Position numbers and translations under genes: made by a program. The notes below the pieces were generated by a model. That model saw only the letters and a list, made by a program, of their open reading frames with translations, was not told the origin of the DNA and did not search any database. This document shows positions 1-64,000 of a DNA stretch of 64,000 nt, in pieces (position 1 is the first letter of the stretch; the number at the start of each line of letters is the position of its first letter). The stretch spans positions 124,001 through 188,000 of the forward strand of contig PUQB01000442.1 of NCBI GenBank assembly GCA_003024785.1, written 5' to 3'. This DNA comes from Selaginella tamariscina (Eukaryota; Streptophyta; Lycopodiopsida; Selaginellales; Selaginellaceae).

Positions 1-614
1 ACATTATTAAACATGTAAGTTTATATATATACTCTTATACGCGTGTATGTGTCTGTTTATGTACTCGTATGTATATGTATCACATAATGCAGTTGTATGA
101 TGCTTGATAACAGCATCAGTATGCTACTTCACGCTTACTTGCCATATACTAATGCCATATGCATCTATACATGGACATAATATGCATATCTTATATGATC
201 TTTTTTTTTGTTTATTTATTCATCATTTTTCTTTGAATTTAGTTGTATACAAAAATCTCAATACGATCTAGCAAAGGAGGCCGTCACCCGTTTTGGGTTG
301 TCTCGTGAGAATGCTGCTTTAGTACAATTAACTGAATATCTGGATGAGTCTATTTCAAAAGGAAAGGTAGTATGTACGCATACGTGCATGTATGTACATA
401 TGTATACTGTATTGTATATATCCATATTCGTATTAACATAACACACACATGCATGTTATCTACATGTAATTATATGTTTATTTCTTCTCATTAGACAAAC
501 TTCGAGGAGGATCTGAAGTCCTTAATTACAGCTCAACCTTCAGCACCTGTTTCGACCGTAAGTAGAACTCTCCTCACGTATTTAGATTCCCACACTCACA
601 CTCACACACACACA

Positions 615-645
<31 letters not shown>

Positions 646-976
646 GTATATATGTATATATGTGTGTATATTACCACTATGTTTATAACAGCTTAATTAT
701 ATTTTTAGATATTTCATTTAACCTTAATTCAGGCTGTTCTCTGCTTGGATGTTGCTGCAACATATGCACCATCTATGGAAACTGCAAAAGTGCTTCTGGA
801 ACAGGTAAGCAGTATCACACACACATTAATAGATAAATGGATGTGTTAATGTTTCTTTCAGGCACGTGATTTATTATCACAATCGTCCCAAGAGAAGAAT
901 GCACATCAATTTGTATCGGTTCCAAAGCGTGTTTTACAAAAGCTTTTCGATCTTGTGGAACAGGTGCGTGTGCGTT

Positions 977-1031
<55 letters not shown>

Positions 1032-2298
1032 TGTGTGTGTGTGTGACGAGGGGGACAGGGGAGAGAGTCTTCGTTCTAACGTTGTTATTTGATTAAATAT
1101 TCGTATACTTCCAGCGTGTACTACTAATGATATTATATGCTAGAGAGAGAGAGAGAGAGGGAGGGAGAGACTTATGATTTTAATATCTCATCTTAGGGAC
1201 ATTCTACGTCATTATCCACGCTTTTATCGGGTTTTGATACTGAAAGCTCTCGTAGGCAACGTGCTCTGACCACACTGCATCAGATTATTGAAGATGCACA
1301 TAATGGCAAAGGGCAGTTTTTAAGTGGTACGTATATGTTATAAAAAAACAACTAAATATCAATTTAATCATAATGAGTCGAACTCATAATGTTTATATTA
1401 ATCATTTAGCTCAACGTCTACACACACAATATACACAGGCAAAACTTCACATATACACATTCAATTTATGTATACGTATATAGGGCACATTGTATGCATG
1501 TCAAAGTATATGATATGGCTTATATGAAAGACAGGACTGAGGCGCATGCATTCCACATAGGTCGACAAGTTTGTATATACTATAGACATGTGAAATATAG
1601 TTACTTGTTAGTATATATACATATTGGTTGGTTAATCAACTCTATATTAGTTAATAATGAGCAAGTGTCTGTTAATTTGCAGGTAAGCTACATAACCTTA
1701 TGAAAGCACTTGCGGATGAAGAGTTTGATGATTCTACCATAAATGAAAAGAAGCAAAGTTTCGTTGGTTTAGGACTTCGACCGCTTCCCAATGCTTCTGC
1801 AAGCAGTTCAACACCAAGTGAAGAAGCTGTTCAGGTGTGTGTGCATTTATGTGTATACTTAACTACGTATGTGCGTGTGTGTGTGTGTGTGTGTTCTTGA
1901 TGTTTATGCTTAATATTTTGATGTTTATGTATTATCAGAAACCGACGGCAGCAAAGCGATTTTTGGTACCATTAGCGAATAAACCAACGGCTTATCTTTC
2001 TGCTTTCATTCTTTATATTGCAACAATAGGAGATATAATCGACGGTGTGGATACAACTCACGATTTCAATTTCTTTTCGCTTTTATACGAGCGTCCTGGT
2101 GATGTATGTACCATAATATTGATATGTACATATACAAAATATACACTTTATATATGCATATGTATATGTACGTTATAATATATATGCTGTACGTATCTGT
2201 AATATCTGTGGAGTACGTCTACATTAATAAGGCTAACTATGCATGCTTTTATAAATGTGACCTTCATTCACACTCACACACAACGCGCATGCATTATT

Positions 2299-2355
<57 letters not shown>

Positions 2356-5300
2356 ATCTAATAGTCGTATCTATATAGATAGTGTGTATGTGTGTGTATG
2401 AACTAGATTGAGATTAATAGGTATATTTTAAATAAGCTATGGCATATATTTATGTATACATACATGTTACATTTCTATACAGTTCCTATAGACCATAACG
2501 GAGCATACTCTTATTACATTTGATTTATTAAACTAATTTGTTTGTATTTTATTTGCAGTTATTAACACAGTTAGTATTTAAAAGGGGTAGCACAGAAGGA
2601 GCCTCAAAGGTAGCAGAAATAATGGGACTGGATTTAGTACACCAAGTAATATCCGCCTGTGTACCACCGGTACATCCTCCAAGACAATCTAGAAATATTA
2701 CCTACAAGGATATGAAGAATATTTGTACGAACGATTCTAGGAATGTGCCTTTGCAACCCAACGGCGGAGATTACGAGCTCAACTTGGAGACTGTCAAGTA
2801 TCTGAGTACACTGTCGCCTGTCCGATCGATCTTGGCTTGTGTTTTTGGTAATAAGGATTCGAGCATAGGAAATGATTTTGCTGTGGAGCAAGCTGAGAGG
2901 TATATATATATATATGAAATTCCATTATGCATTCATTAACACACTTGCACTCACTTGAAAGAGTAATCTGGCATTGTGTGGTAAGTAATATTTACGATAT
3001 TCTCTCATCTTGTATACACTTATAGTCACACACATCTATATATACATTGATCAAAGACATTAGTCAAGAATGTGATTATATGTATATGAACACGGAATAT
3101 ACGATCTATAGACATACTAGTTCTCATGCGAATACGCTCATATAATATGAAGGGCATTTCTAATGAATATATATGTACAGACATCCATCTCTCTCTCTCT
3201 CTCTCTCTCTCGCCCGGCCCCCCCCCCCCCCCACACACACACCACACACACACCTTCTGTGTCTATGTGTGTGTAATCAGATGGCTGTGCAGTACACTTA
3301 CAGAATGCATCGATGCATAACTAATAATATTATTTGCAGGTATCCAACGCTACAACGATGGATTCAAGTACAAACCAACTTGCAAAGACTTTGCGATTCT
3401 AATATATTCTCGACTAAGGTATCCACTATAGAAGAGTCCAAGAATATTCCGGAAAGAGCTCATCCGAAGCGTCGTCGCGAGGTTTTAGAAGACGAAGAAG
3501 ATGCTGAGGAAAACACGGATATTCCAGAATCTCCAGCATCAGAATATCCTCCAGGAATATCCTCTGTACAATTTTTTGAGGATGAGTACCCGTACCAAGA
3601 AGCTGTTGACCGGTATGTCATTCATTCTATAGTGTGTGTGCATATTAAATTTATATGAAGCACTATCATAGTATATTATATTTCCATAATATTATTTAAA
3701 GCGTTTTCCAGATTAATAAAAGATGGGAAACTTGTGGATGCACTAGCATTTGCAGACCGATGGCTTCGGGCAGGTGCTCCAGATAAGTTGCTACAGCTTC
3801 TTATTGAAAGAGGTACATTATGCATGCATAATATTTAGGGGGGGGGGGGGGGCGGAGAGGAGAGGAGAAGGAATATGTATTTAATACATTATCCTGTAGG
3901 TGAAGATAGTGTTCCAAGTTCTAGCCATTGGCAAGGACTGACTGGTAGTACTATATGGAATAACAGCTGGCAATATTGCATACGTCTCCAGGATAAACGT
4001 CTGGCAGCTACTCTCGCTTTAAAGTATGTGTAATTTAATAATTATTAACACACACACACACACACACACATATAATTATTAGAATATGTATGGTTGGTAT
4101 GTGTCTGCTATATATTTTTATACTTCTGTGTACAAGGTACTTGCACCGTTGGGAGCTGGATGCGGCCATTGATGTACTAACCATGTGTAGTTGCCACTTG
4201 CCAACAGATGATGTCCTTCTGGAAGAGGTAATTGTGTGTGTATGTGCGTGCGTGTGGTATCTGTGACATATGTATTGTATATTTATTTATTTGTGCGTGT
4301 AGCTATGCCTTTTTACTAATTAAGTTAAACTTTGTGAAGGTACTCCGGGTTAAAAAACACCTGCAGCAATATCGCCAAATACTGCGGGAAGACCCACATT
4401 TTCGAAACTGGCAAGAGGTAAGAGTCGTGTATATATATGTTTGTGTGTGTGTGTGTGTATGCGCACATGCATATATGTGTAGGCGGATACATAATACACA
4501 TATATACATACACCTCATACACAAAACACATGCATTTTGCAGGTTGAATCCTTTTGTGAGAGACCCAGAAGGTTTGGCACTTAGGCTAGCTGGGAAAGGG
4601 GCAGTCACTGCTGCACTCGATATTGCCGAGTCGTTTAAACTCTCGGATGATTTACGTAGAGAACTACAGGGCCGTCAACTTGTTAAACTTCTTTCTGTTG
4701 ATCCCATAAATGGAGGTATATTATTTAAAGACATGTATATACATACATATACACAAACACTTACTCATGTAACATACAGCAGCAATCGTATACAAGTAAA
4801 TACGTATATGGATTATTTTTATGCCATATACAGAAATCAACATACATATAATAACGATGCATGTACATTGGAATTATGTGTAGGTGGACCAGCTGAGGCC
4901 TTACGGTTTCTTGGCTCCCTAAACAGGCCAGAAGATACATTAGCTGTTGTAATGGCTGCCATGGATCAACTCCCAAATCTGCACTATAAACAGCTGCTGG
5001 TACGTTATACGTTTTATACATACTACCAAGCTCTACTTAGAGAGAGAGAGAGAGCTCTTTTTATATTGTATATGATTACTATTATATGTGTATGTATAAA
5101 ATCGTGTAGCAATAAAACCATCTGCAGGTACATTATCTATTAAAACGTCAAATAGGATTATTATCTGAAGAAGAGCATGCTAGAATGGACAGACTTGCGT
5201 TGGGATTGAAAATGCTGGGCTCACTTCCTTTACCTTGGCAACAGCGGTGTGCTGGTTTACATGAACAGCCTCAGCTCATTCTAGAAACACTCCTTATGTG

Positions 5301-8300
5301 GAAACAATTCCAAGCAGCCTCCCATGTGTGTGTGTGTGTCTGTGTGTGTGAAAAATCATACACTATCGTATTCATAGTATATAGTATACATACATATACA
5401 CATAGATATAGTTCTGTCATTTGTAGCATATGTATATACATGTAAGTATCTAATTTATGTTTCCATTAGCTTTTGGAGGCTTTTCCCTTACTTCGGAATG
5501 ATAAGCTTATAATCACGTATGCCTCAAAGGCAATATCCGTACCTCCTATTTCTTCAGAACGTCAGATAAAGGTATAATTTTGGTAAATACATGATGTATA
5601 CTAATACTTTATATGACAATATAATAAGGTTTTTAGAATATGATAAAAACATCTTACGTATGGCATCAGGTATCTGGAATAAACTGGGCATCAGCAATGG
5701 GACAAGTAGAGATGCGACTAGGCGTCCGTATTCATGGGGTACACGAGATACACGGAATAAGATTGCTCCAAAGGACACTCGTAAGCGGAAAAGCACTCTT
5801 CCTCCTTCACAGAAGGCTGCTTGGGAAGCTATGGCCGGATACCAGGTCGTGCGTGTGCATGTGCTTGCCTGTGTGTGGGTATGTGTGGGCTGGTGTGTTT
5901 TGTGTTATGTTGTGTTTCGTTGTATAAGTGTTTGTATATTAGTAGTATTGTTATTTAGTAATTACTGGCAATGATAGTATGATATCAAGACGATCATATA
6001 GAATATCAGTGATTTGCGTGTGTGTGTACATGATCGCAGCACAAAAACACCACCAAACATTATGATAGATGTATACAGTAGCAGGTTTCGTATACTAGTA
6101 TTATTTAGTAATTATCTTACATTGCGGATGTTATAGGAGCAGGATAGACCAATTGGATTAGGACCAGAGAGTTATGAGAAACTTGCATCGTTAACAATGG
6201 CTGATGAGTGGGTACTGACCGGGGATCCCGTGAAAGATGAGTCTGTACGGAGTTCTCACAAGTATGAAAGCGCTCCTAGCTTTGTTTTGTTCAAGGCAAG
6301 TTGTACACACACACACAGATATATATATATAATTATAATTTAGATAAAATACAATACAGTATGCATAAACATTATATATCTAATGTATGTATCTATATAG
6401 ACTAGTATATACTTCAATACATTTGTAAAACACACACACACACACATATATATATGTGTGTGTGTGTGTGTGTGTTGTATTTTACAAATGTATTGAAGTA
6501 TATACTAGTCTATATAGATACATGCATACGTATCATTAGATATATAATGTTTATGCATATGTATTGTATTTTGTCTAATTTTTTTTTTTTGTAGGCTTTT
6601 GTCCCTATGTTCAGACCAAGCTGGTGCTGCAAAGTCTGCTGTGGAGCTTGCTGTTTCTCAAGTAAAGAGTATTCTGAGTGCGGAATATTTACCAGTGAAT
6701 GCTAGCTCTGAAGCTGTAGAACGATCGTATCACGCTGCTGGAACCTTTGTACAGGTGTCTATACACACATATGTACCTGTCCATGTAGAATATTCACCCA
6801 TATATACAAACTGTTACATTCCATTCAGGGATACTGTTCACTGTTATAGTTAATAGCTTAGTAAACACACACACACACACACGGACTAAATTCACAGTTC
6901 TGTTACATATAACTACAACTTTACAGAATAGTATGTCGTGTCTTTGGTGGTGTGTGTGGTTGTTTAACAATACGATATTGCAGGTTTTGTTGGATGCAAG
7001 GACACAATTACACAAGCTCATTGGAAACAAAGAATCCTCGAGTCACATTACTACTAATGAAGAAGTCACAGACACTTCTAGCAGCAGTCTAACCAAGTTA
7101 TTATCTGAAGCCGATGTTTGGTTGAACCGTATAGAGCTTCTACATTTTCTTCTTGGCTCAGGTATTATAATATTATAATTTTACACCTTTAATATGTCTG
7201 TAATATATATTATGTTTAAATATTTACTGACATACTTAACTGTTATGATTAATACTATGATGTTTTATGTATCTCAGGTGTCACGGCTTTAGTAGAGGAT
7301 GTTGCTGATGAGAAATCCGCTCTCGTTCTCCGTGACCGTTTGATTCGTGAAGAACGTTATGGGATGGCTGTTTATACATGTACCAAATGCAAGGTGTGTG
7401 TGTGTGTAATATGTGTATATATATGGTTTAATACATTAGAATACAGACACACCATACATAGTTAGTATTTATTTATTGTAATACTGTATTATTATATACT
7501 GTGTATATATACTGGAATATATTCCTAAATGTCTTCTTACGTGTAATGTTGTGGCTTTGTTTACAGATAGACGTTTTTCCTGTTTGGGAAGCTTGGGTTA
7601 TGCTCTGCTTAGAATCGAACATTATGCACAGGCTCGTCTGAAGTTTAAGTAAGTTCTTTTACACACAGATATACACATGTATATATGTGTATGTACATTG
7701 GTTTTATTTTACTGTGTATATGCAGGAAAGCTTTGCAGTTATACAAGGAAGATCCAGTAAAAGTTGTCCAGAAGATTGTTGATACCATGGAGTCCTGTCC
7801 TCCTGCTGATGTTCATGCTGCACGCTCACTGTAAGCACACGCACGCACACGCGTATGGAGAGAGAGAGAGAATGTTGCTATATATACAGATGCATATAGT
7901 ATTTAAGTACACAAACAGACACGTACCTATATATGTATATATATACATATATACGTTACAGTTCCATTATTGTATATCTCATTTACATTTGTATATTATT
8001 GTAATATATATATTATCACACACACATACTAATATACTGTTGTACAGGTACGTGCACATGGCAAAGAGTGTTTCAAGTGCATCAGATGATTCATTATCAG
8101 CAGATTCGTATTTGAATGTGCTATATATTCCAACATTCACAAGAGCGGAAAGGTGGAAGAAATCTGGGAGGAGTCTAAGGAGACGTTCGCATATCCTGAT
8201 GAGATTGCACTTCCTTTGAGCAACTTGGACACTACACGTTACGAGGAGTGTAAATACTATTTGGAAGAGGTAATCAATCTTGTGCGGCGTGTGCGTGTGT

Positions 8301-9119
8301 TTGTGTGACCATATATCTGCATATACAGCACATATATGTATATAGGTCTGAGTATATTGGTATGTATTTATACATGTATGTATATGTGTATGTATGTGTT
8401 TGTACACATGTATATTGATATCCATGTATGCGCTATCTACATATACCAGCACGCTTTGTACGTTAGAGGCGATATATAGATATACACAATACCTATTATA
8501 TATGTCCACACACATTAATTATAATAATACTAGTCAAAGGTAGTTCTTGATGCAGCAAGCTACAGGTGTGTATGTGTCTGTGTAAGCGTATATGATGCCC
8601 TGTATATGTACACACTAATATATGCTGTTTTACAGTACGCTCCTGGAGTACTTTTGCCATTTATGTTCCGCCATGGACACTACACAGAGGGATGCTTACT
8701 CTTCTTCCCTATTGGAGCCGTACCTGTGGCCCCAGCTGTACTATCGTCCGGCAGCTCGAAACTGGACTCATTGGCCACGGAGTACGGAACCATCGATGAG
8801 CTGTGCGACAGTTGTGTGGCCTACGGGGCCGTCACCAACCTGGAGCGTGTACTTGAGGCAAGAATATCCTCTTCTGTTGGGAGTGAAGATGCTCAGGTTG
8901 CTCACACTTCTGCGGCGCTTACGAGAATATGCTACTATTTTGAGACTCATCGCCATTTTAATCATCTATACCGCTTCCAGGTGTGTGTGTGCGCGTGTAG
9001 ATATATGTATATCTGTGGGTATGTACATCTATATATGCAAAATGAATATAAAGTATGTTCATAGCGTTTTAATAAAGTACTATATGTACATTCATACTGA
9101 CATTTATAATGTATGTATG

Positions 9120-9188
<69 letters not shown>

Positions 9189-11164
9189 TATAGAAACACA
9201 CGTTTATTCCTATACTATGTATAACACATCTACATATAAATGCTGTCTGCATATATATGTATGTTGTTGTCATACGTAACATGTTTATGAGGTTGTTTAT
9301 TTACAGGTCCTTAAGAAAGACTATATTGCAGCAGGGTTATGCTGCATTCAGCTTTTCTTAAATTCTTCAACACAAGAGCAGGCTCTTCGGCATTTGGAAC
9401 GTGCTAAGGTACTTATGACACAGGTTCACACACACACATATGTATGTTGTACGTCATGTGTGTGTACATATATTTTCCAGGGGCATTTTGAAGAAGGTTT
9501 GTTAGCAAGACACCAAGCAATTGAGAACGTAAAAGGAGCAGCTAAAGCTCGTGGAAAGAGCCCTTCTGAAAAGCTTACGGATGAGGACTTAATCAAATTT
9601 TCTGCACGGGTGACTATACAAGTAAGAATGTACACACCCACACACACAGACACGTGTATGTATATATGTATATTCAAAGATTTTCAAATAAATATTCTTA
9701 AACATACGACTTATACTACAGATCATACATATAAATCAAAATATAGACAAGTTCATCCATATACGCGTGTTTATATATGCGTGAGTATACACTTCTCTTT
9801 ACATGTAAACGTATGAGACGTAAACATACAAGAAGCACACATACACACAAACACGTGTATATGTTAGCACGTCCAAAAAAGTATGTGCATAGAAATATAT
9901 GTAACAAGCGCATATCACACATACAAACACACAGTTCGTCTCGTATAATCTGGAATTTTATACAGATGGAGGTTGTAAGATGTTTTAATGACGCAGAAGG
10001 TTATCCATGGAAACGTTCTCTGTTTGGGAATCCTAGTGATAATGACACATTTAAGTAAGTTTTATTCTTATGTTCATGTGTATTATATACACATATAACA
10101 TAATCAACTTCCTTTTTATCTATCTAGTTGTTATGCTTATTTGCCGATTTATATCTTCTCTATTTATTGTTAAATGTATCTACGTATTTACGTATTTACC
10201 TATCGTTTCTGTTAGGCGGAGGTGTGAAGTTGCTGAAGCACTTGTTGAAAAAAATTTCGATTTGGCATTTCAGATTATTTACGACTTTGGCCTTCCTGGT
10301 AAAATGTGTGCGTGTGCGTGTGTGTTTTACACACATAATTGTGTGTATAAATATTTACTATGTGTGAGTAATGGTAAATAATTCATATTCTTCAAAATAT
10401 GAACAATTGTTTATTTTGTTTTTCATGGATTCAGCGGTTTATATATACGCTGGTGTAGCAGCTGCGTTGGCAGAAAAACGTAAATATAATAACTTGGCTG
10501 AGCTTTTACGAAATATTAAAGGAACAATTGATAACGAGGACCTAGACCAGGTAAATTTACTTTATTATTTGTAGTCATAACGTACATAGTAAATACATAT
10601 ACAATATAATGGTAAGTGCATCAAGGATACAATGTTATCTACCCATGTCAAAATACACACACACATATTGATAATACTAATCATTGTTTATAGATAATTG
10701 GAGCCGCCATTTCTGTATATGCAAATAAGCATCGTGAGAGACCAGACCGTCTTATTGATATGCTTTCCAGTAGCCATAGGTATATAATCTCTATTCGCTA
10801 CACGCGCTCGTATTATGTACCCAGAAAATATTTTATTGATTGATTTTTGCTATTATTTAACAGGAAAGTTTTAGCGTGTGTAACCTGTGGACGCTTAAAA
10901 AGCGCTTTTCAGATTGCTTCCCGCAGTAATAATGTTGCAGACGTGGAGTGGGTTGCTCAGCAGGTATGTAAACGTGTGCGAGCTTTGTTATCATCATTAA
11001 TCACATCACGGTACCATATTAATATATAGAGTACTATATATATTATACTTTACATATATACACTATATAAGTATACGTATAATATATTACTAATTTTTCG
11101 AGTAGTCTTCATTTTCTTATTGGTATCCTTAATTTCACTTATGTTTTTTCTTAATTGGGTGTGT

Positions 11165-11257
<93 letters not shown>

Positions 11258-11382
11258 CTCCATTTTGAAACAACGTGCAACAAGAGCTCATAGAGCATTG
11301 ATTTTAGAAGTAGCACTAACTGGATAACTATGTTTGCAATATATATAGTCGTCTTATATGTATAAAAGTACACACACAAAAG

Positions 11383-11422
<40 letters not shown>

Positions 11423-11513
11423 GTTTAATTGATTACAGGCGAGGATGACGGGGGCCTTGGCAGTGGAAGATATGTGCAAACAATGGCTAGCACGGTCTTC
11501 AGGACAAATGTAA
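1..11513 (+). CDS. ZFYVE26: Spastizin/ZFYVE26-like protein, 3' part of gene (35 exons)
   Basis: Large helical-repeat protein of the spastizin family; in animals spastizin acts with spatacsin and AP-5 in lysosome/autophagosome trafficking, and the plant role is inferred only. Exons: 1-14, 243-366, 495-557, 733-804, 862-963, 1197-1326, 1683-1834, 1939-2103, 2559-2899, 3340-3612, 3712-3812, 3900-4023, 4137-4227, 4340-4417, 4543-4715, 4884-4999, 5128-5325, 5470-5571, 5670-5845, 6137-6295, 6595-6754, 6984-7161, 7278-7393, 7567-7648, 7726-7830, 8048-8269, 8636-8980, 9307-9408, 9481-9621, 9966-10054, 10216-10298, 10435-10550, 10694-10779, 10864-10963, 11439-11513. They sum to about 1,580 codons; the start lies outside the window. 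Diagnostic stretches are HRERPDRLIDMLSSSHRKVL, CGRLKSAFQIASRS and the C-terminal MCKQWLA, just before the stop. No full FYVE finger is visible, only one CxxC (TCTKCK). Phases join cleanly except in five exons, listed separately. Confidence 0.9.
968..1052. repeat. (GA)n then (TG)n microsatellite in intron
   Basis: A GA-dinucleotide run of about 50 bp is followed by a short GT run, directly after the donor at 964. It produces spurious RERERE-type reading frames. Confidence 0.95.
2298..2352. repeat. (TA)n microsatellite in intron
   Basis: About 55 bp of nearly pure TA repeat in the 2104-2558 intron. Confidence 0.95.
3188..3256. repeat. (CT)n / poly-C / (CA)n compound tract
   Basis: CT dinucleotides, then a C run of about 15, then CA dinucleotides, in the 2900-3339 intron. 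A similar poly-G run lies at about 3838-3852 in a nearby intron. Confidence 0.95.
4543..4715 (+). other. Frame break 1 in spastizin-like exon
   Basis: The exon must start in phase 0 and end with one base of the next Gly codon, but it is 173 bp, so it is 2 nt short or 1 nt long. It opens as VESFCE and the conserved part, DPEGLALRLAGKGAV, is in another frame. The switch lies in the GAGAGA tract at about 4558-4563, so loss of one GA unit is the simplest explanation. Confidence 0.8.
5670..5845 (+). other. Frame break 2 in spastizin-like exon
   Basis: Both neighbouring junctions are phase 0, yet the exon is 176 bp (net -1 or +2). The acceptor-proximal frame reads VSGINWAS. The end that joins the next exon (KAAWEAMAGYQ then EQDRPIGLG) is in the other frame, from about PYSWGTRDTRNKIAPKD onward. 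The exact base is not located. Confidence 0.7.
6341..6577. repeat. 237-bp near-perfect foldback (MITE-like) inside an intron
   Basis: The left arm begins TAGATAAAATACAATAC and the right arm ends with its complement (one mismatch). About 100 bp per arm pair closely, including TGTATTGAAGTATATACTAG. The loop is a (CA)n/(TA)n/(GT)n tract that is itself self-complementary. It lies wholly inside the GC-AG intron before frame break 3. A small foldback DNA element or a hairpin-RNA locus are both possible. Confidence 0.85.
6595..6754 (+). other. Frame break 3 in spastizin-like exon
   Basis: The exon is 160 bp between two phase-0 junctions (net +1 or -2). The conserved frame (LLSLCSDQAGAAKSAVELAV) is one base off the phase set by the previous exon. 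The T run at the acceptor (GCTTTTGTCC) is the likely place. The intron just before it (6296-6594) has a GC donor, AAG|GCAAGT. Confidence 0.65.
7567..7648 (+). other. Frame break 4 in spastizin-like exon
   Basis: The exon is 82 bp where the phases require 2 modulo 3. The reading IDVFPVWEAW runs into a stop, while YALLRIEHYAQARLKF continues in the next frame. A missing G in the GGG run at about 7594-7596 explains it exactly (Trp-Gly-Tyr). Confidence 0.8.
8048..8269 (+). other. Frame break 5 in spastizin-like exon
   Basis: The exon is 222 bp where 1 modulo 3 is required. YLNVLYIPTFTRAER is followed by a stop-bound frame. The alternative frame gives EEIWEESKETFAYPDEIALP and ends in phase with the next exon. 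One base is missing near AAAGGTGG (about 8148-8155). Confidence 0.8.
9121..9189. repeat. (CT)n-(AT)n microsatellite in intron
   Basis: About 40 bp of CT repeat passes directly into about 25 bp of TA repeat in the 8981-9306 intron. Confidence 0.95.
11165..11420. repeat. (CA)n and two (TA)n tracts in last intron
   Basis: CA repeat (about 11,167-11,198), TA repeat (about 11,199-11,256) and a second TA repeat (about 11,383-11,419) fill much of the final spastizin intron. Confidence 0.95.
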
Positions 11514-11727
11514 GTCTGTATGTGTTTTTGGTGTGTATATTTTAGATTGGCATATCATGTATATTGACGAGTTTTTTGTATTGAAATAAATATTTTTTGC
11601 AATGATCACACATCGCTAAATGGGTATACATATGCCTATGTATATAGACATACAGATATTTATTATATATGTATGTATGGTATGTTTTCCTCATACACTC
11701 ATTCACTATAGATCTCATATTTAAACA

Positions 11728-11769
<42 letters not shown>

Positions 11770-12878
11770 GTGGCGCGCGCGCGCTTGGAACAGGTCAAAA
11801 TATGTGTAGTTTTTGACTTTATGTTAGTTGGAGCTTGACTTTTTAGATACGACCTTGTGTGTGGGTTTATGGTGTATGTGTGTGTGAGAGAGAGAGAGAA
11901 GAAAACATGGACTATTATCTAAACTATAATGTAGTTAATCATATGTTACGTGCGTGCCCGTGCGTGCGTGTGCAAATGTCAACTGAGGATGCACGATTTA
12001 ATTACTTACGTGTTTAAGGGATTTCCTGTGCGCGTGATACATAGCTGGATGGATAACAATAAGCCTGGATGTTTCCAGACCTTTCCCTCACAGGAATGTT
12101 GTCAACTTAATATTAGTTAGTTAATACTTAAACTATTAATAATTAATTACGTGTTATTTAATATGAGTGTGTAAGTATGTGAGGTTACTGACCGCCATGT
12201 TTATGTTGCTTTTAACCGTTTATTCTAACGTTTATGTGTATGTTACTCAGCCGACAGAAGGCCAGCTGAACAAAGAATTTTTCTTCCTGCCTTGCTGGAT
12301 TCCATCGGACAAGTTACACGTGCATGCGTGCGTGTGTGTGTGTGTTTTGCTCTTTTCTATATAAATGAGTTCTTTGAATGTCTTATGTACAGTTGTATTT
12401 TAACTTCAGCTTCATCTTCAGATACATTTAAGTTCCATTCAGCTTCTTATTCGACTTCAAATACTTGTCTTGTATAAGGTACGTGTAGGACAATGTAATT
12501 TATGCTATGCTGATTATATGCTTATACAGTATGTATTCATAATGGGATGCGGTATCTCTCTCTCACTCTCACTCACACACACACACACACACACACATTT
12601 TACGATATGTGTGATCTCCAGAACTTAAAACTGTAGTACATGTATAATTGACAATCTATGTAGGAATACTACATACATATATACTATGATTCTAGAACGT
12701 GTTTCTTAATTGAGCTGGCGTGCAAGAATTTCGTTTTAACATCTTTAATTATCAGCAGGTTCAAACACTGTATGTGTACCCGTGTGTGTTGTATGCATTA
12801 GAAGTGTATACATGTACTTGTGTTTGGTGTGTGTATATATTTTCACTTCATTTATTTTTCAACTGTATGCAGAGTAAG
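11514..12878. other. Intergenic, microsatellite-rich; possible 5' leader exons
   Basis: No conserved coding frame is seen. It contains a CT tract (about 11,730-11,766), a short alternating GC tract (about 11,770-11,785) and CA tracts near 12,570-12,598. A good acceptor (TGTATGCAG) sits just before the ATG at 12,879, so the next gene may have a spliced leader. Confidence 0.5.
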
Positions 12879-13172
12879 ATGGTGAGATCCAGAGTGTGGT
12901 ATATACTCGCGATCATACTCGTACATATGTTAGTCAACGTACGCAGTGAATGCAACCGTGCCGAGATATACGAGAAGTGCGTACCGTGCGTACAGTACGG
13001 TACGGTGATGCAGAAGCCAAGCCGCAGCTGCTGCAAGTCTGTACGGACAATGAAACCGGAGTGCCTGTGCAGTATGTTGATTGCAACCAAGGGAGCCAAA
13101 GCAAACGCTACCATGCAGACTTACATCAAGACGTGCAAGCTCTCCGTTCCTCCCAAGTTTAAGTGCACCTAG
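12879..13172 (+). CDS. Small secreted cysteine-rich protein, nsLTP/8-cysteine type
   Basis: A 97-aa protein with a hydrophobic leader (residues about 6-21, signal peptide ending near 23) and nine cysteines at 25, 34, 37, 51, 52, 62, 64, 86 and 96. Omitting C37 gives the eight-cysteine order C-C-CC-CxC-C-C of plant lipid-transfer and related seed/tapetal proteins. Such proteins bind lipids in the apoplast; no substrate can be named here. The ATG follows AGTAAG in good context and directly precedes the signal peptide, so I chose it over the longer upstream frame. The frame is intact, unlike the genes on either side. The extra cysteine and short C2-CC spacing make subfamily assignment unsure. 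Confidence 0.75.
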   Translation: MVRSRVWYILAIILVHMLVNVRSECNRAEIYEKCVPCVQYGTVMQKPSRSCCKSVRTMKPECLCSMLIATKGAKANATMQTYIKTCKLSVPPKFKCT

Positions 13173-13538
13173 AAAGGCTTTTAAGTAGTTAGTGTATATA
13201 TATGTTTTTCCATGTTCTTAATCTACATGTTGCTTTATCGAAGCTTTTGTACTTAATGCGCTCTACATTTTATATACATTTCTATGTATGTATACAGTGT
13301 GTGTGTGTGTGTGTGTGTGTGTGTTAAATTAAAGAAGTTTCTGTTGTCTTTGGGACATGTGTTTGATCAGCTCCTGCCTCCCTCTCTCTCTCTCTATATA
13401 TATATCTGCGTGTGTATCCCTCTCTCTCTCTCTCACACACACGCACACACAAGTTTCAGTGCACCAAAATAAGAATTGCAAGTTATCTATGTCCATTGTT
13501 CCTTGTTAAAGCTTTAGTGCTCTCTCTCTCTCTTTCTC

Positions 13539-13572
<34 letters not shown>

Positions 13573-13676
13573 ACACACACACAAAGTTTCAGTGCACCAA
13601 ATAAGAATTGTAAGTATATATATGTGGGTGTATATATATCTATGTTCAGTGTTCCTTGTTAAAGCTCTCTTTCTCG

Positions 13677-13750
<74 letters not shown>

Positions 13751-13755
13751 GTAGA
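13173..13755. repeat. Microsatellite spacer with a duplicated segment
   Basis: GT, CT and CA tracts alternate. A unique segment containing AAGTTTCAGTGCACCAAA and GTTCCTTGTTAAAGCT occurs twice (about 13,450-13,517 and 13,583-13,666), each copy flanked by CT and CA tracts. This indicates a duplication mediated by the microsatellites. The ORFs here are low-complexity artefacts. Confidence 0.85.
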
Positions 13756-16317
13756 ATGGGGGGGAAACTGACATGTTTACAAGTGAAGGTGCGATATAAA
13801 AGCACAACACAAGTACAGGGAGAACAAAGAAGACCTTGGGACATTGCTGCTGCTCTTAAACAATGTAGCAAAACAAAGGACCTGGAAGGCGGGAAGAAAC
13901 TACACGAGGAAGCAGTTGCAGGCAGACACAACACGAACAAGTACGTATCTTCTGCATTGATCACAATGTACACAAAATGTAGGAACATGATTCTTGCCCG
14001 TCAAGTATTTGATAACATGCTACAGCGAGATGTGGTTATCTGGACTGCGCTCATCCTGGGATACGTAGAGAATGGGGAAAGCTCAGTAGCTATGGAGTTA
14101 TTCTCTAGTATGGATTGTGAGCCGACTCATGTTTCATATCTTGCTGTTTTGAAGGCATGTACAAGCTTGGCTGTCTCAGACAAGCAGTTATATCTTTTGA
14201 AAGGGCTAGCCCTTCACGAACAGCTTAAGGAGCGTGGGTTCTCTTCTAACATACTTGTGGCAAGCGCTTTGGTGGAAATGTATAGCAAATGTGGGAGCAT
14301 GCACCATGCAAGAGAGACGTTTAATGGGATGCCTCGTAAGGATGTGGTTATCTGGACTTCACTTATTTCGGGATACGTAGAGAATGGGCAATGCTTAGAA
14401 GCTATGGAGTTGTTCAGTAATATGGACTGTGAACCGAATTCGTTCACATATGTCGCTGTGCTTAAGGCGTGTACAGGGTTAGGAAAGAAAGCCGGTCTAC
14501 ATAAGGGTATAGTCATTCACGAACAGATAAAGGAGCGTGTGTTAGATAGTAACATAGTTGTGGCGAACTCGCTGGTGGACAGAAAAAATGCTTAACAAAA
14601 AAAAAACTCGGGAGGTCTTCCAAAGGATGGGAAAGAAGGATGTTGTCACATGGAACTCTCTCATTCTAGGATATGTGGAGAATGGGGAAAGCTCAGTTGC
14701 TCTAGAGTTATTCACGAGTATCGACTGCGAATGTACTCGTGCTACATATCTTGCTGCGATCAAGGCGTGCGCAGCTTTAGCTAGTGAGAGAGAATCAGAA
14801 AGAGATATTTGTCTTGAGAAAGGCATGGGAATCCACAAACAGGTGACAGAGAACCGATACGATTCAGATATAGCTGTAGCAAACAGCTTGTTAGACATGT
14901 ATAGCAAGTGCGGGAGCATGCAGCGTGCCAAGACGGTCTTCGACGGGATGGTGTTGAAGAACGTTATTACGTGGACCTCTCTCATGATGGGATACCTGGA
15001 GAAAGGGGAAAACTCGAGGGCTCTGGAAGTGTTTGCGAGTATGGACTGTGAACCAAACGCTGTTACATATGTTGCTGCACTCAAGGCATGTGGAGGCTTG
15101 AAAGAAGCAGAGAGGGAGTTTTGTTTGAGTATTCATGAACAAGTGAAAAACCGAGGATATGATTCTGACTTAGTAGTGGCAAACACTCTGGTGGATGTGT
15201 ATTGCAAGCGTGGTGAGATGCAGCGTGCTATGGAGGTTTTTAATAAGATGGTGTACAAGAATGTTGTTACATGGACATGTCTCATTCTAGGATACATTGA
15301 AAACGGGGAACATCATCGAGCTTTAGAGTTATTCACAAGCATGGACTGTGAGGCGGACTCTTTCGCATACGTTGCAGCTCTTAAGGCATGTGGAGGGCTT
15401 GAGAAACCACTTGAGAAGATAACTGAGATTCATAAGCAACTCAGGGACCGCGGATGCGATTCTGATATATTTGTAGGAAACACTCTGGTGGATGTGTATT
15501 GCAAATGCGGGAGCGTACATATGGCCAGGGATGTGTTTGAGGGGATGACTCGTAAAGATGTTGTTTCATGGAATGCACTCATACAAGGATACGTGGAGAA
15601 AAGGGAAAGCTCAGTAGCGCTAGATTTGTTCGTGAGGATGAACTGTGAACCAAACTTTGTCACTTATGTAGCGATACTCAAGGCGTGTGGGGTTTATCTG
15701 CGTTACCGTCCGGTAAGTGGATTCATAGCGAGATATGCAGGCTTGGACTCGAGCAAGAGCGCGTGGTGGGAAACGCCTTGGTGGACTTGTATGGGAAGTG
15801 TGGATGCATATCTGCAGGTGAGGAGTTTTTTAATAGTATGCAAACTCAAGATATGGTTACATGGAATGCATTGATAGCAGGATATAGCTTACTTGGTGAG
15901 ACATCTCAGGTGTTTAGTACAGTAATGAAGATTCATGAAGGTGGTTTACAAATGGATGGTATTACGTTTATATGTATTTTAACAGCTTGTAGCCACGCAG
16001 GTAGTGTAGAAGAAGGTAAGAAATGCTTCGAGTCTATGGCTAAGTACGGTGTTAATCCGAGTTTAGAACATTATAATTGTATGGTAGACATGTTGGGGAG
16101 AGCTAACAGGTTAGAGGAGGCAGTGTCGTTTGTTAAGAGTATGCCTATGAAAGGTGACAGTGTTACATGGAAGAGTTTGCTGGGCTCGTGCAGGAAATGG
16201 CGGGAGTATGGGGTGGGGAAAGCTGCTTTTGATGAATTAGTGGCTGAGAAGACGAAAGATGCAGATACGTATGCGTTGATGCGTGAAATATATGGCAGCT
16301 TGAGTATAGGTGAGTAG
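13756..16317 (+). pseudogene. PLS-class PPR protein gene with two frame breaks
   Basis: Organelle RNA-binding pentatricopeptide-repeat protein, single exon, about 850 codons across three frames: 13,756-14,580, about 14,590-15,690 and about 15,690-16,317. About 22 repeats run as P-L-S triplets, e.g. VVANTLVDVYCK, DVVTWNSLILGYVENGE and TYVAALKACGG. The last repeats lead into a partial E domain (VTWKSLLGSCRK) and there is no DYW deaminase, so a site-recognition role in organelle RNA editing or processing is inferred. The first break is in the poly-A region near 14,583-14,610, where a MYxKCG segment is also missing. The second is in GTGTGGGGTTTATC near 15,690, where one more G restores ACGGLSALPSGKW. 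Either a decayed gene or assembly errors. A stop (TAG) at 16,315-16,317 ends it. Confidence 0.85.
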
Positions 16318-19300
16318 ATGCTATATACACATGTGTAGTTGTGTTTCTCTGTTCGTATGTGCACACACACACACAAACGTGGTATTAAAATTTAAATTAT
16401 CTGTGTAATGTTTAATAAGGATATTCATGTAAATAAATTTTTACCTTGCGAATGCAAAATGTAATTTCTAAAATTTCAGAATATATAAATATATGTAATC
16501 GGCTGATGTCATATTATAGAAGGGAAAATCAAAGACGTGGTCCCGTATGGCTTTAGGAGTTGTTCAAGTTAGAAGACGTGTTATATACCACATGCAGATG
16601 AGGGGAATCTAAAATCTAAATTTAAGTTGTCTAGCTCATGATATGTATGCGAGCATGTGTGTGTTTGTGTGTGTGTTACATTCTTACATTGTACGACTGG
16701 GTTGTGAGATATGCATGGATGGGCACAAATCACAAAGTCCTGAGTCTCAAGAGGCCGTCCAACATGCAGCTGTTATTACTAATTAATTAATTAATTAATT
16801 AATAACTAGCAATGTTCATTAAATATGATTTAACATTGTAAATAAATCTTTAGAAAATGTATGTTTATTTTGTTTACATTAATTTATGATAAAGTTAAGT
16901 AAAAAACTAAATTATAATGTAAAAGTGAACTTAGAAAAAATCAAAGAATAGCAAAATAATAAGAATATTCTATAATATTTAAGAAAATTCTTAAACCTTA
17001 AACAGAAACACACACACACACATATATAGTAATTACATATAGAAATAATTTTTTTTCCTGCACTTATGTGTGAATTTCAACTGTAGTCATCGTTCGATCA
17101 CCAAAGCAATTGTTTTGTATCTCATTATCAACCTTAATGTTTAACATGCACATGAATCCCCTTATATCATATAAGTCATCACCTAGTGAATTAATAAAAT
17201 CAAGTGACAAGATGAAGTGAAAATAACTCATGCCTTTATCACCTTGAGTAAGTTGTAACTTGGTAAGTATTTATCTTTTGTTGTCATAAGTAAGTTATAA
17301 CTTAGGCACCTCTTCTCCTTTGTAATAGAAGATAGTTTATAACATGGGCACATGATCTTCTTTGGAGGTTTGACAGAATTAATTATGTCAACAATAATCT
17401 CCATGCATGCAACACTACAGTATTATTGAGGTGTCACCCTCTTCAACTATATCCTCTTGCTTGATAGTGAACGCTCTTTGGGAAAGGAGACATTCATGTA
17501 GTAGTGGCATCTCCTTGTTTAGGTGTGGTGTCAACAACAAATAACAACGTGGCTGAAATAGAAGTGTCTTGTGTTTTTTCCTTTTTGGTAATTTAAAGTA
17601 TTAAAGAATAGGTATGTTTATTTGAGCATAGGCCAAGTACGTTATTTTGGTTTTGAGGCACATGTTTAAAAGTAAATTCTGGTGTATAATATGCAACGGA
17701 GAACTCAATTGAACATTTAATAACATAGTTCACAAGAGGGCTATGCATTTCATTTTGCAATTGGAGTTCTTTAAGGCAACTGAGCAATGGCAAGAACAAA
17801 AGACATGGGGAGGCACTAGTAAAACAGGTTGTGGGTGCCACCACAGGGATTCAAATTATTTTTTATGCAGCTTTACTAAGCGTGGAGGCAACTTTGTAAC
17901 AAGGGCGTCTCGACAATTACATTCCCAACAAGAAAAGAAATCCGGAGGTTAAAGAATTGAAAGCAGGGACACCTTTAAAAAGATAATCATCCTTGGGACA
18001 TCTAGTATGACAATGATTTGCCCATCGGAATCAAGTTTAGTGATAGTCCTCAATCGTGTAATAAGTGGATTTTGAAGGAGCATATGAAGGCAAGATTCAT
18101 GGAGTTAAAACTTAGGTGCATGCAAGGGATGGGTTGGAGGGCAACCCTTCTAGGTATGGCATTCACAGTGGACATATGTATGGCCAACATGGAAGAGTAA
18201 TATGTTTAGTGTGGTGTATATAATTTTCATTTAAAGTATTAACGAACATGATTATTTATTTGGGCATAAGGCATGTAAATAACCGCTTCAAAGATCTAGC
18301 ATATGTGTTATATATATTAATTAGGACATCAGTTTTTGTTTCGAGGCAGATGCATGAAAGTAAATCCATGTGTATAGTATGCAGTATTAAACCAAATTAA
18401 TATATGCTACAATGGCAGCGTGTTATATATCCGCGAACAAGAGATTAAGTGCTTGCATTTAGAAAATTAAAGTCACACAAAGTATTGTTGGCATGTCTAG
18501 GTTGAATGACCAAATAGTGCAAAGGCTTCTAGACAACTTATTTCTTGTATATTTATGCATTTGAATTCCTATAAAGGATTTACATATCTTCAATGGAGTA
18601 CGAAGCCTTTGAATTCCTAGAGAGAATTTTTGTTTCTTTGAGGAAATATGATTATAAGGTACAGGGTAAAGTGTTGCACATGCAAAACATATATTGATTC
18701 ATACTTTTGCACTATAGTTTTTTCTCATAATCTTTGTGATGTCTAAATACCTAAAGCACAACATGTAAGATGGGGTGTCGACTTCTCATTTTGTGAATGA
18801 GTTCCTTGATGAATTAATCAAGAGTCTTCATGTAAAAATAAATGAGAAGGAGGCATTGGCAACATGTATAAGGGTTGTCATTTAAGACCAAAGGCACAAG
18901 ATTTAGGAGAAGCTTGAGGAGATTAGCCAGTAGAAAGAGAAGAGGTTGAGGAGTAGTACTATCAAATAAGGTAGTTGGTGGAGAGAGCGAATGGGTTATA
19001 GGAGAACCTTGAAAAACATATTTAGCACAAACAAGAGTTGGAGGAGATTGTTAAGCAACTGAAGAGGGTTGTGCAATTTCTTAGTGACAAGGTGGAGAAA
19101 CTAAGGTTACAAAGTTTAGTTGTCAATATATAATATTATGTTAGTTTGCATTGTGGTTGGTGTTTTCTCATTTACTTATATATTCGCCAATAGTAATGTA
19201 TGTATTATGTAGGTTTACATATATGTCGGCGACATTTGTTGAGGTTCGCTTGTGAACCTTTAGATATGTTCCCTTTAATTAGTTGAAGTTGTCAAATTCT

Positions 19301-19479
19301 AGCCTTAGGGGTTTTTGCTTAGTAGAGCACTCGTGTTCACCTTTGACGAACACTCATGTCCTCATTCTATTTGGAGAGGGTGAAACTAGCTTTAATCAAT
19401 TGGCATATGTATCACCATTAGTTTTGATGATTATGAACTCAAAAGTATATATCACCTAACCAATTATTCATGAGTTATA
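16318..19479. other. AT-rich intergenic DNA, no gene recognised
   Basis: Contains a (TTAA)n run at about 16,777-16,802 and a CA tract near 17,009. Short frames at 17,743-17,952 and 18,018-18,200 match nothing I recognise. A degenerate, frame-broken Glu/Lys-rich stretch at about 18,840-19,120 could be an old coiled-coil fragment. Confidence 0.6.
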
Positions 19480-20180
19480 AGTGAAATTGGCAAGATGAAT
19501 CCCACTAATAAGCTAGGTAGTTGAGTGAACAAGTTTGGTTGGTTGCATGGGGAAGATATAGATGGTTTTGCAAGATTAATCTTTCAAAGATTTTGTGAGA
19601 TTAATCCTTCAAAGGTAAAACATGGCCTCTACATCCAGAGGGTATTAAAACAAGGTGGGATAAATCTTGCCAACTTAAAAATTTGAGATTATGATGTCAG
19701 ATCTATAGAGGATAGAATGGATGTCAGTAAGAATGTAAGATTATAGAAAGTAAACAAACGACCTTCATGAGATAAATTCCAATGATGTAAATGGATAAGT
19801 TATTATTGTCCATTAATTTTAGTGACATATAACCCGCTAATGTAGATGAATGAGTTATTATTGTCTATTTAATTAGATAAATCCCATTGAATGTATCAAG
19901 TCTAATCAAGCACTAAATAGATCAAGATAAATCCCACATATTATGGTGAATGATTTTAGTATACTCAGGCACTAGGCACCTGGCTTGGTTCATTAGCAGG
20001 ATCAAGCTTCATTAATAAATGGATAAATCTGACTAGAGTATGGTAAGCTAGTTTAAGCTGACTTTTTATATTTGCATGATAAATCTTGCTAATACAGAGG
20101 AGGCCAGTTCAAGTTGGCTCAGAGAATCGCCATGTTCCATTCAATGGGATAAATCTTGTTGAATGGATCATGTTCCTTTA
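19480..20180. repeat. Decayed copies of the GGGATTAATCCC palindrome
   Basis: The words GGGATAAATCTTG, GATAAATCCC, AGATTAATC and GATGAATCCCAC recur at least ten times at irregular spacing of about 25-100 bp. Most differ from GGCGGGATTAATCCCGCC by C-to-T or G-to-A changes at CG positions, as expected of an old methylated copy. Relationship to the fresh arrays is inference. Confidence 0.5.
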
Positions 20181-21402
20181 TGAAACATCAGGAATATTTG
20201 TGAATATTTTGAAATATTTAAGTCAAGAATGAACACACACACAACAATAACAAATGCGCTTACTTGTGGATTCATCTACAGCCATGCCTCAATTGATTCT
20301 ACACCCACCGCCTAACAAACACACATGCCGCCTCACCCCAAAGCAAACACACATGCCACGCATGTGACCCCTCACCACATTCCTCAAAAAATATGATTTA
20401 GGGTCATCAGGTTTGGTGTTCTAGGGCTTGGGAACACATTTTTGGAAGGTAATCCATGCCCCACCGTACCGCACATTATTGTCCCCGACAATAATGTGCC
20501 ATGAGCCATGGCCATTAGTCACATATGGATTGGTTTTTGGGTTTAGGGTTTTTATGGTATATTCATTCCCGCTCCCAGCATTTTGAGAACGGCCATCCGC
20601 ATGGACAGTTCCCAAATGGAAACGTGCCCGGTGACCTTGGTTGCATTGAAACCCTAAATTAATTTAGGATTTTAGGGAATTACAATTTAGGGAATGGTTT
20701 AGGGTTTCAACAAGGTTCAGTCTGGGGTCTAGAGTTTATAGATCCATTATTCACACACTTTTAGCGCTACTCTCTATGCACCCACTTGTTGCACCATTGT
20801 TCACACACACACACTTGTAGTGTAATTGTCCATACGCAAGCTATCACACTTGTAACACCATTGCCTATACACTTGTAGAGACACATGCTTACTTGCAACA
20901 ACCCACTATCCACAATGTTTAAGAATATAAAGAAAACAATTATATATTGCTTATATATATTATCAACATTATATCTTTTCTTATGTGTAATGTGTGTGTG
21001 TAGAGATTATATGACTACAAGTGTGTGTGGGCCGTTACAATGGCACTACAAGTGATAATGACACTACATATTTATACAAATGTGTGTGCGCTTAAGCATT
21101 TTAGGGTTTAGGGGTTTAAGGTTTTGTGGTGTGTCTACACATAGTCGTTGTCCACACTCTCCACACACACTAGTGCTACAATGTGTGTGGATGGTGTGTA
21201 ATTACAAGTAAGTGTGTGTGTGGATAGTGGCTGATGTTAATATGTATGACATACATTAACTATTGTAATAAATTAATGTTTTATTAACATTCTTAATTTT
21301 GTGTTGAGTCAAGCTCATGTTAGATATATGTGTTGAGTTCATTATATTCTTATAGTTATGCGCATGTATATTATGTATAAATATTAGTTATAAAATTATT
21401 TA
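20181..21402. other. Intergenic; short TTTAGGG-like and CA/GT tracts
   Basis: Several TTTAGGG/CCCTAAA words occur near 20,540, 20,650-20,710 and 21,100-21,120, without a clean tandem array. GTGTGTGG/ACACACAC words are frequent. No gene seen. Confidence 0.6.
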
Positions 21403-21562
21403 TGTGAGAGTTCAGAATATAGAAATATGTACATTCATTAGTTCAAGAACCCTAACCTATATACAAGAGTGAGTGGTCTAGATTGAAACCAATCCAACAG
21501 TTATCAAAACCCACTATGCTAATAATAGTATATGCACATGCAGTCATACACATGGATCTTCA
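21403..21562 (-). repeat. 3' LTR of the minus-strand gypsy element
   Basis: About 160 bp, TG...CA bounded on the plus strand (TGTGAGAG to GGATCTTCA). It aligns along its length with 25,913-26,052 but with many substitutions and small gaps. Confidence 0.75.
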
Positions 21563-21591
21563 TCCCCTCTTCTTGAAAGGATGTAAGTTAG

Positions 21592-24460
21592 TTAGGGTTC
21601 TTTGGTAGATGGGCTCGAATTTGGAGGAAGATCAGAAGGAGGCACTGGTGGATTTATAGGCGGCACAACTTGTTCCCATTGCATAAAATGCTTCAATTGT
21701 TGCACATGTACAATCTCCAGAGGATCGGGTTGAATGTCGTGTCGAACCTCATAAATTTGCGGCCCTACTTGCCGTAGCACTCGATACGGTCCTTTCCATT
21801 AAGGATGAAGACTCTTAACTAAACCATGTACCATAAGCTTGGGAAAACGAAACCAACACCAGTTCATCAACCTTATACTCCACATGAGGACAATGGTGCG
21901 AGTTGTAGCGTTGTTGTTGTCCTACTTGTACGTGGCCCAAGTGTTCTGCTGACTCCGCACGAACCAATGGAAGAATGCTCGTCAGATACCAATCCCATGG
22001 CCTAGCATCAGCAGCTCGCGATAACTGAGAAGGCAGACCCAACTCCGTTGGCAACACTGGGTCATGACCATACAAGAGCTTCTATGAGGAAGTACTAACG
22101 GAACTTTGTACTCCAATGACATAAGCATATCGGAGAGACAGAAAATAACCATCCCAATCCGAATGTTGAAAGTTCACATACTTCATAATCATCCCTTGAA
22201 AGTTCTAACGAGCCATTCCACCAAACCATTTGTCTGAGGATGATAAGCACTTGTGAAAATGCGGTGTATCCTTAGTCGAGACATCAAAACATGAAATGCC
22301 TCAGCCATAAATGCAGGACCATTGTCCAAGAGAATTCACTTCAGACAAGAATGTTGAAACACGACCCGATTAAGGAGAAACTGACCAACAGCAGAAGCAG
22401 TCGTAATAACAAGAGCACCAACTTCTACCCCAACGAGTTAGGTAGTCAGAAGCAATAATAACATACTCGTTGCCAGCAGTCAACCGCAGAAAAAGTCCCA
22501 TCAGATAAAATGCCACCAAATCAAACGGATGAGAAATTGCAATTGACTCCAATCGTCCCTTTGAAGTACACGGGGAGAGTATTGCGAGCTTGGCACCACA
22601 CACAACTACACACATATCAAATCACATCTCTTCGCAACTCTAGCTAATAGAAAATCTGCGTAGCTTCTCAATCATATGACGAAGTCCCATGTGCCCGCCG
22701 AGAATAAGAGAGTCATGGTAAGCATGGAGGAAACGTGGAATAAAGATCAAAGGCACTACCAACCATAAATGATCATCTGGATCAGTCCCACAAAATAAAG
22801 AAGGTCGTCCTGAATACGATATTGCGAATGTAAATGCCTGAAAGGCAAGTCATCAACAAGTGATTCAGGATTCTCAAACCCATCACAAAGCCTTCAAATC
22901 CACGATTCAACCTTTTGAACTTCCCGAACCTCATCCAAAGACGGCAAATCTGGAACAACTGGCTCCTTAGGGATAGAAGAAAATAAAGAAGGTGGAAGAG
23001 GAACTCAAGAAAGAGCATTAACATCAGCCATGGAACTCCATGGGCGATGAACAACCTCGAAGTCGTAAATTTGAAGCTTGTCCACCGAGCAGTACGACCA
23101 TCAAATTCTTCTGCTTCAACAACAAAGTGACCGTGCATGGTCGCCTTCCAAAAACGTCTAAGAACCATGCAAGTAGGCATGGAGCTTCTTAAAACCCCAA
23201 ACTGCTTCTAGACGCTCCTTTTTTGTAGTGGAGTAGTTCACCTTTGTTGGTTGCAATGTACGGCTGATGTACGCAATGGGATGTCATTGGCCAGGGACAC
23301 TCGTACTCTCCTACTCCAAAACTGGAGGAGTTGTTAACAACTCTTTGAGATCTGTAAATGCCTGCTTGCAATCCTTAAACCAAACAAAAGAAGTCATTAA
23401 AGACTTCAGCAATGCCTGCAATGGTGCAGTACGATCTGAAAGATGATCCACAAAAACGATCTAAATATTGTACCTTGCCAAGAAAGCGTTGCACATCATT
23501 CACACACTTCGGTGTAGGAAACTTCAAAACTGTAACTAGTTTGTCATGATCGACTTGCAAACCTTCACGTGAAATGCGATAACCTAAATAAGTGGTGTCC
23601 TTAAATTGCTTCAACTTTAAATCAGCTCTCCGCAGCCGATCCAAAACTTTACGTACATCACCGACATGTTCCTCCCACATTCCATCTTAATGGATTAAAA
23701 CATTATTGATGAAGTTAGCAGTCACCTTAGGCATATCGCAGAGAACCTCGTCCATCATATGTTGGAAGCCACTAAGGTATTGCTCAAACTAAAAGCCATC
23801 ACCAAGAACTCATACAGGCCAAATGGTGTTCGAAAAGCAGTCTTGGAATGTCCTTGTTAGCCATTAGAACTTGTCAATATCTAAAGGCGAGATCTAACTT
23901 GGTAAACCAACGATTCCACCCCAGTTGATCTAAAAGATCTGTAGTATGAGGAAGTGGGTACACATCTGAAATAGTTACATTATTTAATGGGCGATAGTCG
24001 ATGCAGAATCAAATGCTCCATCCAGCTTTGTCATAAGATGAGGTTTGCACGCCCAAGGACTTCGAGATTTTCAAATAACACCTTTCTTCAAATCTCCTTA
24101 ACATTTTCTCGTAAAATCTTGAGCTTCTTTGGTGACCGATGCCGAACAAGCACCTTAATCAGCCTAGCATTCCCAGTTGGAATAGGGTGGCGTGTCATAA
24201 TCTTGGCCCGAGATGACAAGTCGAAGTTGAAAAGATTAGCATACTTCTTCTTGAGTTGACTAACGACTGCAACACGACGATAATTTGATGGATCCAGAGA
24301 GGGAAATGAGGAACATGAAAAGAAGATGATTGGAAATAAGGGTGAAACAAAAATGATGGAAGTAGATGGACGAAGTGGATATAAGTAAGAGAAATGAAAA
24401 AAAGATGAGGGAGAGTCAAATAGGGGGAAACTTTTTAAAGTTACACTTGACATGATTGCG
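21592..24460 (-). pseudogene. Gypsy pol remnant (RT, RNase H, integrase)
   Basis: Minus-strand pieces in order: RT start IPTGNARLIKV and SPKKLKILRENV (about 24,090-24,250); RT/thumb GYRISREGLQVDHDKL and VQRFLGKVQYLDRF (about 23,440-23,620); RNase H remnants (about 23,190-23,370); integrase core AGNEYVIIASDYLTRW (about 22,430-22,490); integrase C-terminus LRQVGPQIYEVRHDIQPDPL ending at the stop near 21,592. Multiple stops and frame shifts; not functional. Confidence 0.8.
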
Positions 24461-24724
24461 AGTTAACCAATCCATATCAAGAATAAAGTAAAAAACTTGA
24501 CTTGGCACCACCCACAAAGATTGAAGCTTAAGCTCATGATTGTCCACACGAACAACAATGTCAACTTCATCATGTGAATAAGCATGAGTGTATCCATTGC
24601 TGTACAGAATGAAGACTGGTTCTATCACACGACACAAATGAAGACTGCAACATGTAGCAACAGATTGAAAAATAAAGGACAAACTCGAACCTGTATTCAC
24701 AAACACTAAAAGTAAAAAGAACAT
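24416..24724 (-). pseudogene. Gypsy aspartic protease remnant
   Basis: Retropepsin-like segment: VFVNTGSSLSFI near residue 8 and ILDMDWLTRNHVKCNFKK near the C-terminus. The active-site Asp-Thr-Gly appears as Asn-Thr-Gly, so this copy would be catalytically dead. A G-to-A change in the Asp codon explains it. Confidence 0.7.
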
Positions 24725-25088
24725 GGAATGTGATTAAATTGAGCTTGAAAAGTGAAGACCGGATGAACTGGTGCTAAGTGAACCCCTTGATGATACTCCT
24801 GAAAAAAAAATGGAAGGATCATTAATTTATTCGCATGGGGACCCTTCTCTACTTGTGCAATTTGTTATTTCCCGGAAGATCCACCGCATCAAGACCTTTT
24901 ATTGCAGCAGCACCAATTAGACGTTGTTGACGCCAAGGCCTCCACTCCAGAAATGGGGATGCCAATCGGGAAACTGTTAACAACGCCAATATGTGTGTCC
25001 AACCTCATCACATGCCCAACAACGAACTGCACATCCACGCCCTCATCCATAAGCCCAACCTTATGCTGGTACATGAGTAGCAACAGCA

Positions 25089-25770
25089 TCAACCTCCATT
25101 GGAGCAAGACCATCCCACATGAAATGGAACAAGAAAATGTGAAGTTGCAAGTGGGAGAGGTGATGACTCATATCGTTGTGCTAGCCTTAAAGCATCGTCA
25201 AGAGTCACTGGAGTTAGTGCATGCACTTGATGAAGTGCTGGCCACAACATACCTAACTTGATGCGTTCCGACATGTCAGGCTCTGTACGTAGCAAAAGGC
25301 TCCAAAAGCAAATACCAAACTGCATCATCGATTTAGATGGCTCTTGACGAATACGATGTAACTACTGAAAAGCATCATCACAGTCGTCCGCATTTTCAAA
25401 TGCACGTTTAAAAATCTCTGGAAAAATACTTCAATCCACACGAGTTGCAACATCCAGACCATTGTACCATTGCAATGCCGTCCCATGTAAACAAGTAGGA
25501 AACTCACGCAAACACTGAGCACCATCCCATGAATGATATGTGACAACCACGGTGAAGTGGTCAAACCAATGATACACATCATCCCTATGATTTCCATGAA
25601 AGAAATCCAGCCAAACGCGAGGATTTGCAACATGAACAGGAGGAGGAGTACCATGAGCTGTGAATGCCGCCATCAATTGAGAGTGATTGTTTAGTTGCAT
25701 TCACATGGCATCTAACAACTGCATGAGTAATTGTTCCACAGACGAAGAATTTGCCTGTTGTGCATCCATG
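25089..25770 (-). pseudogene. Gypsy gag remnant
   Basis: Overlapping frames carry a Retrotrans_gag-like core: NPRVWLDFFHGNHRDDVYHW, then QCLREFPTCLHGTALQWYNG, then a C-terminal part with SERIKLGMLWPALHQVHALT and LDDALRLAQRYE. At least two frame changes are needed. Confidence 0.75.
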
Positions 25771-25912
25771 GAAGAAAGGACAAAATCTACAAGGAAAGAA
25801 TAGATTTAAACAATGGAGAAGTTAGATCTTAAGAAGACAAAGAAGATCTATAAAAAAAAACAAATTCGAGTGCTTCTTAGGGACAATTAGAGGTGCCTCT
25901 CACTTCCACCAA

Positions 25913-26052
25913 TGTGAGAATTCAGAATATAGAGCGGAATATAAAAATGTGTACATCCATTAGTTTAAGAACTCTAACTTAGAGTGGTTTAGATTAAAAC
26001 CCATTACGCTAATAATAGTATGTACACACGCAGCGTACACATGGATCTTACA
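25913..26052 (-). repeat. 5' LTR of the minus-strand gypsy element
   Basis: 140 bp, TGTGAGAATTC to GGATCTTACA on the plus strand; partner of 21,403-21,562. The adjoining minus-strand sequence TTGGTGGAAGTGAGAGG is the candidate primer-binding site; I could not match it to a specific tRNA. Confidence 0.75.
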
Positions 26053-26800
26053 TCTAAAGTTATTTAAGATTTATAACGTAATAAATGATACTATTAGAAG
26101 TATTTATATTATATAATTAAGTATATCCTCACTTTTGACATTATAAAATAAGACTTGAGCTTAAACAATAATGAATTATCCAATAAGTAAAGTTATAATC
26201 CATACAATTAATCATGTATATTTATGAGTTTTCAATACACTTATAATTTTATTAGATATGTAATATAATAATTAAATGTAGCATATATATTTCTTATTAG
26301 ATATGGGATTATATGTATAATGTAGAATATATCTTACATTACATTTTTTGAACTTAATCATATGACATTGAATTTTCCCCTTTTTTATAATTTACTAGCC
26401 ATTTGTTAACACACACTTTACTTGAAGTGTCCTCTTTAATCATTATTTGAATTTCCTACTTTCCCAAGTATGTCAGTGATTCCAAACCATTCATTTAAAT
26501 TTCTCTTTTCTATTATTGTGTGAACATTTATGTACATTCATTTCGAATTTCCTATCCAATGTGTCTATTTCTTTCACAAAAGTTTTATTTTTTACACTAT
26601 TCTGGAATTTATGTTTTATTCTTCTTCCACCAGCCTTCCATATGTTGCAAGAATAGCACTATGTTGAAGATTTGGTGCCCTTAATGTTATTTGCATGTGA
26701 GTAAAATAGTTGAGCTTTTAGGAGCTAATGTTTTGTAGCACTCTCTTCCTAAAATGACATTTCTCTCTAGGATGCTTCCTCTCTCTCAAATATCTAACCT
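26053..26800. other. AT-rich spacer, nothing recognised
   Basis: Very AT-rich with many short frames; no domain, repeat or RNA gene seen. Confidence 0.6.
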
Positions 26801-27320
26801 AAACCTACTAGAACCTTGCACTACTTATTGGCAAGATTTATCCTCCAACCATCATTTGTGCGAGTGCTTAGCTTATGGATTTATTCCACTAAACTATTTT
26901 AAAAGTATTTATGGTGAATTTATTCTTTGTCTACTTGTTTTAAGTAATAAGATTTTTTTTGTTTGCTTTTTTAGTCGGTGAGATTTATTATTGTTTGCTT
27001 ATTTTAGTAGAATTTATCCCTTCAACTAAGATTTTTGAAAATTCCGAATTTATTCCGCTGAAATGTTTTGAGAATTAGTGACGGTCATCACCATCATTAT
27101 GAGATTGTTTAACCTGTGGGATTTATCCCATTAAAATGTTTTGAGACTATTTGTGATGGTCAATATTAATCCCACTAAATAAAATTAAGGTACTTATGTG
27201 AAGTTTAGTCTTCTAGTTGGCGATGTAAATCCCGCCAATTATAATTGAGTCAATCCAATACCCTCTGTGAAATGGTTGTGAGATAGAGACTTATAAATAG
27301 CAGTAATCTTGCTAGGTAAA
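26801..27320. repeat. Second decayed block of the GGGATTAATCCC family
   Basis: Words such as AAGATTTATCCTCC, GAATTTATTCCGCTG, GTGGGATTTATCCCATTA, TATTAATCCCACTA and GGCGATGTAAATCCCGCC recur, many at about 30-45 bp intervals. They keep the inverted GGGAT/ATCCC form with substitutions. Read as an old version of the arrays at 34.7 and 38.3 kb (inference). Confidence 0.5.
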
Positions 27321-27799
27321 TTGTCTCATCCCAATAGTAATGTTTGGTGAAGTCTTAGAGTTAGTAGGATAGATCTCATTGTTTTATAGTCTTTTGTTAG
27401 TCCATTTAATTATACATGTGCTAATCTTTCCTTTAATTATATTTGTGCCAATCCAAGTGAGCATGTCCATTACTTATGTCATCATTACAGGATTAAGTTC
27501 GATAGACATTTGCTTAACTGAGTCTTACACTTGACAGTATATAAATAAACATGGGAGATAAGTTAAACAATTTAATCTAATAAGGAAATAGCCAAAATCC
27601 ATTCTTATTTTTAACTTTAGAGACTAGTCATTGTGGCACCATTAAGAAGAGATTTAATATATTAGAAAGCAGACGATGGAAACATCTAGCCTTTCATAAA
27701 TGTTGTGTAAAGGTATTTATTAAATAAGAAAAGGCAAGCTTTTCTGTTCAACCAATTGATGACAGCGTGGCATGAATGAAAAGGAAAACAAAAAAAGAA

Positions 27800-28170
27800 G
27801 AATAGATCTAATAGATTTGATAGTTAAAAACTAGATTTAGCAAAAAGCTAAAACAAATCTAGATCTACAAGAGAAGAAAACAATAAAACTCAAAATACAA
27901 TCTCGAACACTAAGCAAAGTACTGCCAAAATAGCTTTGCTCTCCAGGGACAAATTGTAATGCCCCTCACCTCCACCAACATGAATGCTCGAGATATGAGA
28001 ATAGGTATTGAATTGGGGTTTAGAACCCTGCTTATATACAAGAATGGATGGACCAAATTTAGTCATAATCGATGGTTCATATGTTATACTACTATTAGTG
28101 TATTACTTAACAAGGTAATACCATGTATATATGCCATATATATACACATGTATTTAAAGATTTCACATAA
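27800..28170 (-). repeat. Remnant of the same gypsy family (leader plus LTR)
   Basis: CAAATTGTAATGCCCCTCACCTCCACCAACATGA matches the leader/PBS junction near 25,890-25,915 (given here only as a location; shared word CCACCAA), followed by LTR-like ACCCTGCTTATATACAAGA and ATACTACTATTAG as at 21,455-21,525. No coding region is attached, so this is a deleted or recombined copy in the same orientation. Confidence 0.6.
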
Positions 28171-29496
28171 CTAAATAACTAGTTAACTAAATATATTATG
28201 GATTTTAAAATTTGAAAGAAAAAAGATGCAACTTCTACCTAGACTTTGTGTGTAGGGAACTTGAGAAGGTTAGGAGTTAAGGAGGCCCTCCCAAAGGGCC
28301 AACTACCACGGGTGAACTGCCCTAGATTTACTTACTAATCCATGCCCTTAACTATATGTTAATACAATTCTATTGTGTAGAGAAGAGCCACATCCACTAA
28401 CCACCTTCACCTTATATAGTGATGCAAGCTACAAGCGAGCCTTATATGATGTCCACTTGGTGCCACTAGATTAGGTCTGCCACCGTGATGGCCCTGTGCA
28501 AAGTCAATTGTCACAGCGCCTCTTCCCCATCCTTTGTCCTACTATCAGCGTGCCTAACACTCGTCCTTTTTGTCATTGCTGCCTATCAGTTGTCTTGGCT
28601 ATCGTGAAGGGAAGTTAACTTGTCAAGGTCAGGCATGTGGCATTGGCCTCTACAATGTGTCCCATTGGTTAGCAGTGTGGTTGCACCACCACTAACGACA
28701 AGATTGGAGGCGATAAACAATCCAACCTTGCATTGGAAAATGTAAACCCCTAGTTTTTATTCTTTTTAAGGTAGAAAACATACATAAAAAACAAGCCCTT
28801 ATTTTTTTTAAAAGCAATTGACATACTAGGGGTAGAACAAGGGTTTTTTTTTCTTGCCTTATAGCTACTATAGTGTAGTTAATATACTTGTAATAATGTT
28901 TTGTTTTTACCTTTGTTTATTTAATAGTATATTCATTTGTTCTTATATAGTTTATTTATTTTATCTTATGTTTGTTATTACTTTTAACCATGGTTATTTT
29001 ACTTAATAAGAACTCTAAGCATTCATTAATTAAACTAAAATCAACAAACATTTGCCACTTTCTCTTTCTTCCAAGTTGTTAGGGACTCCCACATCTCTCT
29101 TTCTTCAATTAATCCTTACAAATATTATATAATGTATGTAGTAAAATATGTATGTATATATATATATATATAATATATATATAATATATATATATATTGT
29201 ATAATAATATTTAGTGTATGTATCTAAGGACAATAACTATATAATATATGTATAGACTAAGAGTTTCATAAATATTTACTTATATTAAATATTTATTATA
29301 TTTAAATTCATGAAACTACAAACATTTACACACACACACACACATAATACTTGTGCACTAGTCCACATAGTCTACCAAAACTGTGCATTTGTGTGTGTGT
29401 GATTGAATATACATATCCACACATATGTTAAAGGACTATGTGTATATGTGTGCATACCAAACCTCATAATTTACTCTATTGGCTTGACAATATACA

Positions 29497-29527
<31 letters not shown>

Positions 29528-30190
29528 TAGAGAGAAAGATGCATTCACAAGTGCTTTTATACATATAAATATGCTTATGTCCCCGCCAGGACCTGCAAAT
29601 AGCAAAAAAGCTTAATCCAAATCCCCAAAAACTTAGATTAAAATATTGAACTCCACTAAACCACATTATAAAGCTCAGAGAATAATCATACACAAACAAG
29701 AAAACAACATGACCACCTTGTATACACATCCAACACACACATGTGAAATTACACAAGAGAAAATTGATGGTAAGAATCTTCAATAAATTATTGAGAGCTT
29801 CAATATATATAAATATGTATGTGTTCTTCACTACACAAAGCCACATATCTAAAAGGGAAGAGTAATCATATCCAAGAGGGAGCCATATCCTTGCCATATC
29901 CAAGGGGGAGGGAAAGAGCTGCCATATCCTTGCTATATCCAATTGAGAAGAGCCTACATTTATAACATTCATTTTGAATTCTTGTCCTCGATCATTGTCC
30001 ATTAACGTGAGTCAAACAAGAATTATCCACTTCCCTCTCAGCTATTAGTGTATCGGATGGAGGTTCAGGCCCGTTGGAGTGCAAACAAATGCCTGGCCAG
30101 TGGCTAGCACGAACCTTAGCCAAAACCTATCTAGTGAGATGGATGATATGTATATTTAGCACAATTCAAGTCATTTAATTTTATTTTTAA
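28171..30190. other. AT-rich intergenic DNA with TA and CA microsatellites
   Basis: A (TA)n block lies at about 29,154-29,198, CA and GT tracts near 29,328-29,400 and CT/TA tracts at about 29,498-29,528. No gene recognised. Confidence 0.6.
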
Positions 30191-30535
30191 GGAAAATTAT
30201 ATATACACCAAAAATTATAAATTTACATATATACTCATGTGAAAGTCTTAAATTTTATTTATATGCTTAAAACATTTCAATCCTTGTATTTAACTTTTAA
30301 ATAATAATGTTTAATAAAAATTATGTATTTAACTTATAACATATTCAGAATGAAATAAAATGAAGTTTATTAATTATTAAATATTAAAATGTTATAATAA
30401 CAAATGTTAAAAAATAACTATTTTTTAATATAATTATATAATTTATATTATATCAATTATATGTTTAATTGATTGCATTTTGAAACTAAATATAATAAAT
30501 ATAAATTAATCATAAAGTTTTCTTGAATTTAACTC

Positions 30536-30566
<31 letters not shown>

Positions 30567-30930
30567 ATGCATGCATGTATATAAATAAAATATATTTTTA
30601 AACTTATATTAGTATAATTTTTTAAATTATATATATTTATAATTATATTTGTAGGTAACTACATTAAATACGTACGTTACCTTACATATTTAATTTATGA
30701 TTTTTTCCCTAAAAAATGTGTTATTCTTATTATGACATTTTTAACATTTTAAGCAAATAATAAAATTTCATTTTATTTCATTTAAATACGCTATAAATTA
30801 AATTAATAATATTATTTAAATAAAATACAAGGATTGAATTAAAACCTTCACAAGGGTATATATGTAATTTAAAATTCTAAAAGTATATATGTAAATACCA
30901 TTAATTTTAGGTGTATATATATAATTTTCC
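30191..30930. mobile_element. 740-bp MITE-like element with long terminal inverted repeats
   Basis: The ends are GGAAAATTATATATACACC and its complement, one base shifted within the TA tract. Inverted similarity continues inward for about 230 bp (TTACATATATACTC, TTGTATTTAACTTT, ATGAAATAAAATGAA and their complements). The interior is AT-rich and non-coding. Boundaries are sharp, but no convincing target duplication is visible. Confidence 0.75.
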
Positions 30931-31714
30931 ATATTGTTATTTTCAACTCACCTAACTTAGTTGAAATCTTTAACCTTGTGATTGTGGGTTCAATTTCATA
31001 ATTTGTGATATATTTTTTTTGCATAAGTTTAAGTATTAGTGTAATGGACTTTCTTGTCTCTTATATATATATGTTTTATGATGCATCTCTTCTCTCTTGT
31101 TTATCAATCGCTCATGCACTTTCTTATAGTGGACTTATACATTATATAAAATGCATTTCTCCTCTTTTTTTTTTTCCTCTCACACACCCATAGGTTAAAT
31201 ATTATGTCATCAAAAATTGAAATATATTTTATTAAACATTATGTAATATGAAAATGAAATATATCTATTTTGATGAACTAAAATATTTTTTCCTTTTTAC
31301 CACCATAAAAGAAGTGTTACTTATTTATAAAGTATAAAACGCCCTAGTTTAGTGTTAAATATGACTTATGTCGAATTACATAAACTATAATGAAATATAA
31401 ATATAATCAAAATGAAAAAATAAATAAAATGTCTTCTTATTATATTTTAATGATATAAGAGAATTTAATATTTGTCATAAACCTTAAAACCAACCCTTGT
31501 TCTTAGACCCTTTAATATTTTGGTCAAAAAATTTATACCTTGGTTTTTACAAAATAAACATAAAGGTATTACTCTATTTACTAAAGATGTTACCATTGAA
31601 ATTTGATCGGCTAAAACAGAGTCTAGACTTTTGCTAGCTTTTATATACATATTCATTTTAAGACTATAAGCACTTCCAACTACTATTTAATCTAAAAACC
31701 CTAAACCTTAACTT
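30931..31714. other. AT-rich spacer, nothing recognised
   Basis: No coding, RNA or repeat feature that I can support. Confidence 0.6.
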
Positions 31715-33240
31715 ATTGAATAACATGTTTGTCAAATTTAATTAGAGTGAATAGACACCTTCAACAAAGCTATTTTGATTTGGTGGAGGTCGATTAGTAT
31801 GAAGAGAGAATTGAGGCAAATTGTGAAATTGGTTTAATATATTGTAGCACAATGTTTTGCACTTTTTAGATGCCCTGAACAGATGATGCCACTCAAGATC
31901 TTATATCGTGTCACAAGATGTTTCTTGTCAGGACATATATTTGTATTACTAGCTAACACACAAATTGAACTATCAATTGCTGTATATAATTTAGATTTTC
32001 CGAATATGTTCATTCCACAATCTTTTAAATGCAAATAAAATTAATTTTTGGTGTACTTTTGTAAGATTGTTGTCTTTAAGTAATTATACATTTCATCATA
32101 TGTATAGTGTTTCACTTGTGTGTTAAATAATTAAATTATTTCATTTTCTTCATGTTGAATTATTCTTTGAATTAACATACAAAATCATATTTCATAATGA
32201 AAGTCACATTTTAAAGTCTGAAACCATGAATACAACTTGTAAATCATGTTAATATTATAACAAAATACATCCTTTTGTATTAGATACATTGAATTAATAT
32301 AAATTGATATGTTATATTCATTAGATCTTTTAATAATTTATTAATTCATCCTAATATTATTTTAATATTCCTTAATTATAATATTACATTTAAAAATAAA
32401 TGGCAAAACTTATTTTTGCCACTTTTAATATATGGATTTTAAGCAAATTATGATAAGCCATATGTTAATAAAGTGGCAATATAGGTTTTGTCATTCATTT
32501 CTAAATGTAATATTAATTAAATAATATTAGAATAATATTAAAATGAATTAGTTAATTATTGAAAGGTGTAATTAATATAACATATCAATTTGTACGTATC
32601 TAGTATACAAGTTATATCTCATTATACTATTAGCATGACTTACAAGTTACAATATTAACATGATTTACAACATTTTCAAGCTCTAAGAGGCAACTTTCAT
32701 CATGGGGTTATTTTGTATGTCACTTGAAATAATGATTCCACATGATAAAAATGAAATAATTAGATTGTTCAGCACACAAGTGAAACACTATATATATAAT
32801 GAATGTATAATTATTTAGCAAGACTAGTCTTGCTAAAGTACAACAGAAATTTACTTTATTTGTACTGAAAAGATTATGGCATGTATAGATATAAAATTCA
32901 AATAATATTTAATAATTCAATTTGTGTCTCAATTAGTAATAGAAGTGGATGTCCTAATAAGAAACATCTCGTGACATGACATGTGATTTGTTTTCTTTCA
33001 GTAAGTTAGATGCAATACATAGCATACGTACAAGTACATAATTATACATTCAACACATATTATGGCATGTTTAAAAGATTGAAGATCCTGCGTAATGTCA
33101 TCCTTTTGGGACATCTTAAAAATGTAGAACATTATGTTGTAGTCGACTAAACCAATTTCATACTAGCAAACCTCCACCAAATTAAATAGCAAAGTCATAT
33201 GTTCACTCTACTTCAATTTGATAAACATGTTCTTAAATAG
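31715..33240. repeat. 1.5-kb imperfect inverted repeat (foldback)
   Basis: Two arms of about 730 bp meet near 32,445. Matched words across the arms include GATTTGGTGGAGGT, GAAATTGGTTTA, TAGTGTTTCACTTGTGTG, AATTGATATGTTATAT and TTTGCCACTTT, each with its complement in the other arm in mirrored order. Arm divergence is perhaps 15-20 percent with small gaps. No coding capacity. A foldback-type DNA transposon, or an inverted duplication able to make a long hairpin RNA. Confidence 0.85.
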
Positions 33241-34684
33241 GGTAATGAAATGTAAGCAAATATGAATGCACATAATTAAATCATTGAAGTATAATAACAA
33301 AATGCATCTTGTTGTTATTGTGAAAATAAACTTATTACATAATTAATAATGCCAATTAAGGAAATCACCCCACTCCTAATTAAAGAATTACTAAACAAGA
33401 ATCATCTTGTTATTCAACAAGACAATGCAAACGAAAGATATACAAATTACATACATCTAAAATACAAATTAGATACATATATGAATGTTATAACTAAAAT
33501 GGGAATGATACATAAAAATGGGAATATAAATAAAAAATTTAATTAATACTTACATATTAATTATTAATATTTTAAACATACATTTTAAAAAATATTCTTT
33601 CTTTAAACCTATATTATTCTAAAACTTATTTCTTTATATTAAAAAATGTTAATTAAATAATAAAAATTATTAATTAAGAAAATGGGACTATATACATTTC
33701 ATTTTAGTTATAGAAACATCTAAAATCTCGATAAGAAGCATCTTGTTCAAAATAATTAATGATTTTTATGTTTCATTTCTAATATTCTAATATGTAAACG
33801 ACAATCACATTGTACTTGGGATAAATGGTTCTTGTTTTAAACTTCATTTCTTAAACCATGTTTTATTTTTTGAATCAAATCATCTCGTTCGTTCTAAAGG
33901 AGTACAGAATACCATGTCACTTGTTCTAAATGATATATTGATTTTAATATTCAAATATTAATAACATTGGTCCAGCAACAAAACTTGGGACGAGAAACAT
34001 CTCGTTACCAATATCCTGTAAGTTTTCTCGAACAAGAAGCCTCTCATTCTTTAATACATTCTTTAAGACATTCTTTTCCAACCAAAAAGAAGATTTTTTC
34101 ATGTTAATGATAAATGTTTTTTTTAAAAATGAGATTGAAAAATAAGCACCACAGGATCAACAAATCTTGCATGTGTGAAAGAATATTTGGTATCACTCAC
34201 CAAGGATCTACAAAACGAGATGTTTTTACTATGATTCTAATAGAAATCAAGCTATATCACTAAGATATTGAAACAATATTTACCTTCTAAGTTAGTGTGG
34301 AGTTGGTATAGTTGTGGAAGGTAACAAAAATTTTGTAAAAGCAATCAAAGATGAAACTAAACTCCAATGGCGAAATTATTTAAACCACTAATGACAAAAA
34401 GTTCAATTAGATACCCAATGGCAAAATTAAAAACCCAAATGGTGGACAATCCAATTTACAAAGATTTAAATAAACCCTAATCAATAAATCAATGGAAGAA
34501 AATTGATCAATGGAAAACCAATTAGTTAATCAAACATATATGGAAAAACCCAATGCAACCCAATGCTACAAGAAAGCCTTAATCTTTGGAAACCATGATG
34601 GTGGGGTTATAGGTTGCACATGCGTCTATACACACATGCTACCTGAAATTTGTAACTAGGGTTTGTGGACTTGCCACCCTCGGC
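33241..34684. other. AT-rich intergenic DNA; dispersed repeat fragment
   Basis: The stretch near 33,600-33,715 (AAAATGTTAATTAAATAA ... AATGGGACTATA ... CATTTTAGTTA) resembles about 42,590-42,705 in the same orientation, so it is a dispersed repeat. No gene recognised. Confidence 0.55.
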
Positions 34685-34823
34685 GGCGGGATTAATCCCG
34701 CCGCTATATGGTTAGACCCTCGGCGGCAGGATTAATCCTGCCGCCCTTTGCTAACCATATAGCGGCGGGATTAATCCCGCCGCTACACACGTCTCACCAT
34801 ATAGCGGCAGGATTAATCCCGCC
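34685..34823. repeat. Palindrome array A: four copies of GGCGGGATTAATCCCGCC
   Basis: Copies start at 34,685, 34,725, 34,764 and 34,806 (spacing 39-42 bp). Two are perfect 18-bp palindromes, one has GGCAGG...CCTGCC and one is mixed. The spacers contain CTATATGGTTAG and its complement, so neighbouring units are also mirrored. Confidence 0.95.
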
Positions 34824-34857
34824 GCTACGCACATATATATTTATATATATGTATATG

Positions 34858-35333
34858 TGTGTAGGAGAGTGCGTGTGTGTGCCAAAGATAGACAAATCAG
34901 ATAAATTATACTGATACACAAATTATATACAAATTATACCGATACACAAATTATATGTATATCGTGTGTATGCGTGTGTGAAACAAATAAAATCATACAG
35001 ATAAACAAACAAATCAATAAAATATATATATATATATATATATATGTGTATGTATATATATTATATATATAGGAGTGTGCGTGTGTGTCCGAGAAATAGA
35101 TAAATAAATAAAATTATACAGATACTAGTAACATAATATATGTGTATATATGTACATAGGTATATATATATATGTGTGTATATGTTATCGTGTGTATGCG
35201 TGTGTGAAACAAATAAAATCATAAGATAAACAAACACACACACACACATATATATACAGGAGTGTGCGTGTGTGTGCGAGAGTACAATTAACAAATCAAT
35301 AAAATTATACAGATACACACACACACATATATA

Positions 35334-35394
<61 letters not shown>

Positions 35395-35697
35395 GTATGT
35401 ATAGGAGTGTGCGTGTGTGTGCGAGAAATAGATAATATAATAGAATTATACAGATACTGGTACATTATATGTATGTATTATATGTATATAGGTATATATA
35501 TATATGTGTGTGGTGTGTGTGTATGTATATCGTGAGTATGCGTGTGTGAGCGAAACAAATAAAATCATACAGATAAACAGGAGTGTGCGTGCGTGTGCAA
35601 GAGATAAAATTAATAAATTAATAAAATTGTGCAAGAGTAAAATTAATAAATTAATAAAATTATACAGATACACAAACACAAACACACACAGATACAG

Positions 35698-35730
<33 letters not shown>

Positions 35731-35812
35731 ATATATCTGTGTGTGTATATGTATACAAGTGTGCGTGTGTGTGCGAGAGATAGAGATCTATAAAGAAGAG
35801 AGAGAGAGAAGG

Positions 35813-35848
<36 letters not shown>

Positions 35849-35888
35849 CACATAGATATATATATATATATATATATCTGTGTGTGTG

Positions 35889-35925
<37 letters not shown>

Positions 35926-36055
35926 ATGTATACGAGTGTGCGTGTGTGCGAGAGAGAGATCTAAATTATATTATTAAGATACACACACATATAAATATAT
36001 ATAATAAATAAACTCAGAGGAGTGTGTGAGAGAGAGAGATCTCACCTGTGTGAGA
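34858..36055. repeat. Complex minisatellite array (GGAGTGTGCGTGTGTG units)
   Basis: About ten units, each with AGGAGTGTGCGTGTGTGYG, then GAGA, then AATAAAATTATACAGATAC, then CA/TA tracts. A second unit type (GTATGCGTGTGTGAAACAAA) alternates with the first between 34,965 and 35,580. All reading frames here are repeat artefacts. Confidence 0.9.
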
Positions 36056-36409
36056 GAGAGAAGGAGATTTCACCGCCGCCGCCTTACAAACCCTAGGAAT
36101 ATAACTTAAACCTAAAAGGAATAGAATATATATTAACCCTTAATCGAATATTCCTTCTAAGAATATACTTAAACCCTAAAAAGATTAAACTAGTGATTCG
36201 CCCTAAACGAATATTCTTTCATTATATTATCAGCGTGTGCGTGTGCGTGGGTGTATCACATACACCCCAAGAATAAATATCATGCAGGGTTTAACACGTG
36301 TGTGTCCATGAGAATGTTAAAGTTTCACGTGCAGCGATACATATATACACACATAGTATTATATACATAGACATACATACATATTAGTACATATTAATAT
36401 TAGAGAGAC

Positions 36410-36915
36410 AGAGTACATGATCATGTATGGTGTGTATGTATAAGAGAAGAGTGACAATACATATTATGGATCATGCATGGTGTGTATGTTTGAGAGAGAG
36501 AGATAGTACATATTTATATGGATCATGCATGGTGTGTATGTATGAGAGAAGAGTGAGAGTGTTAACAAATTAAATTATACACATTGGATATATTAGTACA
36601 CACATACATACACACATGTATACACACAGACATACATACATATTACATGTGTAAATTCAATGTGTTACATAGGGTTTAGGGTTTAGGGGGATGGATCATG
36701 CATGGTGTTTATGTATGAGAGGAGTGAGTGTTATACACATATACATTATACATATTACATAATATTGTAACATCAGTATATTATGGATCATGCATGGTGT
36801 GTATGTATGAGAGAAGAGACAGGCTACATATTATGGATCATGATCATGCATGGTGTGTATGTATGAGAGAAGGGATTATGCATGGTGACACTGTGTATGT
36901 ATGAGAGAAGAGATA
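36410..36915. repeat. Tandem repeat with GATCATGCATGGTGTGTATG units
   Basis: At least seven copies of GGATCATGCATGGTGTGTATG followed by TATGAGAGAAGAG, at variable spacing (about 50-170 bp), separated by ACATATTATG or longer unique stretches. TTTAGGG words (about 36,666-36,686) sit next to one unit. A larger duplicated flank (ACATGTGTAAATTCAATGTG) is at about 36,646 and 37,011. Confidence 0.85.
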
Positions 36916-37222
36916 GAGTGTTAACAAATGAAAATCGTACACATGTATATATTATATAGTACACATATATACATACACATGTGTATACACACATACATAT
37001 ATATTACATGTGTAAATTCAATGTGTTACATACACACACTGAGTACATATAGATCATACATGCGTTGAACATGATGTTTTTCAATAAAGAAGCAACATAT
37101 AATTTCTCAAGTTTGGTTTAGGGCAATGTGCATGTGTGTGCATATGTGTCTCTGTAAGTGCTTCTAATGCGTGTGCACATGTATATATAAATTTATGATT
37201 GTGTTTATATATAATATGTGCA

Positions 37223-37720
37223 AAACAAACATCGAATAATTAAGAAAATAATATTAATATACACACTATGAACATATTTTAAATTATACATAATAATATA
37301 TGATTTTATCTAATATATAGCCATATATAGTTTTAATAATATATATTAATTTAATATTGATAATAGTTCTTGAAATAATAACAAATTAATTGAGAAAATC
37401 CCATTAATATATACAAATGTAGAATAATTACTGAGATAATTAAGAATAAGACTAATTTAATTATGATAATCATGTTTAATATTGGAATATTCTTTGAATA
37501 TTAAGAAAATAACAAAGAATATCCCATTAATAGTAGGAAATGTAAATTAATTACTCGAGTAATTAAGAAAATAATAATAATAAACAGACTATGAATATAT
37601 TTTAAATGATACATAATAATATATCAATTTATTTATTGTATTAGTGTATATATATATATAATATAAACTTAATAATATATACTTGAATATTAAGAATGTA
37701 GAATAATTACAAAAATTTCG
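37223..37720. repeat. Diverged direct duplication, AT-rich
   Basis: A segment beginning TAATTAAGAAAATAATA and containing ACTATGAA(C/T)ATATTTTAAAT and ACATAATAATATAT occurs at about 37,237 and again at about 37,562. No coding capacity. Confidence 0.7.
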
Positions 37721-37902
37721 TAATATTAAACAGCTTGAAGCACTTGAATGACATTAAATGCAATTTTAAAACACTCATTGGAATTGGAGAGTATATATGT
37801 CAGACTGTCGGTTATTTGTTTCAACTCATCTTAAATTTTCTTTTCTGTTATTTCAAAAATTTTGAATTTCTGACATAAGTATTGTCGGTCTGACATGTAA
37901 AT

Positions 37903-38087
37903 TTGAAAATGCATTTAATTTCCCACTCAAATTCAGATCTGGTTCTTTCTCGGCAAGGGTTTCTTTATTTCTTTATTTTTCACTCTTCAGATTTTTTTTT
38001 TCTTCTTAGTGATCAGCTCAGGAGCGACATTAAATTGGGTGCGCTATTGTTTATAGGAAAGCACGGCGCCTTCAGTGCTGTTTACAA
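37903..38087 (+). CDS. Possible first exon with kinase glycine-loop-like end
   Basis: An open frame starts with ATG and runs 61 codons to a strong donor (AA|GTAAGT). Its last residues, IGKHGAFSAVYK, resemble the nucleotide-binding loop of protein kinases, though with a His where the second Gly-adjacent residue is usual. No further kinase motif follows; the next recognisable acceptor (39,096) leads into the transposase-like region in a different phase. It may be a captured gene fragment or chance similarity. Confidence 0.3.
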
Positions 38088-38256
38088 GTAAGTATTATAA
38101 ACAAATTTAAATATATTTATAAAGATTCACTCTCTTACATTCTCTCTTAAATTTTAGAATTTAGGGATTTAGGAATGCATTAGGATTACAATATATTCTG
38201 TTAGGGATTTATCCCGTTTAAATATACTTTTAACTTAATATTCTGGTTAGCCGGGC

Positions 38257-38949
38257 GGCGGGATTAATCCGGCCATTTTTTTTGCCTCTTCGAAGAGGTG
38301 GCGGGATTAATCCCGCCACCATCTCTTTATAGCTATGACAGAATTAGTCGGGCAATGCTTCTCCGCCTCTTAAGAAGAGCGGCGGGATTAATCCCGCCGA
38401 TAACTCTCTCAACTGATAAAGAGATACTTGAATTTATTAAAAGAGTTATCTGGGATTAATCTCACATCCATTTTAGGAGGCAGAGAAGGTGTGGCGGGAT
38501 TAATCTCGCCATCACATTCCTGTTTTAAATATTTGTGGGCAGGATTCATCCCGAATTTCTTTAAAATCATAATTTCGGAGAGAATTGTGGGCGGGATTAA
38601 TCCCGCCCTTATTCCCCGTCGTCAGAGTTGTGGGCGGGATTAATCCCGCCGCCTATTCTCCTTCGTCAGTGTTGTGGGCGGGATTAATCCGCCCCCTCTT
38701 CCTCGTCGGGGATTTGCGGGATTAATCCCGCCGCCGATTCCCTCCGCGAGGAAGAAGCGGCGGGATTAATCCCGCCGGTACTTCCTCGTCGGAGGGAGTC
38801 CCGGCGGGATTAATCCCGCCGCTCTCTCAGACGAGGAAGTACCGTCGCGGGATTAATCCCGCCGACGATTCCCTCCCGCGGGAAGAATCGGCGGGATTAA
38901 TCCCGCCATCGTTCCTCGTCGGAGGGTCGTGGGCGGGATTAATCCCGCC
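38257..38949. repeat. Palindrome array B: about 15 copies, ~43-bp period
   Basis: Copies of GGCGGGATTAATCCCGCC (some with 1-4 changes) start at 38,257, 38,300, 38,381, 38,450, 38,493, 38,538, 38,590, 38,633, 38,677, 38,715, 38,759, 38,803, 38,846, 38,890 and 38,932. Most steps are 42-45 bp, close to four helical turns. Spacers vary but share CCTCGTCGGAGGG or its complement in alternating orientation. The array is a GC-rich island in AT-rich DNA and ends 150 bp before the transposase-like gene. Confidence 0.97.
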
Positions 38950-39096
38950 CATCAGTTGTATTAATAAAGCATGAGATATTATCTTATACATAATTATGTA
39001 TTATTGCACATGCATATTATTAAGCAACCGCAGTTATGATTTCTTAGAAATATTGCATAAACAGATATCATAAATAACACAATTATTTATGTGCAG

Positions 39097-42000
39097 GACA
39101 ATATGTATAATACTGGAGATAAAAAGTCTTCTTCTTCGGAACAACGAGATAGTTGGCACTGGAACTGTGGAAGTTCGAATAATGCATCATGTCACAATAT
39201 TGCCCAAGGATCTTGTGTGTACGTATGGGTGAACACCATTTTCAAGCATGTTGAGGTTCTGGGAATGGAATTTGAGGAGGGTTCTCCTGTATTGTGGAAT
39301 TTGGATGAAGTCAAGGCTGACACAGAATATGCAGAGTCACAAACAAATAGTAGCACGATTTACCAGATGATGGCTTGCCTGCTGTGATGGATGAGGTGAT
39401 TCTCTTTCTTCGTGAGATTGAGTCGGGGAGGCATCATCACAGCTATAAATCCAATGGAAGCAGTGTCAGAAGAGAAACTAGGGTCCGACTTCGTGGGTGT
39501 AGTTGTGACAGAGGTTTCACCTAATGGCACATTGTATCCTGGATCCCTCGTGAGGTGGCGAACATCTGAATTAAGACGGCAAGATGGTTCAACATATTCT
39601 GGGTTGGATTTCAATAATAACAACCCGGAAGAACAACTCATATTTGAAGAGGTTCCTTGCATTGGTCCTATTGTAAGAAAAAGGCGATTCATGGGTTGTA
39701 GATCTTCCCCTGCAAGTTTCAGCAAGAGGGTAAAGATGGATCCTACATCTTCCGAAAGTGTTACGAGCATTTCCACGATTGACTGTTGCAAGAAGAAGTG
39801 TTGTCAGATGGCAGACCGGAATGAAATTACCCAATGTAGACATGTCTTTCGTATGCTCACCCAAAAGCAAAGGCATGAGTTTGTATATGCTGCACTAACT
39901 GGGTGTATTGATGGAATGGCCTCGGACACAGGTTATCAGAGTACATCCATGGTATTTAATAAGGTGGCCATCTGCTTCAAAGCTTGGTACAGTATATACG
40001 GGATCCCAAAGACCACGTTCTACCGTCGGAGGGATGAGTGGCTAGATGGAGCGCGAACCTCAGTCATGGGAACACTCGCTTGGTCAAAACCCGCTCTCAC
40101 ATCATGGCAGCCATAGAGATACTCAAGGCTTTTGTGGAAGCAAATGCAGACAGGATGCCTCACAAATGCCGAACCACAAATGCAGGGGTCAGGGAAAATC
40201 TCAAGGTTTTGCCTTCAATCTACACTCAATTGAAGCTGTGTGAACATGTGAACAAGTGCCTCAGTTTGATGGGGCCAAGCAATCTGCACTGGTACCTTCA
40301 ACAACATATGGAATACTCATTTTAAGGATGTGGAGATTGCAAAACACTCTAGCTTTTCAAGTGTGACACTTGTACATCATTGAAGGCTGCAGAGGCTTGT
40401 GCAAAAACCTTGGTGGAGATCACTACCATTCAAAGAAGATGGAGGCCCACATGATTGCACAACAAACTTGCCGGTCTCAGTACTATGCACACCGCATGCT
40501 TTCTGTGTCACGCCCATCAGAGTACCTGTGCTTGATCCATGACAAGATGGATCATTCAAAGACCAGCATTCCAAAGCTCTTTGCAACACCAAAGTGCCTT
40601 GGAAATGTCATGAAACTTCCGATTTCATTGACAGGTGTGCTAACACATGGACACGGTTGTGAGTCATATGGACACTTTTCACTTCCACATTGGTCTAGCG
40701 ACTCCAATTTCACTATTGGGTCGTTAGCCATGTGTTTCAGAAACCTTGAAGCCCACTCACAGACAAGTCCTATCAGTGATCTCAAAGTGAAGAAACAACA
40801 CCTTCAACCTTTACATAATGCTCTCATGAACACGTCTGCACTTGAGGCTACTTGGGAATATGAGAGGCATTGTCAGCACCTGCACAAAAAACAGATGGCC
40901 CTGTTGAGAGTTCAGGTTCAGTGGAGGGATCTAGCTCAAATAGTGTACATGTGTCCTCAACATCAAATAAGCTTCCTCGTCATTTGCTTTTACAGATGGA
41001 TAATTGTGCAGGCGAGAACAAAAATAGGTAAATCATTTTACTTAAGGGTTTCTCAAGCTCATACTTATTTTTATTTTCTAGATATGTGCTAGCATACTTG
41101 TCAATGCTTGTTGCCAAAGGTGTGTTTGAAACAATCACGCTCAGTTTTCTTATGGTTGGTCACACTCATGAAGATATTGATGCGTTCTTCAGCAAGGTCT
41201 CCAACTCTACAAAAAGGACAAGTGCACTTACCTTACCGCATATGATGAATCTTTTTGAAAATTGCATCTCCAAAAAAAGTTGTGCTTTGCTTGTGACTGA
41301 GGTGCCAGACTTCAAAAAATTTCTCAAGGAGTATATAAAAGAGGGAGTGATTCTTTAGTTGGTCACCTTGTGCCGCTACAATTCTTTTTCTCCATACGAG
41401 ATGGTATACCTATTATGCAGTACAAGTTACGGCCATCAGAGCAGGAGTGGTTACCGAAAGAGGGTTAATGCTCTTCAAAAGTGGAGAGAATGGAAAGCCA
41501 CTTCTCCCAGAAGGACAACCAGACCCTATTCCATTGAGTGCCCAGCTCAAGGAACAAGAGGTTATTATTGATGGCATCAAAAAATATGTGGCATGGGTTC
41601 AAAAATCGATGCCAAAGAATTCTGATAAGGCAACTGGTTACTCAGAACTATATAAGCATGTGGTGACTATTGGGAGACTGTTGTTCGAGAGTTGGAAGGG
41701 CCTACTGTCACAAGTACAGAATTGCAACACCCTTTTTGGCCTAAAACAAGGTGGCGAGAGGAGATTGAAATGACATCACTGAGCACAGACGACATAGAAG
41801 CCAGTAGTGATGTGGAAGTGCAAACCCCACACTTTGTTGGACAAAGGAACCAAAAACCTAAAGCATACTTTGATTGCTGCCAGGATCTTCAAAAACTAAT
41901 GATGGTTCTCATTACTCCAGATGCGTCATATAATCAGCCTATTTGGATGGGTCAAATTATCGACACACCTGAAGTAATCACAAAAAATAGTATTGTTAAG

Positions 42001-42206
42001 GTTGCATGGTTCAAACCAAAAAAAGGCGACACGAGAAGGAGAGCGAAAGATATAATGGATGCCTAGAGAAAACATGGTCTCCCAATCAAAAAGACCCAGC
42101 ATGTTTTATAAATGTTAAATCCATTCGATATGGGTGGATGTCAAGAAGCGTTGATAAAGTCACGATTAACAAAACTGCAAGGGAATGTATGTTTTCTGAA
42201 GCTTAA
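39097..42206 (+). pseudogene. DUF7869-type transposase-like gene, frame-broken
   Basis: I assign this to the DUF7869 family of RNase-H-fold, presumed transposase proteins from motif recall. In order: a Cys-rich segment (CCKKKCCQMADRNEITQCR, about 39,783-39,840); a helical region ending KTTFYRRRDEWLDG; HDKMDHSKTSIPKL (about 40,537-40,580); QMDNCAGENKN (about 40,990-41,025); and VGHTHEDIDAFFSKV (about 41,155-41,199). These give acidic residues in the expected D-D-D/E order. A 54-bp intron (41,028-41,081, GT-AG) joins ENKNR to YVLAYLSML in phase. The C-terminal part (YFDCCQDLQKLMMVLITPD, about 41,860) is BAH-like at best. At least five frame changes and one stop (41,356) break it, though long conserved blocks survive. 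Confidence 0.7.
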
Positions 42207-42805
42207 AGCAATTACAAAATTATAAAATATCATATATTTAATATTCATAATTATTATAAACTCTTTAATAATAGTACCAAATTGTTTACTTAACTATATA
42301 AATTTAAAAAATGATATGGAAGATTGACTATATTATTATAGGATTTTATATATATTATTACTACTACAAATTTTTAATTAATAATGTTATATTTAAATAT
42401 TAATATTTTAATAACAACATCAATATTTATATAATGTACCTCTTATGCTCTTCCTTAATTGTTATATTAGGCAATATATTATATAATTTAATACTTCTAC
42501 TTTTATAATGTTATTAATTTTTGTTCAATGAATGCTATAATTTATTAAAGGGTCGAATACAAAATAGAATATTCTAAAGAATATTCTTTTTCAAACATAT
42601 ATTCTAAAGAATATTCCTTTAATATTAGAAAATGCTAATTAAATAGCTAAAATTGCTAATTATTAGGAAATGGGACTATAGCCATGCCCATTTTAGTTAC
42701 AACATGCATTAAACCTGTATTAAGGGTCTATCGGAATAAGGAAGAACAAAAATAGAGTACATATCAAACTTCAGAATGTCGGGAAAGAGTAAGGATGGCA
42801 AGGTA
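42207..42805. other. AT-rich spacer with dispersed repeat
   Basis: Contains TATTCTAAAGAATATTC twice (about 42,567 and 42,600) and the same dispersed repeat as near 33,600-33,715. No gene recognised. Confidence 0.6.
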
Positions 42806-43256
42806 TGTAACAGGCAGCAGTACTGCAGATCCCGTCACAGTACTGAGAAAAGAATAGTATACATCAAAGAAAGATGAGCAAGAGATAATCGTATTGAGAG
42901 TGAAAGAAAACTTATATTACGTCTGCACATGGAACATAATACAAAATTACAGTATACTTGGGATCTTGTTCTAGTCCTAATCTGGTCTATTTATCCCTAT
43001 AGTAACTACCTCTTAGCTTTATTCATTCAGTTACTGTAACTCCTTATCCTTATTCGGGTATGCCGTACTCCACTTCAAACATCATATTGCAGTAGTGAGT
43101 CATTCGTATTACGATAGTGTCTCGTACTCCAATATTTTCTTTCGACTCTCGTTTTTTCCACAATATATACTTTTTTTTTGGTGTTTTTCCCATTATATTT
43201 GCCCATGAAATAAACACAATTAGGAACCTTCTACGTGTCTAACTACGATTCTAACA
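42806..43256 (+). mobile_element. Solo LTR of the 61-kb gypsy family
   Basis: About 451 bp from TGTAACAGGC to GATTCTAACA. In reverse complement it matches the LTR at 60,701-61,189 over most of its length (shared words ATTTCATGGGCAAATATAAT, GTGGAGTACGGCATAC, AAGGATAAGGAGTTACAGTA). No internal region is attached, so it is a solo LTR. No clear target duplication. Confidence 0.8.
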
Positions 43257-45475
43257 ATACTACACGTTAAATTGTCATGTTGGATAAATATCCTTGTGAC
43301 AAAGCATAAGATGGATTATAATTCCATTGTCATTAAATATTTATGTTTAAGGGAGTGTTTAAGCTAATTCCATATTTTAATATTTTGTGAGAGGATGGAA
43401 AAGATTTTTACACCATGTTGTTGTCTTAAACTAAATGTAGCTAGTTCTAACAAATATTAGTGTCTTAAACCAATGTAGTTGGTTTTGCCAATATTATCAT
43501 GTTAAATTAAAATTTCCTACCACCATGGGAGCCATATGTAGTCAGAGACTCTAATTCTCCACCTATAGTCACTAAAGTTCCTCTTTAAGACTGTTAGGTG
43601 TGCTCATCCCCCACAAAGTTCCTTTTGCGTCTTGATAATCTTTTGGGCCATTGGCATTTGGTTCAACTACACTCACATGATTGCCTTTGAAATCGAAGGA
43701 CTAGGAGTCCTCACCTTCATCAGTCGAGCTTTGATTTTGCTGATCGTCACCTACATTATCATTGCATCCACCACTTATGCGATAAGCTATGGCACATCCT
43801 ACATTGCAAAGCTCGCCTTAGCCGACTTGTTGAGTGTTTCCTACTGCATATGTGAGAAGGCATGCACCAGCTAAAATTCAACCCCAATTGACACTTCACC
43901 TATCGGAAAGGCTTCCGACGCTTGCCACACTTTATGCACATCACTACCTGCATGTACTTTATTGCAATTTCTTCTACCTCTGACTCATAACACTGACTTG
44001 CCACTCCACCTGATTGATGCATAAGGTAACTCCACACACATACTACCTCTGCTTCTTTGATGGTGGTGTCTTCGCAATCTTGCTTGTACTCTCATGTTGC
44101 TTACCACTAGATCCTTCCTGAGCCAAGTTCTCTTTTGGTTTTCCTATGGTGTATGTGCTTTCTGCAATTTACTAGCATACTCTGCCTTGTCTACTTCTTT
44201 TCAAATACATTACATGGTTCACAATGGCTATATATTGCTTAGAGGAAAGATGAAACTTAAAAGAGTTCACAAGAAAATTAAATAGGAACTCAACTTCCTT
44301 TTTAGGTTAGCAATCGCAAACCAAGCTTGCTATTAATATTGGTGCCCTTCCTTTAAATATATATCTAATTCTTCTTATCAATTCTAAGCTTAGCTTTCTC
44401 TGACAGTAACTAGAAAAGTTTCACGATGACTTGCTCATCAATGAACATATTCTTTCCTTTTGCGTATGCTATAAGATCATCATTATCCTCTTCTAGCCTT
44501 TTAAATTGTATTTTATTTTATATTCTGAGCCAACACCAAGGACATGAGCAATCTAAGCAATTTGGAACATAATTTCTATATTAATATTATTAACAATATG
44601 AAATCTTACTTTCTTTTTATTTAACTCAGCCTGTGGTGCTATCTTTGAAGCTATTTTGACATCGGGTTGGGTAGTTCATGAAACTTACACCCTCACGTTT
44701 GTAAATTAATGGTAATTGAAAACAATTATATCCAAATGATACATATTCTATTGTGAAATGAAGTTCAATTATAGATAAATAAACTTGATTAATAAGAAAA
44801 GCAATGATAATAATTATTAACGTTGAAATATACTATGAATCATCGTGGCAGTGAAGATGCAGAATTTGTTCTTATCTAATAGCTGTTGGTGAATCCCGAA
44901 CTTCTTTGATTTCTAATGCCTAGGGCCAAAGAGGTTCTAATGCCTAGGGCTCATGAAATCCATATATGTCATTAATGTGTATATTTAAAAATGAAACTGA
45001 TTCTAGCCTCCATGATATCAAATGATTTAATAATATAAGGAAATGATGTATAAGAGACTACGAAATGTGTACATGTTATGAGCTCGATTGAAACTTAACT
45101 TTCCTACATCTTTAGCAAGTCTGTTTGCAACTGCAGATTAACACATATGGCAACATTTATGATCATTTACAACTTAAATATAAATCTAATGTCAAGAATT
45201 CAACACTAAAAAATAGGGCCTTTATTAATCAAACAAACTCACATTAGAAATCCTTGGAAAAGCCACTCAAATCTTAATAATAGCCTTAAGCTTTCCATCC
45301 TTGGACCTGCATTTATCCTTATGTAAGTTATGGATAAAATTATGATGTTAGTTTGATTAAGGACATGAGAAAGTAATACTAGTATTAAGTATTATCATAC
45401 GTGCTAATCTTAGATCTCGTGTTCAACCTGCATGTTTATTAGTTTTCTCATTGTTGGACAGTGGCATGTGCAGAT
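43257..45475. other. Intergenic DNA, no gene recognised
   Basis: Short frames at 43,632-43,874 and 44,094-44,285 are hydrophobic but show no family motif. A small direct repeat, TTCTAATGCCTAGGGC, occurs twice at about 44,911-44,952. Confidence 0.55.
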
Positions 45476-47004
45476 TTATTCCTCCATCTCTAAAGGTTGA
45501 TGCCTCTTCTTGTAAGCCTCATCATCAGTGTCCTGGAAGACATTTCAGGAAATGTATTATATTGCATAGACCTATAAATTGTTCATTCAAATTTATTTAT
45601 CTAGCAAACCCATGAATAGAATGAATGAAAGCCTCATGTGGATAGTAACACATATGTATTGTATGCAGATGTACAAATACCATAAACACGCATAGGTAAT
45701 GTACTTTTATATAATTCTAAAAGTTAAATTAAACTAATAACCTCATCACTTGAGTGCTCCTCCTCACCAAATCCAGAGGTTCCACCAGCCTCCACTGAGG
45801 TATGTCAATATTAATTGTTTAACATACTCCACACGCTGTGCACGAACGCTCTCAGGCACTTGTCGATATCATAGTCTAATGCCGTCTCCGTGTAGCTCGA
45901 TCTCATATAAATCAAATTATGTTTATCTTTAATTCTATGTTTGTTTCTATTATTAATTTAAATATTTATTGTTAATCAATTAAATTTATGCAAATATTAT
46001 TTCTTCAATATCAATTATTCTGTATCAGCTTACCTTTTGGGACATGAGGTACAGCGGGAGGACGAGTTGCACTACCTATTACATAGAAGCATTGAATAGT
46101 GTTCTCATATATACATATGAGGTTCTTATAACATCATGACTTAAAATAAGGAAGATAAACGTAACTTAACATAATATCTAAGACTAGACCTATACATCTA
46201 CATGATATGTGTATATATATGTGCATGCATATATATATCCATTTAGAATACAACATATATATTTACCCCGTCTGGCTAGCTGCAACCGTTTATGGACCTT
46301 GGTAGCCCTATCTTCTAGCGGTTCAACCATAAGTGCATGCTTCTTTGGAGAATCGTCCTCCTCCTCCACATTTACTTGCTCCGATTTACCCACTGCTGTC
46401 ACTACACATGATACAATTTAGTAAATGGCACAAAGTGTAAACCAAATACATAAGAACATATATATGTATTCATAGATATAGGTCATATCTACCCACACAC
46501 AACAAACTTTCGTTGGGTATGGATGCCACAAATAGATACATGATCTTTAGTATCACTTTTTACACTAATTGTTTTTATCATTCTAAGTTAATAGTATTTA
46601 GTCTTACCAGCTGCTTTCACAAAGTCCTTGTCATTCTCGGCAGCACCATCTTTGCTCTCCTCCATGTCTATATAGTTTTCAGAATGTTTTGAGTATGCAG
46701 CCTTTGCTTCCTCCACGACTCCATGTTCCTCTCGATCCTTCACAAACTGTTTATACTTCTTGGTAGTTACGACGAATTTCTTCTTTAAACACGCTTTATG
46801 CAAGCACCGAAACCTGGGTTGGGTATCCTTTTTATTGTTGTAACAGTCAAATGCGGTGTCTCTTGAGCCACAATTGGGGCACATATATACTCCATTAGGC
46901 AGTTCGTGTGCAGCCCAACGATGCTCCAAATGGTTCTCAACTATATATGGCCAAAGATGTGGACATTCTTTAGGTCTTGGCTTTGGCCCTGGTTTTCTCG
47001 CCAT
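45476..47004 (-). CDS. Dof-like zinc-finger protein, five exons, intact
   Basis: Exons (minus): 46608-47004, 46267-46401, 46034-46075, 45742-45794, 45476-45532, all with GT-AG junctions and matching phases; 227 aa. The N-terminus is basic (MARKPGPKPRPK). Residues about 45-81 carry CPNCGSRDTAFDCYNN, then QPRFRCLHKAC. This fits the Dof DNA-binding finger (CX2C-X21-CX2C, with YNN and QPR), except that the last pair is CX4C. A Lys-rich stretch (KACLKKKFVVTTKKYKQFVK) follows. The rest is acidic and disordered (VEEEDDSPKKHA; EEEHSSDEDTDDEA). The start is the first ATG, after a possible leader intron acceptor (ACTACAG). A nuclear DNA-binding role is inferred. An insertion-sequence-type zinc ribbon is the main alternative. 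Confidence 0.7.
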
Positions 47005-47554
47005 TGAATACTCTGTAGTTAATAGATGAAACTTGGTTAATAAGATGCATAAGTAATACAATTAGTAAATATTTAAAATATGAATGCAATCTAGTGATGA
47101 TCTTACTGTCTGAGTTTTATTATTTAAATACTAACAAGAATATAAATGTATATACATACTCGTTTATATGTGTTTATATAGAAGGAGATTACGTGCTTGA
47201 GAACAAGATGACAGTCAGTAGGTGTTTATCTAGATTATCCAAGCACATTCAATATCAACCAATTTAATCTGGGTAACAAAATCAATCATCAAAATATACA
47301 CCCCCAATTAATTTGATCACTATTTTTAATATCAATATGGATTAAGAAAAATACAGACCCACAACTCATGCACAATTGATCTAGATTATTATTTTTAATG
47401 TCATTATATTCTAAATTACTAATTCAATAAAAAATGAAGTGTACAGATGATTAAGTATAGCATTAAATTAATTTAAAAATATTTATGAACGCACCTTTTT
47501 ATTTGCTCTCGAGCAATAGTCAATCCTAGGGTAACATGTTAATCCTAGGGTATG

Positions 47555-47600
47555 CAATCCACGTGCCAACGTGGAATCCACACGCCAACGTGGATTAACA
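47555..47600 (-). promoter_or_regulatory. ACGTG-box cluster upstream of the Dof-like gene
   Basis: CCACGTG at about 47,559, then AACGTGG at about 47,569 and again at about 47,587, inside a short direct repeat (CACGCCAACGTGGA). ACGT-core boxes are bZIP targets in plants. They lie about 550 bp upstream of the ATG, and their role is inferred only. Confidence 0.35.
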
Positions 47601-47764
47601 CGTTATCAGTTAATAATGTCATAATAATCTTATCATGTTTTATTAATGTTAGTGCTACATTTTTGTGCTAATAATGTATTTCCATTCTTTTATGGAATCA
47701 CCCCTCTCCTTGAGAAGTCCTTTGTCCTACAGTGTGTTCTTGTTTAGGTTGCGAGAGCATATAG

Positions 47765-48271
47765 TCAGCATATTCTAGCATAATATGAAGAATATTGGTC
47801 AATCCTAGTCCTAAGTTCGTGAGTTTGCCATTCTTTGTTTGCTATGACCTGGTTGTGGTTGTGCTGGTGTTGGTCCAAGAGCCTCTGGAGGGCATCGTAC
47901 TCACCCTGTAACCAATCGATTTTTGTTGCTAACTTGTCCCATAGTTCCCCGGCGTCCTTCCTTCTCTTTATAGCTACCTTACATAGTAGGGCTCCTTGGC
48001 AAAGCAGTTCTATAGCTTCCTTGGCTTCCTCTCGTGGGGCTTGTTGTCGTTCTATGATTTCAGTTATTATGGCATCATGTTCCTTTGCCACGGCTGGGAG
48101 ATCGAGGTCGTTATACACTACCATTGCTTCCTTTAGTTGGTTGAAGGCCTCTGCGATCTTGAGGTGAGCCGATGAGTCCCACCGATTGTCCGCATGGAGA
48201 TGTTGGTAGGTATCCTTTGACTCTTTTTCATACTCGCCTCCATTTCCTCCTTGTTTGGCCCAGTAGGTCGT
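47765..48271 (-). CDS. Uncharacterised helical/coiled-coil fragment, 168 codons
   Basis: Open from just after a stop at 48,272 to a stop at 47,765, with no ATG until residue 50. The sequence is rich in Glu, Lys, Gln and Leu (KEHDAIITEIIERQQAPREE, WDKLATKIDWLQGEYDALQ) and predicted helical, possibly coiled-coil. No known domain is recognised. It could be an exon, or the capsid-like part of an old retroelement, since it sits among retroelement debris. Confidence 0.4.
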   Translation of the reverse strand, partial: TTYWAKQGGNGGEYEKESKDTYQHLHADNRWDSSAHLKIAEAFNQLKEAMVVYNDLDLPAVAKEHDAIITEIIERQQAPREEAKEAIELLCQGALLCKVAIKRRKDAGELWDKLATKIDWLQGEYDALQRLLDQHQHNHNQVIANKEWQTHELRTRIDQYSSYYARIC

Positions 48272-49174
48272 CTAGGTACCTCTGATGGGAATTCCAGTGG
48301 TAACAGGGGTCCCATTGTCAAAGGTACCGCTCATATGGGCTTTGTCATCCAGTGCCTGGGTGGTGCCATGACTTGTTCTGCTCCACTCCCCCTCCCATGT
48401 CTAGAGTTGTGCTGGTATCGAAGTCATAGTTCGGCCAATCACACCAACAATCATGATAACGATATGGCCGGCCGTGGAAAGCTCCCTCTCGGACACGGTT
48501 TGATCTTCGTATATTCCACTGGTTAGAGTCAGAACCAAGTACTGCTTGAGGCAATTTGCCTAGTTCACTGTGACTCCTTCCTAGGCTTTATAGAGGCCGT
48601 TTTCCAACTGCCTAGTGATTTGTCTCCTCGTACTTCCTGTGAACAAGAAGGCTACTAGTGCTACAAATTCAGTTGCTTCCTCTCTCTCTTGTATGCCCCA
48701 TAACGCCCCGTTCCCCGTGGTGGTGGACCTCTAGGGCTCCATTTCTGATAATTTTCCTACTGTGGGGCTGTCCTCCGTAGTCAAATACTGTCGCTAGCTT
48801 GTCGAACATTATGTGGGAGGTTGTGCTTCCTCCTAAGCCAAACCGGATCCCTCTCCACCCGGTCTGGCTAATCACCAAGTCTGCAGACTAGATGAACTAC
48901 CTAGCTTTCTTGGTGAATCCCAGCTTTTCCACTTCTCCCTATGGAAGGTTAAAGAATTGTCCAGCACAACTCTCTCCTGACCCACCGAACGTCGGGTCGG
49001 ACGATCAACTCTTTGAACTTGAAATACCTGGGTGACACGAGTTTTGTTGTCCTCTCCCCTCCTTCGATGGACATGCGAACCTCATGGATGACTACGGCCT
49101 ATTCCGCTTCGTCCAATTTGCCGTCATGGTGGTTGAAGTATTACATTGTATATCTCCTTCTCGGGTACTACCAA
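48272..49174. other. Degenerate sequence, probably old retroelement
   Basis: Continuous with 57,894 onward before the chromovirus inserted (the flanks join across CATGG). Minus-strand frames are short and match nothing I can name. Confidence 0.4.
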
Positions 49175-49179
49175 CATGG
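49175..49179. other. Target-site duplication CATGG (left)
   Basis: Matches 57,889-57,893 exactly, bounding the chromovirus. Confidence 0.9.
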
Positions 49180-49787
49180 TGTCACGACCCGATACAGAAT
49201 ACAGGATTCCGGATACAGGATATGGGTTGCAGGATTTTCCTACAGGATATTCCTACCAGGATTCCGGACACAGGATACGGTTGCAGGATATTCCTACAGG
49301 ATATGCCTAGAGGATAAGGGACATGTGGACTCATCTTAGCCTCTGCATGCATGCAGTCACTTTTGCATGCATGTAACCACTTTTAGCACTCATGCCTAGA
49401 TTAGCTCTTGGAGTTGTGAGCATAAAAGCTCCGACCTAATTGTTGTACAATCAGTTACTATCACACCAGTCTTACTACGATCAATTTTGTCTTGTCTTGT
49501 TCTTATCTTGCTCCTTGCTTCTTGTTCTCTCCTTGTCTCGCTCCTGGATCCTGTCTTGCTCCTGTCTTGCTCCCGGATCCCGTCCTGTTCCTGTCTTGTT
49601 CCTGGATCCTGTCTTGCACCTTCCTGTCTTGTTCCCGAATCCTATCCTGATCCTGTCTTGCTCCTGGATCCGTCCTATTCCTGTTCCTGTTCCTAATTCC
49701 TGTCCTGCTATCGGTCCTGCTCCTAAGTCAAGTCTTCCCGTTCTTAGAATCCTGCTCTCTTCCTGGTTCCTGGATCGTGGCTTGACA
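49180..49787 (+). repeat. 5' LTR of the chromovirus
   Basis: 608 bp. TATA-like CATAAAAG at 49,421-49,428, and a predicted transcription start near 49,450. Two low-complexity blocks: CAGGATA-type repeats (49,190-49,310) and TCCTGTCTTGTTCCTGGATCC-type repeats (49,500-49,770). Confidence 0.92.
49452..49463 (+). promoter_or_regulatory. Predicted self-primer at transcript 5' end
   Basis: CAGTTACTATCA lies about 25-30 nt downstream of the TATA-like box and is the exact reverse complement of the PBS at 49,791-49,802. In the Tf1/sushi group the first nucleotides of the RNA fold onto the PBS and prime cDNA synthesis in place of a tRNA. Confidence 0.75.
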
Positions 49788-49790
49788 GTT

Positions 49791-49802
49791 TGATAGTAAC
49801 TG
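49791..49802 (+). promoter_or_regulatory. Primer-binding site of the chromovirus
   Basis: TGATAGTAACTG, 3 nt after the LTR end. It complements 49,452-49,463 over 12 of 12 bases, and I see no fit to the usual initiator-Met tRNA PBS (TGGTAT...). Confidence 0.75.
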
Positions 49803-49879
49803 CTTCATAGTTCTCCGTTTTCCAGCTACCTTTTTCTTGATTCTTTTCCTTCATTTTCCTCCTTTTTCTTTCCTAGATC

Positions 49880-50860
49880 ATGGCTGATTTTGAGCGCTTT
49901 CAACGCGAGCACCAAATGTTACTTCATGAGCTGGCCACTTTGCACAAGTGGTCACCGACCTGCAAGGTTCCACCAATGCGGCACATGCAGCAGCTGATGC
50001 ATCCTCCAAGGCTGCTGCGCAGGCTCTCTCCCAGGCATCGGTGGTTCCCTCTTCATCGAACTTTCTTCGGAGCCGAAGGTTAGCATGCCAGAGAAGTTCA
50101 GTGGCAATCGTGCCGATTTCCAAGGTTTCCTGAATCAGATCCGGCTCTTGATCCGTATGCAACCACGGCGCTACTCGACTGATGCTCAAAAGGTGGGTCT
50201 TTTGGCATCCTTACTAAGTGGATCTCCACGGGCTTGGGTTGCCCCCTTGCTGGAGCGTGATGACCCATTGATGGAAGACTTTGAAGGTTTCGTGGCTGCC
50301 TTTGAAGCCTGTTTTGGAGATCCTGATAAGTACCGTTTGCATGCACGAAGTTACGGAAGCTCACTCAAGGATCCCGACCAGCTTCCGTCTATGCATCCGA
50401 ATTTCAGCAACTTTGCACGAACATTCCATGGGACGAGACTGCATTGATCGAACACTTCCGTTTTGGGTTGAGGGATGACGTGAAGGACCTTCTCCTTACG
50501 TTACCGGATGCCCAAACATTAGCGGAGATCATGCAACAAGCTGTTCGTTGCGACAACCGTTTGTTCGAGCGTCGTCAGGAAAGATCCCGTCAGCAGTTCC
50601 TGCAAACCAATCCTGCAGCTGTGGTACATGTTCCTGCACCACCTTCTGGAGTAGTTCCTATGGAGGTTGAGAAATCCAAGCGTGGCTCTCTTTCCGCTGC
50701 TGAGAAGCAACGTCGTCGCAGTGAGAACCTGTGCTTGTATTTGTGGTGGAGCAGGACACAAGGTGGCAGATTGTCCTATTAAAGCCAGGAACTTCAAGAC
50801 GCGTGAAGTTGAAGCTGAAGTTCAGTCGGAAAACTCCAATGTCCACTTCGTCTAGGAGCC
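49880..50860 (+). pseudogene. Chromovirus gag (capsid and zinc knuckle)
   Basis: Starts MADFERFQREHQMLLHELA. The capsid core is FSGNRADFQGFLNQIRLLIR, then LLSGSPRAWVAPLLERDDPL and IEHFRFGLRDDVKDLLLTLP. A CCHC knuckle, LCxxCGGAGHKVADCP, is readable at about 50,729-50,783 after a frame change. At least four frame changes interrupt an otherwise well-preserved ~320-residue gag. Confidence 0.85.
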
Positions 50861-50907
50861 GCGAAGTTGGACGTAGGTGCAGGCTCCATTGGTGCTGCTC
50901 ATACCAT

Positions 50908-51279
50908 CCATCACTTAAGTTTCCTGTACACATTCATCTTAATAATCGAGAGCTCATGGAGTTTGCCTTGTTAGACACTGGTGCAAATGCATGCTTCATG
51001 GATGACACGTTTGCAACTCAACATGGCATTTCGGTGGTGAAGTTGAAGCGTGCAGTTCCTGTAGAGGTGGCCGATGGGCGTCTGATTGCTTCTGGCGCAG
51101 TTACCCATGCTACCGAACCTCTCTCCTGCAGTTATGGCACATTCAACTGTTCAATTTCCTTCAACTTGATCAAGACTCGGTCGACTCCCATCATTTTGGG
51201 CATGCCATGGTTCGTTGTTGCAAATCCGCAGATCGACTGGAGGTCTAGGACGCTCACGTTTTCCTCTCCGACAAGCTAG
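50908..51279 (+). pseudogene. Chromovirus aspartic protease
   Basis: FALLDTGANACFMDDTFA holds the intact Asp-Thr-Gly active site. The downstream TPIILGMPWFVVANPQIDWR corresponds to the conserved ILG-x-PW flap/C-terminal motif. It is followed by a Pro/Ser-rich linker (51,280-51,880) built from ATCCTGTAC-type repeats. Confidence 0.85.
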
Positions 51280-51884
51280 GATCAATCCTGTACCTTCCTT
51301 GTGCAGGATACATCCTTAGTATCTGAGGCAGTACAAGCTACAGGATTGACCGTGCCTGTTCCTGTACCAGTGTTGAAGACTCCTCCTCGACAGGATTCAC
51401 CTCATGTCAGTTCCTCAGCACATCGCAGGCTCTCTCCACTCCTGTAAGTTTGCGGTGTCCTGTACAGGGTTCTTCCAATCCTGTATCAGTGTCGAAGGTT
51501 CCTCCTCAACAGGATCCACCTCCTGTTGATTCGTCAGCACATTCGCAGGCTTTTCCACTCCTGCGCAACCACGGACTCCTGTACAGGATTCTTCCAATCC
51601 TGTACACTCATCAACACCACACAGGTTTTTTCCAATCCTGCCTCTTTCTGTTACCCTGCTTCTGTTCCACCCCCAAGATCCTTCCTCTTTTTCAGTCACA
51701 GCTCCCTCCTTCTCCTCTCCGAGTTCTTACCACTACCATGCATGAACTCGCCACTGATCCTGCTCCTTTCCACCTTTTTGCCTTTCAAGTAACTCCTACG
51801 TCCTCTTCTACCTTTCCTGTATCCGACTCCTTTTTTCAATCTCCTTCCCTACTCCTTCTCCTTCTCCTCCTTCTTCCCTACCAT

Positions 51885-52780
51885 CCAAGTATCACGCCTT
51901 TAAGGACGTTTTTGACAAAGCACAAGGCTGCAGTTCTTCCTGTTCACAGGTCCTACGACTGTCCTATTGATCTTGCGGAAGGAAAGACTCCACCATTCGG
52001 ACCGATTTATGCATTGTCACCCACAGAGTTGGAGGTTCTTCGTCAGTACATCGAGGACAACTTGGCATCCGGCTTCATTCGTCACTCAAAGTCCCCTGCA
52101 GGAGCGCCTATCTTCTTTGTCAAGAAGAAGGATGGGAGTTTACGTTTGGTTGTGGACTACAGGGGTTTGAATCAAGTCACCATTCGGAATCGGTACCCGT
52201 TGCCATTGATCCCGGAACTTCTCGATCGGCTGCGAGGAGCAAAGGTGTTCACGAAGATCGACTTACGAGGGGCCTACAACCTTGTACGGATTCGTCCGGC
52301 GATGAGTGGAAGACTGCCTTTCGTACAAGGTATGGACATTTTGAGTACACGGTAATGCCTTTCGGCCTTACCAATGCCCCAGCCGTGTTCCAACACATGG
52401 TGAACGACATCTTTCGTGACTTCTTGGACCAGTTTGTGGTGATCTACCTCGACGACATCTTGATTTTCTCCAAGGACCAGGCGGCACATGACAAGCATGT
52501 ACGACTAGTTCTAGAGCGGCTTCGCGAGCATGGCCTGTACGCGAAGTTGGAGAAGTGTTTTTTCGATAGGGATTCGGTGGAGTTCTTGGGCTACATCGTC
52601 TCTCCTGCTGGCGTTTCCATGGACATGCACAAGGTGAAGACCATCGTGGAGTGGGAGAGGCCCAAGTCGGTACGAGATGTACAATGTTTCCTTGGCTTTG
52701 CAAACTTCTACAGGCGGTTCATACAGGACTTCTCCAAGCGTGTACTTCCACTCACAGAACTCACCAAGCGCACAGGCTTT
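51885..52780 (+). pseudogene. Chromovirus reverse transcriptase
   Basis: RT fingers to thumb: [55 protein letters not shown] and VVIYLDDILIFSKD, with an intact YLDD catalytic pair. A single frame change lies near 52,310-52,355, between RPAMS and [11 protein letters not shown]. It is the best preserved domain of the element. Confidence 0.9.
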
Positions 52781-53240
52781 TCTCTTGGTCCGACAAGGCG
52801 GAACACACGTTCACAACACTCAAGGACGTCTTCACGACAGCTCCGATTTTAGCACATCCTGACCCTTCTCATCCTTTCTTCATTGAAGCAGATGCCTCGG
52901 ATTTTGCAGTAGGATCCGTAAGTTCTTGTCGGCGGAAATCAATTACGAGATTCATGACAAGGAACTCAAGGCCATTGTGGATTAGTTTGAGGAGTGGCGG
53001 CATTTCCTAGAAGGTGCTGCACATCCTGTACAAGTTCTTACGGATCACAAGAACCTGGAGTACTTTCAAACGGCTTGAGTTCTCAGTCGGTGACAGGCTA
53101 GGTGGGCAGAGTTCCTATCACGTTTTGACTTCGTCATCGTCTACAAGCCCAGTTTTCGGAATGGCAAGGCGGACGCATTGTCTAGGCGCTCTTACCTTGC
53201 ACCAAGCCCGGGCGATCCTGCATTTGACTGTCAAAAGGCA
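52780..53240 (+). pseudogene. Chromovirus RNase H
   Basis: FSWSDKAEHTFTTLKDVFTT and FFIEADASDFAVGSV (acidic active-site Asp present), then the NYEIHDKELKAIV-, [13 protein letters not shown] and [13 protein letters not shown] segments in other frames. Three or more frame changes. Confidence 0.8.
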
Positions 53241-53419
53241 AGTGTTGTTGGGTCCTAATCGATTTCGGCTTGCGACACTGCAGGTTCAGCAGGCTCCAGC
53301 AAATTCAACACTCCTATAGGACGTCCGTTTGCAGTTGGCTACAGACGACTTGGCAAAGAATGTGTTCTCACACATTCATCCTGACGTTGCAAGTTCCTCT
53401 TCCTCCAGTTCCGTCCAGA

Positions 53420-54670
53420 CTACAACCTGTTCACCATGCAGGATGGACTCCTGTACCGGAAGGTCTCCTGTACGTTCCTGCTGGTATTTCTAGGACTCGT
53501 GTGGTACAGGATTGTCATGATACCCGGCTACAGGACATTTTTGGTGTGGCCAAGACAAGTGAGTTGGTGACTCGTAACTATTGGTGGCCTGGGTTGCGAG
53601 GTTTCATGGAGAGGTTTGTACGGAGTTGTGACACTTGTAACAGTCGAAGATGCCTCATCATGCACCCTCTGGTCTTCTTCATCCTCTTCCTGTTCCTTCT
53701 GCTCCTTGGAGATCCATTTTATGGATTCCTCACAGATCTTCCTCCTCGTGGATTCGATGCAGTTCTTATGGTGATTGACCATTCACCAAGCAGGCTCATT
53801 TCCTACCCTGCAACAAGACAGCTACAGGTCAGACAACTGCCGAGTTGGTGATCTGTGAGGTGTTCTGACATCATGGTCTTCCTGAGAGCATTGTTTCCGA
53901 TCGAGGTTCACAATTCATGTCCAAGTTTTGGTGAGAGCTTCTTCGGAGTCTACAGGTTAAAGCAGATCTTTCTTCAGGATATCACCCACAAACCGATGGG
54001 CAGTCCGAACGCACAATTCAAACCTTGGAACAGTATCTTCATTGCTTCATCAGTTACCAGCAGACAACTGGTTGGACCTTCTTCCAATGGCGGAGTTTGC
54101 CTATAACAACTCCGTTCACACATCTACAGGACAAACACCTTTTTTTGCTCTTACAGGCCACCATCCACGTTTTGACTTTGCTCCTCCCGCTTCTTTTTTC
54201 CACTCCTGCAGTACAGGATTGTCTTCAGCATCTTCGGCAGGTACATGATGATCTCCAGGTTCATCTTCAGCAGGCACAAGAACGATACAAGCATCATGTT
54301 GATGCTCACCGTCAGCCGGCACCTGCATACAAGATTGGTGATCTCATGTGGCTTCTTCGTTGACACATTCACACCAACAGGCCTTCTTCTAAGTTAGATT
54401 TTCAACGATTGGGCCCTTACAGGATCGTGGCGGAGGTAAATCCTGTAGCTTTTCGACTCGAGTTACCATCCATGGTGAAACTTCATCTTGTGTTTCACAC
54501 CTCCTTGTTGGAGCCGTATCATCCTTCTTCTCTTCCCGATCGTGTTCTTCTCCTCCCCCTCCTGTGGTCATTGATACTGAACCTGAGTACGAAGTTGCAG
54601 CCATTCTTGATTCTCGTCTTCATCGCCACCAACTCCAATACTTGGAGGATTGGAAAGGTATTTGCCTACT
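53420..54670 (+). pseudogene. Chromovirus integrase with GPY/F module and chromodomain
   Basis: Zinc-binding segment (SCDTCNSRR) and core (FLTDLPPRGFDAVLMVIDHS, then AEFAYNNSVHTSTGQTPFFA). The GPY/F module is [20 protein letters not shown] (about 54,408-54,470), leading into [20 protein letters not shown]. The chromodomain is [20 protein letters not shown] followed by EDWKG (about 54,570-54,660). Chromodomains guide chromovirus integration to heterochromatin. Several frame changes. Confidence 0.85.
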
Positions 54671-55029
54671 GATCGCACTTGGGAACCTACATCCAACTTA
54701 CTCCATGCTTCTTCTAAGGTTGTTGCCTTCCATCGGCATTATCCTGCTAAATCAGGTCCCAAGACTCGTGGAACTCGTCTTTAGGGAGGAGGTGCTGTCA
54801 CCACCCGATACAGAATACAGGATTCCGGATACATGATATGGGTTGCAGGACTTTCCTATAGGATATTCCTACTAGGATTCCGGACATAGGATACGGTTGC
54901 AGGATATTCTTACAGGATATGCCACAGGATATGCCTAGAGGATAAGGGACATGTGGACTCATCTTAGCCTCTGCATGCATGCAGTCACTTTTGCATGCAT
55001 GCAACCACTTTTAGCACTCATGCCATGAT

Positions 55030-57504
55030 CATAGTTACCGTAAACTTTTCCGACCTACAAAACCCGACCTAGCCGACCTAGGTTGCGACAGTTTAAAAAA
55101 ATTCCCGACCTAGGTTGGAGGTTTCAAAAGAAAAAAGATAAAGAAATGTAAAAGAAAATAAATTAACATAATTCCAAATACAAAAAAAAATTAACTCACA
55201 TCATAAAAAAATAAAAAACTAATAATCTAACTCGGGCTTAGCCACTTCTTCTTCCATGATTCTTCATCATCCTCCTCTTCATGTTCTTCTCCTTCTATTG
55301 GAGCTTGAAGAGTAGTCACTACTTCAGGATTCATTTCCATATCTTCAAGATAATCTTGTAAATCAATAAGTCTCTGCCACTGAGGTTCAAGTTCAAGTGC
55401 TTCTAAATCAATCTCAGTATATGTGCAACCATCTCGTTCAACACGTTCTAACAAACGTGTGTTTGCATGAATAAAAACCAACATTTTCAAGTTGGATGGT
55501 AGTAATCGATTACGTCGTTTTGTTTGTATCAAGTTCCAACTACTCCAATTTCTTTCATAAGGAGAAGCACACACTCCTTGGCTCAATAAATGAAGAGCAC
55601 ACTTTTGTAGCTCTGGCATAGCATTCCCATATCTTTCCCACCAACTCACACCTGTTCTCATCATCTTTGAACGCCTAGCAGCTTCATCACTCATACTAAC
55701 ATTCTCACGTCTTCGAAATTTCCCCATTGGTTATCAATTTTGTCATAAAGTTCCATATCCCCTTGACAATATCTACGTAAGTATTGAAGCCAATTTTCAG
55801 ATGCCATCCCATTCAATGGTGTGATATCCATATATGCAGGATGCACTGCATAAGCTGCTCCATGTAAAATAGAATGCATCATATCCCAACGTGCAGGTCG
55901 TCCACCATGACGTTCCTTCATAATGGCCTTGATGCTTGCTATTTTGTTAGCACACAGTATATGTTCATCAGTAACATTATCTAGTCCTTCCATCATACGT
56001 TCCATTGCCTCATAAATTAAGCCACTAATAACACCCTCTTGATCAGCAAGCCTCAACACCTTCAAGATTGGAGCAATTAAAACAAGAATCTCTTGACAAC
56101 TATCAAGAAATGCATCATCTAAAATTCGTCGTCGGATGCGCAATCCAGTAGCTGTTTTTGACCATTGTGAAGAGTTCCACTCATCACTAACAACCATCTT
56201 CCGTAAACCATTCAAAATCTCTGGGTGTATCAGTTGTGAAATCACTATAAACATATATGCAAATCGTGTTTCTGCAGGTTTCAAAAGCTCCCTTGAACTG
56301 AATTTCCAGAATAAGGCAAGCAACCGTGACTTTTTTGTAATGTACGAAACAATCTCTGTACAACTTTCTAAGTTGCCCAATCCAATCTTCCAATATCCTC
56401 CAATGCCAAATCCAACACATGGCATACACATCGGCCATGTAAGATATGAGGGAATTCTTGTTGCATTAAATCCCCCATAGCCACACAATTTGATGCATTA
56501 TCCGTCACAACTTGCACCACATTTCCACACCAACTTCCATGATCACTTCTCTCATTTGTTCTCAAAGCCAAGCTCCTATTTTCTCGACACCACCATTATC
56601 AATAGCTTTCCAAAAGACGCTACCTTGAATAGATGTCACCATGAAGTTGATTATAGCACACCTCCGAATATCAGACCATCCATATGTAACAATGGTGCAG
56701 CCATACTTTGTCCATCCCTCTCGAAATTGACCAAGTTTACGATGAACTTCTTCATACTCTTCCTTAAGATGTCTTGTTCTCAAGGATTCGTAACCAAGTA
56801 CTCGTGTAGAAGCTTCTGGGCCAGCTTCAAAAATTGCTTGCACCATTTATTCATGCTTCTACTCTTAATGACATTGAATGGGATTGCATTGGCATAAAAG
56901 AACCTCCGAATTGCATTATTCATCAATTTATACTTTTGATCGTTGAGCATACTAAGGATAGTTCCCTCCCCAAAGCTTCTTTTTCTAGATCCAGAAGGGT
57001 TGCTTGTTGTTGAAGGCCCAACTCTATCAGATCCCATGCTTGATGCAGATGCCTCTTGCATATGCCCACTCTGGGCATCTGCTGTTAACTGTGGAAAAGC
57101 AGATCTTGCTACATTTTTCACATTTTCTGGCACATTTGGTGAATGACAACAATCAATACTATAGCCAGCAGCTCCCCCAAGGTGCGCTTTGATCCTTTGC
57201 GGCCCTCCTCTATACTCATTTCCACAAAAATTACATGTCCATCTAGATACACCTTTACCTTTGGCAAATTGCCTTACTTTTTTTACATGTTCCCATGCCC
57301 AATCATCCTTCATGATGGTTTGAATGCACAAAAGTCCCTAAATCCTACTCAAATTGCTATTTTTTCCTGCTCAAATTGCTATTTTTTCCTTGCTCCGCTG
57401 ATTTCTTTAGGGTTTTTTTTAGGGCATTTTTTTAATTTCAAACAATTCCGACCTAGGTCGGAAAAGTTTAAAAAAATCACCGACCTAGGTCGGTGGTAAC
57501 TATG
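55030..57504 (-). mobile_element. hAT DNA transposon inserted in the LTR
   Basis: 2,475 bp with 10-bp terminal inverted repeats CATAGTTACC/GGTAACTATG. The flanking 8-bp target duplication is GCCATGAT (55,022-55,029) versus GCCTAGAT (57,505-57,512); the intact 5' LTR reads GCCTAGAT. Subterminal palindromes CCGACCTAGGTCGG occur twice at the right end, and half or worn copies at the left (55,060-55,125). Confidence 0.92.
55227..57331 (-). pseudogene. hAT transposase (BED finger, DUF659, dimerisation domain)
   Basis: Minus-strand order: BED-type zinc finger WTCNFCGNEYRGGPQRIKAH (about 57,180-57,245), with the second half ending IDCCHSP; linker SGSRKRSFGEG; DUF659 region (GCTIVTYGWSDIRRCAIINF; VVQVVTDNASNCVAMGDLM; HVLDLALEDIGRLDW); helical insertion; and hAT dimerisation segment SWWERYGNAMPELQKCALHL (about 55,580-55,650). 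It requires about four frame changes and is otherwise full length, so the copy is probably inactive. Confidence 0.88.
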
Positions 57505-57888
57505 GCCTAGATTAGCTTTTGGAGTTGTGAGCATAAAAGCTCCGACCTAATTGTTGTACAATCAGTTATTATCAACACCAGTCTTACTACGATCAATTTT
57601 GTCTTGTCTTGTTCTTGTCTTGCTCCTTGCTTCTTGTTCTCTCCTTGTCTCGCTCCTAGATCCTGTCTTGCTCCCGGATCCCGTCCTGTTCCTGTCTTGT
57701 TCCTGGATCCTATCCTACACCTTCCTGTCTTGTTCCCAGATCCTATCATGATCCTATCTTACTCCTGGATCCGTCCTATTCCTGTTCTTGTTCCTAGTTC
57801 CTGTCCTGTTATCGGTCCTGCTCCTGAGTCAAGCCTTCCTGTTTTTGGAATCCTGCTCTCTTCCTGGTTCCTGGATTGTGGCTTGACA

Positions 57889-57893
57889 CATGG
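57889..57893. other. Target-site duplication CATGG (right)
   Basis: Partner of 49,175-49,179. Confidence 0.9.
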
Positions 57894-60105
57894 TGGTCCT
57901 CATGACGTCCTCTAAGGTGATTGGTGTGACTATCTTTGCGCCTAGATACGCAATGTTGGTGCCGTCGACCATCATTGCCTTTGTAGTATGTGCCTCACGC
58001 ATGCGGTCCATCCTCATGGACCATGTGACCCTGTGATCTGTCCACATGTGTATCTAGAAGTTGTCCTCCCAGCCGCACCGTCCTTCTGTTGCACTTCCTT
58101 GGGGTTTCCTTGCCACAGTGGCTACTTTTTCCTAGGGTGTCTTGGTCCGAACTCCTTTTGGGTGGATATTCAGCCGAACGTGGTTACTATTGGCTGTTTG
58201 TCATAGTGCATGTCTGTCATTGCCGCTTGTTGTGACCCTGATAATGTCAGGTGAAGCCCACCCTGGTCTTAGCTGTAGGGCCTTTTCAGTTTGCCCCTCC
58301 CCACCGGGGCCTCCCGTCACAAGTCCCCCGTGTTCCACCCCTAGGACTTTGTGCCTCACTTCTATCAGGGAGTGTCCCCACCAGAGCTTACCCCTCCCTC
58401 ACTTCCATAGCTAATCTCCGATTAGCTGTGGCTGTGGGTATATTTGGTTGAAGCCAGGGCTGGAATGGGTTGTCAGTCGAGTCTACTATTAAGCTTAAAT
58501 CGAGCCCACTTAGATGGCGTTGTCGTTTGGCTGTGGTGTGTCCATGTGGGTCCTCTGAAGTTGCAAAGGCAGTTGGTGAACCAGTCCTTATGCTCTTGTC
58601 CTGGGTTCATACTGTTTTGGGCTTCGGGCGCTCCGCTTGCGACCCTTGGTTGCCAATGCAGTACCTACCCTAGTGGGAGTGCTCCTACCCTATGTGGCTC
58701 GAGCTTGATGGGTGTGTGCAAGGGACAGCTATTTCATTATCGTCCAATCCTTCATGCCTACCTAGCACAAAGTGTCTTAGTGCTCTGAATCGTTGCAGAT
58801 GCCCGGACTTGCCTTGCGGCCATAGACCTTAGTCCCCTCCTAATGTGAAATCTTATTTGTTGGTGCTCCCAGTCATGATGTACCTTTGTGCCCCTAAGCC
58901 AGAGGTGACCAAAAGCAGATCAAATCCCTATCGAGGACGACAACATTTACCCAAAATTTCACCTTTTGGTTCTTGATTTCTATTGCCCTTAGGATACCCT
59001 TGGGTGTTACCTTGGCTTGATTTGCCATTTGTACATGGAAGAGAGTCAGCTTCGGGGTTGGTATATTCAGCTCAAGATGAAGTTTTGTTGACATGATGTT
59101 CACTGCTGACACACCATCTATAATCACATCGTCAATTGTGCGGCCTGCCATCCGAACTAAAATGGTTAGCACGTAATCCACAAAGTCTACTGTGGTTGCG
59201 GTGCCTCTGGGTTGAGGCCGGGATGATCCTCGTGGTCGAGCCTTGTATAGCGTGGCTAGAACGGGTGGCGCTTCTTGTCCTATTGAGGCCTCCCTCTGTT
59301 GAAGGCAAGACGTTTCCATCTTCTCACTGCTCCCCTTGATTCTCTGCCCTAGTCGGGCTTTGCCGGTCTTGTAGCGGTTGGTATGTCAATTTGCTATATT
59401 ACCCACTGCTTCAATAGTGAGGGTTTTCCACATGTTCCTTTTCATGGTGCCTTCCTATTCTCTTGGTTGTGCGCACGTGCGGTTAGCTTGTTTCATCCAC
59501 TAGGGGGCCTGTGGTGTTTTGTTCATTTTTTCGTCCCCTGGTAGTACTACCATTACTTGATTTGCTTGCGGTGTTGGGATTAGTGTCAGGTTGGTGGGGG
59601 TTTGTTTGTTCACCACCCTTGCGGGGCTGGGCGCTTGCGCTTCCAACATGGGTTTGATTAATGATACCAGGAGCACCAATAGAGTGGGTGTGGGCCACCA
59701 CAAAGCGCGCATGTCATCTCCCTACTGTTGTCGTACCTAGGTCGGTAGGGTTGCCAGTACCAAGAGTGGAACCTATGACTCTGGTCTCCCAATCTTTACC
59801 TCCTACGAGGTTGGTTGTTCCCTTCCATCCTACGCCCATAACTCCTCTAGTTGTCTGCATACCCCTCTGTTTTCCATTCCACCGTCAATGCAGCTGCCTA
59901 TGGTAGCTTGTTGCTCAAAGTTCGACCAATCAATAGCAATTGTTCGTGTTGTGGGACCTGCAGATGTTAAATACCCAGCAGTAGTTGTCCTTGCGTGTGG
60001 TGTATCCCATTTGAGCAAGTGTTGCAGTTAAGTCTTCCTTCCACGCTGCCACTCGGTGGGTTTCCCTTCATTATGATCGCTCATGCTCCCTAGCTCCTAG
60101 CCACT
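57894..60105 (-). mobile_element. Older gypsy-like remnant with protease segment
   Basis: At 58,894-59,319 (minus) a retropepsin-like segment reads RTIDDVIIDGVSAVNIMSTK, then TLFHVQMANQAKVTPKGI and KFWVNVVVLD. The active site corresponds to Asp-Gly-x-Ser. The rest (Pro/Ser/Thr-rich frames at 59,480-59,700; others at 57,900-58,900) is too worn to assign. It continues on the far side of the chromovirus at 48,272-49,174. Confidence 0.55.
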
Positions 60106-60109
60106 CTGT

Positions 60110-60700
60110 CCCGTCGCTTGTTCCCGCCGGCTGGTAGTTTGACAATGGTCAAACCACCATCAACCATGGTGAGCGTCCAGTGCAAGTCCTTGTGGATAGC
60201 AGGAGTAGCGATAACTTTGTGTCAATAAAGTTAGTGGAGGACTGTATCTTGCCCGCGAAGACTGTGCCTCAATACAAGATTGAGGGCTCAGTTGTCACAC
60301 AGAGTAAAAGTGCTTGTATGGAGGAGTTACAGTTGGAGGTTGGCAAAACCCAACTGGTGGAGTAGCATAAAGACTGTGCCTAATACGAGATTGAGGGCTC
60401 AGCTATCACACAGACTGGAACGCTTGTGTGGAGGAGTTACAGCTGGAGGTTGGCAAAGTGTGGATCCTAAGATCTAGTGGAGCACCAAGCGCATGAAGCT
60501 TGAGTACGGTGAAGTGAAAGACACTTGGATTGGAACAAAGCTTGAGTCTCCAAACAAGTTCTTCACTGTCACCTTGAGCAAAGCTACTGTGCGAGTTGTC
60601 CTTGAGGAGTTTGCTGATGTCTTCCCTCTCAAACCACCTCATGGCTTACCACCTACAAGAGGTGTGGAGCATGAGATTGTGTTGGATCAGGGTACAAAAG
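60110..60700 (+). mobile_element. Truncated gypsy fragment (protease repeat and RT start), plus strand
   Basis: VQVLVDSRSSDNFVSIKLVE (protease start) is followed by two units of a repeated segment (EELQLEVGKTQLVE, KTVPQYKIEGSVVTQS), then FADVFPLKPPHGLPPTRGVE and EIVLDQGT (RT entry). It stops abruptly where the LTR of the opposite-strand copy begins (60,701). Same family as 61,190-64,000. Confidence 0.75.
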
Positions 60701-61189
60701 TGTTAGGATCGTAGTTAGACATTTAGAAGATTCCTTGTTATGTTTATTTCATGGGCAAATATAATGGAAAAACACCAAAAACAGTATATATTATGAAAAA
60801 TCGAGAGTGGGAAGGATATATCGGAGTACGAGTCACTAACATACGGGCGAGTCACTACGCAATACAATGTTTAAAGTGGAGTACGGCATACTTGGATAAG
60901 GATAAGGAGTTACAGTAACTGAAGCTAAGAGGTAGTTACTATAACTGCTAGTACGGGACCAAAGTACGAGTATAAATAGACCAAATTAGGACTAGAAAGG
61001 TATCCCGAGACCCTCAAAAACCACCCGACCTCCCCCGAGCTGTCTCTAATCTCCACACGCTACTCTCCAAAAAGGCTTCCAATCTTAGTGTGCCCTTAAT
61101 TCTCTTAGATCTAGGTATAGCTCTTTAGGAATATTCTAGCTTATACCTTTCTAGGGAATATTTTTTGATTCGTTATACGGGTTGTAACA
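60701..61189 (-). repeat. 3' LTR of minus-strand gypsy element
   Basis: 489 bp, TGTTAGGATC...GTTGTAACA. On the minus strand it begins TGTTACAACC, preceded directly by the purine tract GGGGGGAGGA. It is homologous to the solo LTR at 42,806-43,256. The left flank CAAAAG is the expected target-duplication copy; the right copy is outside the window. Confidence 0.85.
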
Positions 61190-62648
61190 ATCCTCCCCCC
61201 ATTAGCAAGTCCTTGTCCTCAAATGCAGTATAACTTACTCAACTGGTCCTGTATCATTAGCCTCGTACATCCACAAAGAATCTACCCAGGACTTGTTCCT
61301 TGTGAGTATTCTCTTTAACTGGCTAACATGAAACACTGGGTGCACCCTCACTCCTTCTAGTAGTAGTGTAATAAATATGCCACCTTATCGATACGCTCTA
61401 GAATATCATAAGGACCTGAGTACCTGGGAGACAACTTATCATTGTGTCCCTTCCGTAAGGCCACAACAGTGTTCCGCCTTACATGTGTGGCAAATACCAC
61501 TCGGAGATATACATAGTTCCCACTTGGAACTCTTGGAAGCTTCTGTGCTCATTAGCAAACTTAATAGCTCGGCTTTGAGCTACTTGTAAGTTCTTCTTGC
61601 ACAAACTCTTAATGTTTCTAAGCTCAACACTCAAATCTTTAGCTTCCTCATCCATGTTGCCTTGAGCTTTCTTACTTGCTAAACCCAGCTCAAAAGCTGT
61701 CTTGGAATGCCGTCCAAACATAGCATAATATGGACTCATTCCAATGCCACTGTGTCCTTGGCAAATGGGTGACAAAGTCCATAGAGATACTACCCCATCG
61801 CCTGTCTGGAATAGGCAATGGTACTAATAGCCCACTTGGTTTTTCCCTGGGCACCTTTACTTGCTGACACTTGTCACAAGTCCTGCAGTACTCTATATAT
61901 TAGCTTTCATATTCCTTCAATAGAACCTTCTCTTGATCAACTCATACATTTTCCTCCCCCTAAAATGACCAGCCTCCGGGTGATCATGATGGAAATATAG
62001 TACTCGGTTGATCAAATGGTCCACATGAGGAAGATACACACAGCCACTGAGGTGCATGAGCTCAAAGGACAACTAGAGCCACCATTCTCATTTTAGGATG
62101 GAGTTTTGTACTACAATGTGCTTGAGCATGTTGAACTACTTGGCTAAACTCACTAACCGTCCTTGTTAATGCATTACATAAGCGTGTTTGAATTCTCTAA
62201 CCACTGTGGCTCTCCTAACGCGTGACACAAGCATCTACACAGCACGTTAGCCTTTCCCATGTAATGCTCAATAGGAAATTTGCCAACTCCCATGAGCTTA
62301 ACCATCCAGCGAGCTTGCTGAGAGTTTAACTCTTTCTGTTTGAACAGATACACCAAAGTCTTGTGATTGTAAACACTTTGAAACTTGCACCATAAAGATA
62401 GTGCCTCCAAACTCATAATGCATTAACAATAGCCAGTAGTTCTTGCTCATACGTTGAGTATTGTGCAGGATTCAAGTACGGCTCTTATAAGCAATAGGCC
62501 TTCCCTCTTGCATAAGTACAACTCCAATGGCCACTCCACTTGCATCACACGATACCTCATAAGGCTTAGAGGGATCTGCAATACATAAAACTGATGCACG
62601 TACCAAAGCTTGTTTCAAAGCTTGGAAACTGCTCTTCTCTGAAGCACT

Positions 62649-63317
62649 TCATGCAAAGGGAACGTCCTTCCTCAGCAACCTAGTTAACGAAGAAGCTTTC
62701 TTGGCATAATCCTTGACATACCGCCGGTAATAACCAGCCATGCCCAAGAAACTCTGTAACTTTTTTGCATTGCTAGGAAACTGGCCATTGCTCACCACTG
62801 CCACCTTCTGTGGATCAGTCTTCACTCCACTTGGCGTCACAATGTGACCCAAATACTCCACTTTGCACTGAGCAAATGCACATTTGCTCTTCTTTGCATA
62901 GAGCTTGTTCTCCCTCAACAACTGAAGAACTCTTCGCAAATGCTGCACATGCTCCTTCATATTCTTACTGTAAATAAGAATATCGTTGAGGAAGATCTCC
63001 ACAAAGTCGTGCAAGTAGTCACCAAACACCTCAGTCGTCAACCGAGTGAATGTGACTGGGCATTTGTTAAGCCGAATGGCATAACAGTGAACTCGAAATG
63101 CCCAACTATCTTGGTGAACACTCTGGCTCCACCGTGATGATCCATGATAGTATCCACACATGGCATGGGCATCTTGTCCTTCACTGTTTGCTTGTTGAGA
63201 GCTCTGTAGTCTATGCACATCCTCATGGTGCCATCCTTCTTCCTGACAAGCAATACTTGGTGCACCAAATGGAGACTTGCTCAGTTGTATGAAGCCATAT
63301 TCCAATAGCTCCATCAC
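62649..63317 (-). pseudogene. Reverse transcriptase of the 61-kb gypsy element
   Basis: 222 codons: [55 protein letters not shown] and QSFLGMAGYYRRYVKDYAKK. The middle third is shifted out of frame ([20 protein letters not shown] is in the neighbouring frame, 63,038-63,268). The catalytic motif normally YxDD reads FLND, losing the first Asp. Confidence 0.85.
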
Positions 63318-63589
63318 TTGTCTCTTAACCTCTTGCTCCTTAGCATGGCTCAGTCGGAATGGCTTACGGTAAATGGCTTTCGTACCCTATTCCACTCCAC
63401 ACCTCTTGCATGTGGTAAGCCATGAGGCAGCTCGGGAGGGAAGACGTCAGCAAACTCCTCGCACAAAGCTTTGTTCAAGGTGACAGTAAAAGAACTTGTT
63501 TGAAGACTCAAGCTTTGTTCCAAACCAAGTGTCTTTCACTTTACTATACTCAAGCTTCATGTGCTTGGTGCTCCACTAGATCTTAGGAT

Positions 63590-64000
63590 CCACACGCACT
63601 AGCTTCGCAAGAAAGAAAGTTTCCACCAGCTGGGTTTTGCCAACCTCTAGCTGTAACTCCTCCACACAAGCAATTTAGCTATGTGTGACAACTGAGCCCT
63701 CAATCTCGTGTTGAGGCACAGTCTTCGCGCATCTCCACCAGTTGGATTTTGCCAACCTCCAGCTGTAACTCCTCCACACAAGCACTGTAGCTCTCTGTGT
63801 GACATCTAAGTCCTCAATCTCGTATTGAGGCACAATCTTCATGCAGCTCCACCAGCTGGGTTTTGCCAGCCTACAGCTGTAACTCCTCCACACAAGCACT
63901 GTAGCTCTGTGTGATAGTTGAGCCCTCAATCTCGTATTGATGCACAGTCTTCATGTAGCTCCACCAGCTGGTTTTGCCAACCTCCAGCTGTAACTCCTCC
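63590..64000 (-). repeat. Tandem repeat, ~112-bp unit, in gypsy protease/RT junction
   Basis: The word AGCTGTAACTCCTCC starts at 63,649, 63,761, 63,875 and 63,986 (steps 112, 114 and 111 bp). Each unit encodes about 37 residues on the minus strand (EELQLEVGKTQLVE ... QYEIEGSVVTQS). The array runs off the window edge. Unit length not being a constant multiple of three shows small indels. Confidence 0.9.

What the first reader, a model, noticed from the sequence alone, without database searches (positions are those of the whole stretch)
38257..38949. GC-rich satellite of an 18-bp perfect palindrome at four-helical-turn spacing
About 15 copies of GGCGGGATTAATCCCGCC, most 42-45 bp apart, form a 0.7-kb island in AT-rich DNA. 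The palindrome core is kept while spacers vary, and spacers alternate orientation (CCTCGTCGGAGGG versus its complement). A conserved palindrome with variable spacers at constant helical phase points to selection for binding by a dimeric protein, all sites on one DNA face. I do not recognise it as a described plant satellite.
Basis: partly seen in the sequence, partly recalled or inferred. Interest (0 to 1): 0.88.

Follow-up and report, generated by a model that had tools for sequence, protein, structure and literature searches.

The report
Palindrome arrays inside a plant transposon
The repeated 18-letter palindrome is not a stand-alone satellite but part of a large, abundant jumping gene in a plant (probably a seedless one), where it may serve as a landing strip for a DNA-binding protein; which protein, and to what effect, is untested.

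Summary
In detail: 13 copies with up to 3 mismatches (15 with two degenerate ones) of GGCGGGATTAATCCCGCC lie at 38257-38949; a second block of 4, not in the finding, lies at 34685-34823. Genome-wide there are 27,128 exact copies in 300.7 Mb, against 0 for the reversed control. They do not look like a free satellite: 10 of 10 palindrome loci read on contig 1 belong to one family of TIR transposons (11.9-13.6 kb in three complete copies, 4-bp target duplications in 3 of 3) with a DUF7869 gene and a divergent phosphatase-like gene. Array B sits in the apparent leader intron of the DUF7869 gene, array A upstream of the other. Modal spacing is 45 bp, spread 36-47, so the one-helical-face claim fails. 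Between blocks cores are 87-94% identical while spacers look random. Arm changes show no clear compensation. Copy-to-copy tests give at most weak evidence of selection on the core. Best reading: binding sites for a dimeric protein serving the transposon, laid out like VANC target arrays in VANDAL elements. Host-factor sites and neutral expansion remain open.

The parts
38257..38949 (.). Array B: 15 palindrome cores (13 with up to 3 mismatches, 8 exact); left part with irregular spacing shared by many copies, right part a tandem array with 38-44 bp spacing here
34685..34823 (.). Array A, short in this copy: 4 cores, two exact, one with a change in both arms (GGCAGGATTAATCCTGCC)
38088..39096 (+). 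Apparent leader intron of the DUF7869 gene that holds array B (GTAAGT donor, TGTGCAG acceptor); inferred, no RNA data. Donor context found in 9 of 9 copies searched, acceptor in 8 of 9
39097..42206 (+). DUF7869 gene, broken in this copy; a contig 1 copy (C1:312117-323972) holds longer open frames, one with DUF7869 at 1e-26
42683..42709 (+). Right terminal inverted repeat; sharp right boundary shared by the window and 5 contig 1 copies, two of which share their flank and so count as one insertion
33481..33507 (+). Left-TIR-like 27 bp (3 mismatches); the DNA between it and array A does not align to the left arms of the three complete copies, and no target duplication matches the right end, so this left end is uncertain
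34841..38087 (.). AT-rich middle with many simple repeats between the two arrays (possible two-way promoter region, inferred); parts match other copies at about 65-96%

Best explanation
Shown: the arrays are internal blocks of a high-copy TIR transposon family (11.9-13.6 kb in three complete copies, 27-bp TIRs beginning ATGCA, 4-bp TSD) with a DUF7869 gene to the right and a divergent NIF-phosphatase-like gene to the left; each block lies at the 5' side of one gene, array B apparently inside its leader intron. Inferred: the 18-bp palindrome is the binding site of a dimeric sequence-specific protein, and the transposon carries many sites near both promoters to recruit it in bulk. The most likely protein is encoded by the transposon (the DUF7869 protein or the second gene), and the likely effect is to control or protect the element's own transcription, as VANC proteins do on arrays in VANDAL elements. 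My confidence is about 0.95 for the transposon part, about 0.5 for a dimeric-protein array and about 0.25 for self-encoded anti-silencing in particular.
For: 27,128 exact copies, control 0. Of the 100 places listed there, 99 fall in 10 loci that I fetched, and 10 of 10 align to the transposon, one of them (L019) only at 67-78%; 1 place (C1:2071485) was not read. TIRs, and TSDs TTAT, ATAA, ATGT. 4,288 TIR-end matches at up to 2 mismatches, control 0, of the order needed to account for the palindromes. Cores 0.87-0.94 identical between blocks whose spacers score like shuffled sequence. In 544 clustered cores the two arms change independently: 28 double changes over the nine pairs against about 34 expected, so sequence rather than pairing is kept. 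CpG observed/expected 1.26 in array B and 0.41 in the DUF7869 gene of the window copy; 0.85 in spacers alone. Arrays in an intron and upstream of a gene match where VANC21 targets lie (PMC5735166, passages).
Against: No protein, binding, methylation or RNA data. Changes on internal branches (active lineage) against terminal branches show no excess constraint on the core over 33 copies (non-CpG p = 0.86, all sites p = 0.12); a first set of 23 copies had looked more favourable (core 11:38, spacers 56:83, flank 17:23). In the closest copy pairs the core is more often not less diverged than the spacers (less in 73 of 173 pairs). CpG transitions are raised on terminal branches, so arrays in settled copies decay; the internal/terminal contrast is p = 0.083. 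The CpG contrast is not clean either: other parts of the element lie between array and gene (middle 0.69-0.76, left arm of a contig 1 copy 0.79). No VANC protein was used as a query; the element frames scanned matched only DUF7869 and NIF above Pfam's cut-offs.
Confidence: 0.5

Rival explanations
1. Host transcription-factor sites: the transposon amplified a host motif (for example E2F-like half-sites GGCGGGA/TCCCGCC, or TAATC homeodomain-like sites) to be transcribed in certain cells or cell-cycle phases.
For: Each arm GGCGGGATT is close to the E2F consensus as I recall it (from memory, no call). Arrays sit on the 5' sides of both genes. Papers on plant MITEs that mention E2F were seen only as a search listing.
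Against: The inner A/T bases differ from the recalled E2F consensus; a full 18-bp palindrome is longer than one such site needs. No binding data either way.
Confidence: 0.25
2. Neutral repeat inside a transposon: tandem turnover and short-tract conversion spread and keep the core, with no function.
For: Unit number and spacing change freely between copies. Core divergence between 9 copies (0.047) equals the upstream flank (0.049) and exceeds the downstream one (0.035). Branch tests show no significant constraint.
Against: The core is shared by three blocks whose spacers are no more alike than shuffles; turnover alone would carry the spacers along. At 15-20% spacer distance the core is less changed than the spacers in 21 of 24 pairs, in spite of its CpGs, though more than the flank (pairs not independent).
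Confidence: 0.2
3. Transposase-binding array needed for excision or for repression of the transposase, like subterminal repeats of CACTA elements.
For: Many short sites in one element; the DUF7869 protein has only a sub-threshold match to a helix-turn-helix family (HTH_psq, E 0.084 and 0.23).
Against: In C1:917618-931173 the arrays lie about 3.8 kb from the right end and about 5.1 kb from the left end, not next to the TIRs.
Confidence: 0.15
4. Structural RNA or cruciform: hairpins in the leader intron matter as structure (double-stranded RNA source, splicing, or genome instability).
For: Very strong folding: z -19.9 for array B (20 shuffles), -14.3 for array A. Outside the core, pair 10 (0.50 against 0.34 expected) and pairs 16-18 match more often than independence; related copies and units inflate this.
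Against: Strong folding follows from any palindrome. In 544 cores double changes total 28 against about 34 expected, 17 of them compensatory; only pairs 6 (12 against 9.6, 8 compensatory) and 8 (3 against 1.7, none compensatory) lie above expectation, and slightly.
Confidence: 0.1

Closest known systems
VANDAL elements with VANC target arrays (Arabidopsis Mutator-like elements)
   Same: TE-internal non-coding tandem arrays of a short motif, in introns and upstream regions, with unit number turning over between copies (PMC5735166 and PMC10398659, passages read)
   Different: Different transposon type (DUF7869, 4-bp TSD); 18-bp palindrome against a 9-bp motif (YAGTATTAY); a VANC-like protein was not sought directly; no demethylation data here
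CACTA (En/Spm) subterminal TNPA-site arrays
   Same: Many copies of a short protein site in one element
   Different: Here arrays are internal, ends are ATGCA, TSD is 4 bp (CACTA termini and 3-bp TSD recalled; papers seen as a listing only)
Sola superfamily transposons
   Same: 4-bp TSD (recalled for Sola) and presence in a moss (Physcomitrella Sola1 named in a table of PMC9033089, passage)
   Different: Relation of DUF7869 to Sola transposases not tested; the paper that defines Sola is not held
Plant tandem satellites
   Same: About 45-bp head-to-tail units in the right part of array B
   Different: Short blocks at fixed places inside transposon copies, with irregular spacing in the left part

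Membership tests
TIR DNA transposon (whole element) | Terminal inverted repeats | tested here: met
   27 bp at 89% identity between the two ends of C1:917618-931173; right end shared by the window and 5 contig 1 copies
TIR DNA transposon (whole element) | Target site duplication of fixed length | tested here: met
   TTAT, ATAA, ATGT in 3 of 3 contig 1 copies with both ends read; not met for the window copy, whose left end is uncertain
TIR DNA transposon (whole element) | Encodes a transposase | tested here: inconclusive
VANC-type anti-silencing system | Tandem arrays of a short motif in non-coding parts of the element | tested here: met
   that the parts are non-coding is inferred from splice-like signals and open frames
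VANC-type anti-silencing system | Element encodes a VANC-like protein | tested here: inconclusive
   Only matches above Pfam's cut-offs in the 10 element frames scanned are DUF7869 and NIF; VANC itself was not used as a query and may have no Pfam model
VANC-type anti-silencing system | Arrays lose DNA methylation when the protein is present | not testable with these tools
   Only indirect: CpG observed/expected 1.26 in array B, 0.41 in the gene, 0.69-0.79 elsewhere in the element; branch contrast p = 0.083
CACTA / En-Spm | CACTA termini and subterminal site arrays | tested here: not met
   Ends are ATGCA; arrays are kilobases from the ends
Sola | Sola-type transposase | not tested
   No Sola sequence or model on hand; recalled lead only
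Independent tandem satellite | Arrays occur outside any one host element | tested here: not met
   10 of 10 loci read on contig 1 belong to the transposon family; 1 listed place and the rest of the genome's copies were not read

The most novel reading that the evidence does not exclude
A second, independently evolved sequence-specific self-recognition (anti-silencing) system in plants: a DUF7869 transposon that spread to thousands of copies by placing arrays of an 18-bp palindrome next to both of its genes and binding them with its own dimeric protein.
Probability: 0.2. Interest if true: 0.78.

Novelty: new variant of a known kind. Interest (0 to 1): 0.55.

Why it matters
An exact 18-mer at about 90 copies per megabase, tied in every locus read to one transposon family, gives a ready-made probe to find the protein that reads it. 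If that protein is transposon-encoded, this would be a case of self-recognition arrays outside the Mutator-like elements and would tell what DUF7869 transposons do. If a host factor reads it, the transposon has spread tens of thousands of that factor's sites through the genome.

Tried and rejected
Free satellite: rejected, as the arrays read lie in the transposon. Helical-face model: rejected, modal spacing 45 bp with a 36-47 spread. Hairpin as the conserved feature: disfavoured for lack of clear compensatory change. The GGCAGG...CCTGCC core in array A looked like a compensating pair, but both changes are CpG transitions (read by eye). Known RNA family: none at gathering scores in the window. 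Similar DNA in plasmids: none. IMG/VR: one contig with one exact 18-mer, taken as chance and not followed. Genome contigs: no tandem pair. In print: no paper holds the 18-mer or its 14-bp core as text, the word DUF7869, or four spellings of its motif; these searches cover open-licence PMC only. The first DUF7869 protein search (window copy) found nothing at E 0.001; the second, from another copy and another part of the gene, found 66. An early sign of selection on the core from 23 copies faded with 33. Rows dropped before the 33-copy test: of 38 sequences, L041 and L045 (no match), L059 and L067 (match under 350 bases) and L010 (an insertion splits the match); L042 and L044 had been dropped before as all N.

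Full report
What is there. The block at 38257-38949 holds 13 copies of GGCGGGATTAATCCCGCC with up to 3 mismatches (8 exact) and two more degenerate ones; 100 shuffled windows hold none of the former. A second block, four copies at 34685-34823, is not in the finding. Spacing is as described; the GC peak is real.

Genome-wide. The window lies in a 300.7-Mb assembly. The exact 18-mer occurs 27,128 times, the reversed control never. The 100 places listed, all on contig 1 up to 2.08 Mb, fall into 11 clusters or groups of clusters; I fetched 10 of these, holding 99 of the 100 places. Six of them show two blocks with about 3.0-3.8 kb between exact copies, much as in the window. The host is a plant: the best PPR-protein matches are to Ceratopteris, Diphasiastrum and Selaginella at 31-52% identity, with no near-identical record among the 120 listed of 2,005, so I call it a seedless vascular plant with some doubt.

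The blocks are parts of a transposon. All 10 loci align to each other or to the complete copies over stretches around the arrays; L019 only at 67-78%, so it is an older relative, and L017 shows the left arm and array A only. The alignments stop at one place on the right...TTAGTTAYAACWTGCAT, in the window (42709) and five contig 1 copies; two of these five (ending 912565 and 931173) share their flank and are a duplicated segment, so the boundary rests on five independent insertions. Three copies read from end to end have the matching left end ATGCACGTTRTAACTAAAG... and 4-bp target duplications: 917618-931173 TTAT, 1804054-1817694 ATAA, 312117-323972 ATGT. They are 13.6, 13.6 and 11.9 kb long; the third has a run of N where array A would lie. 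The window copy has the right end and a left-end-like 27-mer at 33481, but the DNA between that and array A does not match the left arms of the complete copies, and the flanks do not match; it is shortened or rearranged.

Copy number. The right-end 22-mer with up to 2 mismatches matches 2,101 + 2,187 places, control 0. The left end is by my reading 2 mismatches from this pattern, so both ends are probably counted, giving roughly 2,000 elements. Array B holds on average 5.7 exact cores (172 in 30 readable copies, two of which have none; 2 more of the 32 fetched were all N). These 32 were picked for identical right ends, so they are not a random sample. With array A of like size, this is of the order needed to account for the 27,128 palindromes. 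That is an estimate; left ends could not be counted apart.

Genes. To the right of array B lies a DUF7869 gene, broken in the window. The copy at 312117-323972 has longer frames (530 and 392 aa), the second with DUF7869 at 1e-26. GHTHED.D..F is invariant in an alignment of 34. No solved structure matches the 392-aa part. To the left, on the other strand, is a gene with a NIF-like phosphatase domain at 5e-12. So the two arrays lie at the 5' sides of two divergent genes. Array B is enclosed by a GTAAGT donor (9 of 9 copies) and a TGTGCAG acceptor (8 of 9). The leader exon keeps one reading frame in 6 of 9 copies and not in the other 3, so I take it as untranslated; this is inference without RNA data. 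Array A lies upstream of a TTTTGCAG acceptor found in all six records searched, which stand for four loci.

How the array behaves. The left part of array B has irregular spacing shared by many copies (about 44, 82, 71, 45, 97); the right part is a tandem array of variable unit number. Over 28 copies with at least two cores the modal spacing is 45 bp and the main range 36-47. With 45 bp, successive sites are about 100 degrees apart on B-DNA, so the one-face idea fails.

Is the core conserved? In the window, cores of block B-left, B-right and A are 0.87-0.94 identical to one another while their spacers align no better than shuffled ones. This is the strongest sign that the core, not the unit, is what is kept. 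Against it: between 9 copies the core differs at 0.047 per site, the upstream flank at 0.049, the downstream flank at 0.035 and the spacers at 0.143, part of which is misalignment of tandem units (two of the nine, L012 and L013, are the duplicated segment). On a tree of 33 copies, core non-CpG changes divide 16 internal to 23 terminal, spacer and flank 101 to 161 (p = 0.86). An earlier tree of 23 copies looked more favourable. Among copy pairs, the core is less diverged than the spacers in 73 of 173 pairs at under 5% spacer distance, 93 of 105 at 5-10%, 165 of 193 at 10-15% and 21 of 24 at 15-20% (0.115 against 0.161), yet more diverged than the flank in each band (0.088 in the last) (pairs are not independent). 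So selection on the core over long times is plausible but not proven.

Is it a hairpin? RNA folding is extreme (z -19.9 and -14.3), as for any palindrome. In 544 clustered cores from 42 records (20 array pieces, 16 tiles, 5 wider loci and the window; two of the array pieces all N), double changes over the nine core pairs total 28 against about 34 expected from the single rates; 17 of the 28 are compensatory. Pairs 6 (12 against 9.6) and 8 (3 against 1.7) lie slightly above expectation, the others below. Function through pairing should give a clear excess. Outside the core, pairs 10 and 16-18 match more often than independence, which related units and copies can cause.

CpG. In the window copy, CpG observed/expected is 1.26 in array B, 1.31 in array A, 0.76 in the middle, 0.47 in the 1.2 kb left of array A and 0.41 in the DUF7869 gene. 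In a contig 1 copy it is 1.26, 1.0, 0.69, 0.79 (left arm) and 0.37. Spacers alone, from the first 20 array pieces (16 hold cores), give 0.85. CpG transitions are 1.5-2.3 times other C/G transitions on terminal branches and 0.9-1.2 times on internal ones; array total 12:43 against 45:83, p = 0.083. In the gene, over 9 copies, they are raised on both (3.0 and 2.5 times). This would fit arrays that are unmethylated in active copies and methylated after settling, as an anti-silencing model expects, but it is not significant.

Mechanism. A long symmetric site in many copies, near the starts of both genes, with unrelated spacers and no sign of pairing, is best read as an array for a dimeric DNA-binding protein. 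The closest described parallel is the VANDAL family of Arabidopsis: VANC proteins bind short motifs in tandem arrays in introns and upstream regions, and the arrays turn over fast (PMC5735166, PMC10398659; passages read). The likeness is in layout, not in family: VANC was not sought directly, and the frames scanned matched only DUF7869 and NIF above Pfam's cut-offs. Rivals are host-factor sites, a neutral repeat, a transposase array and structure, with the probabilities given.

Novelty. The palindrome and the word DUF7869 were not found in the open-licence PMC library, nor the protein motif; a wider search for such transposons gave a listing with no evident match, of which I read no paper. Repbase, repeat libraries and subscription papers were not searched, so the family may be catalogued there. 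I rate it a new variant of a known kind: arrays of protein sites inside transposons are known; this element and site seem not to be described in what I could search.

Noticed in passing
L030:2476-3543 (minus strand): The transposon carries a NIF/FCP1-like phosphatase gene (PF03031, 5e-12), either captured from the host or a true second transposon gene.
   Followed up: partly
L036-L067 (array B pieces): Copies whose 119-bp right ends are 100% identical to the window's differ from it by up to about 23% in the left part of array B (L063), which suggests recombination between subfamilies or unusually conserved ends.
   Followed up: no
L023:6949: A single isolated palindrome core lies in the left arm, about 1.8 kb from array A; single cores also lie at L010:499 and L012:290 and L027:1410.
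   Followed up: no
window 38008-38087: The apparent leader exon (start judged by eye) reads IGKHGAFSAVYK in 6 of 9 copies, resembling a protein-kinase glycine loop (recalled motif); a captured fragment or chance.
   Followed up: partly
L022 and L024 (C1 about 904 and 923 kb): Two copies 97.7% identical over 8.6 kb share the same right flank, so they are a duplicated segment rather than two insertions.
   Followed up: no
window 49180-55020 and 60258-64000: Retrotransposon-like open frames (judged by eye) and a 110-112 bp tandem repeat; DNA of the first stretch recurs at contig 1 places near the DUF7869 elements.
   Followed up: no
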